From the IMG/VR virus record IMGVR_UViG_3300037541_000077, positions 1-44,101 of that record: a stretch of 44,101 nucleotides of DNA; one strand, 5' to 3'. The notes beneath the pieces are model-generated. The model was not told the DNA's origin, made no database searches, and saw only the letters and a program-made list of their open reading frames with translations. Of the stretch, positions 1-44,101 are shown piece after piece. This DNA is from a virus. How positions within the stretch are numbered: the stretch's first letter is position 1; each line of letters starts with the position of its first letter. Both the position numbers and the translations under genes were made by a program.

Positions 1-247
1 AGGGACATCCTTCAATGTAGCCAGAAGTTTTGTTATTTCGCTTAGGAGTAAATTCCGATCCTGCAACGAGAGGGTGCCGTTCTCGTAGTAATCTTGTACT
101 AGACTCCAACTCGCTTCTGAGAACTGATTCAAGTTCATAAGCCTGTTGTTCGTCAAAGTACCAGCCATGAAGTTCTTGTTTAGTTAGTATCTCTGCTACC
201 TTGTGCTCTAGCGTGAGCCAGTCAGGTAGGGGTGGAAATGTTTGCAT
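1..247 (-). CDS. DNA polymerase I-like, start of the polymerase part (second frame, runs off the window)
   Basis: This is the continuation of the T7 gp5-like DNA polymerase in the -1 frame relative to the exonuclease ORF at 208..729. Reading from an ATG at 247, it gives MQTFPPLPDWLTLEHKVAEI and goes on to a KRNNKTSGYIEGCP segment, which resembles the region of T7-like polymerases between exonuclease and palm. It stays open to position 1, where one base of a new codon remains. The C-terminal part of the same gene is at 43569..44101. The ATG has no clear Shine-Dalgarno, so this is either the product of a frameshift at 250-256, a separately translated polymerase subunit, or the result of a 1-base sequence error. 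Partial. Confidence 0.8.
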   Translation of the reverse strand, partial: MQTFPPLPDWLTLEHKVAEILTKQELHGWYFDEQQAYELESVLRSELESSTRLLRERHPLVAGSEFTPKRNNKTSGYIEGCP

Positions 248-729
248 AGTTTTTTTGTTACTACAACGTCTTGAACACAGTAATCCTCCATATCTTGAGA
301 CCATTCTTTCCAGTCTGTAGACTTGGCAAATGATCCTTTGTATTCACCCAACCTATACCCGTAGGATTCAAGACTGTGGCGTCCATACATTTGGAGCGGC
401 ATATGTTTCCAGTTATGTTTCCTATCAATATTTAATAGGTCAGCATGATAAAGACGTGATAGCAACAATGTGTCAATAACTACCTCTGGTGGTTTAAACC
501 AGTTATAAAGCTTCTGTATTGCTGGTATGTCATACCCAATGATGTTATGACCGACAATACAATTGGCTTCTTCTAATCTGCTGATACCCCTGACAATAGG
601 CTCTTTACTGCCTTCATCGTTGTATACCACAGTTTGATCATTCTCGTAATCATAGATGACCAGACAGTGAATGCAGGTAAGATCATACAGAAGTCCGTTT
701 GTCTCTAAGTCAAAGATAAGAGAAGACAT
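208..729 (-). CDS. DNA polymerase, 3'-5' exonuclease part (T7 gp5-like)
   Basis: Proofreading exonuclease domain of a family A replicative DNA polymerase, 173 aa in this frame. Visible motifs: Exo I DLETNG at the N terminus (catalytic Asp/Glu), Exo II GHNIIGYDIPA, and Exo III YCVQDVVVTKK near the end, so all catalytic acidic residues lie in this ORF. T7 gp5 is about 700 aa in one chain. Here the frame closes 44 codons after Exo III starts to fade, while the polymerase sequence continues in the -1 frame. The ATG at 729 directly follows the TGA of the small gene at 730..897. Role: genome replication with the primase-helicase and SSB encoded upstream. Confidence 0.9.
   Translation of the reverse strand: MSSLIFDLETNGLLYDLTCIHCLVIYDYENDQTVVYNDEGSKEPIVRGISRLEEANCIVGHNIIGYDIPAIQKLYNWFKPPEVVIDTLLLSRLYHADLLNIDRKHNWKHMPLQMYGRHSLESYGYRLGEYKGSFAKSTDWKEWSQDMEDYCVQDVVVTKKLCKHFHPYLTGSR
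250..256 (-). other. Seven-A slippery site in DNA polymerase gene
   Basis: On the minus strand the exonuclease frame reads ACA AAA AAA CTA, i.e. A AAA AAA in the phase needed for a -1 tandem slip. After such a slip translation continues ACT ATG CAA ACA into the polymerase frame. No obvious downstream stem-loop was seen. A single missing A in the assembly would give the same picture. Confidence 0.55.
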
Positions 730-897
730 TCAACGGCCAGTCCAACGATATGTCTTATCGACAAACTGTGCCCTTGCTACAGCCTCAGGAGTAGGTGGTT
801 TCGGGGCTTGAAGCACCTTTCCAGTAGGAAAATGAAAATATCGCTCACCATTAGAAGTCGGTGGTAGCGTCGAACTCTTGTTCTGGTTGAGTTTCAT
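730..897 (-). CDS. Small hypothetical protein between primase-helicase and DNA polymerase
   Basis: A 55-aa ORF starting at ATG 897 (an in-frame ATG also lies at 921). It overlaps the end of the primase-helicase by 47 nt and stops immediately before the polymerase ATG (TGA then ATG). It contains a GERYFHFPTGKVLQAP segment and ends DKTYRWTGR. I do not recognise a family. The tight packing, and the fact that it fills what would otherwise be a 120-nt gap in a very compact operon, support it as a gene. No clear ribosome binding site was seen. Confidence 0.5.
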   Translation of the reverse strand: MKLNQNKSSTLPPTSNGERYFHFPTGKVLQAPKPPTPEAVARAQFVDKTYRWTGR

Positions 898-2431
898 TGA
901 ATTTACAGGTGGATAAATCATAACTTAGATTACACGCGATGCCAACTTCGCCTGAATAGCGATTCTTGAGGACTCTAACAGTTGTATCAGACTGTTTGCC
1001 TGTACTCTGTTGATCTCGTTCAAGGGCAATAACTCCGTCAGAGAGTTGTGCAATTGCTGCACTTCCGCGCAACTGTCCAAGTGTAACACGTGCTCCTTCC
1101 TCATGGTTAGTGTCGTTAGATGTTCGCCTGAGGTGGGAGACGAGGAACAATGCGATGCCTGTACGCTCTACAAGAGAACGCAGGCGGGTCATGGTGGTGT
1201 CAATCATGCGACGTTCATCGCCATCAAGACCACTCAACAAGATTGAGAGGTGATCTAGAAAGATGATCCGCGCATCAAGACCTGTTGCCAAGTATTCAAT
1301 TCGGTTGTAGATGAGATCAGGATCAAAAGAACCAAAGCCATCGAAAAGAAAGAGATTCCAGACAGCAAGAGTATCCTGATACGCTTGGGTGAGAGTAGAT
1401 CGGTCATGTTCTCCAAGGTGTAGTGATTTACCAACTGCTGCGGACATCAGTCCGAGAGCTGTTCTGCGATTTGACTCTTCGAGAGCCAGGTATCCAACTC
1501 GTTCACCGGAATTGAGAAGGTGAGTTGCCAACTCTCTACAGAAGCTGGATTTACCAATGCCAGATCCTGCAGTAATTGTAACAAGCTCGCCGTATCGGAT
1601 CCCGTGAAGTTTATGCTGTAGTCCGGCGAAAGGGTAGTCATGATCAGCGGGTGGTGTAGGTGTGGTTACAAGTTCTAGGAGTGATTTCCCATCAACGATC
1701 CCATCTGGACGATAAGGTTTTGCATTCCAAATAGCCTCACGAATTGCTTGAGAGTCATCGGCAACGATGGCGTCTGACGCATCTTTGTAACCATCCGGGA
1801 GCGATGCAATCTTGCACTTGCCAGGTGGCAATACGCTTGCTGCTTCCTCCGTCGCCTTACGGCCTGCCTCGTCATTATCGAAGAGCAGGACAATCTCCTC
1901 GTAACCCTGGAGCCAGGGGATAGCCCGTTGAATCGACTTCTTGGCCGCTGCGGCACCGCTAGGTAAAGATACCATCGGCCACCCCGGCATAGCCTCTTGA
2001 CATGAAGCTGCATCGAGTTCTCCTTCTGTAATGACAACTCGTTTTCCATGGGAGGGAAACAAATGTTGTCCAAAGAGGGTACCTGGGACTGTCCCTTCAT
2101 AGGTGAATACTTTGTCTTTAGTTTTTACTTTACAACCTTCAAGTACTCCAGACTCGCTGAAATAATAGAAGCGTAGAACGTCTCCGTCTTTGTGGATTCT
2201 GTATTTTTGACAGACTTTTTCGGAGATTCGTCGTTTCTGCAGCCGTTCGGCTGAGCCACGTAATTGTACATTGGTGGACATTTTATGAGTGTGAACAAGT
2301 TCTTCGGTGTGACCGTAAGCATTACAGGCAAAACAAAAAGTGTGGCCATCAGAGTACAAAGAATTTGCATCTGATGACCCACAGTTGTCACACGGCAAGT
2401 GCCTCACGAACTCGGACTCGGAGTTCTGCAT
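851..2431 (-). CDS. Primase-helicase (T7 gp4-like)
   Basis: Bifunctional replicative primase and hexameric 5'-3' helicase. From the chosen start (MQNSES at 2431; ATGs at 2437 and 2470 also exist) the order is: zinc ribbon CDNCG...CFAC at about residues 14-36, matching T7 gp4A; TOPRIM part with ITEGELDA and LLFDNDEAG; RecA-type helicase with Walker A GSGIGKSS and Walker B IIFLDHLS. The protein ends in an acidic tail closing with Phe (ATTDF), like the T7 gp4 tail that contacts the polymerase. The start was chosen because T7 gp4 has only a short leader before the zinc ribbon. Neighbours are SSB, endonuclease and DNA polymerase, the usual T7 replication block. Confidence 0.95.
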   Translation of the reverse strand: MQNSESEFVRHLPCDNCGSSDANSLYSDGHTFCFACNAYGHTEELVHTHKMSTNVQLRGSAERLQKRRISEKVCQKYRIHKDGDVLRFYYFSESGVLEGCKVKTKDKVFTYEGTVPGTLFGQHLFPSHGKRVVITEGELDAASCQEAMPGWPMVSLPSGAAAAKKSIQRAIPWLQGYEEIVLLFDNDEAGRKATEEAASVLPPGKCKIASLPDGYKDASDAIVADDSQAIREAIWNAKPYRPDGIVDGKSLLELVTTPTPPADHDYPFAGLQHKLHGIRYGELVTITAGSGIGKSSFCRELATHLLNSGERVGYLALEESNRRTALGLMSAAVGKSLHLGEHDRSTLTQAYQDTLAVWNLFLFDGFGSFDPDLIYNRIEYLATGLDARIIFLDHLSILLSGLDGDERRMIDTTMTRLRSLVERTGIALFLVSHLRRTSNDTNHEEGARVTLGQLRGSAAIAQLSDGVIALERDQQSTGKQSDTTVRVLKNRYSGEVGIACNLSYDLSTCKFNETQPEQEFDATTDF

Positions 2432-2612
2432 ATGCATTTGCTTGTTGTTCGTGATAATCAAACCAATCATTCAGTGCGATATAAAAACCGCTCAGAATGT
2501 TTTCTGCAGTTGACGGGATTTTATCATCTCCATCAGCCAGATCTACATCAGCTAAAATGTCACTGAATTGTTCAGCGTAAAATTCGGGAGTACCGTAAGT
2601 CAGGTGAGCCAT
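2388..2612 (-). CDS. Small acidic hypothetical protein
   Basis: A 74-aa ORF starting MAHLTYGTPEFYAEQF and ending RVREALAV. It overlaps the end of the endonuclease gene by 13 nt and the start of the primase-helicase by 44 nt. An upstream ATG at 2642 would lengthen it by 10 residues, but the short form begins with a phrase I associate with small conserved proteins of marine cyanophages (memory, not checked). It is predicted to be mostly helical and acidic. Function unknown. Confidence 0.65.
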   Translation of the reverse strand: MAHLTYGTPEFYAEQFSDILADVDLADGDDKIPSTAENILSGFYIALNDWFDYHEQQANAYAELRVRVREALAV

Positions 2613-2950
2613 TTGAGTGGAATTTCGGTGTATGAAGTCCATGGAAAGCCGTGCTTATCACACCACTTTGCATAGGTGGTTTTGGACCCTTTGTAGATTT
2701 TATTAAAGGGTGCTTGAAAGACGAAGCGAATATCTAACTCGGGATTGCTCTTCTTCACTGCGATCATCTTGCGGCGATCCTCGCTTGTCAGGCGTCCTTT
2801 CACTTCTAGAAAGACACCATTCGGCAAAAGAAAGTCTGGCAGGTAATTGCATTCAAGAACGTAAGCAAGTTTACGTGATTCGTATTCGTAGTTAACTTTC
2901 AAGCTGGAGAGAAGATCAGCAACCTTCTCTTCCAAGCCTGATCTAAACAT
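2600..2950 (-). CDS. Endonuclease I, Holliday junction resolvase (T7 gp3-like)
   Basis: A 116-aa homologue of T7 endonuclease I, which cuts branched DNA and helps degrade host DNA for nucleotide recycling. The PD-(D/E)XK-type active site is visible: Glu in RSGLEEKV, Asp in NYLPDF, and Glu and Lys in FLEVKGR. Its length is close to the 149-aa T7 protein, slightly shorter. It shares one base with the SSB stop codon at 2950. The preceding gene encodes SSB and the following ones the small acidic protein and the primase-helicase, in the T7 order gp2.5-gp3-gp4. Confidence 0.93.
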   Translation of the reverse strand: MFRSGLEEKVADLLSSLKVNYEYESRKLAYVLECNYLPDFLLPNGVFLEVKGRLTSEDRRKMIAVKKSNPELDIRFVFQAPFNKIYKGSKTTYAKWCDKHGFPWTSYTEIPLKWLT

Positions 2951-3519
2951 CAGAAGTCATCATCTTCTGCTACATCAGCAGACGGAGTGACAACAGGATC
3001 GTTAGACTTGAACCCTTTGGTTTGACCGAACAGTGCGGCCACTTCAGTTTCACCCATGTCACCAGCATCTACGCCAGCAGAACTATTGAGTGCAACAACT
3101 TGAATACCCACAAGCTTGAGAGTGGTGCCGTAAGTAACACCATCCTTCAGGATGTAGGGTTTCTGGCGGAATGCCAGCTTAACTTTAGACCCACTGTACA
3201 AAGGCAGTGAATCATCAGTGACAGGTGTACCTTCCGTGTCTACCACAGGAGGACGAGTCTCTTCATTCCAAGAGAACTTAACCTTGTACTTACCTTCAGA
3301 CACCTCTTCCCAAGGCTCAGGCTTGAGAGTAGAACGCTTAGGGTTCTTGAGTTTAGATTCAGCCCACTTGATAGTTTCAGTGCGATCCTGCTCCAAAACT
3401 TCAACAAGCTTATCGTTGATCAGTGCGCTAAGCGAGTACCCAAACTTGCTGGGTTTCAGAATAGCTTGGTAACCCTCAAGGACAACAGGCTCTTGGGTGA
3501 TGTGTACGGTTTGTGCCAT
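2950..3519 (-). CDS. Single-stranded DNA-binding protein (T7 gp2.5-like)
   Basis: A 189-aa protein in the place of T7 gp2.5, coating single-stranded DNA at the fork. Its middle is a beta-rich OB-fold type sequence (SKVKLAFRQKPYILKDG..). The C terminus ends in a short acidic tail closing with Phe (AEDDDF), a hallmark of gp2.5-type SSBs used to contact polymerase and helicase. The primase-helicase here also ends in an acidic tail with final Phe, consistent with competition for the same polymerase surface (inference). Start ATG at 3519 overlaps the RNA polymerase stop by 1 nt. Confidence 0.88.
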   Translation of the reverse strand: MAQTVHITQEPVVLEGYQAILKPSKFGYSLSALINDKLVEVLEQDRTETIKWAESKLKNPKRSTLKPEPWEEVSEGKYKVKFSWNEETRPPVVDTEGTPVTDDSLPLYSGSKVKLAFRQKPYILKDGVTYGTTLKLVGIQVVALNSSAGVDAGDMGETEVAALFGQTKGFKSNDPVVTPSADVAEDDDF

Positions 3520-5855
3520 TAACAGAAAAAGTAGGTGGATTCAATCACTGACTCCGGTTCAAGGTTGCCAATGATCGGTGGTTTAGATTCCGCACCTATT
3601 TGAGATGCGAAATCAGTTAAGTAATCATGCTCTGCGAACAGGTGCATGTAAGTCTCCCTTACAATAGAAGAAAGGGAAGACATGTCAGTAGCCCTACATA
3701 ACACGGAATCGTGGATGAGAGCAATTGGTGCATCAAAGCGTGGGACACTCAGGTGTAACAGGCTAGCGTCAAGGCTGTGAATAAGATTAGGTGCTGTTGC
3801 GTTCTTGTGGTGAAGTAGGTCAACCTCATCTGTATCACCTACAGCAACCTGCATCTTGCAACGACCAAGAAGTTGAAGTTCAAGAGACACTAGCTCTTTC
3901 TTATTCAGTTTTTGATGAACGACAAACCCTGAAGGTGTTGTCCATTCTAAGAAGTCCTTGCCGTTTTTAATGGCTGTTGTTACTTCCTGCTCAATCCATG
4001 ACATAACAGCCATGGGACCAGGTACGACAACATCCATAGCATTCCTTACAGCTTTAACAGTATCAGTAAGATCTTCCTTACTAATCTCTACACCCTTTTC
4101 AGCAAGTGCATCACGAATGTAACCACGATTGCTGTAAGGTTTAGCATTGTAGGGTACGGTCATAACTACCCTTTTGACCACTTTTCTATCCATGTAAGAT
4201 TGGATAGATTTGGGACAATTAGGAGTAGCTACTTCACTTACTACCTTGTACGCATCCTGTGGATGATCACCAGGTAGGACATTTACTAGACGTGCGGTGG
4301 ACTTATCCCTAGCTAATCCTGCCAAGATCTGAAGACCTGAACAAGTAGCATCGGTTGCCACCATAAGACGTGTGAACTGCCTATCGGCAATTACGACACA
4401 ATGATAGTACTCATCTACAGCTGCTAGGAACTGCCAAGGTTCCTCTACATTCTCCCAAAGGTGTAAATTACCAACGGGATCTGTGGCTATGAGTGTGAAT
4501 AATTCATGGTTATTTTTTGCCCATTCAATACGCTCAACCATCGGTGCTTTATCAAGACCGTATGTAGTAGCTACTTGAAAGGCTAACCATTCATCTGATT
4601 CATCAGTTGTATATGACCCCTCTGCAAAGACTAACAAACTTTTTCCAAAGTCTGTATCTTGTGGAGTAAGAAAGGCAGGAATAGGATACGCTCTACCTCT
4701 GTAATCAAAAGACCACGGTATATAGAACTTAGGTACGTCCTTGAACCTTTTCACTGCCTCCATTGTCATCCTTGTACGACAAGATTTCTTAAACTCTTGT
4801 GCGTTCAGATTCATTGTCTGAGCAGCCTCTTGTCTGTACTTCTTACGAGACTCAATGTTCTCTGCAATGTCTACAGGTTTAGGAGGTAGTTCATGATTGA
4901 CAATGGGGAGGAACTTACCTACTGCTCGTTCCAATCTATCTAGTTCTTCCGCAACCTCTACAATAAAAGGATTTAGAGTAAAGGCGACCTTCTGAATCTT
5001 GTTCAGAAACTCGATAGGGGTTTCTCCCTGTATACGGGTGGGATGTCCACGCCTCACCATGTCATGACCACGCATCACCTCGTTAAGGAGATAACCACCA
5101 GCACGATCATTAGTCCAATCGTTAGGTTCAATCAGCATCGGCCAAGCAAGAGGAGCAAACAGTTCTGCATCCTTCATCACTTCATCCTTGATGGATATGA
5201 ACTCAGGTGTGGGAGTTACATAGTTATTTGTCTTACGTCCTTCCCGTCTAAGTTCTTTAGTGAACCAATGTGATTCATGGATAATACAATCAAGTAACCA
5301 ACCACCAAGTTTTACGCGGTTAGCCCTACCCCAAGCATCCCATTTTACATCCACAGTATTCATAGGTCTGCGGATGTTCGTGAGACGTTGATGTGTGCCG
5401 CTGGAAGAGTGCCAATACTTCTTTTTGAGTACGTTCAACAGTCCAGGTGCTGAACGCTCGTAGAAGCGCATCTGGCACTCACTTTCAACCGCTTGGCCGA
5501 TTGCATCACATACGTTAGTTAGCTGGTCGCTACCCTCTTTAAAGGAGAATACTTTATCGAAGGTAAGCTTGAGTGCAATAGCTGCTGATGCTAACGGTTC
5601 AAGCTGTGATACATACTCCTTAACAACCTGGAATTGATGACCAGTTCCACGTGTTAAGCGATCATGTGAAGTCTCCTCAATACGTCTAACCACAAGAGGC
5701 AAGAGCATATCGATAGAAGCAATGCCATATACACTAGCTGATGCATAACTCTTCTCCTCAAGATCCTGTGTGTTCTTGTGTAATCTCTTGAGTCCTTGAG
5801 CTATTTGATCACGCTCAAGTTGTACTTGTTCGTCGATCTCAGCTGGTGTAGGCAT
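3519..5855 (-). CDS. Single-subunit DNA-dependent RNA polymerase (T7 gp1-like)
   Basis: 778 aa, shorter than T7 RNA polymerase (883 aa) and close to the size I remember for the marine cyanophage Syn5 enzyme. Palm and finger motifs are visible: motif A VATDATCSGLQ with the catalytic Asp, motif B VVKRVVMTVPYNAKPY with the Lys and the Tyr that discriminates NTPs, and motif C ALIHDSV with the second catalytic Asp. The chain ends YFFC, an aromatic foot comparable to FAFA in T7. It overlaps the preceding 49-aa gene by 17 nt and has SSB directly downstream. A 21-bp sequence that probably is its own promoter lies inside the gene at 5026-5046. Confidence 0.97.
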   Translation of the reverse strand: MPTPAEIDEQVQLERDQIAQGLKRLHKNTQDLEEKSYASASVYGIASIDMLLPLVVRRIEETSHDRLTRGTGHQFQVVKEYVSQLEPLASAAIALKLTFDKVFSFKEGSDQLTNVCDAIGQAVESECQMRFYERSAPGLLNVLKKKYWHSSSGTHQRLTNIRRPMNTVDVKWDAWGRANRVKLGGWLLDCIIHESHWFTKELRREGRKTNNYVTPTPEFISIKDEVMKDAELFAPLAWPMLIEPNDWTNDRAGGYLLNEVMRGHDMVRRGHPTRIQGETPIEFLNKIQKVAFTLNPFIVEVAEELDRLERAVGKFLPIVNHELPPKPVDIAENIESRKKYRQEAAQTMNLNAQEFKKSCRTRMTMEAVKRFKDVPKFYIPWSFDYRGRAYPIPAFLTPQDTDFGKSLLVFAEGSYTTDESDEWLAFQVATTYGLDKAPMVERIEWAKNNHELFTLIATDPVGNLHLWENVEEPWQFLAAVDEYYHCVVIADRQFTRLMVATDATCSGLQILAGLARDKSTARLVNVLPGDHPQDAYKVVSEVATPNCPKSIQSYMDRKVVKRVVMTVPYNAKPYSNRGYIRDALAEKGVEISKEDLTDTVKAVRNAMDVVVPGPMAVMSWIEQEVTTAIKNGKDFLEWTTPSGFVVHQKLNKKELVSLELQLLGRCKMQVAVGDTDEVDLLHHKNATAPNLIHSLDASLLHLSVPRFDAPIALIHDSVLCRATDMSSLSSIVRETYMHLFAEHDYLTDFASQIGAESKPPIIGNLEPESVIESTYFFC
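5026..5046 (-). promoter_or_regulatory. Candidate phage promoter, copy 1 (inside RNA polymerase gene)
   Basis: Minus-strand sequence begins ACATCCCACCCGTATACAGG and is followed by GGAGAAA; all 21 bases recur at 9875-9895. The core CACCCGTA matches part of the Syn5 RNA polymerase promoter as I remember it, and the GGGAGA resembles the initial transcribed bases of T7 class III promoters. Location in the 5' third of the polymerase gene suggests a promoter reading into the replication genes. Inference from repeat and similarity. Confidence 0.6.
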
Positions 5856-5988
5856 AGGCAGTCTCGATAGTATCAGTGTCGTCAGCGAGTTGTTCCATCA
5901 TCAAAGAGATGATTTCATCACGATTAGGATGACCAATAAGTTCATCACACAATTCATGAAGGCGACGAAAATACACTTTAGTCTTCAT
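5839..5988 (-). CDS. Small hypothetical protein upstream of RNA polymerase
   Basis: A 49-aa ORF reading MKTKVYFRRLHELCDELIGH and ending TAYAYTS. It starts at 5988, 9 nt after a GGAG; an ATG two codons earlier (5994) is possible but too close to the GGAG. It overlaps the end of the preceding gene by 11 nt and the RNA polymerase start by 17 nt, suggesting coupled translation. Predicted helical, no known domain recognised. It may be one of the short early host-takeover proteins typical of this position (inference from position only). Confidence 0.6.
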   Translation of the reverse strand: MKTKVYFRRLHELCDELIGHPNRDEIISLMMEQLADDTDTIETAYAYTS

Positions 5989-6292
5989 CTTCATAGTCTC
6001 CGCAAGTAAGGTGGTGGATTGCAGCATGATCACAGACAGTAAACTCAATGTCAGGTGTACGTAGAAGTTGTTGAACTTTATTCTGTGCTGCACCTTCCTT
6101 CATGTAAACGTGCTCTTTGATCTTATAAGTCTTTGAGTCACGTACACGAATGATACAACATACAGACGAAGGTAACTCCCAACCGGCTACCTTCCAATCC
6201 ATAATCTCTTCAAAGGTATGTTGCTCGAACGCATCATCTGGTGCGTCCTTGTACATATCGTAGTTGTTTGGATAGTAACGCTTACCACTCAT
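5978..6292 (-). CDS. Early hypothetical protein, 104 aa
   Basis: Starts MSGKRYYPNNYDMYKDAPDD; another in-frame ATG lies five codons upstream at 6307, and neither has a good Shine-Dalgarno. The middle (VAGWELPSSVCCIIRVRD) and the C-terminal part with Cys and His residues (EFTVCDHAAIHHLTCGDY) look like a compact folded domain, possibly metal-binding, but CxH/HHxxxC spacing is irregular and I assign no family. It overlaps neighbours on both sides, in the early block between the genome left end and RNA polymerase. Confidence 0.65.
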   Translation of the reverse strand: MSGKRYYPNNYDMYKDAPDDAFEQHTFEEIMDWKVAGWELPSSVCCIIRVRDSKTYKIKEHVYMKEGAAQNKVQQLLRTPDIEFTVCDHAAIHHLTCGDYEDED

Positions 6293-6443
6293 CTTGTTGT
6301 TTAACATTTAGTAGTTGATCGTTGCGTTCACGGGACAACTCTAAAGCCCGCCATGCAGCAGACTCAGAATCGGGTGCTAAGAGATACCAAACACCTGAAC
6401 GTAGTGTCACTTCGTATTCACGAAGGCTGTGAGTGTGAACCAT
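6282..6443 (-). CDS. Early hypothetical protein, 53 aa
   Basis: Starts MVHTHSLREYEVTLRSGVWY at 6443, preceded by AAAGG nine bases upstream, which decides against the longer version starting at 6512. The first half looks like a small beta structure and the second half (SAAWRALELSRERNDQLL) like a helix. It overlaps the upstream gene by 26 nt and the downstream one by 11 nt. No family recognised. Confidence 0.6.
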   Translation of the reverse strand: MVHTHSLREYEVTLRSGVWYLLAPDSESAAWRALELSRERNDQLLNVKQQDEW

Positions 6444-6678
6444 TTGTTTTACCTTTGCGGGTAGATGTGGTACGTGTAGGTGTAGGTTCCACTGGTGTTT
6501 CGTTGCGCTCAACTACGTCCATGCCTAAAGACTGCACGTACGCATCATGGAACTCATTACGCAGCAGTTTGTACTGCTCAATCGTAGCAACATCACCTAC
6601 ACTTTCGTAGTTATGTAGCCATGCTTCGACTGCATTAAGTAGCAGCCACTCACGGGATCGAAGTAGTTGTTCAGTCAT
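6418..6678 (-). CDS. Early hypothetical protein, 86 aa, with basic Ser/Thr-rich tail
   Basis: Starts MTEQLLRSREWLLLNAVEAW. The first 55 residues are helical; the last 30 are low-complexity with Pro, Thr, Arg and Lys (TPTRTTSTRKGKTNGSHSQPS), which suggests a flexible nucleic-acid-contacting tail (inference). It overlaps the preceding 61-aa gene by 4 nt (ATGA). Both genes begin with MTEQ. Function unknown. Confidence 0.65.
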   Translation of the reverse strand: MTEQLLRSREWLLLNAVEAWLHNYESVGDVATIEQYKLLRNEFHDAYVQSLGMDVVERNETPVEPTPTRTTSTRKGKTNGSHSQPS

Positions 6679-6860
6679 TCAGCAAACTCCAATGCAAGGG
6701 ATTTAAATTCATCAAGCCAGCCACTAATAAGACCAGCCTCCTCCTCAGTTACATGCTGCATAATGTCATCATTACAACATGCACGATTGAGTACCTTGAT
6801 GATAGGTTTAAACTCATCAGGGAATGTAGGTACTTTGATTGCAGTGGATTGTTCAGTCAT
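6675..6860 (-). CDS. Early hypothetical protein, 61 aa
   Basis: Starts MTEQSTAIKVPTFPDEFKPI at 6860 with a good Shine-Dalgarno (AGGAG, 8 nt upstream, inside the end of the preceding gene). It is an acidic helical protein with a CC pair in the middle (NRACCNDDIM). It shares a 4-nt overlap with the next gene. No domain recognised. Its position among the first genes suggests an early host-modifying role, which is inference only. Confidence 0.65.
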   Translation of the reverse strand: MTEQSTAIKVPTFPDEFKPIIKVLNRACCNDDIMQHVTEEEAGLISGWLDEFKSLALEFAE

Positions 6861-6862
6861 AA

Positions 6863-7036
6863 TTAGAACTCCTTGTAAGTGTGCAGATGTGTGTTCATCG
6901 GGACAACATCAAGGACACGCTCATGTCCTTGTGCTCGTGCATCTCCCATGCTCCATGCTTCCATAACTGAGCGAGCAGTTACATACTCACAGGCGCAAAC
7001 ATCACGCCCCTTGGTGTAAAGAACTTGGTACTGCAT
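6863..7036 (-). CDS. Early hypothetical protein, 57 aa
   Basis: Reads MQYQVLYTKGRDVCACEYVT and ends HTYKEF. Its ATG at 7036 overlaps the stop of the 47-aa gene upstream (TGATG), and its last codons contain the AGGAG used by the next gene. It begins with a beta-strand-like segment with a CAC motif, followed by a helix (ARSVMEAWSMGDARAQGH). Unrecognised family. The layout of tight overlaps on both sides supports it as a real gene. Confidence 0.65.
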   Translation of the reverse strand: MQYQVLYTKGRDVCACEYVTARSVMEAWSMGDARAQGHERVLDVVPMNTHLHTYKEF

Positions 7037-7179
7037 CAAGCTACCTCCGCATCAACGAGAGCAGACTCAAGCATGTCACATCGGTTACCCCATGTGACCT
7101 TGGTGTACATGTCATCAGCAATCATGAGTTGCTCTTCTGCATACTTAAGTTGCTGACGCAAGTATTCAATGTTGGACAT
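7036..7179 (-). CDS. Early small hypothetical protein, 47 aa
   Basis: Starts MSNIEYLRQQLKYAEEQLMI at 7179, with GGAG eight bases upstream. Almost entirely helical with heptad-like spacing of Leu and Ile in the first half, so a short coiled coil is possible. It is the first gene after the structured intergenic element at 7204-7245 and overlaps the next gene in the form TGATG. Function unknown. Confidence 0.65.
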   Translation of the reverse strand: MSNIEYLRQQLKYAEEQLMIADDMYTKVTWGNRCDMLESALVDAEVA

Positions 7180-7203
7180 AACTAACTCCATGTGAAAGAA
7201 CAT

Positions 7204-7245
7204 GTAGCCATTGAGGACTACAGAAACCCATCAACATGTGATGGG
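7204..7245 (-). promoter_or_regulatory. Structured intergenic element, copy 2
   Basis: A perfect 7-bp stem (CCCATCA/TGATGGG, loop of 5, 7227-7245) lies next to the sequence CTACAGAAA (on the plus strand) and an imperfect GTAG..CTAC hairpin (7204-7221). The arrangement repeats that at 7617-7658. On the transcript the 7-bp hairpin is followed by UUUCUG. It could be a weak terminator, a leader structure or an RNase III site such as those between T7 early genes (inference). Confidence 0.4.
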
Positions 7246-7263
7246 AGAGTGTAATCGTCAGGC

Positions 7264-7590
7264 TTAGGCAGCAAGAGCCTCACGCTCAAGCTCATTAACC
7301 ATGTGCTGTGCTTGACACCAGCACTCAACTACACACCACACCATCTCATTCTTGAGGGTGGAGATAGTAGAACCAGTGTCAACAAAGTTCTTCATAGAGA
7401 ACCCGCAATCGTTGAGGTAATCGTAGATCTCATCTTCATACTCATCGAAGAACTTCTCAGTCTCGGAGTAGTAGATGAAACCAGAGACACCTCCGGCGCA
7501 GCCATAGTTGGCTACGTCCTTGATCTCATCAGCGTCATCGAAGCGCTCGGTGAGAGCCTGATGCATGGTACGCATGGTGATGTAAGACAT
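7264..7590 (-). CDS. Early conserved hypothetical protein (DUF7222-like)
   Basis: 108 aa from ATG 7590. Contains the phrase DVANYGCAGGVSGFIYYSET followed by an acidic segment (EYEDEIYDYLNDCGFS), which I recognise from conserved small cyanophage proteins grouped as DUF7222; this family name is from memory. The later start was chosen over 7614 because the repeated leader motif at 7592-7604 ends one base before it, just as at the KTSC gene. Function unknown; position says early expression. Confidence 0.7.
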   Translation of the reverse strand: MSYITMRTMHQALTERFDDADEIKDVANYGCAGGVSGFIYYSETEKFFDEYEDEIYDYLNDCGFSMKNFVDTGSTISTLKNEMVWCVVECWCQAQHMVNELEREALAA

Positions 7591-7591
7591 G

Positions 7592-7604
7592 TGTGAATGT
7601 AAAC
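7592..7604 (-). repeat. 13-nt leader repeat, copy A
   Basis: Minus strand GTTTACATTCACA ends 1 nt before the ATG at 7590. An identical 13-mer ends 2 nt before the ATG of the next upstream gene (7940-7952). Neither gene has a Shine-Dalgarno, so this may be the translation or regulatory signal for these early genes (inference). Confidence 0.55.
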
Positions 7605-7616
7605 AAGTGAACAAGC

Positions 7617-7658
7617 GTAGCTTGTAGGCTACAGAAAAGCGTCGGATAAGTGACGCTT
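7617..7658 (-). promoter_or_regulatory. Structured intergenic element, copy 1
   Basis: Two perfect hairpins in a row: AAGCGTC/GACGCTT with an 8-nt loop (7637-7658) and GTAGC/GCTAC with a 6-nt loop (7617-7632). On the minus strand the first stem runs into UUCUGUAG. The same order of 7-bp hairpin, CTACAGAAA and small GTAG hairpin appears at 7204-7245. Confidence 0.45.
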
Positions 7659-7703
7659 AAGTGTAACCAACAGTCGAGTGTAACGAGACACTAAGGCTGA
7701 AGA

Positions 7704-7937
7704 TCAGACGAGTTGAAGGTAAGAAGTGCGCTTAGTGTTAACGCAGTTCTTGTTAACCCAGAACCCAAGCGACATGTTGGGATTGAGCAATAGGTTCATG
7801 ATAGCCCGGCGGCTAACGTTGGTGTACTCATACTCGTAGCCGTTCTCGAATGTAACGTAGGCAACACCGTTGAACGGGTCAACCTGCAGATACGAGACAG
7901 CATCAGAGGTACGAGGAGCAATGTTGAAAGTAGGCAT
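7704..7937 (-). CDS. KTSC-domain protein, probably the first gene of the early region
   Basis: 77 aa from MPTFNIAPRTSDAVSYLQVD at 7937. The body, VTFENGYEYEYTNVSRRAI and a C-terminal NLLLNPNMSLGFWVNKN, matches the small KTSC-type fold (beta strands, then helix with SxGxxxN), known from phages and some lysyl-tRNA synthetases. KTSC function is not established; nucleic acid binding has been suggested. The longer frame from 7982 would run into the hairpin at 7963-7982 and was rejected. The 13-nt leader repeat lies 2 nt upstream of the chosen ATG. Confidence 0.7.
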   Translation of the reverse strand: MPTFNIAPRTSDAVSYLQVDPFNGVAYVTFENGYEYEYTNVSRRAIMNLLLNPNMSLGFWVNKNCVNTKRTSYLQLV

Positions 7938-7939
7938 GT

Positions 7940-7952
7940 TGTGAATGTAAAC
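7940..7952 (-). repeat. 13-nt leader repeat, copy B
   Basis: Identical to the copy at 7592-7604 (minus strand GTTTACATTCACA), located 2 nt before the ATG of the KTSC gene. Confidence 0.55.
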
Positions 7953-7962
7953 GTTGAATGTG

Positions 7963-7982
7963 TTGCGACCTTGTGATCGCAA
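7963..7982 (-). promoter_or_regulatory. Leader hairpin
   Basis: A perfect 6-bp stem TTGCGA/TCGCAA with an 8-nt loop, directly 3' of the tRNA-like fold and 5' of leader repeat copy B in the presumed early transcript. Confidence 0.4.
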
Positions 7983-8030
7983 TGACTAGCCAGGGACTCG
8001 AACCCTGGTGTACGCCGGTGCATACTAGCC
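7983..8030 (-). ncRNA. tRNA acceptor/T-arm-like minihelix
   Basis: On the minus strand a canonical T arm (CAGGG, loop TTCGAGT, CCCTG; 8007 to 7991) is followed without gap by GCTAGTC and A. GCTAGTC pairs with GGCTAGT at 8030-8024 (7 bp, two G-U). This gives a 12-bp stacked acceptor plus T-arm helix as in a tRNA, but only 16 nt separate the two 5' strands, so D and anticodon arms are absent and no full tRNA could be folded. It may be a tRNA-like leader element, a relic of a tRNA, or an attachment-site fragment. Confidence 0.4.
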
Positions 8031-8213
8031 GGTGTGCCATGAGCAAACAAAGCGTGTGGCTCCGCTGGGCGAGTGGCAACGAGCCACCCTTGTCGTGTCT
8101 ACCACACCTCCCGGTCAAGAACCCATGCCGGTCGTCGCTGTCTACCGGTTGCTCCGGAAGCGGTGTGCTTATTCGGTTGTCAAGGTTCGGCGAGGTGGTG
8201 AGTGGTGATTGAA

Positions 8214-8254
8214 GATCGAGACTCTCCTCCCCCTTAACAGGGAGAGTCGAGATC
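8214..8254. repeat. Long imperfect inverted repeat
   Basis: GATC, a 2-nt mismatch, then 8 paired bases GACTCTCC/GGAGAGTC plus a G-T pair around a loop. It has no T tract on either side, so it is not a normal terminator. It lies in the presumed genome-end region. Confidence 0.4.
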
Positions 8255-8505
8255 AAGATCATCAACCACTCATCCAAGGGTCATCATACAGCCTCTGGAG
8301 CCGGTTGAGCGGTGGACAGTCGGTTGAAGTGGCACAATGGCTGGGTGGAACCTGGCGGAACCCATTGCAGCGCAGTGGTTATTAGCGGTGCTTATCTGTC
8401 CCATCAGATTTGCTAATGAGACGGCAAACAGATCACTTGAAATCTAGTGACACCAAGGCATCTGCCCTACTCCTTGCCCCAGGTTTCGCCAGGTAACACC
8501 CGCAT

Positions 8506-8623
8506 GGACACAGGTGGACACGGCTGGACACAGGCTCAGGCGAGGACAAACCAGGCGGGACCAGGGATGTGCCTGCTTGCGTACCTGCGTATGTGACAGG
8601 TGCGCGGACACGTGGACACGGCT
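8506..8623. repeat. GGACAC short repeat array
   Basis: Five exact GGACAC copies (starts 8506, 8516, 8526, 8606, 8614) on the plus strand, with the 11-mer TGGACACGGCT twice (8515-8525 and 8613-8623). The array sits in the non-coding region at the presumed genome ends, comparable in position to the short repeats beside the T7 terminal repeats. Confidence 0.5.
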
Positions 8624-8731
8624 ACGACCCGTACCCCCACGGGGGATGCTGCGGCCGCCGCTATCCGTATAAGGCTTCACAAATTTTTGTTCGGATTCAT
8701 CAGACCCCTCTACAATCGTCTGTAAGAGGTT

Positions 8732-9049
8732 TTACCCTTTATCGGCCTCCTTATACCAAGGAGCAGTTAGACGCATCTCAGGGAGGCTTGTAGACCCCTC
8801 TGAGAGCGTTTCTGTGTAAATAGGAGGTGGAATAACAGGATCTACCTTATCCATCTCCTCATGGTACTCCTTAATAGCTTCATCTACCTCTACTTTAATC
8901 CGTGCATCAAGGAATTTCTCCTCTAGCCACCAAAGTAAAGCAAAGACCAAATGATCCCACCAAGGAATACCACGACTCCAATGCCGACGAAGAACCTTAA
9001 ACTCATTTAATCTAAGAGTCAACTCGTTTATTCGTTGTTCTTTTCCCAC
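8732..9049 (-). CDS. Hypothetical protein after thyX, 105 aa
   Basis: Begins with GTG at 9049, 22 nt inside the end of thyX, with GAGG just upstream. The N-terminal half has a helix (INELTLRLNEFKVLRRHW) and an aromatic hydrophobic stretch (WWDHLVFALLWWLEEKF) that could be a membrane-associated amphipathic helix. The second half is acidic, then Pro-rich (VDPVIPPPIY). It is the last gene before the genome-end region. No family recognised. Confidence 0.6.
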   Translation of the reverse strand: MGKEQRINELTLRLNEFKVLRRHWSRGIPWWDHLVFALLWWLEEKFLDARIKVEVDEAIKEYHEEMDKVDPVIPPPIYTETLSEGSTSLPEMRLTAPWYKEADKG

Positions 9050-9699
9050 ATCGCCTCACAAACATTAGGAAGGTGTTGATACAGCAGGTCTTGTACTTGA
9101 CCGGCTATCTGTGCGTGTTCCCGTTGCGTTCCATTAGCGGTACGAAGGTCACAATAATGCAACCAAGACCTAATACTTCCATTCATGTACATCTTAGTTG
9201 GAGTAGCCAGCGGTAACACCTCTCTTGCACACTCTTTAGCGATGCCAGCTTCAAGCAGTTTCTTATATACCAACTCCGAATGTTTAAACAGTTGTTTTAC
9301 TTCCTGTTGAAGGAATAGGTCTTCATCTTCTATTTCAATACTATTTTGTCTATTCTTTAAATCTTGCAGTCTCAATTGAGGTACAACGGGACTACCAAGT
9401 TGAGATGCATTAGCGTACCGTTGACTAAACTCTTGAAAGCTAAAGGAACGGTGCCTAAGGATCTGTGCAGCAATAGACCGAGTAGTATTAATTTGTACAC
9501 ACATGTTCACCATTTCAAAAGGTGACCAATGGTTATGTTCAATAAGATATTTAATCAACCTAGCACTTGTCTGAGTGTTGGTTTGATTAGATGGGTTAGA
9601 TACCCGTGCCATGTAGCTGATAAGTTCTTCAGCTTCGGGAGTGATGTGGATCAGTTGAACAGAGTGAAACAAAGGTTGAACGGAGTGGGTGGGACTCAT
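9028..9699 (-). CDS. thyX: Flavin-dependent thymidylate synthase ThyX
   Basis: 223 aa. ThyX converts dUMP to dTMP using methylene-tetrahydrofolate, NAD(P)H and FAD. The signature RHRxxSxQxxSxR is present as RHRSFSFQEFSQRY at residues 82-95, and LPLATPTKMYMNGSIRSWLHY matches the conserved C-terminal region. It complements the ribonucleotide reductase and MazG-like genes in supplying nucleotides for phage DNA. It is separated from the large terminase by a 200-nt gap containing promoter copy 2 and a terminator-like hairpin, so it may have its own late transcript (inference). Confidence 0.95.
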   Translation of the reverse strand: MSPTHSVQPLFHSVQLIHITPEAEELISYMARVSNPSNQTNTQTSARLIKYLIEHNHWSPFEMVNMCVQINTTRSIAAQILRHRSFSFQEFSQRYANASQLGSPVVPQLRLQDLKNRQNSIEIEDEDLFLQQEVKQLFKHSELVYKKLLEAGIAKECAREVLPLATPTKMYMNGSIRSWLHYCDLRTANGTQREHAQIAGQVQDLLYQHLPNVCEAMWEKNNE

Positions 9700-9820
9700 A
9701 AGGTTGTTTAAAACTTAGTAATTACGTTACCAGACAGTAGGATCTTAGTTCTCAGATTTCCAAGATTCAAAAGGGGGAGGAGAATAGATGAAATAAAGTG
9801 TTCTCTATCCAGTAGAAAAA

Positions 9821-9844
9821 GGAGGAGATTTTTAGGTCTCCCCC
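9821..9844 (-). terminator. Rho-independent terminator candidate
   Basis: On the minus strand GGGGGAGA, 8-nt loop CCTAAAAA, TCTCCTCC (8 pairs, one G-T) followed by TTTTT. It lies about 30 nt downstream of candidate promoter copy 2 and about 120 nt upstream of thyX. Confidence 0.6.
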
Positions 9845-9874
9845 AATTACAGGAGTTGGGTCCACCCTCCCTTC

Positions 9875-9895
9875 CCCTGTATACGGGTGGGATGT
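9875..9895 (-). promoter_or_regulatory. Candidate phage promoter, copy 2 (after large terminase)
   Basis: All 21 bases match the sequence at 5026-5046, on the same strand, beginning 3 nt after the large terminase stop. It is followed by GGAAGGG. The position near the right end is comparable to the T7 phi-OR promoter, which lies close to the right end and can act as a secondary origin (inference). Confidence 0.6.
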
Positions 9896-9898
9896 GTC

Positions 9899-11662
9899 TT
9901 AAACCCAGGTGGGGACACTGTTTTTAGAAGTTCCTCTTGCTTGTCTTTTTTGGTCTAAATTCATACCTAAAACAAGGTGATTTGTCTCACTTTGAGGGTC
10001 ATCTAAAAAGGCAGTAAGCATGTCGTTCCACTCTTCTATTTTACGTTGTTTGACTGTCTCCTGAGCAGAGATGCCCATGGCATCGGTAAAGTACTTAACG
10101 CCTTGTGCTAAAGAGTCTAATCTGTCGTCGTGTTTAATGGCGTACTTTTCCCGACACATTCTACTCATTTGGTAGAAGAGCATGTACAGGAGTCGTTTCT
10201 CTGGAGCTTCATCTTTATTAGAAGAGTAGTCCCATTCTACAACACCACGATCAACGATGAGTCGGTGTTGGTTCATAATGGGTTCAAGAGCGTCAATAAT
10301 CCGTTCTTCTTTACGAACATTAGCTCGTACTTCTTCAACACCAATGTTTTGTTTAGTTTGTTGAAGGTGTTTTTTAAAGAGTTCTGAAACAATACCATCA
10401 CCAAAGTTAGTCTCAATGACAAGTTTGGTAACGTTATACTTTTTACAACCTCTAAGGATGTCTAACAGAGTGTTGTCGGAGTAACCGTCGCGGTATGCAC
10501 GTACCTCGTGGACGTAAAGGAAGCCATTCTTTTGGCTTATGTACGTTGCTGCTGTTTCGTCTGTGCCTCTACCTGACGGGTCAATGCTGCATATCGTTTC
10601 AGAGTATTCACTCCACTCTCCTTGAAGCTGCATCGGGGAGTAGAAATAATCACCTGGTAAGCCAACCGTAGGCAGATCCTTGAGAACATTACGAGGATCA
10701 CTGCACCACACAACAGAATCCGGCGCTTGAGTTGGATTAACGGAGGTAATGATAAGGTCTTGGAACTTAAGTGGGAACTTTTCTGCATCACTAAGACTCG
10801 TATCAAGCATAAATTGGAGCATAAAGTTGCTCCGACCCATTGCTGCTTCTCGTTCCAACAAATCATCACTACTGAATCGGTCTGGGTCTGTTACATCCCA
10901 TGCTTCAGCACCGTTATCGATGTCTTCTTGGAGTTGAGGAGCGATTAATCCTTCGTAATTAGATAATTTACGTGGTACTCTAGCTGGCCAAACAAAGGGT
11001 CTGTAGTTACGTTCAGCTAGTTTACGGTAGATGGTGAAGGTTGTCTGTGGTGTACCGAGATACATGATTCGGCTATCCTGTTTAGGGGTAAGGATAGACT
11101 CAGCCTCCGTGCAGAGTTGAAGGAGTTTCTCACGCATCATCTCAGTCATGGAGTTACCAGGTACCTCGATGTCATCAAGAATCATCAGGTCAGCACGAGA
11201 ACCCGTCAGCTGGCCCGTAATACCAACAGACTTAACACTAGGAGCTTGGTGAGGGCTGCAATTAACATCAAACGAAATGCGACTCCAACGAGCATCATCG
11301 CTTTTGGGTCGGAGGTGTGATAACCAAGGCGTTTCAATGATCAGTTTCTGTAAGAAGATGGACATGTTATCTGCTCGTTCTTTAGAAGCGGAGATAATCA
11401 TGATCTTTTTCTCAGCGTTATTGAACAAGGTCCACAACACAAAGGCTCCGGTAATCCAGGATTTACCTACACCACGAAAAGCTTGGATCTGTAAACGTTT
11501 AGGACCGTGTTGTAGGTAGTCGGCAATAGCGTATTGAGCACGTGTTGGGGAGGGAAGATCCAGTTGTCCCCAAAGTGCTTGTAGAAATAGTTTAAAGTCC
11601 TGTTGAAGGGACTCTAACACGGAGTCCCCTCTAGAAGGCGCTGTACGGCGTTTTGTAGGCAT
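9899..11662 (-). CDS. Terminase large subunit (T7 gp19-like)
   Basis: 587 aa packaging ATPase and nuclease. N-terminal motor: Walker A in QAFRGVGKSW, Walker B LMILDDIEV, coupling motif around MYLGTPQT. C-terminal RNase H-type nuclease: CSIDPSGRGTDE, VIETNFGDG and HDDRLDSLAQGV supply the acidic metal ligands. Length equals T7 gp19 (586 aa). It cuts and packages concatemeric DNA into the prohead through the portal. The small-subunit-like gene lies 2.2 kb upstream, separated by an HNH gene and two low-complexity proteins, unlike T7 where they are nearly adjacent. Confidence 0.97.
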   Translation of the reverse strand: MPTKRRTAPSRGDSVLESLQQDFKLFLQALWGQLDLPSPTRAQYAIADYLQHGPKRLQIQAFRGVGKSWITGAFVLWTLFNNAEKKIMIISASKERADNMSIFLQKLIIETPWLSHLRPKSDDARWSRISFDVNCSPHQAPSVKSVGITGQLTGSRADLMILDDIEVPGNSMTEMMREKLLQLCTEAESILTPKQDSRIMYLGTPQTTFTIYRKLAERNYRPFVWPARVPRKLSNYEGLIAPQLQEDIDNGAEAWDVTDPDRFSSDDLLEREAAMGRSNFMLQFMLDTSLSDAEKFPLKFQDLIITSVNPTQAPDSVVWCSDPRNVLKDLPTVGLPGDYFYSPMQLQGEWSEYSETICSIDPSGRGTDETAATYISQKNGFLYVHEVRAYRDGYSDNTLLDILRGCKKYNVTKLVIETNFGDGIVSELFKKHLQQTKQNIGVEEVRANVRKEERIIDALEPIMNQHRLIVDRGVVEWDYSSNKDEAPEKRLLYMLFYQMSRMCREKYAIKHDDRLDSLAQGVKYFTDAMGISAQETVKQRKIEEWNDMLTAFLDDPQSETNHLVLGMNLDQKRQARGTSKNSVPTWV

Positions 11663-11721
11663 GTATGGTAGAATGTACCTAAAGGTGGTTTAAGGGGCCT
11701 TGTAGAAGCTTGTAGGTGCCT

Positions 11722-12597
11722 TTAACGTTGGAATAGACCTTGACGTTCGTGGGGTTGATCAACAGTACCTATCATCCCAAAAGGACCAAACCTTTCTTGT
11801 GAGGGTGCTTCAGCAGGAATCAAAGAACGACTAAATCTAACGCTACCAGCTTTAGTTCCTATTGATTTAGGCTTAGCAACTGGTTTAAGTTTAGCAACAG
11901 GTGCTGGTTTAGGAGTTGGTTTAGGGCTAGGAGTACGTGTAGGTGCAGGTGTTGCAGGGGGTGCAAATCGAACACTTGCTGTTGATTTTGTTGAAATCCC
12001 AGTACCAGAAAGATTTTTAAGTGCTTGATCAATATCTATACCAGGTTCAAAATCTAACCCAGGTTGTTGACTTGTAGGTTGAAGTTTGTTGTGATACTTT
12101 TTAGGGATGACACGTACATAACCTGTTACATCGTCAACATCTACTACATACTTATCTCCATAAGCAGCGTGGACTTTAGATTCAACCGTATCTTTGAATA
12201 CTTTGAACTCTGGATCAGATAAAGATACGTACTCATTTGAACCTCCAGAAGCCAATCGAACATTATGTTCAACAATTGTAGGTTTACCACCAGATACAAA
12301 TTGATGCTCGGTAGATTCAGATACTTTCTTGGCTTCCTTTTTTAATTGAGAAAGATTTTCACGTTCTGCTTCTGTTTTAAATAAACGTTCTTCTTTGGAT
12401 CGTTTAACATCAGCAGTTTCTTTAGTACTGTAGTTTTCAGCAGAAAGTCGTCCACCTTCTTTTTTACGTACCCGCAGTTTATCCCCATTAGGTAGCTCAT
12501 AAAGGTTACCACCGGACAAAGAAGGTTTATCTTCTAAGTATGTTTGAGCGGCTTTAATTGCGTCAGATCTTGTTTCAACAGGAATAAATTCTGGCAT
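11722..12597 (-). CDS. Hypothetical protein, possibly a degenerate HNH-type fold
   Basis: 291 aa. The N-terminal third is charged and helical (KRSKEERLFKTEAERENLS). The central part, IVEHNVRLASGGSNEYVSLS, looks like the DH..P.S.GGSN core of HNH nucleases, but the expected Asp/His pair reads EH and no zinc Cys pairs are present. The C-terminal part is Pro/Lys-rich low complexity (PSPKPTPKPAPVAKLKPVAK). Start ATG 12597 is only 1 nt from the terminator T tract. Position just before the large terminase suggests a packaging or virion role (inference). Confidence 0.6.
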   Translation of the reverse strand: MPEFIPVETRSDAIKAAQTYLEDKPSLSGGNLYELPNGDKLRVRKKEGGRLSAENYSTKETADVKRSKEERLFKTEAERENLSQLKKEAKKVSESTEHQFVSGGKPTIVEHNVRLASGGSNEYVSLSDPEFKVFKDTVESKVHAAYGDKYVVDVDDVTGYVRVIPKKYHNKLQPTSQQPGLDFEPGIDIDQALKNLSGTGISTKSTASVRFAPPATPAPTRTPSPKPTPKPAPVAKLKPVAKPKSIGTKAGSVRFSRSLIPAEAPSQERFGPFGMIGTVDQPHERQGLFQR

Positions 12598-12598
12598 G

Positions 12599-12625
12599 AA
12601 AAAAGCCGCCCCGGTTTGGAGCGGC
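12599..12625 (-). terminator. Rho-independent terminator
   Basis: Minus strand GCCGCTCC, loop AAACC, GGGGCGGC (8 pairs, one T-G) followed by TTTTTT, in the 43-nt gap between the 213-aa gene and the 291-aa gene. The T tract ends 1 nt before the next ATG, so read-through must occur for the large terminase to be made from an upstream promoter. Confidence 0.75.
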
Positions 12626-12640
12626 GGTATAATGGGTTAG

Positions 12641-13282
12641 TTACTTCTTTTTTTTCTTTTTGGTTTCAGGCGTAACAGCATCCTTAGCATTAAGATCCGG
12701 TACACCAGTCTTAGGAGAAATACCCATAGCTTTAAGGGTACCACTTATTTGCATTGCTTGGGAATCTGCTTTAGTGGAAGGCTCAGCAGCACCTTTTTGT
12801 TTTGCAACAGCAGCCCGGTGTTCAGCAAGGGTACGATACCGACCAACCGAAGTACCCTTGGTGTCTTCCTTGTCCCGGTAAGATTGAGCAGCAGCTTTAG
12901 TTTCCTGTTTAGGAGCAGCTTTAGGTGCAGGACTGGGGTTGCGCGGCATAACAGTAGTACGCTGGGCAGAAGCCTTTACGGGAGGAGTAGCTGGCTTCTT
13001 GTCAGCAGGAGTTGGCCGACGAAACTCAGGATCAGACTTACCTGCTTCTACTTTAGGAGTACGTGCTTCATCAGCAGTAAGCTGCTTGCTTTTAACGGAG
13101 TTCTTAACACTAACACGTTGAGGTGCACCACCAACGGTTTCACCTTTAGTAGTGGCACCTTTCATGGAAGAACGTGCAACTTTTGAACCACGGCGAGGAG
13201 CCATGGCACGAGCATTCTCTTCTTCACGTTGAATTTGAAGCTGTCGTTGACGCTTCCTTTGCTCAGGGGATAATGCAGGCAT
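12641..13282 (-). CDS. Basic low-complexity hypothetical protein
   Basis: 213 aa, rich in Lys, Ala, Pro, Thr and Ser, with no predicted globular domain: starts MPALSPEQRKRQRQLQIQRE and ends in a run of six lysines. Such disordered basic proteins could bind DNA or be virion-associated. The composition (TPPVKASAQRTTV, PAPKAAPKQETKAAA) looks like repeated expansions. It lies between the HNH gene and a terminator hairpin. Function unknown; a coding region is supported by length, spacing and co-orientation. Confidence 0.65.
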   Translation of the reverse strand: MPALSPEQRKRQRQLQIQREEENARAMAPRRGSKVARSSMKGATTKGETVGGAPQRVSVKNSVKSKQLTADEARTPKVEAGKSDPEFRRPTPADKKPATPPVKASAQRTTVMPRNPSPAPKAAPKQETKAAAQSYRDKEDTKGTSVGRYRTLAEHRAAVAKQKGAAEPSTKADSQAMQISGTLKAMGISPKTGVPDLNAKDAVTPETKKKKKK

Positions 13283-13284
13283 GA

Positions 13285-13614
13285 TTAGTTAATATGGGAT
13301 AAGATAAGTCCCTCTCTCAAGGGATTATGACCGAATGTAGCCCTCATAAATGAGAGCCAGTTATTGCTACCTTTAGCCTGATTACATCTCCAACAGGAGG
13401 GTACAAGGTTTGATGTAAGGTCTTCACCACCATAGCAGCGAGGACGAACGTGATCCAATGTAAGTTCATGTAATTCATAGGTTTCTCCACAGTAGACACA
13501 TTGACAATTGAAGTGCTCTTTAATGGCTCTTCTCCAGAGCCGTTTAGCTTCAGGACTTGTCATGGTTATTAGGTTTTGGAGGTAATGATCAGGTGTTGGC
13601 AGCAGCGGTGTCAT
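13285..13614 (-). CDS. HNH endonuclease
   Basis: 109 aa. HNH fold with zinc-binding pairs CVYC and CWRC, the catalytic LTLDHVRPRCYGG segment and the Asn in NLVPSCWRCNQAKG. ATG at 13614 overlaps the preceding stop as ATGA; an internal ATG before TSPEAKRLWRR is also possible. HNH proteins near terminase genes either act with the terminase in packaging or are free-standing homing endonucleases. The location between small and large terminase fits both readings. Confidence 0.88.
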   Translation of the reverse strand: MTPLLPTPDHYLQNLITMTSPEAKRLWRRAIKEHFNCQCVYCGETYELHELTLDHVRPRCYGGEDLTSNLVPSCWRCNQAKGSNNWLSFMRATFGHNPLREGLILSHIN

Positions 13615-13865
13615 GCGTAACGTTGGCCTTTGCGTGGGCGACGACGATTAGCTGATGGGTTTTCAAGTTTACCCTTTGTAGGTCCGGTATGGGAAGCATC
13701 CATTCCGTCACCGTTGCCATAAGTACCAAGTTTTCGGTTTAGTTTATTAGCATCGGTACGGATTTTCAAACCGTTGTTGGTTTTGTTGTACTTTGCTTGC
13801 TGTTTTTGTCGGCGTTGACGTGCTTTTGGATTCTGTTTGTAGTACTCAGATGTGTTTTGAGCCAT
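13611..13865 (-). CDS. Small basic conserved hypothetical protein
   Basis: 84 aa from ATG 13865, MAQNTSEYYKQNPKARQRRQ, very rich in Lys, Arg, Asn and Gln. The middle TYGNGDGMDASHT and the YYK..PKARQ start recur, as I remember, in small proteins of many marine cyanophages of unknown function. The longer frame to 13895 was rejected because it overlaps the terminase small subunit more deeply. Strong positive charge suggests DNA contact (inference). Confidence 0.65.
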   Translation of the reverse strand: MAQNTSEYYKQNPKARQRRQKQQAKYNKTNNGLKIRTDANKLNRKLGTYGNGDGMDASHTGPTKGKLENPSANRRRPRKGQRYA

Positions 13866-14097
13866 ACAGCCTCCGTTGTACCATTTCAGGATCAATTTTA
13901 GGCATTACAGACGCCAATTTATCTAGTGGATTGCCATCATAAGCAACACCACTGATGTCATTTTTGGCAAGCCAGTCACACGCCGCCTTAAGGTCTTGTG
14001 TGCTGGCTTCACCAGATTTAATTCGTTGAAGGAACTCAGTTGTTACGAGGTTATGAAGCTCGTTAAACATGTCCTCAGTGGCTTTCTTACTGGCCAT
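13846..14097 (-). CDS. Terminase small subunit-like (T7 gp18 position)
   Basis: 83 aa, close to the 89 aa of T7 gp18. Helical N-terminal region FNELHNLVTTEFLQRIKSGE, followed by STQDLKAACDWLAKNDISG, a layout similar to phage small terminases (helix-turn-helix-like followed by a short tail). Its role would be recognising concatemeric DNA and stimulating the large subunit. Assignment rests on size, layout and position; sequence identity to T7 gp18 is weak by eye. Confidence 0.65.
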   Translation of the reverse strand: MASKKATEDMFNELHNLVTTEFLQRIKSGEASTQDLKAACDWLAKNDISGVAYDGNPLDKLASVMPKIDPEMVQRRLYGSKHI

Positions 14098-14323
14098 TTC
14101 TCAGTACGATCTGATCAAGTTTATTTTCGATGCGAATCATGTGATCCTCCATCTTTTGTAGAGCTGAAGATAGTTCTTCACGTTGGACATATTTCTCTGC
14201 AATGCGAAGTTCTACACGGTCAATACGTGAGTCAACTTCATTAATGCGAGTGTGCATACGAGAATGAAGGGCAACAACAGCAGTAAAGACGGCAACAGTG
14301 CCTGAGACGATTGCTTCAATCAT
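14087..14323 (-). CDS. Small membrane protein with coiled coil (possible lysis gene)
   Basis: 78 aa from ATG 14323, which overlaps the preceding stop as ATGA; the longer frame to 14347 begins with TTG and was rejected. One membrane segment near the N terminus (IVSGTVAVFTAVVAL), then a coiled coil (RINEVDSRIDRVELRIAEKY and later helices). This shape fits a spanin-like or XhlA/holin-like partner. It sits directly after the C39 peptidase, where T7-like phages carry lysis genes. Role is inference. Confidence 0.6.
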   Translation of the reverse strand: MIEAIVSGTVAVFTAVVALHSRMHTRINEVDSRIDRVELRIAEKYVQREELSSALQKMEDHMIRIENKLDQIVLRNGQ

Positions 14324-14865
14324 TGTTTTCTGAAAGTCATAAACCAACCAGTCCCAGGACCATCAACTTCCCAGCGTTTGAGCCAGTTAGCCCAGGAATA
14401 ACGAACTGACATACCACCAGCACCGACTTTTACATAGCCGCCGTTGGTATTATCTAATTCACCGTAGGGATCATGGAAGATGCCCTTAGCTCCGTCATCA
14501 CCAATCAACAGCATGTAATGACCACCACCTGTTGGGGCAGTTGCTGGACCGTGATGAAGGATGCCTGTTGCTACTGGGTAGCCCTGTTGAAGTTCAAACA
14601 GGAGCTTTTGTTTGGTTCCGGTGGTGTAAAACGTGGCAAGGATGCCGTATTGAGCACAGGCTTTAATCTGTGCGGTAGCTTGCGTTGTATCACCGTATTT
14701 AAGTACGGTCTTTAAGTATGTATCGTCAGCATTACTCCCTTTAAGAGCATCTGGTAGGAGGTACTTGATAGCCATAGCACATGTAGAGCTAAAGCACATC
14801 CGGCCTCCATGACCAGTTGCACTATCAGTTTGGGCGTAATACTGCTTCACCGGAAGCAGCACCAT
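14320..14865 (-). CDS. C39-family cysteine peptidase-like protein, putative endolysin
   Basis: 181 aa. Papain-like C39 fold: catalytic Cys within GRMCFSSTCAM (Cys24 or Cys29), His116 in GGGHYMLLIGDD, and Asp132 in FHDPYGE. No signal peptide. No lysozyme or amidase gene was seen elsewhere in the late region, so this protein is the best candidate for the cell-wall-degrading enzyme at lysis. It is flanked by two small membrane proteins (66 and 78 aa), a typical lysis cassette. Substrate not shown by the sequence; C39 proteins can also be protein-processing peptidases. Confidence 0.75.
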   Translation of the reverse strand: MVLLPVKQYYAQTDSATGHGGRMCFSSTCAMAIKYLLPDALKGSNADDTYLKTVLKYGDTTQATAQIKACAQYGILATFYTTGTKQKLLFELQQGYPVATGILHHGPATAPTGGGHYMLLIGDDGAKGIFHDPYGELDNTNGGYVKVGAGGMSVRYSWANWLKRWEVDGPGTGWFMTFRKQ

Positions 14866-14869
14866 AGCC

Positions 14870-15070
14870 TCAACCTTTGAAGATGTTCTTGATTTGGTTA
14901 AGCTTGTCGTCCTCTTTACGCAGAGGTTTCAAAGCGGCAATACCGCCAAGAATCAGTTGAACAACACTATTTGATTTGAGTTTAGATGCACCGATAACTT
15001 CAGAACCCAAAAACAGGGCAAAGAAAACGATGGTCTCGTAGGAGACTTTAAGGCCAAGAATGGTAAGCAT
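14870..15070 (-). CDS. Small membrane protein, possible holin
   Basis: 66 aa with a hydrophobic segment YETIVFFALFLGSEVIGAS near the N terminus, a second weaker hydrophobic stretch (VVQLILGGIAAL) and a charged Lys-rich tail (KPLRKEDDKLNQIKNIFKG). Size, topology and its place directly upstream of the C39 peptidase fit a holin, but no holin family can be named from sequence alone. Confidence 0.6.
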   Translation of the reverse strand: MLTILGLKVSYETIVFFALFLGSEVIGASKLKSNSVVQLILGGIAALKPLRKEDDKLNQIKNIFKG

Positions 15071-15075
15071 GATAA

Positions 15076-15627
15076 TTACAGAACGATTATGTCTTCACCG
15101 GCGCCGCCTAAAATGCCGCTACCAGTTACTGCAGTGTCAAAAGAAATAGTATCAATGATTGAATCAGAACCACCCAAATCGTTTTGAGGAACAACAACTT
15201 CCCACACGTTGAACTCAGAACCAGTGATATAAGCAGCAAGCTCATCAGTGGACTCTGTAGCCCTCAGGAGGGCCTCCTTTTCGTTGCTCAGGGTGCGTAC
15301 CTCAGAACGACGCTCAAGGACGCTCTGAGGGGCTTCACGGCCTGTCTCAGCAAATCGGGTGATATACCAATCAGACTGGCTAAGGAGGGTGCCAGCGGTT
15401 TGCTTGACCTGACCTACCCACTGTTCGACAAGTTGGGCATGGTCCTTAGGAATGCCTGCATCCCAATAGAACCTCTGGTCGTGGGGAATTGGGTCAGACT
15501 CTTCTGTAATGCCAATGGCTTCCCGCTCTTCAGGTGAAGCAAGACGAATCCAGTTGGCCGGATATTGAATGCCCTCGTGCTCAAAGGCTGCGTCAGGGCT
15601 AATTGGTTTTTCGTTCAGAATAAACAT
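15076..15627 (-). CDS. Tail-fibre-associated hypothetical protein
   Basis: 183 aa. N-terminal half MFILNEKPISPDAAFEHEGI followed by YPANWIRLASPEEREAIGIT and DPIPHDQRFYWD, resembling small proteins encoded next to tail fibres in cyanophages, often with fibre assembly domains. The middle is helical (NEKEALLRATESTDELAAYI). The last 40 residues are Gly/Ser/Asp-rich (GSGILGGAGEDIIVL), unlike the rest, and may be an added beta-rich tail. Position directly after the adhesin gene supports a role in fibre assembly or attachment. Confidence 0.65.
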   Translation of the reverse strand: MFILNEKPISPDAAFEHEGIQYPANWIRLASPEEREAIGITEESDPIPHDQRFYWDAGIPKDHAQLVEQWVGQVKQTAGTLLSQSDWYITRFAETGREAPQSVLERRSEVRTLSNEKEALLRATESTDELAAYITGSEFNVWEVVVPQNDLGGSDSIIDTISFDTAVTGSGILGGAGEDIIVL

Positions 15628-15700
15628 AATGTTTCGTATTAACGAGGGGTGCGGCCATCGGGAAGTGCGTAGGGCATAAGTCTAGGTCCGTAAATGAAGG

Positions 15701-18700
15701 TTAGCGAGCGCGGGAATACTTAACGGGCGCCTCCGCAAATGCTGCATATAGGATCTGAGCGCCACTGGTGTTCCAAGTGGTATTCGCCGTACGCAGTTTA
15801 AACCCGTTTGAAAGTATATCGCACGGCGTAAATGAACGATAATCGCTCTCTGCGTTTGAAAGATTTGGGAAAAGATTTAAACCGGCAACGTTGTAGGTAT
15901 CCCTAGCGGTATCAAAAATAATCCAGCTTTCACCTGCAACATTTTGCTTCATAAGTATCCACCTCGGCCTAAACCCCGTGAACACAAACGGCCCATCGCT
16001 CGATCCATTGCCCGTATAACTTCCAAAGGCGCTAAAACCAGCCACAGGGGCGAAGCAGTAGGCGACGCAGTCAATACCTGATCCGTAGAACGACTGACTC
16101 ATGGTGAAAACGGTTGATGTCGAATCAACACCGCCAAACGGAACCTGTGCTGTTGTGAAGGCTGCAGTGGTAAACGTCAGACGGCCATCTTTGGCGTTGC
16201 TTATGCCGCCGTGATAGATGTCCCAGTTGTAGGTCGCATTACGCGACTTCATGATGATCAACTTCGGTTGGGCATTTAATCCGTGACCGATTGTGGCGTT
16301 ACCACTGGATGAGTTTGTACTCCACGTCACCACGCTGCAGCCATTGGTAGCCGATGCCCTGACTTGGCTGCTGATGCTGCCGCTGGTGTTGGTGACCGTG
16401 CTCGATCCGCAGTCCCAGGTCCAGGCGGCGTAAGTGTCATTGTTATTGTTTTGCCCCGCATAGCTGCCCAAATCAAAGCCGTTGCTATTAAATGCAGTGA
16501 CGCCACTTTGTGTGTCTTCGGCTTGTGTAGCGTTAGAAACAAGTCGCTTTGTAGTGCCTCTGACAATATCAAAAAGGCCGTGGTCAGCAGCGATTGACCG
16601 ACCTTTGATCCACACCAGATCCGGACTGAACGCCAATCCTGTGATGCTGCGGCTGCTTCCATTCCCTGTGTAGAGCTTCACATCCATCGCGGTATTGCCT
16701 TGGAGGATGGTCGGCTCTGGGAGATTATGCGAGCACAGTGCTTTGTAGCCTGAGGGGGCGGTGTAGGCGAAGGGGCGTTGGCCTGCATTTAGAGATAGAA
16801 CGCTTGAATTAATGCCAATAAGTGCTGGCGTAACATACTTTGTAGATGCCAAAGTGATGCTTGGTGACGTACCGGCAGACGGCGACCCAGAGATCCAAGT
16901 ATTGTTTTTGGCAAACCAGATTTTGTTGTCTTTGATGGCAACACCAATCACATCACCGTTGGAAGTCCACGATGTCAAACCAGTAGTCACTGTTCCGTAA
17001 TTAGACACTGAACCAACGTTGCTATAGCTAATTCCAGCAGTTTGATTTGCAAAGCTATTACCAATAACATACAAATTATTTAAGGAGCTTGCGAAAACCC
17101 CCTGATCAAGCAAAGACACAGCGGCAAACTGTCCGTATGTTGCTTGAGTGACTTCAAAATACCAGCCAGTTGATGTACTGGTGTCAATTCCAAAGGTGCC
17201 CCCAACAAAGTTGTAAGCGCTAGATCCGGACGGTCCCGTGAAATCAAGATTGCCGTTGCTCAAAGACCCCGCACCAACTTGGATGTTCAGCGGATTCAAC
17301 GTTGCATAGTTCCCCCTTACCTCACCCCCCGCACCGGTGTCCGTGCCATAGCCTGTGGGTGAATCGACGAGCGAATCGTTGCCCGCAGCAATCGTGGGGT
17401 TTTGAGTAGAACTAGGCGGGTTGAAACCACCTGTGTATTTGGTATTCTGGTAAATCCTGTAGTCTGAAACATAACCGTTGATGAACTGACCCGTGTAGCT
17501 TCCGATTCCTCCCCCGATGGAAGTTGTTGAGCCCATTGTGCCAGTGGTGCCAACCGTCTTGGTTGTTTGCAAGACACCGTTGAGATAACTCTTGAAAACA
17601 CCACCACCTTCATGGACAAAAGCAAAATGATTCCACGAGCCGGTATTGATCGTTTGTGTGATCAAGCCGGGGACAAACGTGCCACCAAGGTCAACGTAGA
17701 AGTCGTTGGAACCAGTTCCAGTAGCAGCAGCTTCTCTGTAAGCAATAGTCTGGTTGTTGGCCCCGTTAAGACAAAAATGACCGTGGTTACCGGACTGCGT
17801 CCCCGCTTTATACCACCAGAATTCAACTGTATAGGCGCTGCTTACGCTTACAGAGGATAAATCTACAGTTAAGCGAGAGGCGCCGTCAAAATAACCACTG
17901 CTGCCGTAGAACTTGGACTGAGCTGTAGAAGTAATGGTGCCTGTCCTTGTCAGGCTCTTAGCACTACCACTCCCCTTAATTGTTGCGCTTTCATCCGTGA
18001 ATGTCGTGCCATTATTTGCCCCATCCATTGCAACAGCAAGAACAATAGATGCACTACTAGTATCTGTTCTTGTGCCAGCTCCCTTTGTTGTGCCGTAGGT
18101 GTCGGTGGTGTTGTAAATCGGCAGCGCACCAGACGCAGACGCAACGGACGTGGGACCACCTGTAATTATTGAAAGGTTGTTCACCGTCCACGTATTCCCA
18201 TTCCCACTAGTGTCCGTCCCTAATGCGGCGGTGGTTGCGTTATTGGAGAAGTTAAGCTTGAAGCCGTTGGTGCCGTAGCTGCCGGTGAAAGCCTTGGGTA
18301 TGAGCTGGCCGGTAATGGCGTCGGTTTCGGTGAAATAGCTGGGGTCGTAGGCGTATCCGTCGCAGAAGTGTACGTCGGCTAGGTAGCCGTCTGCATAGCC
18401 ATTGCCCGCGCCTATTCTGTGCTCGGACGTATTGTTAATGTCGCGGCCAACAGAGGATGTGCTTATCGTATTAGTATTAGTGGAAAAATTTGTTTCGCGA
18501 ACTCCGTTGATGTAGATTTGTGCTCGATCGGCTTGAGTGGAATTTGCAAGATCAAAATAAAATAAGAGATGAAACCATGCTCCATAGTCTCTAAATACTC
18601 TGGTTGTGATTAAATCAAGAGGAACAGTTGCGCCAGACTGAGTAAAAAATTCAATCTGATAAGGACTTCCCACTGAGCCGCTGCGAATTATGAGACCGGT

Positions 18701-18928
18701 GTTTCCACTATTGGCTGTAAAAACAGAAAAAATGTTATTAGCAAGACCTGCTCCAAGCTTGACCCAGCACGAAAAGGTCCACTTGTTTCGGTCGCCAGCA
18801 GACCCGGGAGTGCGGTTGAGGTAGGCCGAGTCAACGCTGCCGTTGAACCTGAGGCTTCTGGAGATCTGATAGCCAACTGGTGCTGCTGAATTTAGCAACA
18901 GTGGATTAGTATTTGCTGGTACTGTCAT
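15701..18928 (-). CDS. Large LamG/SPRY adhesin-like structural protein
   Basis: 1075 aa. Order seen: LamG/concanavalin-like domain (about 25-240; WTFSCWVKLG, AQIYINGVRETNF), second LamG (about 300-510; YTVEFWWYKAG, WNHFAFVHEGG, KSYLNGVL), SPRY-like domain (about 570-750; GWYFEVTQATYGQFAAVSL, IGVAIKDNKIWFA), then two repeats of a type found in cyanophage structural proteins (TGNGSSRSITGLAFSPDLVW and LNAQPKLIIMKSRN). These carbohydrate-binding-type folds suggest host surface recognition. It shares one base with the tail fibre stop (TGATG). The gene looks more GC-rich than the fibre gene, suggesting modular acquisition. Confidence 0.8.
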   Translation of the reverse strand: MTVPANTNPLLLNSAAPVGYQISRSLRFNGSVDSAYLNRTPGSAGDRNKWTFSCWVKLGAGLANNIFSVFTANSGNTGLIIRSGSVGSPYQIEFFTQSGATVPLDLITTRVFRDYGAWFHLLFYFDLANSTQADRAQIYINGVRETNFSTNTNTISTSSVGRDINNTSEHRIGAGNGYADGYLADVHFCDGYAYDPSYFTETDAITGQLIPKAFTGSYGTNGFKLNFSNNATTAALGTDTSGNGNTWTVNNLSIITGGPTSVASASGALPIYNTTDTYGTTKGAGTRTDTSSASIVLAVAMDGANNGTTFTDESATIKGSGSAKSLTRTGTITSTAQSKFYGSSGYFDGASRLTVDLSSVSVSSAYTVEFWWYKAGTQSGNHGHFCLNGANNQTIAYREAAATGTGSNDFYVDLGGTFVPGLITQTINTGSWNHFAFVHEGGGVFKSYLNGVLQTTKTVGTTGTMGSTTSIGGGIGSYTGQFINGYVSDYRIYQNTKYTGGFNPPSSTQNPTIAAGNDSLVDSPTGYGTDTGAGGEVRGNYATLNPLNIQVGAGSLSNGNLDFTGPSGSSAYNFVGGTFGIDTSTSTGWYFEVTQATYGQFAAVSLLDQGVFASSLNNLYVIGNSFANQTAGISYSNVGSVSNYGTVTTGLTSWTSNGDVIGVAIKDNKIWFAKNNTWISGSPSAGTSPSITLASTKYVTPALIGINSSVLSLNAGQRPFAYTAPSGYKALCSHNLPEPTILQGNTAMDVKLYTGNGSSRSITGLAFSPDLVWIKGRSIAADHGLFDIVRGTTKRLVSNATQAEDTQSGVTAFNSNGFDLGSYAGQNNNNDTYAAWTWDCGSSTVTNTSGSISSQVRASATNGCSVVTWSTNSSSGNATIGHGLNAQPKLIIMKSRNATYNWDIYHGGISNAKDGRLTFTTAAFTTAQVPFGGVDSTSTVFTMSQSFYGSGIDCVAYCFAPVAGFSAFGSYTGNGSSDGPFVFTGFRPRWILMKQNVAGESWIIFDTARDTYNVAGLNLFPNLSNAESDYRSFTPCDILSNGFKLRTANTTWNTSGAQILYAAFAEAPVKYSRAR

Positions 18929-21720
18929 CAGGAAACGTTGGTAAGGAGTTGAGCGGTGATGCGACTAGCACTTTCCACGTAATAGACCAACGTAGACACA
19001 CTACTAAGGGCTGTGCTCATGGTCGGAGTACCACCAGAGAACTTCCAGTTCGACCCATAAGCAACAGTATAAGCTGTACCAGAACCCTGAGTAATAACAA
19101 TTGAACCAGACTGACCAGCAGTGAGGTTGGTAGGATTGGCAAGGGTAATGCTATGAGCAAGGGTTAGACTGAAATTATTGGCTGTTGCAAAGTTAGGGGT
19201 AACAGTAGTTGCCGAAGTCAGCGCAGAAACCGTACCTCGTTGTGCAGCGGTGAAGCTTTGAACAACGTCCGTCTTAGCGGTGTCAGCGTCATAACCTTGA
19301 ACAGTGACGCCAATGTCTCCCGACACAAGGGCTGAATACCAAGCAAGAGTACCTGTACCATTGGTTCCAAGTAATTGGCCGTTGGTACCGTCAGCATTGG
19401 GGAGGGTCCAAGTGATATTACTAGCTACTGTTCCAGGTGCTCTAAAGGCTACCCAGTTATTACCGTGACCAGTGGCTTCACCAAACTTTAACAGTAGTTG
19501 GTTATCCAGTATGGTATTGCTGCTCAGCGAAACATCACCAGTGCTGCTACCAATAGTCCGATTAAGAACATCAAGGTTCCCACCCAGTTGCGGAGTCAGG
19601 TCAGATGCCAAATCAAACGCAATAGAACCAGACGGAATAGTAACGTAACCAATCTGTTGATCAACGGTCAGCGTATCACCAAGCTTAAACTTACCATTAT
19701 GATCAGTAATAGCAGCCCAGATTTTACCATTGTTAAGCTCAACAACTTGGTTAGCTTCAATAGGTACACCACCATTCTCGGGAAGGGCGGTATAGTTGGT
19801 ACCAGAACCCACATACTCCATCGTATGACCGCTAGAAGCAATCATCGAACGAAGATAGAAGGAGACAGGTGAACTGGCAGCTACTGAACCATTAAGGCCA
19901 AGGTTGTTCGATTTATTAGCAGGATCAGGACGACTAATGGTTACAGTCCAGCCAGCACCAGCTGCTGTAGCAGACAGAATTGGATAGGTATTACCACCAA
20001 TGTCAACAAGCATATTGCTTTGAGGACGAGTAGCAGTACCGTGCCAAGGAGAGCCAGGAGTTGGAGCACCAATGGTAAAGGTAATAGAACCACTATTGGC
20101 AAGAGCAGTTGTGGTTGCTGTAAAGATAGCATTTGTAGAACGACCATCAGCAATCAACGAATACCGACCAAAGTCAGTGGTGCTTGCTGCCAAATTAGCT
20201 TGACCACCATTACGACATTTGATGTGATAATGGGTAAAGAAGGAGTAGCTAGAGGTAGCTTGACAGTAACCGTTATTGGTAACTAGGATACCAGGGCCAT
20301 CAAGACCCACATGGGTGTAGCTATCACATACTATCGACCGAAGTGGTGAAGATGCGTCAACCGTACTTCCATCAATAAGGATACCACCACCCGTCATTGC
20401 CGAATCGGTATCACCACCAGCACCACCAGCAGGGGTATGAGGATTCAAGCTGCTGTTATTAATCTCCGAATCAGAGAAGTTAGTACAATTCTGAATATAA
20501 GGAGACTTATAAATCATTGCCCCAGGATAGAACGAGAAGTTCCAACCTTGGTTCTCAGGTAGACCGTAGGTAGCACCACTATCAATAGTACTGTTACCAC
20601 GTGTACCACTTGCCTTCACACCTGTAAGGGTAAGGCCAGCAATATAAGTACCACTATTTACACGGAACAGGCTGTTTGTTTCAGTAGCAGCAGTGGGGTG
20701 AACAATACAACTACGAAGAGCTTGGCCAATAATCGACACATCCTTTTTGGTAATGTCAATTGGAGCAACCTCTTGGTACACACCAGGAGCTACAATAACT
20801 ACACTACCATCACCGTAGGTAGCATCTGCATTAATCTGGTTAATAGCAGCTTTAATGGTTTGCTTTGGAGAACTAATGCGGTGACCGTCGTTGGCATTGT
20901 TACCATTAACAGAGTCAACATAGACAACCTTGGGCAGGTTGGTAAAGGTACCACCAGAAGCAATACCTAACCATGAAGCACCATTCCAAATAGAAAGAGT
21001 CAGGTTTGGATCATTTTGAAGCCAAGTCTTACCAATTTGCCAGTTAGAACCAGCAGGCGTAGTAGACTGAACAATTGTATCAAAACGAGTAGATGCAGCT
21101 AAAGCTGTAAAAAGATTGTTATCAGCAGCAGCAGGAGAACCAGCGTTCTGTTCTGTTTCAGTGATAATATCTACATCTTTAATTCGATCAAAGTCAATGG
21201 AGTTGGCTCCAATACCAATAACAATTTGTCCAGATGCTGGAGAGTTATCGGTAATTGTAATACCATCAGTAGCAGTAATATCCGTGGTAAGAGCAGTATC
21301 AATTTTAGCATCAATCCGCCCATCAGTTGCAGCAGTGGTAGCAACCTGAGTATCAGAACTTACCCAGGTTTCATCACTATGGATGGTTTGTGTTTCTTTA
21401 TCCCAGGTATTGTTTTGAATTTCCTGAACAGCATAGTTATTCTGCAGGAAGTCATCATTTAGATCCTGTGCTCTAATGGCGGAACCAGCAAAGAATGTAG
21501 CTTTCAAATTATCGGTATTAGTGCGCCGATAAATACGAATAGCTGCACCATTTGCCGGTGCCGTATTAAAGAGAACAGTTGTAGCGTTGGCAAGGGTATA
21601 TGCAGTTGTATCGGTGCCATTAAGACTTACCTTAATGTCATCCTCATCAATGTATTGGAATGTAAGAGCATAGGAAGTGGTTGAACCATTCCCTGTGTAA
21701 GTGTTTTCAGTTACAGCCAT
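18928..21720 (-). CDS. Tail fibre protein (T7 gp17-like N terminus)
   Basis: 930 aa. The first 130 residues (NTYTGNGSTTSYALTFQYID, IYRRTNTDNLKATFFAGSAI, LNDDFLQNNYAVQE) match the T7 gp17 N-terminal domain that joins the fibre to the tail. After a linker, residues about 270-520 look like a right-handed beta-helix (VYVDSVNGNNANDG, QTIKAAINQI, VVIVAPGVYQE), typical of host-binding or polysaccharide-degrading fibres. The C-terminal region is Gly/Thr/Ser-rich repeat-like. It is followed immediately by the LamG/SPRY adhesin, so two receptor-binding proteins are probable. Confidence 0.92.
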   Translation of the reverse strand: MAVTENTYTGNGSTTSYALTFQYIDEDDIKVSLNGTDTTAYTLANATTVLFNTAPANGAAIRIYRRTNTDNLKATFFAGSAIRAQDLNDDFLQNNYAVQEIQNNTWDKETQTIHSDETWVSSDTQVATTAATDGRIDAKIDTALTTDITATDGITITDNSPASGQIVIGIGANSIDFDRIKDVDIITETEQNAGSPAAADNNLFTALAASTRFDTIVQSTTPAGSNWQIGKTWLQNDPNLTLSIWNGASWLGIASGGTFTNLPKVVYVDSVNGNNANDGHRISSPKQTIKAAINQINADATYGDGSVVIVAPGVYQEVAPIDITKKDVSIIGQALRSCIVHPTAATETNSLFRVNSGTYIAGLTLTGVKASGTRGNSTIDSGATYGLPENQGWNFSFYPGAMIYKSPYIQNCTNFSDSEINNSSLNPHTPAGGAGGDTDSAMTGGGILIDGSTVDASSPLRSIVCDSYTHVGLDGPGILVTNNGYCQATSSYSFFTHYHIKCRNGGQANLAASTTDFGRYSLIADGRSTNAIFTATTTALANSGSITFTIGAPTPGSPWHGTATRPQSNMLVDIGGNTYPILSATAAGAGWTVTISRPDPANKSNNLGLNGSVAASSPVSFYLRSMIASSGHTMEYVGSGTNYTALPENGGVPIEANQVVELNNGKIWAAITDHNGKFKLGDTLTVDQQIGYVTIPSGSIAFDLASDLTPQLGGNLDVLNRTIGSSTGDVSLSSNTILDNQLLLKFGEATGHGNNWVAFRAPGTVASNITWTLPNADGTNGQLLGTNGTGTLAWYSALVSGDIGVTVQGYDADTAKTDVVQSFTAAQRGTVSALTSATTVTPNFATANNFSLTLAHSITLANPTNLTAGQSGSIVITQGSGTAYTVAYGSNWKFSGGTPTMSTALSSVSTLVYYVESASRITAQLLTNVS

Positions 21721-21755
21721 TTACGCTAGGTAAGAAAAGGAATGGGTGGATTAAT

Positions 21756-24700
21756 CTACTTGTTCTGCCATTGCAACAGGGGAACCCCACGTTGCTGATA
21801 GGCTTTATCTAGACCTTGTTCGTATTGACGACGCATCACTTCTTCACGATTGCTAAGTTGTACTTCAGCCATACGCTTAGAACGATCCAAAGCCACATCA
21901 ATCTGACGATACAGGTTCATCCATTGATTAGGATCAATACGAGATCCAGCTCCTCGTTCAGTCTTAATTGAATCACGCCACACTTGAGCATCAGTACCCT
22001 GCATGATTCGCTTCAACTCATTCTTAAAGTAACCTTGCTGACCCATCAAAGAGAACAGCTCAGAACGTTCTTTAGGAGTGTACTCAACACCTTTGGTGCT
22101 TTTGTTAAAGCTAGGACGTGAATCATACTCAATATCCAGCAGGAATTGACGTTCAGCTGATTGACCCTCATACACCTTCATAGGAGACACAGCATTCCAT
22201 GCCCGTACAAAGAAGTTTTCAGGGTAACCAACTTTAGTACCATCAATCCAGTCATGTTTATCAGGCAGTGCACCTTTAGAATCCACAACATCCAAGAACT
22301 TGTTACGGTTACGAAGAAGTTGAGTAAACTCCATATCCAACTCACGAAGAGACGGTGCCATAAGGCGACCAAGCTCATTACGTGCACCAGATAGAGGAGC
22401 AAGGGAACTAGCAAAGGACGCAGCCCAACGGTTCAATGCAGCAGGATTACCAGCCAGAACATCGTTCATAGGCTCAATACCAGCAAGCATAGATTTGTTG
22501 GTTAGGTTACCACTAATGATAAATCCAAGTTTGTTAATGTTGGTTTCCAGGTCAGCTTCGGTAATGGAATCAAAGTTATCCATCACGTCAGCAGTCAGTG
22601 CTAAGAAGTCAGAGATAGGACCAAGGCCATCATAACTGTACCACTTACCATCCCAACCTTTGTACGTACGAGGTTTCCAACCAAGCTCTTGACGAACACG
22701 GTTACGTTCTTTATCATAATGACCATTGCCACGCAGACCGCCATTGAGGAACATAGCACCAGCAGTCATCATAGTGATGGTGCCAACAGCCTTACGTCCA
22801 CGTACCTCAGCACGAAGGGTGTTGAAGGTATCCATCATATTCTCATCAACGGGAAGACCACGCTTAGTAAGAATAGACTCAACCTCATCAACAGTAAAGT
22901 TGCTGAGTGGTTTGTAGGCAATCTCGTTGTACTCTTTAGCAAAGATAGAAATAGGACTGTGCTTATTAGCCATATCCAGAATGTTCACACTCGTGCGTGG
23001 AAACATCAGGAAGGGTTTCATAGCAGGATACTGGTCAATAAGACGGGACAAACCATCAACAGCAGGGCTGTCCAGGTTCATAGCAATCTCACGGCTAGCA
23101 TAATCAACAGCTTTATTTGTAATCATCCCGGAGGAATCAAACATCTCGTTGTATTGATCATCCAAAGCTTTTTTAATACCATCAGCATCAAGCTTCCTGC
23201 CACCATCAATGAACTTATCATAGATACGTCCACGTACTTCAGCGTTGGCAATCATAGCCCGTGCGAAACCATCCAATGCCGTCATAGCATTAGGACCAAA
23301 CCGAAGCCACGGATTATTGGACATATCGTTGAGAGCTTCAGCCTTATGGTACAGAGCCATAGGACCTTCGTTACCTCGTTGTTGAGAAGCCATAGCATAC
23401 GAATGGAGAATATCCATTGTATTCTCATTCTTCTTCACAAGGTCATCACGCATGATGTACCCAACAGAAGTAGGATCTGTTGCAGCTTTACGATACACAT
23501 CAGTCATGTGTGTCAAACCTTTTTGGAAGGTATCGGCAAAGGCTGAGTATTGATACCACCCACGCTTCAGGGTTTTAACATCACCACCAACGATAGCACC
23601 ACCAAGCACGGTGATAGGTTTCTCAAGCAACAGAGCTGCGTTAGCAAACCCAGCTTTCAAAGGAGTAGACACAGACGTAAGAACAGAGTTGTAGATATTA
23701 CTCCACATACCCTGCACAATAACGTTAGGCATCTCAGGATTACCATCAACAAAGAACTTGGGGAACCAGTCCCCCAGGCTTTGATCGACATACCTGTTCA
23801 GCTTAGCCATAGTATCAATGTTACCGTCAGTAAACTCCCAAGCCATTTGAAGAGGCTTAAGGTATTCAGGACGTTCCTTTGATACTTGACGCAGTGTATC
23901 AGCAGTACGCTTAGCACGGTCAATGATTTCTTGGTCAGTAGCTTTCTTGGTTTCGTTGAAGCTATCAACCATTCGTTGTACCTTATCGTAATCTTTCTCA
24001 TTAAGATGAGCATAGATCTGTTTAAGGCTATTCAAACCTTGACCACGCAGTTGCTTGGCTCTACCCTGTACAACAGTAAGGTATTCAATCTTATCAAGGA
24101 TCTGTTCCTGAGCACGTTCAATAGCACCTGTACCATCCATAAGACGTGCACCTTCAGCAAGATCAGAGACCTGACCAGCCAGTGAAGTAGCAAGATAGCC
24201 TTGTACACGAACAGTATCAAGGTTGATGTATTCATCACGCAAGGTGCGAAGAGCTTGCAGAGAGCCAGCAAAAGCAATGTCACCCTTAGTACCAACAGAA
24301 AGCCGTTCAGTACCATCAACAGTATCAGAGAACTCTTTAAAGACCTTCCTCATTTCCTCTACATCCATACGAGGATCTAGAAGAACTTTACTAAGGTTAT
24401 CTCCTTCTGCAACTACATCTTTATAAGTAATGGTAGCTTCGTCGCCAAGCATTACTTTGTACTTACCGGCAGAGTCAAAGGCTTGCTTCAGTGCGTCATC
24501 AACTTCATCAAACGTAGCAGGATCAGAAGTCCGAAGAACATACTTAGCTGCAGGTTCAGAAAGGAAGTTACGAAGTCTACCGTACACAGTACCATAGTTA
24601 TTAGCGATACGCACTTGATCAATACCAGCACCTACAACTCCCATGGAGTCTACACCACGTACACCTGCTTCATCAGAATCAAATACATCGTGGATACCAA

Positions 24701-25619
24701 GATAAGCACCTTCTTTATTGTTAGCGATACCATAATCAGCTCGTTCATCAAGGAGTTCTTCCCGACGACCAGCTGATTCAAGCACTTCATCTTCAACAGT
24801 AACCGTTCCGGTTTCCTGTTGCTTTTTGAAGTTAACCGCCTTTTCATCCAAAGGAATAAAACTGGTAGCTTCTTTAGTCTTTTGTGTTGCACGAATCAGT
24901 TTACCTGCACCTACAAGTAGGTCGGTAAAAATACCAAGACCAACGCCTTCGTTGATGTTCTTAGCACGGATTACATCCGGGGAATCACCATCAACAGTAG
25001 CCCAATCATCAGAGATCCAACTAAAGGTTTTAGGGAACATCTTCTTCAGACTACCCTGAAGGTTATCGTCGGTCTCGTTAAGTTTATTGGTAGCATCAAC
25101 AAATGCACCAGAACCCGCTGCAATACCAGCTTCACCTAACCACTTAACCAATGCACTCTTACCCATCTCCCATTTAACCTTGGCGTTAGCAGCTGAAGCA
25201 GCTCCTCCCAAACCACGGGTAATAAAGACAGTAGGGACTACAAAGGAAGAGATCTCACGAGCCGCTTGAAACAGTTCATTCTTAAACTTAGGAATCTTAG
25301 GAAGATCAGGAGTAGGAAGTACGTTGTACAAATCTACTGCCCAATCAACAGCCCCAGTAGGGACTGCTAAGGCACCCTCAGCAATATTTTGAACAAGATT
25401 AGTTGGCTCTTCTTTCTGAGGTTCTTTTTGAGTTTGTGCAGGCTGCTGCATACCAGACTTACCAGTAGCAGTAGCAGTGGATTGCTTGGCAGCTTGTTCG
25501 GCTGCCTGCATGTTCATAACAGTTTGTTCGGACTGAGCCTTTTCTTGAAGCAATTGATTTTTAATATCATCACTCAAAGGCTCATCTTTGGCGTTAAAGT
25601 CCTCGTAAGGATTGTACAT
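21756..25619 (-). CDS. Internal virion protein (T7 gp16-like)
   Basis: 1287 aa, close to T7 gp16 (1318 aa), and in its genome position. The protein is long, helical and without a recognisable catalytic domain; unlike T7 gp16 it has no soluble lytic transglycosylase at its N terminus, that domain being in the preceding protein here. A hydrophobic stretch (VVPTVFITRGLGGAASAA) at about 125-145 may contact membrane. By analogy it would be ejected and form part of the trans-envelope DNA channel. Confidence 0.88.
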   Translation of the reverse strand: MYNPYEDFNAKDEPLSDDIKNQLLQEKAQSEQTVMNMQAAEQAAKQSTATATGKSGMQQPAQTQKEPQKEEPTNLVQNIAEGALAVPTGAVDWAVDLYNVLPTPDLPKIPKFKNELFQAAREISSFVVPTVFITRGLGGAASAANAKVKWEMGKSALVKWLGEAGIAAGSGAFVDATNKLNETDDNLQGSLKKMFPKTFSWISDDWATVDGDSPDVIRAKNINEGVGLGIFTDLLVGAGKLIRATQKTKEATSFIPLDEKAVNFKKQQETGTVTVEDEVLESAGRREELLDERADYGIANNKEGAYLGIHDVFDSDEAGVRGVDSMGVVGAGIDQVRIANNYGTVYGRLRNFLSEPAAKYVLRTSDPATFDEVDDALKQAFDSAGKYKVMLGDEATITYKDVVAEGDNLSKVLLDPRMDVEEMRKVFKEFSDTVDGTERLSVGTKGDIAFAGSLQALRTLRDEYINLDTVRVQGYLATSLAGQVSDLAEGARLMDGTGAIERAQEQILDKIEYLTVVQGRAKQLRGQGLNSLKQIYAHLNEKDYDKVQRMVDSFNETKKATDQEIIDRAKRTADTLRQVSKERPEYLKPLQMAWEFTDGNIDTMAKLNRYVDQSLGDWFPKFFVDGNPEMPNVIVQGMWSNIYNSVLTSVSTPLKAGFANAALLLEKPITVLGGAIVGGDVKTLKRGWYQYSAFADTFQKGLTHMTDVYRKAATDPTSVGYIMRDDLVKKNENTMDILHSYAMASQQRGNEGPMALYHKAEALNDMSNNPWLRFGPNAMTALDGFARAMIANAEVRGRIYDKFIDGGRKLDADGIKKALDDQYNEMFDSSGMITNKAVDYASREIAMNLDSPAVDGLSRLIDQYPAMKPFLMFPRTSVNILDMANKHSPISIFAKEYNEIAYKPLSNFTVDEVESILTKRGLPVDENMMDTFNTLRAEVRGRKAVGTITMMTAGAMFLNGGLRGNGHYDKERNRVRQELGWKPRTYKGWDGKWYSYDGLGPISDFLALTADVMDNFDSITEADLETNINKLGFIISGNLTNKSMLAGIEPMNDVLAGNPAALNRWAASFASSLAPLSGARNELGRLMAPSLRELDMEFTQLLRNRNKFLDVVDSKGALPDKHDWIDGTKVGYPENFFVRAWNAVSPMKVYEGQSAERQFLLDIEYDSRPSFNKSTKGVEYTPKERSELFSLMGQQGYFKNELKRIMQGTDAQVWRDSIKTERGAGSRIDPNQWMNLYRQIDVALDRSKRMAEVQLSNREEVMRRQYEQGLDKAYQQRGVPLLQWQNK

Positions 25620-25622
25620 TTT

Positions 25623-28499
25623 TTACACTTTTGTACCATGTAGGAATTGGAACCGTCTGCCGTCAGGAAGTTCAATGATCATGTGGTCTGTGCCTTCATG
25701 ACCTTTGAATGTATCAACGACTTGTGCTCCGTTTTTCAACCTTACTGGCGTACCAGATGGGGCTGCATAATCAACTCCATATGAACCTCGTGCACGATGA
25801 CGAGCTTCAGTATCAGTCAGAGTTGTACCTTTAGAAAGAGGCTTCCACTTACCATTCACGTTCACTTCAACAAAGCTATCAACTTCATTGGGTTTAATTG
25901 GAACAGAACCAGTAGTAGCAGTAGTGCCTCGTGCAACACGTTTTACATCAAGATGTGGACCCGTAGATCCATATCCAAGGCTGCCAATCTTATAAACAAC
26001 AGAAGGACGCATGGTTGCAGGATCACGCCAAGCTTGACCGTAGCCATACTTAGCAGCAGACTTCAAGACTTTAGGAAGATAGTCCCTATTCTCTTGAGAT
26101 TTACCAATACCACCTAATCCAGCGTTATAAGCTTGAATAGCACGGTTCACATCACCGCCAGTAGCAGCAATCAAACCTTTGAGATGTTTAGCTGCATAGT
26201 TAATGCTAGCTACAGGATCATCATAGTTAACACCAGGATGATACTCCGGCATGATTTGAGCAATGCCCCTAGCACCTGCACTAGATTTAGTCCGACCATA
26301 GATGACATCATCACGCCAACCAGACTCTACTTCAAGAATACCAGTAAGAATTGCAGGATCAATGCCATTGGCCGCTGCAGCCTTCTGTACGGCGTTTCCG
26401 AAGCCTTTAGGTACCACAGCAGCTTGGAAGCTTCCCATGCTGCTCAGAGCCCGTACAGAGCGGTTATACGTGGGTAGACGATTAAGCAGTGCCTGCATCT
26501 GAGTGGACATAGCAGTATTAGCTACTTCCATTGATTGAGGAGTAATCAACGGCCTCATACCTGCAGCATCACGTTGACGGTTGATAACCTCAAGACCACT
26601 GATACCAAGTTCAGATCCCCAGTATTGTGCTTCAAGTGGCATCTTCCATCCAGCTTGACCATAGTTCTCTTCTATTGCAGTGAGTTCTGCAGAATCAAAG
26701 ATAAGACCAGGTTTCTTATTCAGTGAGGATTTACCACCACCAGCAATGGATGAACGAATCTTGTTAAGCTTAAGGTTGATAGCAGCAGAAGTTTTAGCAT
26801 TACCAAGTGAGAAACTAGAGAAGTTACCAGTCCTATCCAAAGCATAACGACCACCAGCATCAAACTCAGTCATCACTTCGGTGACTGCTTGGTTGGCTGC
26901 TTGAGTAACATTCATGCCAGCACCAACGTACTCAGATACCTTGCGGTTGAACTTAGCTTGAAGCTCACCAATCACAAGAGTAGCTATACCACTGGTAGAA
27001 CCGTCAGGAGAAACCTTGACACGAGGATCAGTTTTAACGTGATTCTCGATAGCCTTCAGTTTATCTTTGAATTGACCAGACGTAGAACGTGCACCTTCCT
27101 GTGCTTTAGCAGCAGACATCCATTTGGTTTGAATGTCCCAAGGAGCCTGAGCAACACTTTCAGTAGTAAGAAGGTTTTGCTCAGCAAGCTTTTCAAAACG
27201 ATCATTTAGCTCGTCCTTAGCCCGAGCATCCATACCATAGGTAGATTCAAGGGTTTTAAGATAAGAGCTTTCTTTACCGTACCGATTAAAGAACTCCTGT
27301 TGAGCACCTTTAATGTTTGCTTCAGTAGCTTCGTTGGGATTATCTTGAAAATACTTCTCAAGTACCTGCTCACCTTGTTTGGCTTGCATGTCACGATCAG
27401 CTTCATCAGCAGCAAAGTTAGCACGTGCATTAGCTGCACGTTCCTTATCAAACAATGCAAACTGAGTACCCCAACGAGTACCTACTGTTTGACCAGTTTC
27501 AGGATCAACAGTATTCTTCATTTGATTGTAGTCTTCTAAATCAAGCTGACCAGCCTTATCTAGATTACCAACGTGCTTCCAAAACTCTGCCCATGCCCCA
27601 CGTTTGCCAAGATGGTTGCCACGAGCATCAACAGTAGCGGACATGTTTCGGATCCATGCTAATGGATCACTGGTTCTTTTAAGTTCAGCATCAGCAAGTT
27701 CTCTGATCTTAAAAGATTCATTTTGAGCATACGCAGAACGAGCATCATCAATCAACTCAGAACGAGCCTTACGCATTGCTGGGAATGCGCTTTCATTAAG
27801 GAGAGTTGTGTTGACACCTATAAGACCATACTTTTTGTAGAACTCTGAGTTCAAAGCACGAATAGCTTGTGCTCGCCTAATCGGATCTTCTTGGGTATCT
27901 GCAGGAGTAAAGACTTCACCGTCTTTTGTTTTGAGTTGAAGAGTTCTATTACTTTGCAGTTGCTCAGTCATCCATGGTTTGTACTCAGTACCAGCCTGAT
28001 CAGCCATGGCTCTGGCAAAACCAATCTTTTCGTAGTGACCTAACTTTCTGTATAGGTTGGCTACTTCAAATGGCTCACCTTTGGCAAGCGCATCATCAGC
28101 AACAGCAATAGTAGCTTCGTGATGTAATTTAAGGTTGTTGAGGCTTTCTGTATCCCTTACTTGTTCTTCAAGAGGGGACCCGTATTCTAAGGCTTTATTC
28201 ATGCCTCGTACAATACCAGCCTCAGCATACATAGCTGCACCGGCTTGAACAACCTTACCAAGTGATTCAGAAAATTGAACCACCTTAGCACTTTCTTCTA
28301 GGTTAAGCCTATTAGCCAAGTTTTGAAGTTGTGCAGTTTGCTCAGCAGCTTCACCTTGAATTTTAATGTTAGCAAGTTCTGTTTGTTTATTTTGTTCAAG
28401 CTGAGCGGTTTGATCAGCCAGTTGAATAGGATTAAAACCTTGACGTTCTACTGGGCTTTGATAACCTTGTTGTAGTTGTAATTCTTTAGATAGTGCCAT
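25623..28499 (-). CDS. Internal virion protein with lytic transglycosylase domain (T7 gp15-like position)
   Basis: 958 aa. Residues 1-690 are helical and gp15-like. Residues about 702-815 form an SLT domain: GIDPAILTGILEVESGW with the catalytic Glu, GARGIAQIMP and AIQAYNAGLGGI are typical. The last 120 residues resemble an M23 peptidase (GPHLDVKR, GVDYAAPSGTPV, RRFQFLHG), but the first metal His expected before GxD reads Tyr, so activity is doubtful. Role: local opening of peptidoglycan during DNA ejection. ATG overlaps the preceding stop by 1 nt. Confidence 0.88.
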   Translation of the reverse strand: MALSKELQLQQGYQSPVERQGFNPIQLADQTAQLEQNKQTELANIKIQGEAAEQTAQLQNLANRLNLEESAKVVQFSESLGKVVQAGAAMYAEAGIVRGMNKALEYGSPLEEQVRDTESLNNLKLHHEATIAVADDALAKGEPFEVANLYRKLGHYEKIGFARAMADQAGTEYKPWMTEQLQSNRTLQLKTKDGEVFTPADTQEDPIRRAQAIRALNSEFYKKYGLIGVNTTLLNESAFPAMRKARSELIDDARSAYAQNESFKIRELADAELKRTSDPLAWIRNMSATVDARGNHLGKRGAWAEFWKHVGNLDKAGQLDLEDYNQMKNTVDPETGQTVGTRWGTQFALFDKERAANARANFAADEADRDMQAKQGEQVLEKYFQDNPNEATEANIKGAQQEFFNRYGKESSYLKTLESTYGMDARAKDELNDRFEKLAEQNLLTTESVAQAPWDIQTKWMSAAKAQEGARSTSGQFKDKLKAIENHVKTDPRVKVSPDGSTSGIATLVIGELQAKFNRKVSEYVGAGMNVTQAANQAVTEVMTEFDAGGRYALDRTGNFSSFSLGNAKTSAAINLKLNKIRSSIAGGGKSSLNKKPGLIFDSAELTAIEENYGQAGWKMPLEAQYWGSELGISGLEVINRQRDAAGMRPLITPQSMEVANTAMSTQMQALLNRLPTYNRSVRALSSMGSFQAAVVPKGFGNAVQKAAAANGIDPAILTGILEVESGWRDDVIYGRTKSSAGARGIAQIMPEYHPGVNYDDPVASINYAAKHLKGLIAATGGDVNRAIQAYNAGLGGIGKSQENRDYLPKVLKSAAKYGYGQAWRDPATMRPSVVYKIGSLGYGSTGPHLDVKRVARGTTATTGSVPIKPNEVDSFVEVNVNGKWKPLSKGTTLTDTEARHRARGSYGVDYAAPSGTPVRLKNGAQVVDTFKGHEGTDHMIIELPDGRRFQFLHGTKV

Positions 28500-29230
28500 T
28501 AACCAAACCCAACTGTACTGCTTAACTTAAATCCACTGCCGCCGCCACTTTTACCAAAAGGAGATCCACCGGAGAAGAAACTTGCTGTACCACCAGCCAA
28601 AGCATTAGCAATCGTCAAGTTAGCATTAGGTTGGAATGGTTGAGATGGCATTGCTATTGGTTCAAATATTTGTAGTTCTGGAAGAATACCAAGATCACCG
28701 TAAGCACCAAAAACAGACTGAGTTGCTTGTCGCCCAAGTGCTTGTTTGGTTCGACCAGCTTGGCCAACAACACCTGCTAACCTTTCAGCTTCCATTGCTG
28801 CATTACGTCCAAATGCACCAAGAGTTCCAAGTACATCAGCACGCTGACGAGAGCGGCTTGTCCCTTCAAAGGCAGCTCGATTATAACCTACTGCCTGGGA
28901 AAGTGCTGTTAGTTGTGCTTGCCTAGAATAAGCAGATTGAGCAAATGCTTGCCCCAATTCACGTTGAATGTCCTCACCAGCACGTTGATAATCTTCTTGA
29001 ATAAAATCAAGGTTCTTTTGAAACCGACCTGTTTGGTAACCGTATATGTCAGCAGTGCGTTTATTAGACGCGGAAATCAAACGCATGTTTAATGCATTTT
29101 GACGCTGAACACTTTCTTTTTCGGCTTCGTATTGTTGCTTACGTTGAGCACTTTCTTGGCTAGCACCAAACAGTGATTGACCGATGCTCAACGCTCCCAT
29201 AATACTGGCGCTTATCGGTTCAAATGCCAT
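28499..29230 (-). CDS. Internal virion protein (T7 gp14-like)
   Basis: 243 aa; T7 gp14 is 196 aa. N-terminal ISASIMGALSIGQSLFGAS is a hydrophobic, membrane-seeking segment, followed by a long helix region rich in Gln, Arg and Ala (EKESVQRQNALNMRLISAS) and a Gly/Ser/Phe-rich tail (GTASFFSGGSPFGKSGGG). By analogy with T7 it is ejected into the outer membrane during infection. It sits between gp13-like and gp15-like genes with short overlaps, as in T7. Confidence 0.82.
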   Translation of the reverse strand: MAFEPISASIMGALSIGQSLFGASQESAQRKQQYEAEKESVQRQNALNMRLISASNKRTADIYGYQTGRFQKNLDFIQEDYQRAGEDIQRELGQAFAQSAYSRQAQLTALSQAVGYNRAAFEGTSRSRQRADVLGTLGAFGRNAAMEAERLAGVVGQAGRTKQALGRQATQSVFGAYGDLGILPELQIFEPIAMPSQPFQPNANLTIANALAGGTASFFSGGSPFGKSGGGSGFKLSSTVGFG

Positions 29231-29672
29231 AATTTACCTTTGCAAATTCCACGTAATAGATGTTTCTTGTGTCGCACAGAACGACGTTAATAACCTTGAA
29301 ACCAATAAGTCTCAAGAACTTTCTTAGATTATTGTTCTGAATATCTACTCGGTTCCAAAGCATTGGTCCCAAAGTTTTAACAAACTCTCTAGCATATTTG
29401 ATAAATGATTTAGGGTGTCTACGGATTTCATGTGTCATGTTCATCCATATGCACCCATAATCATCAACACCAAATAACGCAGCAGGTTTGTTGTCGGGAC
29501 TAATAAGAAGAAAAGTTTTACTATAAAGAGTATCAGCAGCCATACAGAGGACTGGATGAATACCAGCCCTTGCAAAGTCTTCGATACCTTCTTCCAATAG
29601 ATCCTTTGCTATCACAGGTACATCTTCTAAGGTTGCAGGTCTGACGCTGAACCCGTGGGTGGAATTGCTCAA
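29220..29672 (-). CDS. Internal/assembly protein with GNAT-like fold (T7 gp13-like)
   Basis: 150 aa; T7 gp13 is 138 aa. Pattern SVRPATLEDVPVIAKDLLEE, PAALFGVDDYG, and NNLRKFLRLIGFKVI corresponds to an acetyltransferase-like fold, as in gp13, where no enzymatic activity is established. The start codon is TTG at 29672, chosen because a strong AGGAGG lies 6 nt upstream and the next in-frame ATG would remove 44 residues. It begins 3 nt after the tail tube B gene. Confidence 0.8.
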   Translation of the reverse strand: MSNSTHGFSVRPATLEDVPVIAKDLLEEGIEDFARAGIHPVLCMAADTLYSKTFLLISPDNKPAALFGVDDYGCIWMNMTHEIRRHPKSFIKYAREFVKTLGPMLWNRVDIQNNNLRKFLRLIGFKVINVVLCDTRNIYYVEFAKVNYGI

Positions 29673-29674
29673 GG

Positions 29675-32605
29675 TTAACCTCCTCGATAGAAACGGCTGC
29701 TGTATTTACCTTCCCAGGTAATATCTAAAATACTCACTGGAAATGGTGTGTTTCCAATGATTCTAATAGAGGTGTTTCTGTTACGTTGGTAAATAGGAAC
29801 AATGTGAACAGAACCCGAGGAAAGGTTAACGTTATTTAGTACGTAAGTGTTCGGTAGGGTGGTAGACACTACGTTTTCCCAGGTAGGAATACCTGTTAAA
29901 TCAATTTCATATGTCACAGGACCGCTAAGTCCGGTGGCAACGTTAATACGGTGAAGGACCAAATCAGCTGTTTGATCACTGCTGACAAAACTCCCTTCGT
30001 TTTTAGTGATGTAGAACGTTGGAAGTTCTAATGACATTTCGTATTGGTAACCAATGATTAGGTCACGACCACGATAATCACCAGTAATATCTGCATAGTA
30101 AGCACCCGTTGTACCTGCAACAGTAGGTTCTAACACAGCACCAACGGACTGACTAGAAGTAACATTACTACCTCCAATATAACCTCCAAGTGCTACAACA
30201 ACAAGGGTTTTACCAGCTACAGTGTTGTAGGGTAGAAACACTCGTGTTGTATCAGTACCAGAGTTATAAGTACGATATGGATTGACAGACCAATAGTCCA
30301 AGAACACATCAGTCCTCTCTCCAGTGGGAAGAGTTAAGAACCCTTCGTCACTAGATTGCCTAAGGTTAAAGGATTGAACCTCAACATTAGTTCCGTTAGC
30401 AACTACAGTATAGTAAGTGCTTTGATCAAAGAACTGATCTAGCAGAGTGCCAGTGAGATTCCATTTATACCAAGATGCAATTCTTTTTTCAGATAGCTGT
30501 AGGAATCTGTATTGATAGATAGTACTGCTACCAATAGTTCCCAGCGACATAATAGATGCAGCTGCAGATGAAATGAAATGATCAATAGTACTTGGAATTA
30601 ATTCTGGAATGTTGAGTGTTAACTCTTCAGCCAAAGGAGGACTATCGTTTCGAATATCAAGCAGATTAAACACCTTTGTGTAAAGAGGTGTCTTAGCGAT
30701 AAAGTTGGTAGAAATACCTGTAGACACAGCCTCAATATCGGGATCACACTCATATGACGCCATAGTGTTAATCTTGGCTGTTTTTGGACTCAGGATGTCA
30801 GAGTCAGTGCTAAGCAAGAATTGCTCAGTATCCCCAAACAGGATCAAACCAACAGCAGTTGGACGTACATAATGCAGGGTAACAGGCTTAGCAGTAGATG
30901 CCGAAATATCAATCGGATCATCATCTGTAGCTGTAAGAGCAGTTGTATTGAAGAAGTTGAACAGGTCACCTGCTCTGCTCATCGTGACTGTTTCATTAGA
31001 CAAGAAACCAAGCCTATTCCGATAAAGGAACATATGTTTGATTTGTGAGCCAACAAAACTTGGATCTGGGTTGGTATTAAGGTCACCAATAACTCTTTCA
31101 TCCCAAGTTATAGGTCCATAAGTAAATGATCCATCAGATTGACGTACCAGTTGGTGAGGCATAGTCAAAGGATCAAACTTATAAGTAATACCAGGACCAA
31201 CAGTTTCTTCCCAGGTACCAACACCATACGTTGCATTTGAGGAAGCATTAAACTGCAACCACATGTCATCAACTTCTACATCACCAGAGTTGACAACTTT
31301 TACAACGTAACCATCTTTAGCTTGGCTAGGGAGTGCGGAGACTGTAGCTACAGTATCTTGGAATGCATATAAAGCATCTTCGGAAGGACCACCAACTGCT
31401 TCAATTGCAAAGGCAGCAGTACAACTAATGTAGATACCAGCGCCAACACGAATAGCAGTATAAGTCTTACCACCAAAAGTTTGGTTATGAATGTCACCAA
31501 CAAGGTCGTTAAGAATTTGATCTACATCACCACCAGAACCAGCATTATATGTAGCACGAATAGTGCCATCAAGTTTGATTTGATAGTGACCTGTACCAAC
31601 GATTGACAGAACTACAAAGGCTTGATGTGGAAGTGCAGCTGTAGTAGTCGCATCCATAGCTACCGTCTTACCTTTATTCAAGATAAACGTGTAGTCGTTA
31701 AGAGTTAAAACTTCAATATCCTCAGGACTAGCATCCTTAAGATAAGCATTAGCAGGTACAGTAGTAATAGCGCAGTTAGCTACTTGGGTGTTATACAAAC
31801 CAAGCTTAGTTGCTTCGTCAGTAACAGCATTGTCGTAGTTAGTCTGTGCTGTATTCATAGCAGCAAGGGCTGCAGACAGCTGACCTGCTGTATGAGTAGC
31901 AGCTACTGTACGGATCGCTGTAAAGACCCTGTAGCCATCTGCAGCAAGCTTTGGATGCTCATCGGTACGTTCGGTACCAAGAGTATATCCAGCGGGCAAG
32001 GAGACGCTTGTAGACACCACTGTGTCGGCATTCTTTACCGTATAAAGACCTGCAGCATTTTTGATGATGCCAGAGTACAGGTAAACCTCATAAAAAGAAT
32101 TAGGTTCAGATGGAGGAGTGTAGTTGTACTTTACACTGAACAGTTCTTCTGTGGTGGCGTTCTGACCCTCAAGAGCTTCAGCATAAGTTGATTGAGCTGT
32201 GTTCAATGCAGTAAGTCTGGTTTTAGTTAGAGCTACTGCTGTATTATAATTAGCCAATGTACTTTTTACATTAGCTATAACACATCCTCCAGGAACACCT
32301 GTGTTGCTCCCCATGTTTACTGCACGTGGAGAACCATCAACTAGACTCCAAATACGAAATATGTTATTTGCATATTGAGCAACATATTTCTCACTAGCAT
32401 CCCTAAGAATCGAAAACCAACGACCAGTGGTGCTAGCGTTTGTCAACGACTCAATGTATTCACCACCAGGACGCTTCAACATACCCAACGCAAAGTCAGG
32501 TAGTGTATTCACAGCATCTCGGACTTGACCGGGGAACTTCCTGCTATCAGGTTGTTGAGAGATACCAAGAAATAGGTTTGGGATTCTCTGGGAAATTGTA
32601 CTCAT
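29675..32605 (-). CDS. Tail tubular protein B / nozzle (T7 gp12-like)
   Basis: 976 aa versus 794 aa in T7 gp12. The start SQRIPNLFLGISQQPDSRKF and the middle GSQIKHMFLYRNRLGFLSNE with DDDPIDISAS are characteristic gp12 stretches. Extra length comes largely from residues about 112-278, where two helical segments sharing the phrase NTAQ (LTALNTAQSTYAEA and LAAMNTAQTNYDNA) flank a small beta-rich unit. It forms the tail nozzle below the gp11 ring. Overlaps the tail tube A gene by 4 nt. Confidence 0.93.
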   Translation of the reverse strand: MSTISQRIPNLFLGISQQPDSRKFPGQVRDAVNTLPDFALGMLKRPGGEYIESLTNASTTGRWFSILRDASEKYVAQYANNIFRIWSLVDGSPRAVNMGSNTGVPGGCVIANVKSTLANYNTAVALTKTRLTALNTAQSTYAEALEGQNATTEELFSVKYNYTPPSEPNSFYEVYLYSGIIKNAAGLYTVKNADTVVSTSVSLPAGYTLGTERTDEHPKLAADGYRVFTAIRTVAATHTAGQLSAALAAMNTAQTNYDNAVTDEATKLGLYNTQVANCAITTVPANAYLKDASPEDIEVLTLNDYTFILNKGKTVAMDATTTAALPHQAFVVLSIVGTGHYQIKLDGTIRATYNAGSGGDVDQILNDLVGDIHNQTFGGKTYTAIRVGAGIYISCTAAFAIEAVGGPSEDALYAFQDTVATVSALPSQAKDGYVVKVVNSGDVEVDDMWLQFNASSNATYGVGTWEETVGPGITYKFDPLTMPHQLVRQSDGSFTYGPITWDERVIGDLNTNPDPSFVGSQIKHMFLYRNRLGFLSNETVTMSRAGDLFNFFNTTALTATDDDPIDISASTAKPVTLHYVRPTAVGLILFGDTEQFLLSTDSDILSPKTAKINTMASYECDPDIEAVSTGISTNFIAKTPLYTKVFNLLDIRNDSPPLAEELTLNIPELIPSTIDHFISSAAASIMSLGTIGSSTIYQYRFLQLSEKRIASWYKWNLTGTLLDQFFDQSTYYTVVANGTNVEVQSFNLRQSSDEGFLTLPTGERTDVFLDYWSVNPYRTYNSGTDTTRVFLPYNTVAGKTLVVVALGGYIGGSNVTSSQSVGAVLEPTVAGTTGAYYADITGDYRGRDLIIGYQYEMSLELPTFYITKNEGSFVSSDQTADLVLHRINVATGLSGPVTYEIDLTGIPTWENVVSTTLPNTYVLNNVNLSSGSVHIVPIYQRNRNTSIRIIGNTPFPVSILDITWEGKYSSRFYRGG

Positions 32606-33219
32606 CGCATCAAAGCTTGGTAAGGTTGATAGCTTGTGTAATAGTTATGACCGTTTTTAAAGCCAAACATCGAATAGTCACCTTGGTTACATTCGTATTC
32701 CAAAGCACCAGCTCGTGTAAGGATTTCTTGTTCAGCCAGAAGCTTGTTGATTTCTTGATCACCAATCAGTTTGGTAGCACACATTCGTGCAGATCGTGCA
32801 GTGATGTACGCTTGAATAGCAGGAGGTACATCAGTGAAATCAAAGTACCAAACCAGATCAACGTGAATAGTCTCAGTGAATTGGTAAGTATGGTTAAGTC
32901 GGTCATACAACTTACCGCTACGACGAACCAGATCGTAATCGTTTTTATGTTTATCTACATTTGCATCCATCTGTAGAACGTTGTACGGATAGGCAATCTC
33001 ATTGGTTGTTGAATCTGGAATCATTTCATAATCCAGTTCAGTATTAAAGATCCAACCTTCTGATTGTACCTGCTTGTTTATTTCACGAAGTGTGTTAAGG
33101 ACAATAGATACCTCAGGATTCTGAAGATCCAAGGTGGCGACAGGAGCCTGTCCCACTGAGCTAAGTATTTGATTTACAGCATCCAGTTCGGTGGACACAG
33201 CATAAGTAGGAAAGGGCAT
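32602..33219 (-). CDS. Tail tubular protein A (T7 gp11-like)
   Basis: 205 aa; T7 gp11 is 196 aa. Starts with the typical ELDAVNQILSSVGQAPV, then IVLNTLREINKQVQSEGWIF and the C-terminal ITARSARMCATKLIGDQE. It forms the ring between portal and nozzle and binds the tail fibres. It starts 26 nt after the terminator of the capsid gene, so its transcription depends on read-through or on an unseen promoter. Confidence 0.95.
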   Translation of the reverse strand: MPFPTYAVSTELDAVNQILSSVGQAPVATLDLQNPEVSIVLNTLREINKQVQSEGWIFNTELDYEMIPDSTTNEIAYPYNVLQMDANVDKHKNDYDLVRRSGKLYDRLNHTYQFTETIHVDLVWYFDFTDVPPAIQAYITARSARMCATKLIGDQEINKLLAEQEILTRAGALEYECNQGDYSMFGFKNGHNYYTSYQPYQALMR

Positions 33220-33236
33220 CTCTGTTCACAAAGAAT

Positions 33237-33262
33237 AAAAAAAAGGGGAGCCGAAGCTCCCC
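33237..33262 (-). terminator. Rho-independent terminator after the major capsid gene
   Basis: Minus strand GGGGAGC, tetraloop TTCG, GCTCCCC followed by TTTTTTTT: seven perfect pairs closed by a very stable UUCG loop. It corresponds in position to T-phi of T7 behind gene 10. Confidence 0.92.
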
Positions 33263-33280
33263 CAGGATTGATTGTTAAAA

Positions 33281-34405
33281 TCAGAAAGCGGAAGGCGCAG
33301 TGCCACCCACATACAGCTCAACAGCAGCAGCGGGGTTCAGGTAGTCAGCACCCATGGCCAGACGGCCAAGGATCACGTCACCCTGGTAGATCACCGACAC
33401 GTCGCCGCTGGTCACTTGCACTTGAGGACCAATGGCCTCAACCACACCAGCAGCTTCCTTCTGGAAGATCAGACCGCAGGACTTGGTACCAACTTCAGCA
33501 GCAGTACCGTAGTCATTCTGGATACCGGTGGTAGCGGGGCTAGCGTTATCCAGAGCAGGGTTCACGAAGCTACCCAGGTTGCCAGGAGCAGTTTCGCCGG
33601 TGGTACCGCCGTAAGCAGCACCGTAGTTACCCAGGAACGGAATGTTCATGGACTTGTAGATCTTGATACCGGCGATCTCGATGATGCCGTTACCATTCTG
33701 CAGGCTATCACCTTGCACGTCACGATTCACCAGACCGTTAGAACCGATAGCTTGGATCAGAGCGTAGTACTGGCGGGGGTTCAGAACACCCACACGACCA
33801 TCAGAGGTTACACCCTTTTCATCCATAGCAGCAGCAGCGTCATAGAACGCAGCCACCAGAGCAGCGGAATCAAAAGCATCAGAATCGTTGGCAGAAGAGC
33901 CAACACGAATCTGGGTACCACCAGGCTCAACGAAGCTGGCCTTGGTGATGGGGCTAGCAGAACGAGCACCACGAGCGATAGCACGGAAGATATAACGGTC
34001 ATACTTCTCAGCGAGAGCATAACCAATCTTGCGGCTGATTTCGCTACGCAGGTCGTAGTGCGAAAGCACCTCATCCAGTTCGTACACGAAAGCCGAGCTG
34101 ATCAGAAGGTCATCACAGGTGATGGTCTTCTCAGCCACCGGAGGTGCACCATCGGTGTTACCCAGGATGCTGTTGCCGGGGGTGTGATACTCAGCCGTGG
34201 TACGACCAGTATAGATGAACTGCAGGCTCTTGCCACCCTTGAGGGTGCGCTTCATCACCAGATCACGAGCAATCGACTCGCGCTGGAAGCCTTTGAACAT
34301 TTCACCCGAAAACAGTTTCAGGTAAAGAGCACGGGCATCGCCCGCACCATTAGATTGACCAGGGCGCGTAAGCAGCGCCGGGTCAGCACTAGATTGATGA
34401 GCCAT
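33281..34405 (-). CDS. Major capsid protein (T7 gp10-like)
   Basis: 374 aa, HK97-type capsid subunit. T7-like landmarks: KLFSGEMFKGFQRESIARDL in the N-terminal part, LQFIYTGRTTAEYHTPG, and the helix region SHYDLRSEISRKIGYALAEK. The C-terminal part (VSVIYQGDVILGRLAMGADY) is the usual end of cyanopodovirus capsid proteins. It lies after the LAGLIDADG gene and psbA rather than directly after the scaffold gene, and is followed by a strong terminator. The ATG is preceded by an A-rich leader without Shine-Dalgarno. Confidence 0.97.
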   Translation of the reverse strand: MAHQSSADPALLTRPGQSNGAGDARALYLKLFSGEMFKGFQRESIARDLVMKRTLKGGKSLQFIYTGRTTAEYHTPGNSILGNTDGAPPVAEKTITCDDLLISSAFVYELDEVLSHYDLRSEISRKIGYALAEKYDRYIFRAIARGARSASPITKASFVEPGGTQIRVGSSANDSDAFDSAALVAAFYDAAAAMDEKGVTSDGRVGVLNPRQYYALIQAIGSNGLVNRDVQGDSLQNGNGIIEIAGIKIYKSMNIPFLGNYGAAYGGTTGETAPGNLGSFVNPALDNASPATTGIQNDYGTAAEVGTKSCGLIFQKEAAGVVEAIGPQVQVTSGDVSVIYQGDVILGRLAMGADYLNPAAAVELYVGGTAPSAF

Positions 34406-34432
34406 TGTTTTTTTTTAGTTAAGAGAAAGTTA

Positions 34433-34723
34433 TTATACTAACTCTAAACTGTCTAGAATGTTTAGAGCTTTATAGGCTCTCCGGTTTCCAAAAAACGGAA
34501 GCATCAGTGTCAAACATTTTATTACATCATGTTTATTACCAACTGCCCAACGCCAAGTAGGCTTGACATTTGGACGTTCTCGGTAGTAAACATTTCCGCA
34601 ATTCATAATGTCCCAGAATTTAGCAATAACATCTTTATCAGTCATCTCTATTTCTAGTTTTTTACGCACTGTGCCCTCGCCTTCAAAGAGACCAGATGCC
34701 CACGCAATCATTTTTGGATCCAT
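34433..34723 (-). CDS. LAGLIDADG-type homing endonuclease, free-standing
   Basis: 96 aa from MDPKMIAWASGLFEGEGTVR at 34723. WASGLFEGEGT is a single LAGLIDADG motif with the acidic metal-binding position, so the protein would act as a dimer. The rest (EMTDKDVIAKFWDIMNCGNV) follows the usual pattern of this family. The later start avoids an unlikely leader. It sits directly downstream of psbA and upstream of the capsid gene with no intron sign in psbA. It is unusually short; whether it is active cannot be judged. Confidence 0.8.
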   Translation of the reverse strand: MDPKMIAWASGLFEGEGTVRKKLEIEMTDKDVIAKFWDIMNCGNVYYRERPNVKPTWRWAVGNKHDVIKCLTLMLPFFGNRRAYKALNILDSLELV

Positions 34724-34839
34724 TGTTATTTTTTGTAGCGTTAGGGTGCTACACACCGCTAGCGGCGAAGGGTGTCCTCGTAAGGGCCAACGCCAATAGG
34801 AAGGGGATCCGACTCTGAGGTGTCCCCAACCTTATTAAA
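34724..34839 (-). other. Gap between psbA and the endonuclease gene
   Basis: 116 nt without a gene. Contains inverted pairs on the transcript: GGGGA..TCCCC and GTAGC/GCTAC, but no T tract. A capsid-gene promoter might be expected here; no copy of the 21-bp candidate promoter was found. Confidence 0.4.
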
Positions 34840-35919
34840 TTAACCGATGATCGGTGCAGTCAAAGCCACAGGAGTGGTTTCAGCTGCAGCAAGATCAAGC
34901 GGGAAGTTGTGTGCATTCCGTTCGTGCATTACCTCAAAGCCAAGACCAGCTCGGTTGAGGATGTCTGCCCAGGTGTTAATGACGTTGCCTTGGTTATCAA
35001 GGAGTGATTGGTTAAAGTTAAAACCATTTAGGTTAAACGCCATAGTACTTACTCCAAGTGCAGCAAACCAAATGCCAACCACAGGCCAAGCAGCGAGGAA
35101 AAAGTGAAGACTACGGCTGTTATTAAAGGAAGCGTACTGGAAGATAAGCCTACCAAAGTAGCCGTGAGCAGCGACAATGTTATAAGTCTCTTCCTCTTGT
35201 CCAAACTTGTACCCATAGTTCTGGCTTTCCGTTTCAGTAGTTTCACGCACAAGCGAGGATGTAACAAGCGAACCATGCATTGCACTGAATAGCGATCCAC
35301 CAAACACACCAGCAACACCCAACATATGGAAGGGGTGCATGAGAATGTTATGTTCGGCTTGGAACACCAGCATGTAGTTAAAGGTTCCCGAAATGCCCAA
35401 AGGCATAGCATCGGAGAACGAACCTTGACCAAACGGATAGACCAAAAATACTGCGGAAGCGGCGGCGACAGGAGCAGAATACGCGACAAAGATCCAGGGA
35501 CGCATCCCTAGTCGATAGCTAAGTTCCCACTCTCGTCCCATGTAAGCATAGATGCCAATGAGGAAGTGGAAGACTGTGAGCTGAAATGGACCCCCGTTGT
35601 AGAGCCATTCATCAAGTGAATTAGCTTCCCAAATTGGGTAGAAGTGTAGTCCGATGGCGTTGCTGCTCGGAATGACGGCTCCCGATATGATGTTGTTTCC
35701 ATAAAGAAGACTCCCGGATACGGGCTCACGGATGCCATCAATATCGACAGGAGGAGCCGCAACGAATGCAATGATGAAGCAGATGGTGGCGGCAAGAAGA
35801 CACGGAATCATCAGTGTCCCAAACCAGCCAATATAAAGACGGTTGTTAGTGCTGGTTACCCAGCCACAAAAACGGTCCCAGTTAGACTGAGACCGAGGAG
35901 CTGCAAGAATAGCAGTCAT
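34840..35919 (-). CDS. psbA: Photosystem II reaction centre protein D1
   Basis: 359 aa, full length and uninterrupted, including the C-terminal stretch that host protease removes ([20 protein letters not shown]). Key segments are present: [17 protein letters not shown] with Glu at residue 130 (the D1:2, high-light type residue), the redox Tyr in [10 protein letters not shown], and the QB-site region. Role: replaces photodamaged host D1 so that photosynthesis supplies energy during infection. It follows the RlpA-like gene by 8 nt, in the late structural block. Confidence 0.99.
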
Positions 35920-35927
35920 AGTTGAAG

Positions 35928-36224
35928 TTAGTTAAGACGAGTTACTTGAACCCTTCCAACTCCAGAGTTAGTGAGACCGATTCGATCAGCCGCACCTTTA
36001 CTGAGATCGATTGCCCTATTACCATGATAGGGACCACGATCATTGACCCGAACAACGGCACACCGTTTGAAACAAACTTTAAGTTTAGTTCCAAAAGGGA
36101 GTGTCTTGTGCGCTGCAGTAAGGCCGTTTTGATTGTATCGCTCACCATTGGCGGTGAGGTTTCCGTGGAAGCCAGGACCGTACCAACTGGTGATCACCGA
36201 CAGAGTAGTTAGAATAGGAAGCAT
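35928..36224 (-). CDS. RlpA-like double-psi beta-barrel protein
   Basis: 98 aa consisting almost only of the RlpA-type barrel: [57 protein letters not shown] with the conserved Asp of the active site. Bacterial RlpA proteins cleave peptidoglycan lacking stem peptides. The N terminus is only a short hydrophobic segment ([11 protein letters not shown]), not a lipoprotein signal. Immediately upstream of psbA, away from the lysis genes. It could be a virion- or lysis-related wall enzyme (inference). Confidence 0.88.
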
Positions 36225-36265
36225 AATTAAAAAGCAAAGAACTTTTATATTGCTTACGCCTACAA

Positions 36266-36296
36266 TTCCGCCAATACACGCGCAGTATTGACGGAA
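36266..36296. repeat. 12-bp inverted repeat upstream of the RlpA-like gene
   Basis: TTCCGTCAATAC, 7-nt loop, GTATTGGCGGAA on the minus strand: 12 pairs including one T-G. No T tract follows, so it may be a processing or stabilising hairpin rather than a terminator. It separates the small basic proteins from the RlpA-psbA unit. Confidence 0.5.
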
Positions 36297-36305
36297 CTAC
36301 CAATA

Positions 36306-36455
36306 CTACTTTTTCTTAGCAGTTTTAGCTGCTTGCTTAAATTGTTTAGCAGTGGGTGCACCAGCAGTACCTGCCTTACGCATCTTCTCACCACTACCTT
36401 TGGCAATACGCTCACGCTTGGCGTGAATGTTTGCATAGAGACCAGGCTTAGCCAT
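36306..36455 (-). CDS. Small basic hypothetical protein, 49 aa
   Basis: Reads MAKPGLYANIHAKRERIAKG and ends AAKTAKKK. Strongly basic. Proteins with the same opening are, as I remember, common in cyanophage structural regions, without known function. ATG at 36455 directly follows the stop of the 79-aa gene. DNA or scaffold contact is plausible from the charge only. Confidence 0.7.
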   Translation of the reverse strand: MAKPGLYANIHAKRERIAKGSGEKMRKAGTAGAPTAKQFKQAAKTAKKK

Positions 36456-36695
36456 TTAACATTTCCACTTACGAAGGGCTAGTGCTTTACGAGTAGGTCT
36501 ACCTTTCTCATCTTTCATTGGACCTTTAACACCAGACATGCGGGCACAGAAGCTACGCTTACGTGGACCGCCTTCTGGTTGAGGAGCCTTGAGATTAGAG
36601 CCAGTCTCTCGATTATATTTAGCACGACCAGCAGCCGTTAGGCCGCCGGTACGTGATTTGTGTTTTCCAATTTTAAGGCTAACACTATTAGCCAT
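36456..36695 (-). CDS. Small basic protein, DUF6321-like
   Basis: 79 aa, Lys/Arg-rich, with the conserved pattern RTGGLTAAGRAKYNRETGSN, RKRSFCARMSGVKGPM and a terminal LALRKWKC. I associate this with DUF6321 (from memory), a family of unknown function widespread in marine phages. Its ATG overlaps the preceding stop as TAATG. Placed between hli and psbA in the assembly block. Confidence 0.75.
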   Translation of the reverse strand: MANSVSLKIGKHKSRTGGLTAAGRAKYNRETGSNLKAPQPEGGPRKRSFCARMSGVKGPMKDEKGRPTRKALALRKWKC

Positions 36696-36808
36696 TACTT
36701 CTTTGGTTTTTTGTTCTGAATCTGTTTGCTAGTTTTAACAGCCTCTTTTTTAGCTGCAGCTTTACCAGCAGGAGTATAAGGATACTCCTTGTTTCCAACT
36801 TTAGGCAT
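36695..36808 (-). CDS. Small basic hypothetical protein, 37 aa
   Basis: Reads MPKVGNKEYPYTPAGKAAAK and ends QNKKPKK. One third of the residues are Lys. Linked to hli upstream and the 79-aa gene downstream by TAATG overlaps on both sides, which argues that it is translated. Function unknown. Confidence 0.65.
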   Translation of the reverse strand: MPKVGNKEYPYTPAGKAAAKKEAVKTSKQIQNKKPKK

Positions 36809-36981
36809 TACCAAATACCGGGGATAATTTGACCAGTCAGCGCGTAAGCACCAATAGCAGCCACGAAGCCAAGCATAGCCAAGCGACCATTGAGTAGTTC
36901 AGCACGTTCGTTGTGAGGCACGGTGTAGTTGTGATCAGTGTACATGGGAGGTTCGATGGGCCAGATGTTAGTGTCGTTCAT
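36808..36981 (-). CDS. hli: High-light inducible protein (HLIP)
   Basis: 57 aa, one membrane helix with the chlorophyll-binding signature ERAELLNGRLAMLGF followed by VAAIGAYALTGQIIPGIW. HLIPs bind chlorophyll and carotenoid in the thylakoid and protect photosystem II and newly made D1 from excess light. Start ATG 36981 overlaps the scaffold stop as TAATG, so it is translationally coupled to a morphogenesis gene. Confidence 0.95.
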   Translation of the reverse strand: MNDTNIWPIEPPMYTDHNYTVPHNERAELLNGRLAMLGFVAAIGAYALTGQIIPGIW

Positions 36982-37763
36982 TAAAATTCAATGTCAGATC
37001 GTTCAAGTTTATCGATAACGTCCTGTCGATAGGCAGGATCATTGTCATAGCGACGATCAGCCATTGCACGTACCAGTTCAGCCTGACTACGGAACACGTC
37101 TTGTGAACGAGCAGGTTTACCAGTCAGCATGTTTCCTTCAACACCCATGGAATCAGTATAGCGATAGTACAGTGCCTGTAGAGCAAGTTGGATAGCGTTG
37201 GTATTACCTGATTCAACAAGAGAATCAAATGCTTCAATCTCACCTTCGCTAAAGTTTTCAGCAGCCCAACTGGTAAGTTGATTGTAAGCGGCTTGGCCAC
37301 CTACCATGTTCTGCAGTTGGTTGACTTCTTGATTACTCAACTCCCGTCCAGATACGGATGGAGTATTTTCTTGCATCTCAAAATAAGCTTTCACTAGATC
37401 TTGAGATGACATTTGAGAGAATGCATCAAGAGTTTCTTGACTCAGTTCTCCGTTCTTAGAATACTCTTCACCCGCAAGTGAAAGAAGACCAGAGAAATCT
37501 TCATAGTCCCGACTCTCTTCTTCAGCTGGTTCCTCATCGGCAGGTTCTTCTTCAGATTCCTCACGAGAGTTACCACCCAGTTTCTTCTCCAGCTCCATAT
37601 AAGCTTTCTCAAGATCCTGAGCGTTCTTGTATTTACCAGCCAGCATACCCTCATGTTGAGCCATAAGCTCTTCGCCCAGGGCAAGGGATTCTGCTTCGTC
37701 GGATTCAATTGACGACATTACTTCTGCATCAGGAGTAGCATCGTAACTCAAAATTTCAGCCAT
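36981..37763 (-). CDS. Capsid assembly / scaffolding protein (T7 gp9-like)
   Basis: 260 aa, very acidic, with no predicted fold beyond helices: N-terminal Glu-rich region (SREESEEEPADEEPAEEESR) and a C-terminal AELVRAMADRRYDNDPAYRQ that matches the end of T7-like scaffold proteins. Position directly after the portal gene as in T7. Guides assembly of the capsid shell and leaves before DNA packaging is complete. Confidence 0.92.
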   Translation of the reverse strand: MAEILSYDATPDAEVMSSIESDEAESLALGEELMAQHEGMLAGKYKNAQDLEKAYMELEKKLGGNSREESEEEPADEEPAEEESRDYEDFSGLLSLAGEEYSKNGELSQETLDAFSQMSSQDLVKAYFEMQENTPSVSGRELSNQEVNQLQNMVGGQAAYNQLTSWAAENFSEGEIEAFDSLVESGNTNAIQLALQALYYRYTDSMGVEGNMLTGKPARSQDVFRSQAELVRAMADRRYDNDPAYRQDVIDKLERSDIEF

Positions 37764-37769
37764 AAAAAG

Positions 37770-39350
37770 TTATTGCATTGGTGGAGCGGCTTGTTGACTG
37801 TTCAGGTATTGAGAAACAGCTTCTTCCGCATTAGGGTTCTTGGATGGGTCAGCCATGGGAACCTTCAACATATCAGGCAGCTGTTGCATTTGCATCATCT
37901 GCTGTTGTTGACCCATAGCTTGTTGACGTTCAGCAGTACGCTGATCAACAGACTTAACAAGATTCAGTACATCAATACCTTGTGCAGCTGCCAAGCGTTT
38001 GATAGCTTCATCTGCATTGATGAATTGAAGCATCTGGTCAGGACCAAGTGCTTGAGAGATAGTCGCAATGAAGGTGGTGAGAGACTCACGATCTTGACCA
38101 CGACCAAGGGCGTTGATACCAGCAACAATGGTTGGGTTCACCAGATCCTTAGGAATCCGGGGAAGTTCACCAGAACGTTGCAGTACCAGCAACTTACGAT
38201 TGAGATAAGGGATAAGGAACTCAACAGTCAACAGGGAGAACAATCCTCCAAGTTGTTGTTCCAGTTCCATCTGAGTGAGGCGAACCTCTTCCGCTGTAGT
38301 GCGTTCAGATTGACGAACAGTAAGCACAAGGAATGCTTCTGCAACACGTCGTTCAAGAGTAGCAGCAAGATTAGCTGCAGTACTGAAGTCAGCGGTTTTA
38401 CCTACTTGGATAACACCGATGTCTTCTGGCCGTCCTTGAACGATCGCACCGTTGCCTGCCTGGGCTATGGTGGCCGGTTTGGTGGTGCTTGAGGGTGATA
38501 CCACGAAGACGACCTTAGCGGCTGCTGCAGAGCCTTCTACGAGGGACTGAGAGAGTGCATCTAGGGACTTGAGATCACCCAAGAACTCTTCTACTCTACC
38601 TCGTCCATAGTTCTCACCGTCTACGGTATTGAATCGAAGGACTAGCCAAGGGTTAGCATCTGTAGGTGCTTTGCCTTCAGTACCTGCGATACGCTTACCG
38701 TAGGCTTCTTGATGCCACAGCCAACGATTATTATCAAGACGAACGTGAGTATAAACCTCTACGTCATCTTCATGAGCATAGCTACGATCATTGACTTGAT
38801 TATCTTTTTCTTGCAACTCCTTAGGGAGAAGCTTTTTGTTAATCAGTTCTTTGGTGACGATCTCAATTACGTTACCATTACCATCCCGTTCCACTACATA
38901 GCGGCTCAATGGATAATGCTTAAGCCCATCCTTACCCATGTAAATCAACGCATTACCACCAACAACAAGATGTTTGATGGCTTGGTGAACAACGACACGA
39001 TCACTAGAAGCAGCAATCGAGTCCATCACCATGCGTTCAATCTTAGCAAAACTCAGGTCAAGTTCAGAACGGATCTCAGCAGGCAACTCAGTGCCAAGCT
39101 TATCATCACGAATCTGAAGTTTAAAGAAAGTAGTTTGAGGGGGAAGCAGAGCAAGCATAAGCTTAGCTGCCAATGTAACTACTGACTTAGCGCCTACCGA
39201 TTGCCAAGGTTGCTTAAGGGTTTTGTGGGTAATCCTAAACTCATCACGTTGGATAAGATAAGGAATCGTAAGCTCAGAGCATTCAACTGCAGTTTGGAGA
39301 AAGTTAGTACGGTAACTACTTAGATGATCGTACCTTGATTTAGCGTCCAT
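37770..39350 (-). CDS. Portal / head-tail connector protein (T7 gp8-like)
   Basis: 526 aa, nearly identical in length to T7 gp8 (536 aa). Typical stretches: SVVTLAAKLMLALLPPQTTF, VVHQAIKHLVVGGNALIYMG, the RTTAEEVRLTQMELEQQLGG wing-crown helix and a Gln/Met-rich C terminus (QQQQMMQMQQLPDMLK). It forms the dodecameric ring through which DNA is packaged and ejected. Flanked by the gp7.3-like and scaffold genes. Confidence 0.97.
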   Translation of the reverse strand: MDAKSRYDHLSSYRTNFLQTAVECSELTIPYLIQRDEFRITHKTLKQPWQSVGAKSVVTLAAKLMLALLPPQTTFFKLQIRDDKLGTELPAEIRSELDLSFAKIERMVMDSIAASSDRVVVHQAIKHLVVGGNALIYMGKDGLKHYPLSRYVVERDGNGNVIEIVTKELINKKLLPKELQEKDNQVNDRSYAHEDDVEVYTHVRLDNNRWLWHQEAYGKRIAGTEGKAPTDANPWLVLRFNTVDGENYGRGRVEEFLGDLKSLDALSQSLVEGSAAAAKVVFVVSPSSTTKPATIAQAGNGAIVQGRPEDIGVIQVGKTADFSTAANLAATLERRVAEAFLVLTVRQSERTTAEEVRLTQMELEQQLGGLFSLLTVEFLIPYLNRKLLVLQRSGELPRIPKDLVNPTIVAGINALGRGQDRESLTTFIATISQALGPDQMLQFINADEAIKRLAAAQGIDVLNLVKSVDQRTAERQQAMGQQQQMMQMQQLPDMLKVPMADPSKNPNAEEAVSQYLNSQQAAPPMQ

Positions 39351-39354
39351 CTAA

Positions 39355-39711
39355 TTAACCAATGTTTACACCACTAATACCAGTACCAACATTAGTACTG
39401 AGATTAGTGCTAGGAGCACGATTGATGCGAAGAGAAGCTACACCAGTAGCTTTTCCAGCAGCCTTTTGTCTTGTACTCATCAAAGGAGTTGTAGCATCAG
39501 CAGCAGTTTTAACTTTAACTGGCTGTTTAGCAGATTCGACAATGGTAGTCAAAACTTCCTGCTGACGTTCTTCAGCTGCAGCTTGATAGGCCATCATCCT
39601 TTCTTCTTGAGCCTTTCTAAGTTTTTCAGCTTCTTGCCGCAAAGCTCCGGCTTCAGCTGCTGCACGCCTTTTCTCTTCTTCGATGTGATGTTGAGGCCGA
39701 CCGCCACACAT
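39355..39711 (-). CDS. Virion protein in T7 gp7.3 position
   Basis: 118 aa from MCGGRPQHHIEEEKRRAAAE at 39711, chosen over 39759 because GAGGA stands 8-9 nt upstream inside the end of the preceding gene. Contains a charged helix (LRQEAEKLRKAQEERMMAYQ) and a C terminus TNVGTGISGVNIG similar in style to the GGGINI end of T7 gp7.3, a small virion protein needed for tail assembly. Immediately upstream of the portal gene as in T7. Confidence 0.75.
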   Translation of the reverse strand: MCGGRPQHHIEEEKRRAAAEAGALRQEAEKLRKAQEERMMAYQAAAEERQQEVLTTIVESAKQPVKVKTAADATTPLMSTRQKAAGKATGVASLRINRAPSTNLSTNVGTGISGVNIG

Positions 39712-39715
39712 GATG

Positions 39716-39901
39716 TTAATCCTCGTTAGTAATTCGTGTACGAATCCACTCAACAACACTTACTTGTCCAGACCTATACATGATCTGATTAAGTGACGTG
39801 TCAGGAGTGGGGTTGAATGGTGGATAAAGATCCTCTAGCTCTTCCAACAACCGTTCAACAGTCAGGAGGTTAAGCGTATTGAGGGAGATTTGGGTTTGCA
39901 T
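39716..39901 (-). CDS. Small hypothetical protein after nrdB
   Basis: 61 aa from MQTQISLNTLNLLTVERLLE at 39901. It overlaps the end of the reductase beta gene by 32 nt. Acidic, helical, with a Pro/Tyr segment (DLYPPFNPTPD) in the middle. Its last codons contain the ribosome binding site of the gp7.3-like gene. The longer frame to 39964 was rejected. Function unknown. Confidence 0.6.
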   Translation of the reverse strand: MQTQISLNTLNLLTVERLLEELEDLYPPFNPTPDTSLNQIMYRSGQVSVVEWIRTRITNED

Positions 39902-40586
39902 GTTCAAAGAACGCTGGCATACGTGCTCGCTTTGTTTCGATAAGTTCAGGTGCTTTACCTTCATACATCAAGCGATCACTTGCATCCAGCCAAAATTTTT
40001 TGTTCAGATACTTATTGGAGTCTACCCCAGAAAGGGGTGACATTACCCAGTTGATAGTTGCTTTACGCAGTTTATCAAGAGAAGGAGAGAAATCAACCCC
40101 CAACTCACGACAAACAAGGCTATTGGTAGCAACATGAACTTGTTCATCACGACTAATGTCAGCACTTACAGTACGGAGACCAGCGTCTCCATTGAAGCGG
40201 AAGAAAGGAAGAAGAACAAAGAAGATAGCACGTTCAGCAACAAGTGCCTTGGCAATCGTGTGATCAGGGTGAGCAATCCACGCATCACGTAGACGCTTAG
40301 CTTCAGCTTCTGCCTGCTCATCAATGCCGATGGCGTTAGTAATGTAGGTCAGTGCAAGATCATGCTTCTCTTCATCCCTAATGTTGGATTCAAGAAGTTC
40401 TCGTGCAGCCTCAGGCACTTCTTTATTCAGTGTATCTTGAATGAAATCACCGACTGGCAATTCCATATGTCGAATGGCAAGTGCTCGATAGATAGTTTCT
40501 TCAGCACCATCAGCCAGTTTACCGGCAGTTGTTTGTACCGGAGTCCAAGTTCTTTTACGAGACAGTAGTTTTTGATAAGGGTTCAT
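39870..40586 (-). CDS. nrdB: Ribonucleotide reductase beta subunit (class I, short cyanophage type)
   Basis: 238 aa from the ATG at 40586, overlapping the alpha stop as ATGA. Ferritin-like four-helix protein with the expected metal ligands: two ExxH motifs (EEKH, Glu72/His75; EQVH, Glu148/His151), Glu118 in AERAIFF and an N-terminal Glu (about 29-30). The position of the radical-bearing Tyr, four residues after the first His, is Leu79. So this subunit probably uses another metal or radical chemistry. Much shorter than E. coli NrdB (376 aa). Adjacent alpha gene gives a complete enzyme. Confidence 0.88.
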   Translation of the reverse strand: MNPYQKLLSRKRTWTPVQTTAGKLADGAEETIYRALAIRHMELPVGDFIQDTLNKEVPEAARELLESNIRDEEKHDLALTYITNAIGIDEQAEAEAKRLRDAWIAHPDHTIAKALVAERAIFFVLLPFFRFNGDAGLRTVSADISRDEQVHVATNSLVCRELGVDFSPSLDKLRKATINWVMSPLSGVDSNKYLNKKFWLDASDRLMYEGKAPELIETKRARMPAFFEHANPNLPQYA

Positions 40587-41986
40587 TCGCCGCAATTACA
40601 ATCAGGAGCAGGATCATCATCTCTATCATAGAGAATCGACTCCAGGTAATCGTCAACCTCAGACTCATCCAATGCCGCATAGGCGCTGGTCTTATCTTGG
40701 GTATCACTCATGACCTGAAGCGAGTAATAAAGGGAGGTTTGCGGTGATTGCAACCACTCTTCAATAAACGCTTCGTCATAGGTGATCACATCAGACCAAC
40801 TATTGAAGCTGTAACCGTGAAGAAGTCCCGTAGCATCTAGCATCTGTACGATGCCATCAACAACTTTTTTGTAATCCTCCCAGCCAACTTCACTGGCAAT
40901 CTCTACATCACCGTAATCATAACTCTGAACACCAAAGGTTCCAGAGTCACGGTCTACATGACGAGAGATAGGAGGAGCGATCTCAGGGCAGGTGGTGAAC
41001 CCATCTAGATCAGTATATCGGTAACTGCACGAAGCAGTAGGCGCAATGGCAAAGGCACGTTCCATATCATTGAAACGAGCAACCTGTGCAGCTGCGCGGA
41101 TACCCCCTTGCAATTCCTTAGCAAGGATGGTTGCAGGAGTGTGTTCGTAGTATTGCTTGGAGTTGACTTGCTCAAGGGCTTCACCAAACTCCTTATAGGT
41201 CACACCGTTTTTACGGAGCAGGTTGGCCAATCCGAGCATTCCGAGACCAACTTGGCGATCCGTCTCCGGAGGGAGGTATTCTCCACTAGAGCCAACGTCC
41301 GTTTTTCCATGAAGGGCGCACAGCTCGGACATTCCAGTGACAAATGCACCTTGAATGTCATTGAGTTCGCACTGGCCAAGGTTGACATGTTGTAGTAGAC
41401 AGGTTCCCCGTGAAGGCAAGTACACTTCCAAGCAAACGTTTCCCCGGATTCGATTTCCATTCTTATCTACTTTGGTTTTGTTGAGCCAGATGTCACCCTG
41501 GCGAATGCCTTGGAGAAGCGCCTCTTTGACTTCTTGAGTAGCGTAATCCCACCATAGTTGGTTAATATTGACGCAACGCTTGATCCAAGGTAGATCAGCC
41601 CGGCTAGCAGTAATAAACTCCAGCACGTCGGGATGGCTAAGATCAAGATGAGCAACGACAGCTCCATTTTTATAGACTCCTCCTCGCCTCAGGATTTCAT
41701 TAAGTGTTGAGTAGATCTTTGCAAAGGACACAGGGCCAGATGCCACAAGTCCCTTGCCATTCTCATTTCCTTTCGGTCGGAGTTTGGATAGATGGACAGC
41801 CACGCCAGCTCCGTAGCGGAGAGCGTGGGAAACAAAACGCCAGGATGCTTCGATTCCATTTGGTCCTTCCATTTCATCTTCCACCACAAAGACTGTGCAA
41901 GAGACAGGTAGGCGGGAAGTGGGATCGTCAATCCAAGATTGCACACGCCCAGTACGAGCGATAAGTTCTTTGTGAGGGGCAGACAT
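40583..41986 (-). CDS. nrdA: Ribonucleotide reductase alpha subunit (class I-like, short)
   Basis: 467 aa, without the N-terminal ATP cone and much shorter than E. coli NrdA (761 aa). Catalytic residues are all visible: Cys30 in PVSCTVFV, Asn183/Cys185/Glu187 in GNVCLEV, Cys206 in LGQCELN (21 residues after Cys185, as in E. coli), a Tyr pair in SLYYSLQV and the C-terminal redox pair CNC. Reduces ribonucleotides to deoxyribonucleotides. Cyanophage genes of this type have often been labelled class II; the Tyr pair and neighbouring beta gene support class I. Confidence 0.92.
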   Translation of the reverse strand: MSAPHKELIARTGRVQSWIDDPTSRLPVSCTVFVVEDEMEGPNGIEASWRFVSHALRYGAGVAVHLSKLRPKGNENGKGLVASGPVSFAKIYSTLNEILRRGGVYKNGAVVAHLDLSHPDVLEFITASRADLPWIKRCVNINQLWWDYATQEVKEALLQGIRQGDIWLNKTKVDKNGNRIRGNVCLEVYLPSRGTCLLQHVNLGQCELNDIQGAFVTGMSELCALHGKTDVGSSGEYLPPETDRQVGLGMLGLANLLRKNGVTYKEFGEALEQVNSKQYYEHTPATILAKELQGGIRAAAQVARFNDMERAFAIAPTASCSYRYTDLDGFTTCPEIAPPISRHVDRDSGTFGVQSYDYGDVEIASEVGWEDYKKVVDGIVQMLDATGLLHGYSFNSWSDVITYDEAFIEEWLQSPQTSLYYSLQVMSDTQDKTSAYAALDESEVDDYLESILYDRDDDPAPDCNCGE

Positions 41987-41988
41987 TA

Positions 41989-42351
41989 TTAAACGAGATC
42001 AGTAAGATTAGGTGGTTGATAGTTTGGTCCTTTCAGAACCTTGCCGTCTTCACGGCGGATGGGATTACCGTCTTCACCAAGCTTACTCATGTTGCTTTGG
42101 TGTACTCGGTCCATTGCTTCATCTAGATCCCATTCTAGATTAGCAGCGTATTGATAGCAGACATACACAAGGTCTGCTAGTTCTTTCAAACACTCTTCAG
42201 CGTTTCGGGCATAGCCATACAGTAGTTGCTGATCAGCTTCAAGGAACTCTTTGAACTCCTCAACGATCAAACGCTTCTGCATCTCCCGTGAATGACTCCC
42301 AGTACTGTTCGTCACTTGAAAGCCACGGCGAAACTCCTTGGCTTGGCTCAT
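41989..42351 (-). CDS. mazG: MazG-like nucleotide pyrophosphohydrolase
   Basis: 120 aa from MSQAKEFRRGFQVTNSTGSH at 42351; an ATG at 42375 is also possible. The all-alpha NTP pyrophosphohydrolase pattern is present: VEEFKEFLEADQQ (first acidic pair) and EECLKELADLVYVCYQY (second, with E..D). It may hydrolyse dNTPs or alarmones; the cyanophage enzyme's substrate is disputed. It overlaps the DUF3310 gene by about 90 nt and ends 3 nt before the reductase start, in a nucleotide-metabolism block. Confidence 0.82.
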   Translation of the reverse strand: MSQAKEFRRGFQVTNSTGSHSREMQKRLIVEEFKEFLEADQQLLYGYARNAEECLKELADLVYVCYQYAANLEWDLDEAMDRVHQSNMSKLGEDGNPIRREDGKVLKGPNYQPPNLTDLV

Positions 42352-42556
42352 TAAGGATTTCGTTCTCAAGCTCATTTTGTAGGTAGTGGATTGCTTTACT
42401 AAGATCAGCAATGCGAGACTCTTTATGTCCCGCACGGCAGATGTATTTAATGGCGTTGCCTAGATGAAAGTTCAGTCCTTGGTCTCGGATGAAATCCCAA
42501 ACTTGGATAGAACCTCGTCGATAATAGTTGGGTCCTGTTGAGTTGGTGTTGGCCAT
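42260..42556 (-). CDS. DUF3310 family protein
   Basis: 98 aa. Conserved core PNYYRRGSIQVWDFIRDQG, FHLGNAIKYICRAGHKESRI and LSKAIHYLQNELE is the DUF3310 pattern, frequent in phages beside nucleotide metabolism genes and sometimes annotated as nucleotide kinase without proof. It overlaps the NblA-like gene by 85 nt at its start and MazG-like at its end, an unusually compressed arrangement. Confidence 0.85.
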   Translation of the reverse strand: MANTNSTGPNYYRRGSIQVWDFIRDQGLNFHLGNAIKYICRAGHKESRIADLSKAIHYLQNELENEILNEPSQGVSPWLSSDEQYWESFTGDAEAFDR

Positions 42557-42759
42557 TTTTTAACTAAGTTGGACATTGAGTTGCCAAGTACAAAACATTG
42601 GCGTTGGAGTGCCATGAAGATGGTAATGATGTCCTCCTTCTTAGATTCAGGATTCCTTAGAGCATCTTCAATCTGGCGCAGCTTAAACTGCTGCTCCATT
42701 GTTAGTTCAAGTACTGGTGGTGGGGGTCCAAAGAATGATGGATTGGTTGGTAAAGTCAT
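42472..42759 (-). CDS. nblA: NblA-like phycobilisome degradation adaptor
   Basis: 95 aa. Residues 17-70, starting LELTMEQQFKLRQIEDAL and followed by a second helix and NLVKKW, match NblA: the SLEQQF start, helix, turn and second helix, and a positively charged end. Cellular NblA ties phycobilisomes to the Clp protease and causes their breakdown. The longer start at 42759 overlaps the exonuclease gene by 53 nt; the internal ATG at 42699 lies just after its stop. The last 25 residues extend beyond known NblA length. Viral nblA genes have been described from cyanophages; this assignment is by eye. Confidence 0.75.
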   Translation of the reverse strand: MTLPTNPSFFGPPPPVLELTMEQQFKLRQIEDALRNPESKKEDIITIFMALQRQCFVLGNSMSNLVKKWPTPTQQDPTIIDEVLSKFGISSETKD

Positions 42760-43435
42760 AATCGGTGTGCTGAAGGATCTTGGCGAGTCGAGCATTCTGG
42801 AGCGCGACGGATTCATCAAGTTCCTTGCTAGCAAATGCTGAGACAACGGAGGACCAGCTGTAACCGTTCTCTTCAAAGAAGGAGACTGCTCGTTTAATCC
42901 CGAATCCAGGAACTCCGCTATACCCATCAGTTTGGTCACCAGCCAGCGTCTGAATAAGATGCCAACGGTCACCTTCTTCTTTGGTGATTGTGATAACTCC
43001 AGTAGATAAATCATAAAGGTCTCCAGGTATCTGTCTCATATCTTTGTCAGGAGAACAAATGATATGACCCTGTTCTTTAGTAGCGTAGATGCCAAGAGCA
43101 TCGTCAGCTTCTAACTCAGGCATCACAATAACTTGGTAGTCCTCCTTGAGTTTGTTGATGACCCTACGGTAACCGCACGGCTTCTTTCGATTTCTATGTC
43201 CCTTATACGCTGGGTCAATACGTTTACGAAAGTTGATGCTATCAGTAAAAAACAAAATAGAATCATCGAAGCATCCAAGATCTGTTGCGATGTTGAATAG
43301 CTCTCGTTGTACTTTATCGTAGGCTTCACTGAACTTACTTGAGACGACGATAACATCATCTCCCCAGTCGATTTCTGTTTCGGCTGCTGCACAGCACTTG
43401 TAGACGATGTAGTCTGCATCAATCAGGAGACTCAT
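42707..43435 (-). CDS. 5'-3' exonuclease (T7 gp6-like)
   Basis: 242 aa. FEN-type nuclease with the expected acidic clusters: LLIDADYIVYK, YRRVINKL, VMPELEADDALGIYA, CSPDKDM and LAGDQTDGYSGVPGFG (the helix-hairpin-helix start). T7 gp6 (300 aa) removes RNA primers, aids recombination and degrades host DNA. ATG overlaps the stop of the 45-aa gene as ATGA. Directly downstream the NblA-like gene overlaps its end. Confidence 0.94.
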   Translation of the reverse strand: MSLLIDADYIVYKCCAAAETEIDWGDDVIVVSSKFSEAYDKVQRELFNIATDLGCFDDSILFFTDSINFRKRIDPAYKGHRNRKKPCGYRRVINKLKEDYQVIVMPELEADDALGIYATKEQGHIICSPDKDMRQIPGDLYDLSTGVITITKEEGDRWHLIQTLAGDQTDGYSGVPGFGIKRAVSFFEENGYSWSSVVSAFASKELDESVALQNARLAKILQHTDYDFTNQSIILWTPTTST

Positions 43436-43569
43436 TTACCTTGTCCTCGCTTGAGCTTTCGCCCATGCGAAGGAAGACTACGAGTGCCATTACCTTGCCT
43501 GGTGCGTTTAAATTTAGCACGGGATTGAAAGGTAACCTTTCCCAGTGCGGTTTTAGATTTTACTGCCAT
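43432..43569 (-). CDS. Small basic hypothetical protein between DNA polymerase and exonuclease
   Basis: 45 aa, reading MAVKSKTALGKVTFQSRAKF and ending GRKLKRGQGK. Contains TRQGNGTRS, a phrase I remember from small cyanophage proteins of unknown role. Start overlaps the polymerase stop as TAATG and its end overlaps the exonuclease start, which supports translation. Strong positive charge suggests nucleic acid binding (inference). Confidence 0.7.
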   Translation of the reverse strand: MAVKSKTALGKVTFQSRAKFKRTRQGNGTRSLPSHGRKLKRGQGK

Positions 43570-44101
43570 TAGTGTACTTCACTCCAGTTGTTTCCGACCT
43601 TTGCTTCTGCAGCAATCGGGATTCGTAAGTTGTAGTATCGTCCAGCTTCTTCAGCTGAACATACCAGGGATGTTCGTAGTGCGTCCACGTGTCCGGGATC
43701 ACATTCAAATTGTAGTTCGTCATGTACAAAGGCAAGTTGGGAGCAACACAGGTCTTGTGTGTTGTCATGGTTGATCAGCATCCACCGCTTAGCAATTACA
43801 GCAGCCGACCCTTGGAGGAGGTAGTTAAGGGCCTTGTGGCTACCATCAACGCTGCAGCGGCGATTGTCACAGAGATTGATGTAACCAGATTCCGCCTTGG
43901 ACTTAACCGCAGTAACCAGTTTCTCAAGTCCAGGAATTGCATCCAAGTATGCTTGGCGTATCTCCTTGCCTTTCTTACGGGCAGCAGCCTGGGATAATTG
44001 AGGGTCATAACTTAATCCAATTTTTTGATCACCTGCACCATATAAAAAGGCGTAGGTTACAGTCTTTACAAGGCGTCGAGAGATGCCTATTTTATCAGCA
44101 T
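43569..44101 (-). CDS. DNA polymerase, C-terminal polymerase part (T7 gp5-like), partial
   Basis: Open to the window end. Reads ADKIGISRRLVKTVTYAFLY with GAG next: the O-helix/motif B of family A polymerases (R...K....YG). Further on, FVHDELQFECD is motif C with the catalytic Asp of the HDE triad, and the protein ends PIAAEAKVGNNWSEVH like other cyanopodovirus polymerases. The palm motif A region is absent, lying in the part of the gene missing between position 1 and 44101. Belongs with the pieces at 208..729 and 1..247. Confidence 0.93.
   Translation of the reverse strand, partial: ADKIGISRRLVKTVTYAFLYGAGDQKIGLSYDPQLSQAAARKKGKEIRQAYLDAIPGLEKLVTAVKSKAESGYINLCDNRRCSVDGSHKALNYLLQGSAAVIAKRWMLINHDNTQDLCCSQLAFVHDELQFECDPGHVDALRTSLVCSAEEAGRYYNLRIPIAAEAKVGNNWSEVH

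Follow-up and report, generated by a model that had tools for sequence, protein, structure and literature searches.

Our analysis indicates that a perfect 21-bp repeat in the genome of a marine cyanophage is very probably a pair of promoters, of the type known from phage Syn5, for the phage's own single-subunit RNA polymerase. The window analysed here is the whole of IMG/VR record IMGVR_UViG_3300037541_000077 (44,101 nucleotides), in which both copies of the repeat, ACATCCCACCCGTATACAGGG, lie on the minus strand, the one that also codes for the two neighbouring genes (Table 1). Together with its relatives, the window suggests a broader joint claim, which we consider somewhat probable: that in cyanopodoviruses the polymerase gene works as a self-contained module of specificity, carrying its promoter at a fixed codon, that specificity has diversified into about 90 promoter cores because only two sites need to change, that a readable code links core to enzyme, and that promoter 2 launches a conserved, undescribed structured RNA.

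Table 1 Observed and predicted features of the window relating to the repeat pair.
Feature	Position	Strand	Details
Repeat copy 1	5026..5046	-	Codons 270-277 (HPTRIQG), nt 810-830 of the 778-aa polymerase gene
Repeat copy 2	9875..9895	-	Starts 4 nt past the end of the terminase ORF (9899)
Putative promoter 1, 15-bp ACATCCCACCCGTAT	5032..5046	-	Within RNA polymerase gene; predicted +1 = A at 5031, transcript ACAGGGAGAAACC...
Putative promoter 2, same 15 bp ACATCCCACCCGTAT	9881..9895	-	Just past terminase ORF; predicted +1 = A at 9880
T7-like single-subunit RNA polymerase	3519..5855	-	phrog_414, E 3e-216; sequence match and alignment to T7 RNA polymerase
Terminase large subunit	9899..11662	-	phrog_38; immediately upstream of promoter 2
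Thymidylate synthase (thyX)	9028..9699	-	phrog_85; first gene downstream of promoter 2
gp2.5-like ssDNA-binding protein	2950..3519	-	phrog_112; first gene after polymerase, downstream of promoter 1
Predicted 5'-terminal hairpin of promoter-2 transcript	9849..9880	-	Arms ACAGGGGAAGGG / CCCAACTCCTGT, loop AGGGTGGA
Terminator-like hairpin	9821..9844	-	Followed by TTTTT at 9820-9816
Inferred promoter-contacting residues of the polymerase			R177, R204, T209, S657, E659, R665, K667; basis: alignment to T7 and covariation

The initial annotation had placed a perfect same-strand repeat inside the RNA polymerase gene and after the large terminase gene and had judged a chance origin very unlikely. Both points held: the coordinates were verified, the copies are identical over 21 bp, and 100 dinucleotide shuffles of the window contained no copy at all. 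No third copy was found in the window when up to three mismatches were allowed. The accompanying remark that GGGAGA follows the core is true of copy 1 (ACAGGGAGAAACC) but not of copy 2, which reads ACAGGGGAAGGG. The exact 21-mer was found in four IMG/VR contigs, one of which has both copies with a spacing of 4,849 bp, as in the window. The nearest named polymerase genes (tblastn) are those of Synechococcus phages S-CBP4, S-CBP1, 7B11-B, and S-B28, at 76–80% identity, and other genes in the window include psbA, thyX, a class I ribonucleotide reductase, and a split DNA polymerase. Both ends of the record apparently fall in the DNA polymerase gene (its C-terminal part is at 43569-44099 in the end region 43569-44101; at the other end, 1-304, an ORF at 2-304 runs off the edge beside an exonuclease part at 208-729). 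The window is therefore close to a whole cyanopodovirus genome, and the record has the appearance of a circularly permuted assembly that is nearly complete and whose ends do not overlap.

The Syn5 promoter, ATTGGGCACCCGTAA, is established biochemically, which in the literature consulted holds for no other cyanophage polymerase, and has two copies, one of them inside the phage's own polymerase gene (PMC3950665, PMC4538805), and these are the only two promoters in the Syn5 genome (PMC3950665). Aligning the polymerases places this promoter at the same codon as copy 1 of the window, and the second Syn5 copy also lies directly after the terminase gene. Zhu et al., in their 2013 JBC work on Syn5, reportedly put that second promoter near the right genome end. 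The window has the traits of the Syn5 type, namely two copies only, one intragenic at the homologous codon and one just past the terminase, and a 15-bp element; it also has CACCCGTA in common with Syn5, CA after the start base (GCA in Syn5, ACA in the window), and a hairpin right at the second start. The two differ in the upstream half of the core (ACATCC versus ATTGGG in Syn5), in having TATACAGGG where Syn5 has TAAGCAAGG, and in the loop of the second-promoter hairpin (AGUGGUG in the Syn5 lineage, A(A)GGGUGGA here), and their polymerases are just 38% identical. The position is thus homologous, with CACCCGTA shared, and the sequence is not the same. A search for the full Syn5 15-mer gave no match in the window within three mismatches, which is no bar to a Syn5-type architecture since the promoter sequence is lineage-specific in all relatives. 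That the repeat is a probable Syn5-like phage promoter had been proposed at the outset, and the proposal gains support from the shared intragenic position, the lineage-matched copies, the covariation described below, and a T-poor start.

Resemblance to T7 extends to the single-subunit polymerase, the three protein elements implicated, and the TATA beside the start, whereas about 15 promoters are spread over the T7 genome (PMC3950665) and the window phage has two sites. No match to the T7 class II/III promoter consensus, TAATACGACTCACTATAGGG, was found in the window at up to three mismatches. Neither repeat copy has a host sigma-70 site (-35/-10 hexamers), and the number of sigma-70-like sites in the region is not above that in shuffles. 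The same pair, each time with a lineage-specific core, is present in P-SSP7, S-CBP, S-RIP, S-TIP37, P60, and other cyanopodoviruses; in P60 it is 21 nt long and lies at codon 270 of the polymerase gene and 5 nt past the terminase. The intragenic pair was not found at this codon in pelagiphages HTVC011P and HTVC019P, indicating that the feature is not general among T7-like marine phages.

To follow the pair through related phages, as the initial annotation had suggested, we compared 17 named genomes together with some 300 loci from IMG/VR, and found that the exact letters differ while the pair itself is kept, rather than being absent from all relatives. Among 234 polymerases less than 98% identical to one another (a set restricted to relatives with CAG at codon 276, so that this column is selected), the 3' part of the intragenic site, TATACAGG, is nearly fixed, the preceding 12 bases are hypervariable, and 90 different 8-nt cores occur. 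A copy of each phage's own version lies 2–104 nt past the terminase in 87/87 loci with a readable terminase end, a count that is biased because the second site was picked by best match. It is backed by an unbiased test with foreign cores in 76 dereplicated loci: over 12 positions the phage's own core reached a mean best match of 11.2, against 7.85 with foreign cores and 7.77 in shuffled DNA, and in 68 of these loci no foreign core equalled the phage's own in the post-terminase region. Phages 7B11-B (L090, ~3017) and S-B28 (L091, ~3070, oriented coordinates) have, besides a diverged post-terminase copy, an extra promoter-like copy, ACATGACACCCGTAA, about 1.3 kb after the terminase and beyond thyX.

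The two copies agree closely from -12 (counting from the T of TATA) to TATA, and their identity drops to background at -13, which delimits an element of 12 nt plus TAT, or 15 bp, the size of the Syn5 promoter; no gene-conversion tract was seen beyond it. Within the intragenic copy, the third base of codon 275 is A in 234/234 sequences, and all 210 isoleucines at this codon are written ATA, a choice made in 26% of cases elsewhere.

The Syn5 polymerase starts at the G after GTAA, giving GCA (PMC4538805). This G aligns with the last A of TATA, which is invariant (234/234), and the predicted transcripts would begin with ACA at both sites, a placement that follows Syn5 and carries an uncertainty of about 1 nt; a T7-like register with the start one base later is possible. 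The first 12 predicted transcribed nucleotides contain 1.9% T at the intragenic site and 3.0% at the second, compared to 26% in the gene, which accords with the U-poor start rule measured for the Syn5 polymerase (PMC4538805) and supports the promoter reading.

The predicted promoter-2 transcript folds from base 1 or 2 into a hairpin in 74/77 relatives, with the invariant loop A(A)GGGUGGA. Its stem varies between relatives with compensating changes: a fraction of 0.854 is paired when each phage keeps its own arms and 0.720 (maximum 0.749 in 200 trials) when arms of the same length are swapped between relatives. In the window, the hairpin is present in the minimum-energy fold of its stretch, but the 90-nt stretch as a whole folds only slightly better than shuffles (z -1), so the case for this hairpin rests on the comparison of relatives. 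Candidate roles of the invariant loop include packaging, stability, and protein binding. The terminator-like hairpin with its T run recurs in 63/77 relatives (20.8 expected from dinucleotide shuffles), with a mean folding z of -3.06 in that region and -2.77 over the first 110 nt; a strict-pattern search recovered it in 26/76, folding against dinucleotide shuffles being the fairer test. Past this hairpin, a short inverted motif, AATGTCCC-TGGGG-AAGGACATT, recurs in relatives such as L093, L258, and L294. Rfam gave no match in the promoter-2 region of the window nor at that region in three relatives.

These structures raise an alternative for copy 2 that is compatible with a promoter pair, namely that promoter 2 mainly makes a short, terminated, structured RNA or a primer for replication or packaging instead of mRNA. 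Parallels exist in the T7 end promoters phiOR and phiOL and in the phi29 packaging RNA, and the reading is favoured by the 5'-terminal hairpin with its invariant loop and matched arms, the frequent terminator-like hairpin, and the lack of an Rfam match. We nevertheless regard it as tentative and somewhat unlikely, given that thyX lies directly downstream of promoter 2 and that the Syn5 polymerase ignored a T7 terminator and read past it in vitro (PMC3950665), so that the hairpin may act on the host polymerase only.

Both copies also covary with the polymerase. Using mutual information with average-product correction, we compared 14 core positions against every polymerase column in the 234 sequences (effective number 59). 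The highest-ranking residues include 667, 209, 177, 665, 204, 659, 65, 657, 74, and 75. To place the three T7 promoter-contacting elements on the window polymerase we used their residue ranges in T7; 14 of the top 20 base-residue pairs fall within them, though they make up 56 of the 778 columns. Residues 657, 659, 665, and 667 align with R746, N748, Q754, and R756 of the T7 specificity loop, where two alignment methods agree, residues 204 and 209 lie on either side of the tip of the T7 intercalating hairpin, and 63-75 overlap the AT-rich recognition loop. These are the promoter-recognising elements of T7-type polymerases (PMC7939475, PMC4496689). Decoy windows from the same gene (n=366) averaged 1.2 of their top 20 pairs in the elements, with 5 as the highest count, so that none of the 366 reached the figure for the promoter.

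Individual positions show that core bases and promoter-contacting elements covary in an almost deterministic code. At -5, A occurs with K667 (75/82), C with R667 (42/52), G with E667 (18/23), and T with Q667 or N667 (72/77); C at -6 goes with R665 in 180/181 cases and G at -1 with R177 in 163/163. Similarly, -7 is C with E659 or D659, mostly A with Q659, and G with K659, and -2 is C with R204 and T209 or S209, and T with Q204 and R209 or K209. With whole clades held out, residue 667 predicted the base at -5 in 90% of cases (25% for a majority guess) and residues 204 and 209 together predicted -2 in 87% (54%). The start signal of such an enzyme may thus be largely readable from its gene.

Close relatives illustrate the same matching. 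The window and L009, 92% identical, have the same core (CCCACCCG) and the same R177, R204, T209, S657, E659, R665, and K667, while L006, 95% identical to the window, pairs core CAGGGGTG with R177, Q204, R209, R657, Q659, A665, and E667; L007 has core CAGCTATG with R667, L028 has core CCCTTATG with Q667, and the S-CBP1 polymerase has the same 8-nt core as the window's. When disjoint pairs above 90% identity were compared, columns 657, 667, 659, and 209 changed most with the core; since relatives are not independent, this comparison and the decoys lessen the effect of kinship without removing it. Syn5, which is outside the training set, fits the code at 659, 209, and 177, and its fit at 665, 667, and 204 hinges on two 2-residue insertions placed as by BLAST. 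P60 fits clearly at 659 and 177 only, as indels prevent safe assignment of its other positions.

The covariation bears on two further readings. One treats the repeat not as a promoter but as a signal for recombination, integration, or packaging whose two copies stay identical; copy 2 does sit close to where the right genome end is expected, a region in which packaging signals work, and an integrase is present in some relatives. Nothing would make a site for another protein track the specificity loop of the polymerase base by base, however, and the pair is kept in relatives without an annotated integrase (e.g., S-CBP4 and S-SBP1) and occupies positions that are active promoters in Syn5 (PMC3950665), making this reading highly improbable; a packaging role on top of the promoter role is possible. 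Least credible of all is that copy 1 is mere coding sequence, with residues 270-274 touching the specificity loop in the fold, and copy 2 a chance or gene-conversion remnant: protein contacts can make residues and bases of one gene covary, but noncoding copy 2 alone gives the same non-local partners (beyond the encoded loop, 667, 209, 659, 665, 177, and 204 come first, with residue 416 as the one exception in the ranking), the end of the match at -13 speaks against a long conversion tract, and the ATA usage at codon 275 is fixed beyond coding need.

The pair, its conservation, the lineage-specific matching, the covariation, and the hairpin are all apparent in the sequences, and from them we infer binding, start sites, timing, and a reason for diversification. 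Host polymerase would first use an early promoter to make early RNA, that of the phage polymerase included. The phage enzyme would then start at about 5031, inside its own gene, and transcribe the replication and structural genes as one very long RNA; gene order makes it very likely that promoter 1 drives the replication genes, and one promoter reportedly serves the Syn5 polymerase for more than 37 kb (PMC3950665). It would also start at about 9880, right after the terminase, yielding RNA with a 5' hairpin that may either end about 60 nt on at the terminator-like hairpin or continue through thyX towards the genome end or a concatemer junction. Recognition would be T7-like: bases -8 to -5 would be read by residues 657, 659, 665, and 667 of the specificity loop, -2 and -1 by residue 177 together with the intercalating hairpin (204 and 209), and -10 to -12 by the AT-rich loop (about 63-75). 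The initial annotation also raised a truncated polymerase mRNA or feedback control. Feedback on the polymerase's own mRNA through colliding or competing initiation is possible: on a plasmid, the internal Syn5 promoter interfered with polymerase expression and lowered enzyme yield, and it was removed by silent changes (PMC4538805).

With so few targets (two, one of them within the polymerase gene), specificity could change quickly, and the lineage appears to have diversified it; having just two sites, one physically linked to the enzyme, plausibly eased this diversification. Its driver may have been either competition between co-infecting phages or compensatory drift.

The basic arrangement, an intragenic and a post-terminase promoter, is already known from Syn5. 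In a full-text search covering journals open without subscription, we found no report of the pair's conservation at a fixed codon across cyanopodoviruses, nor an earlier one of the matched hypervariable cores, the residue-base code, or the hairpin leader. A 2024 survey of phage polymerases singled out promoter prediction as the critical limit on the discovery of new enzymes, with failure in 18 of 44 families (PMC11475235). In the phages compared here the promoter can be read off at a set position of the polymerase gene, so that for hundreds of enzymes from uncultured cyanophages it would be known along with the enzyme. Evolution has in effect carried out a mutational scan of T7-type promoter recognition in the 234 natural enzyme-promoter pairs; they yield single-residue predictions (667 for -5, 665 for -6, 659 for -7/-8, 209/204 for -2, and 177 for -1) and make it testable whether having few promoters speeds the evolution of specificity.

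Elsewhere in the named relatives, glutamine-II riboswitch aptamers lie just downstream of psbA in P-SSP7 (L004:20522-20575) and S-CBP4 (L003:19742-19806).

Follow-up and report, generated by a model that had tools for sequence, protein, structure and literature searches.

The IMG/VR virus record IMGVR_UViG_3300037541_000077, whose full 44,101 nt are referred to here as the window, carries a small minus-strand gene of a T7-like cyanophage. Its product is probably a proteolysis adaptor of the type of NblA, the protein that signals cyanobacteria to take down their light-harvesting antennae. This reading is suggested by homology to NblA, a conserved sequence with a two-helix topology, selection on the reading frame and a constant position in the genomes. 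The gene is a further member of the known viral nblA family, often omitted from genome annotations, rather than the founder of a new one, since the presence of nblA in cyanopodoviruses and the effects of viral NblA have already been published.

A selected gene that overlaps both neighbours

The initial annotation described an open reading frame squeezed between the exonuclease and DUF3310 genes and overlapping both out of frame, and the arrangement proved to be as described. The coordinates (Table 1) hold one minus-strand ORF with its ATG at 42759, position 42472 being the end of the stop codon, and the translated 95-residue protein is MTLPTNPSFFGPPPPVLELTMEQQFKLRQIEDALRNPESKKEDIITIFMALQRQCFVLGNSMSNLVKKWPTPTQQDPTIIDEVLSKFGISSETKD. 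The overlap with the upstream exonuclease gene is 53 bp and that with the downstream DUF3310 gene 85 bp, each in a different frame, leaving 150 bp free of both neighbours. This free segment encodes the ClpC-binding-type LTxEQQF motif and the second helix.

Table 1. Positions of the nblA-like gene, its parts and other genes in the window
Feature	Position	Strand	Basis or remark
nblA-like gene	42472..42759	-	95 aa; ORF, Pfam NblA residues 18-68, PHROG 27006, purifying selection
Non-overlapping part of nblA-like gene	42557..42706	-	residues ~18-67, NblA-like helix pair
C-terminal extension of NblA-like ORF	42472..42556	-	wholly within DUF3310 gene
T7-like 5'-3' exonuclease gene	42707-43435	-	PF02739, phrog_107
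DUF3310 gene (nucleotide-kinase-annotated)	42260-42556	-	PF11753 E 1.7e-13; start inside nblA
psbA, photosystem II D1	34840..35919	-	phrog_182 E 5.5e-196
hli-type high-light-inducible protein, ~57 aa	about 36808-36981	-	ELLNGRLAM motif in sequence
DNA polymerase, 3'-5' exonuclease part	208-729		173 aa
DNA polymerase, polymerase-like part	43569-44099		

The window also encodes a T7-like RNA polymerase, a primase/helicase, a terminase, a class I ribonucleotide reductase and psbA. The co-occurrence of psbA and hli, likewise noted at the outset, was borne out for psbA by phrog_182 and for the hli-type ORF by its motif. The DNA polymerase is apparently split between the two ends of the window, which suggests that the record is circularly permuted; P-SSP7 and S-TIP37 have annotated splits of a similar kind.

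Over 56 distinct sequences, parsimony counts for the 150 bp outside the overlaps give 4.4, 1.7 and 11.5 changes per site at first, second and third codon positions, and the NblA-like core is therefore subject to strong purifying selection in the nblA frame. The start codon is also conserved beyond codon usage. The ATG sits in conserved Asp-Tyr-Asp (DYD) codons near the 3' end of the exonuclease gene, where TAT followed by GA creates it; 61 of 65 sequences use TAT for this Tyr, against 37% TAT among the other Tyr codons there, a count that carries no P value because the sequences are related by descent. Two phages that lack nblA, 9515-10a and NATL2A-133 (the two examined), have TAC at the aligned codon. 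A start farther upstream is excluded because a stop lies two codons 5' of the ATG in the sequences L051-L054. The start at internal Met21 given in the S-CBP1 annotation was also ruled out: codons 11-20 are conserved in the nblA frame, as is the ATG of residue 1.

The small size of the ORF, its overlap with both neighbours and its lack of annotation in many records could all be expected of a spurious, shifted-frame reading between exonuclease and DUF3310. Against this stand the strong codon-position bias in the nblA frame of the 150 bp outside the neighbours, the start codon kept beyond codon usage and orthologues in ~20 distinct phages, so that the probability of a spurious ORF is close to nil; the codon-position test refutes it.

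The protein is indeed longer than cyanobacterial NblA, as had been pointed out (95 residues versus about 54-65 in solved chains), but the additional C-terminal residues do not amount to a domain. Residues 68-95 are encoded inside DUF3310. Codons 78-94 show 28:85:33 changes at NblA positions 1:2:3 (summed from the codon-position table), and NblA codon position 2 is DUF3310 position 3; because variation thus falls mainly where DUF3310 tolerates it, the conservation of KFGISSETKD is mostly due to DUF3310 (VWDFIRDQGLNFH). Codons 69-73 (WPTPT) still display the constraint pattern of the NblA frame. The tail varies among phages in length and sequence, ending with WPSHHPITPEEQ in S-TIP37 and continuing to SDFTSET in P-SSP7. 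A new domain having been ruled out by the codon-position test, the C-terminal extension is best read as a by-product of the overlap, and overlap with neighbouring genes largely accounts for the tails beyond the two helices.

Relationship to cyanobacterial NblA

The gene had been called NblA-like from an LTMEQQF motif and a helix pair, and both were found again, in the sequence and in the AlphaFold model. The Pfam NblA profile (PF04485) matches residues 18-68 of the window protein over profile positions 1-49 of 50 (22.7 bits, E 1.4e-4), well beyond the motif and across essentially the full domain. That said, the score falls just below the curated cut-off of 25 bits, so the proposed profile search succeeded in alignment and E value but not by that threshold. 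Relatives do exceed it (S-TIP37 at 27.9, L086 at 25.5 and L059 at 25.4 bits), and the profile matched 41 of 41 aligned relatives at E values of up to 1. Judged by sequence, the window protein is NblA-like through orthology to members above the cut-off, not a curated Pfam member itself.

Other comparisons point the same way. With an HMM built from only the three crystallised NblA sequences (the crystal-NblA HMM), the window protein scored 14.5 bits, a value that none of 20,000 shuffles reached (best 12.4); among the window ORFs the nblA-like one ranked best, scoring 12.9 bits when taken from stop to stop, and every other ORF remained at or below 4.4 bits. Profile-profile alignment to NblA with hhalign gave a probability of 83.6% (P 8e-6, 29% identity over 48 columns). 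PDB sequence searches with the window protein returned only a weak NblA match (E 0.028 and 0.068). With S. elongatus NblA as the tblastn query, 50,697 phage records yielded five weak matches (E 0.2-0.3), including the same slot in S-SRP01 and S-TIP37; the NblA genes of Ma-LMM01, PaV-LD and MaMV-DC were not recovered by this search.

Residue conservation agrees with the profile matches and the two-helix topology in upholding the proposed homology. The LSxEQQF-type N-terminal motif appears as LTMEQQF in the window, and EQQF is present in 54 of 56 relatives; L65 never varies, and 40 of the 56 have K at residue 67. We take residue 67 to align with Lys-53 of Anabaena NblA. Overall, the window protein and cyanobacterial NblA (PF04485; 1ojh, 2q8v, 2qdo, 3cs5) have in common the two-helix core, the N-terminal motif and about 50 aligned residues, but they are distant, and the N- and C-terminal additions of the phage protein fall in the gene overlaps.

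AlphaFold places helices at residues 21-35 and 41-68 of a helix-loop-helix monomer with disordered tails, and a core-only model has the same helices. Confidence is moderate, with mean pLDDT of 71.5 for the full-length and 74.9 for the core-only model and values below 55 in the C-terminal extension. The suggested comparison with solved NblA structures thus gave the expected two-helix topology, but a Foldseek search with both models did not list NblA among its matches. Such searches have difficulty with short helical hairpins, and we read the miss as a probable lack of sensitivity rather than as a refutation, structural agreement with NblA reaching no further than the topology.

A scan of genome contigs gave no cellular homologue; it produced two matches, both in the metagenome-assembled genome MAG TMED88. 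These are probably cyanophage contigs binned with that MAG, since 30 of its relatives are without NblA. The protein encoded at 1492-1818 of the L088 contig of MAG TMED88, possibly a phage contig, is 108 aa long; it starts with an NblA domain (30.3 bits, over the cut-off), and its C-terminal tail is long and acidic.

Distribution and annotation among cyanophages

By tblastn the nblA-like gene is present in 37 records from cyanophages and uncultured marine phages (two unrelated weak matches left out), whose recorded hosts are Synechococcus or Prochlorococcus. Wherever checked, it lies between the exonuclease gene and DUF3310, MazG or RNR genes, the location of nblA in cyanopodoviruses, in the window and isolates alike. 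Absence from close relatives would have counted against the gene; instead, orthologues occupy the same slot across many T7-like cyanophages. The nearest named relatives, DSL-LC07, S-CBP1, S-CBP3 and S-CBP4, are T7-like cyanopodoviruses with the same slot and presumably carry the same gene as the 14 cyanopodoviruses in which Nadel et al. 2019 predicted nblA (as reported in PMC9602691). The window phage is uncultivated and distinct from DSL-LC07, its protein being 76% identical over 84% of the length.

Departures from this pattern occur. The exonuclease gene of 9515-10a and NATL2A-133, which lack nblA, directly overlaps the next gene (DUF3310), an empty site. In nblA-lacking phages (9515-10a, L101 1686) the DUF3310 ATG lies inside repeated exonuclease DYD codons, near the nblA start site of nblA-bearing phages, so one overlap site seems to be used regardless of which gene comes after the exonuclease. 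P-GSP1 has a diverged version in the slot, which the family HMM scores at 26 bits. In S-RIP1 (L100, HQ317388.1 33668-36166), nblA is frameshifted after the first helix and split over two frames, which may represent a sequencing error or a pseudogene; an extra ORF (RefSeq: HNH endonuclease) lies between the split nblA and DUF3310.

The expectation that automated callers miss or truncate the gene is borne out in practice. Six phages (DSL-LC07, S-CBP3, S-SBP1, S-RIP2, NATL1A-7 and S-TIP37) have no annotation for it, and in S-CBP1 and S-CBP4 its start is misplaced. Window residues 21-95 match the entire profile of PHROG 27006 (function label: unknown; E 6e-40), and as that profile begins at internal Met21, it appears to have been built on truncated gene starts of the NblA-like family.

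Hosts and function

NblA is a helix-loop-helix protein that forms four-helix dimers and links ClpC to proteins of the phycobilisome (PMC7966870); the conserved motif at its N terminus is directed to ClpC and a C-terminal motif to phycobiliproteins (PMC4103541). By analogy, the phage protein would dimerise and bind at two places, to the host chaperone ClpC through its N-terminal LTxEQQF segment and to phycobiliproteins through the C-terminal half of helix two. In the infected cell, ClpC and the Clp protease would then dismantle phycobilisomes, which would release amino acids and reduce light capture, to the presumed benefit of the phage, while phage PsbA and Hli would maintain photosystem II. 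Such NblA-like action is the most likely one because the N-terminal motif and the invariant L65 are kept.

The nearest isolates (DSL-LC07, S-CBP1, S-CBP3 and S-CBP4) infect Synechococcus, so the host of the window phage is likely Synechococcus. The initial annotation had taken the gene to indicate a host with phycobilisomes; a Synechococcus host makes this likely, but the gene alone is not proof, since orthologues occur in P-SSP7 and NATL1A-7, phages of Prochlorococcus, which has neither phycobilisomes nor nblA (PMC7439483). The P-SSP7-type orthologues (46 distinct) are also under purifying selection, with 3.4, 1.6 and 8.1 core changes at codon positions 1, 2 and 3. Their median score with the crystal-NblA HMM is 6.4 bits versus about 14 in the window family, they have EQDL or EQDF in place of EQQF, and 31 of the 46 carry E or D at residue 67, differences in which loss of the NblA signature is confounded with phylogeny. 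The Pfam NblA scan gave no match in the members from P-SSP7, P-SSP2, NATL1A-7 and P-GSP1, nor in that of the Synechococcus phage S-B28. Because the Prochlorococcus-phage members give no such match, the family may not share a single function.

These divergent members, together with the window protein's score under the curated cut-off and the missing Foldseek match to NblA, might favour a small helical protein specific to phages and not related to NblA, whose first helix begins with LTxEQQF by chance. Such an origin is nonetheless improbable: the match covers nearly the whole 50-position NblA profile, relatives pass the cut-off, shuffles fall short of the score, and published work assigns nblA to cyanopodoviruses.

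A somewhat stronger, though still unlikely, alternative for the window is that an NblA-derived Clp adaptor has kept its ClpC-binding half and now hands host ClpC targets that are not phycobiliproteins, other photosynthetic proteins for instance. In its favour, no part of the protein is better kept than the N-terminal motif, purifying selection persists in the P-SSP7 clade on hosts without phycobilisomes, and the acidic residue 67 of most P-SSP7-type proteins replaces the K usual in the window family. The window, however, belongs to the Synechococcus-phage group and keeps both halves, and phycobilisome-bearing hosts make the simpler target likely. For P-SSP7 and its relatives the idea is less far-fetched, if still doubtful: the adaptor may have been kept where the host has neither phycobilisomes nor nblA and redirected so as to supply ClpC with other host proteins, with drift in the residues that bind phycobilisomes but not in the helix pair or the reading frame.

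Action on phycobilisomes, the preferred reading for the window protein, has precedent among viruses. Viral NblA leads to less phycobilin or degraded phycobilisomes, and viral nblA from marine metagenomes was found active by Nadel et al. 2019 (both as reported in PMC9602691). The NblA genes of the freshwater cyanophages Ma-LMM01, PaV-LD and MaMV-DC, also viral and tied to phycobilin loss (PMC9602691, PMC4103541), belong to other phage types, and cyanopodovirus genes cluster apart from freshwater cyanophage NblA in published trees (PMC9602691). According to Nadel et al. 2025 (Nature 648:434-442), as cited in PMC12892361, viral NblA reduces oceanic photosynthesis, with an estimated cut in oceanic cyanobacterial light capture of up to 5% globally. 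Counts of the phages that carry this small overlapping gene would gain from its correct annotation and from a label for PHROG 27006, and the Prochlorococcus-phage orthologues raise a testable question, namely what role an NblA-like protein plays in cells without phycobilisomes.
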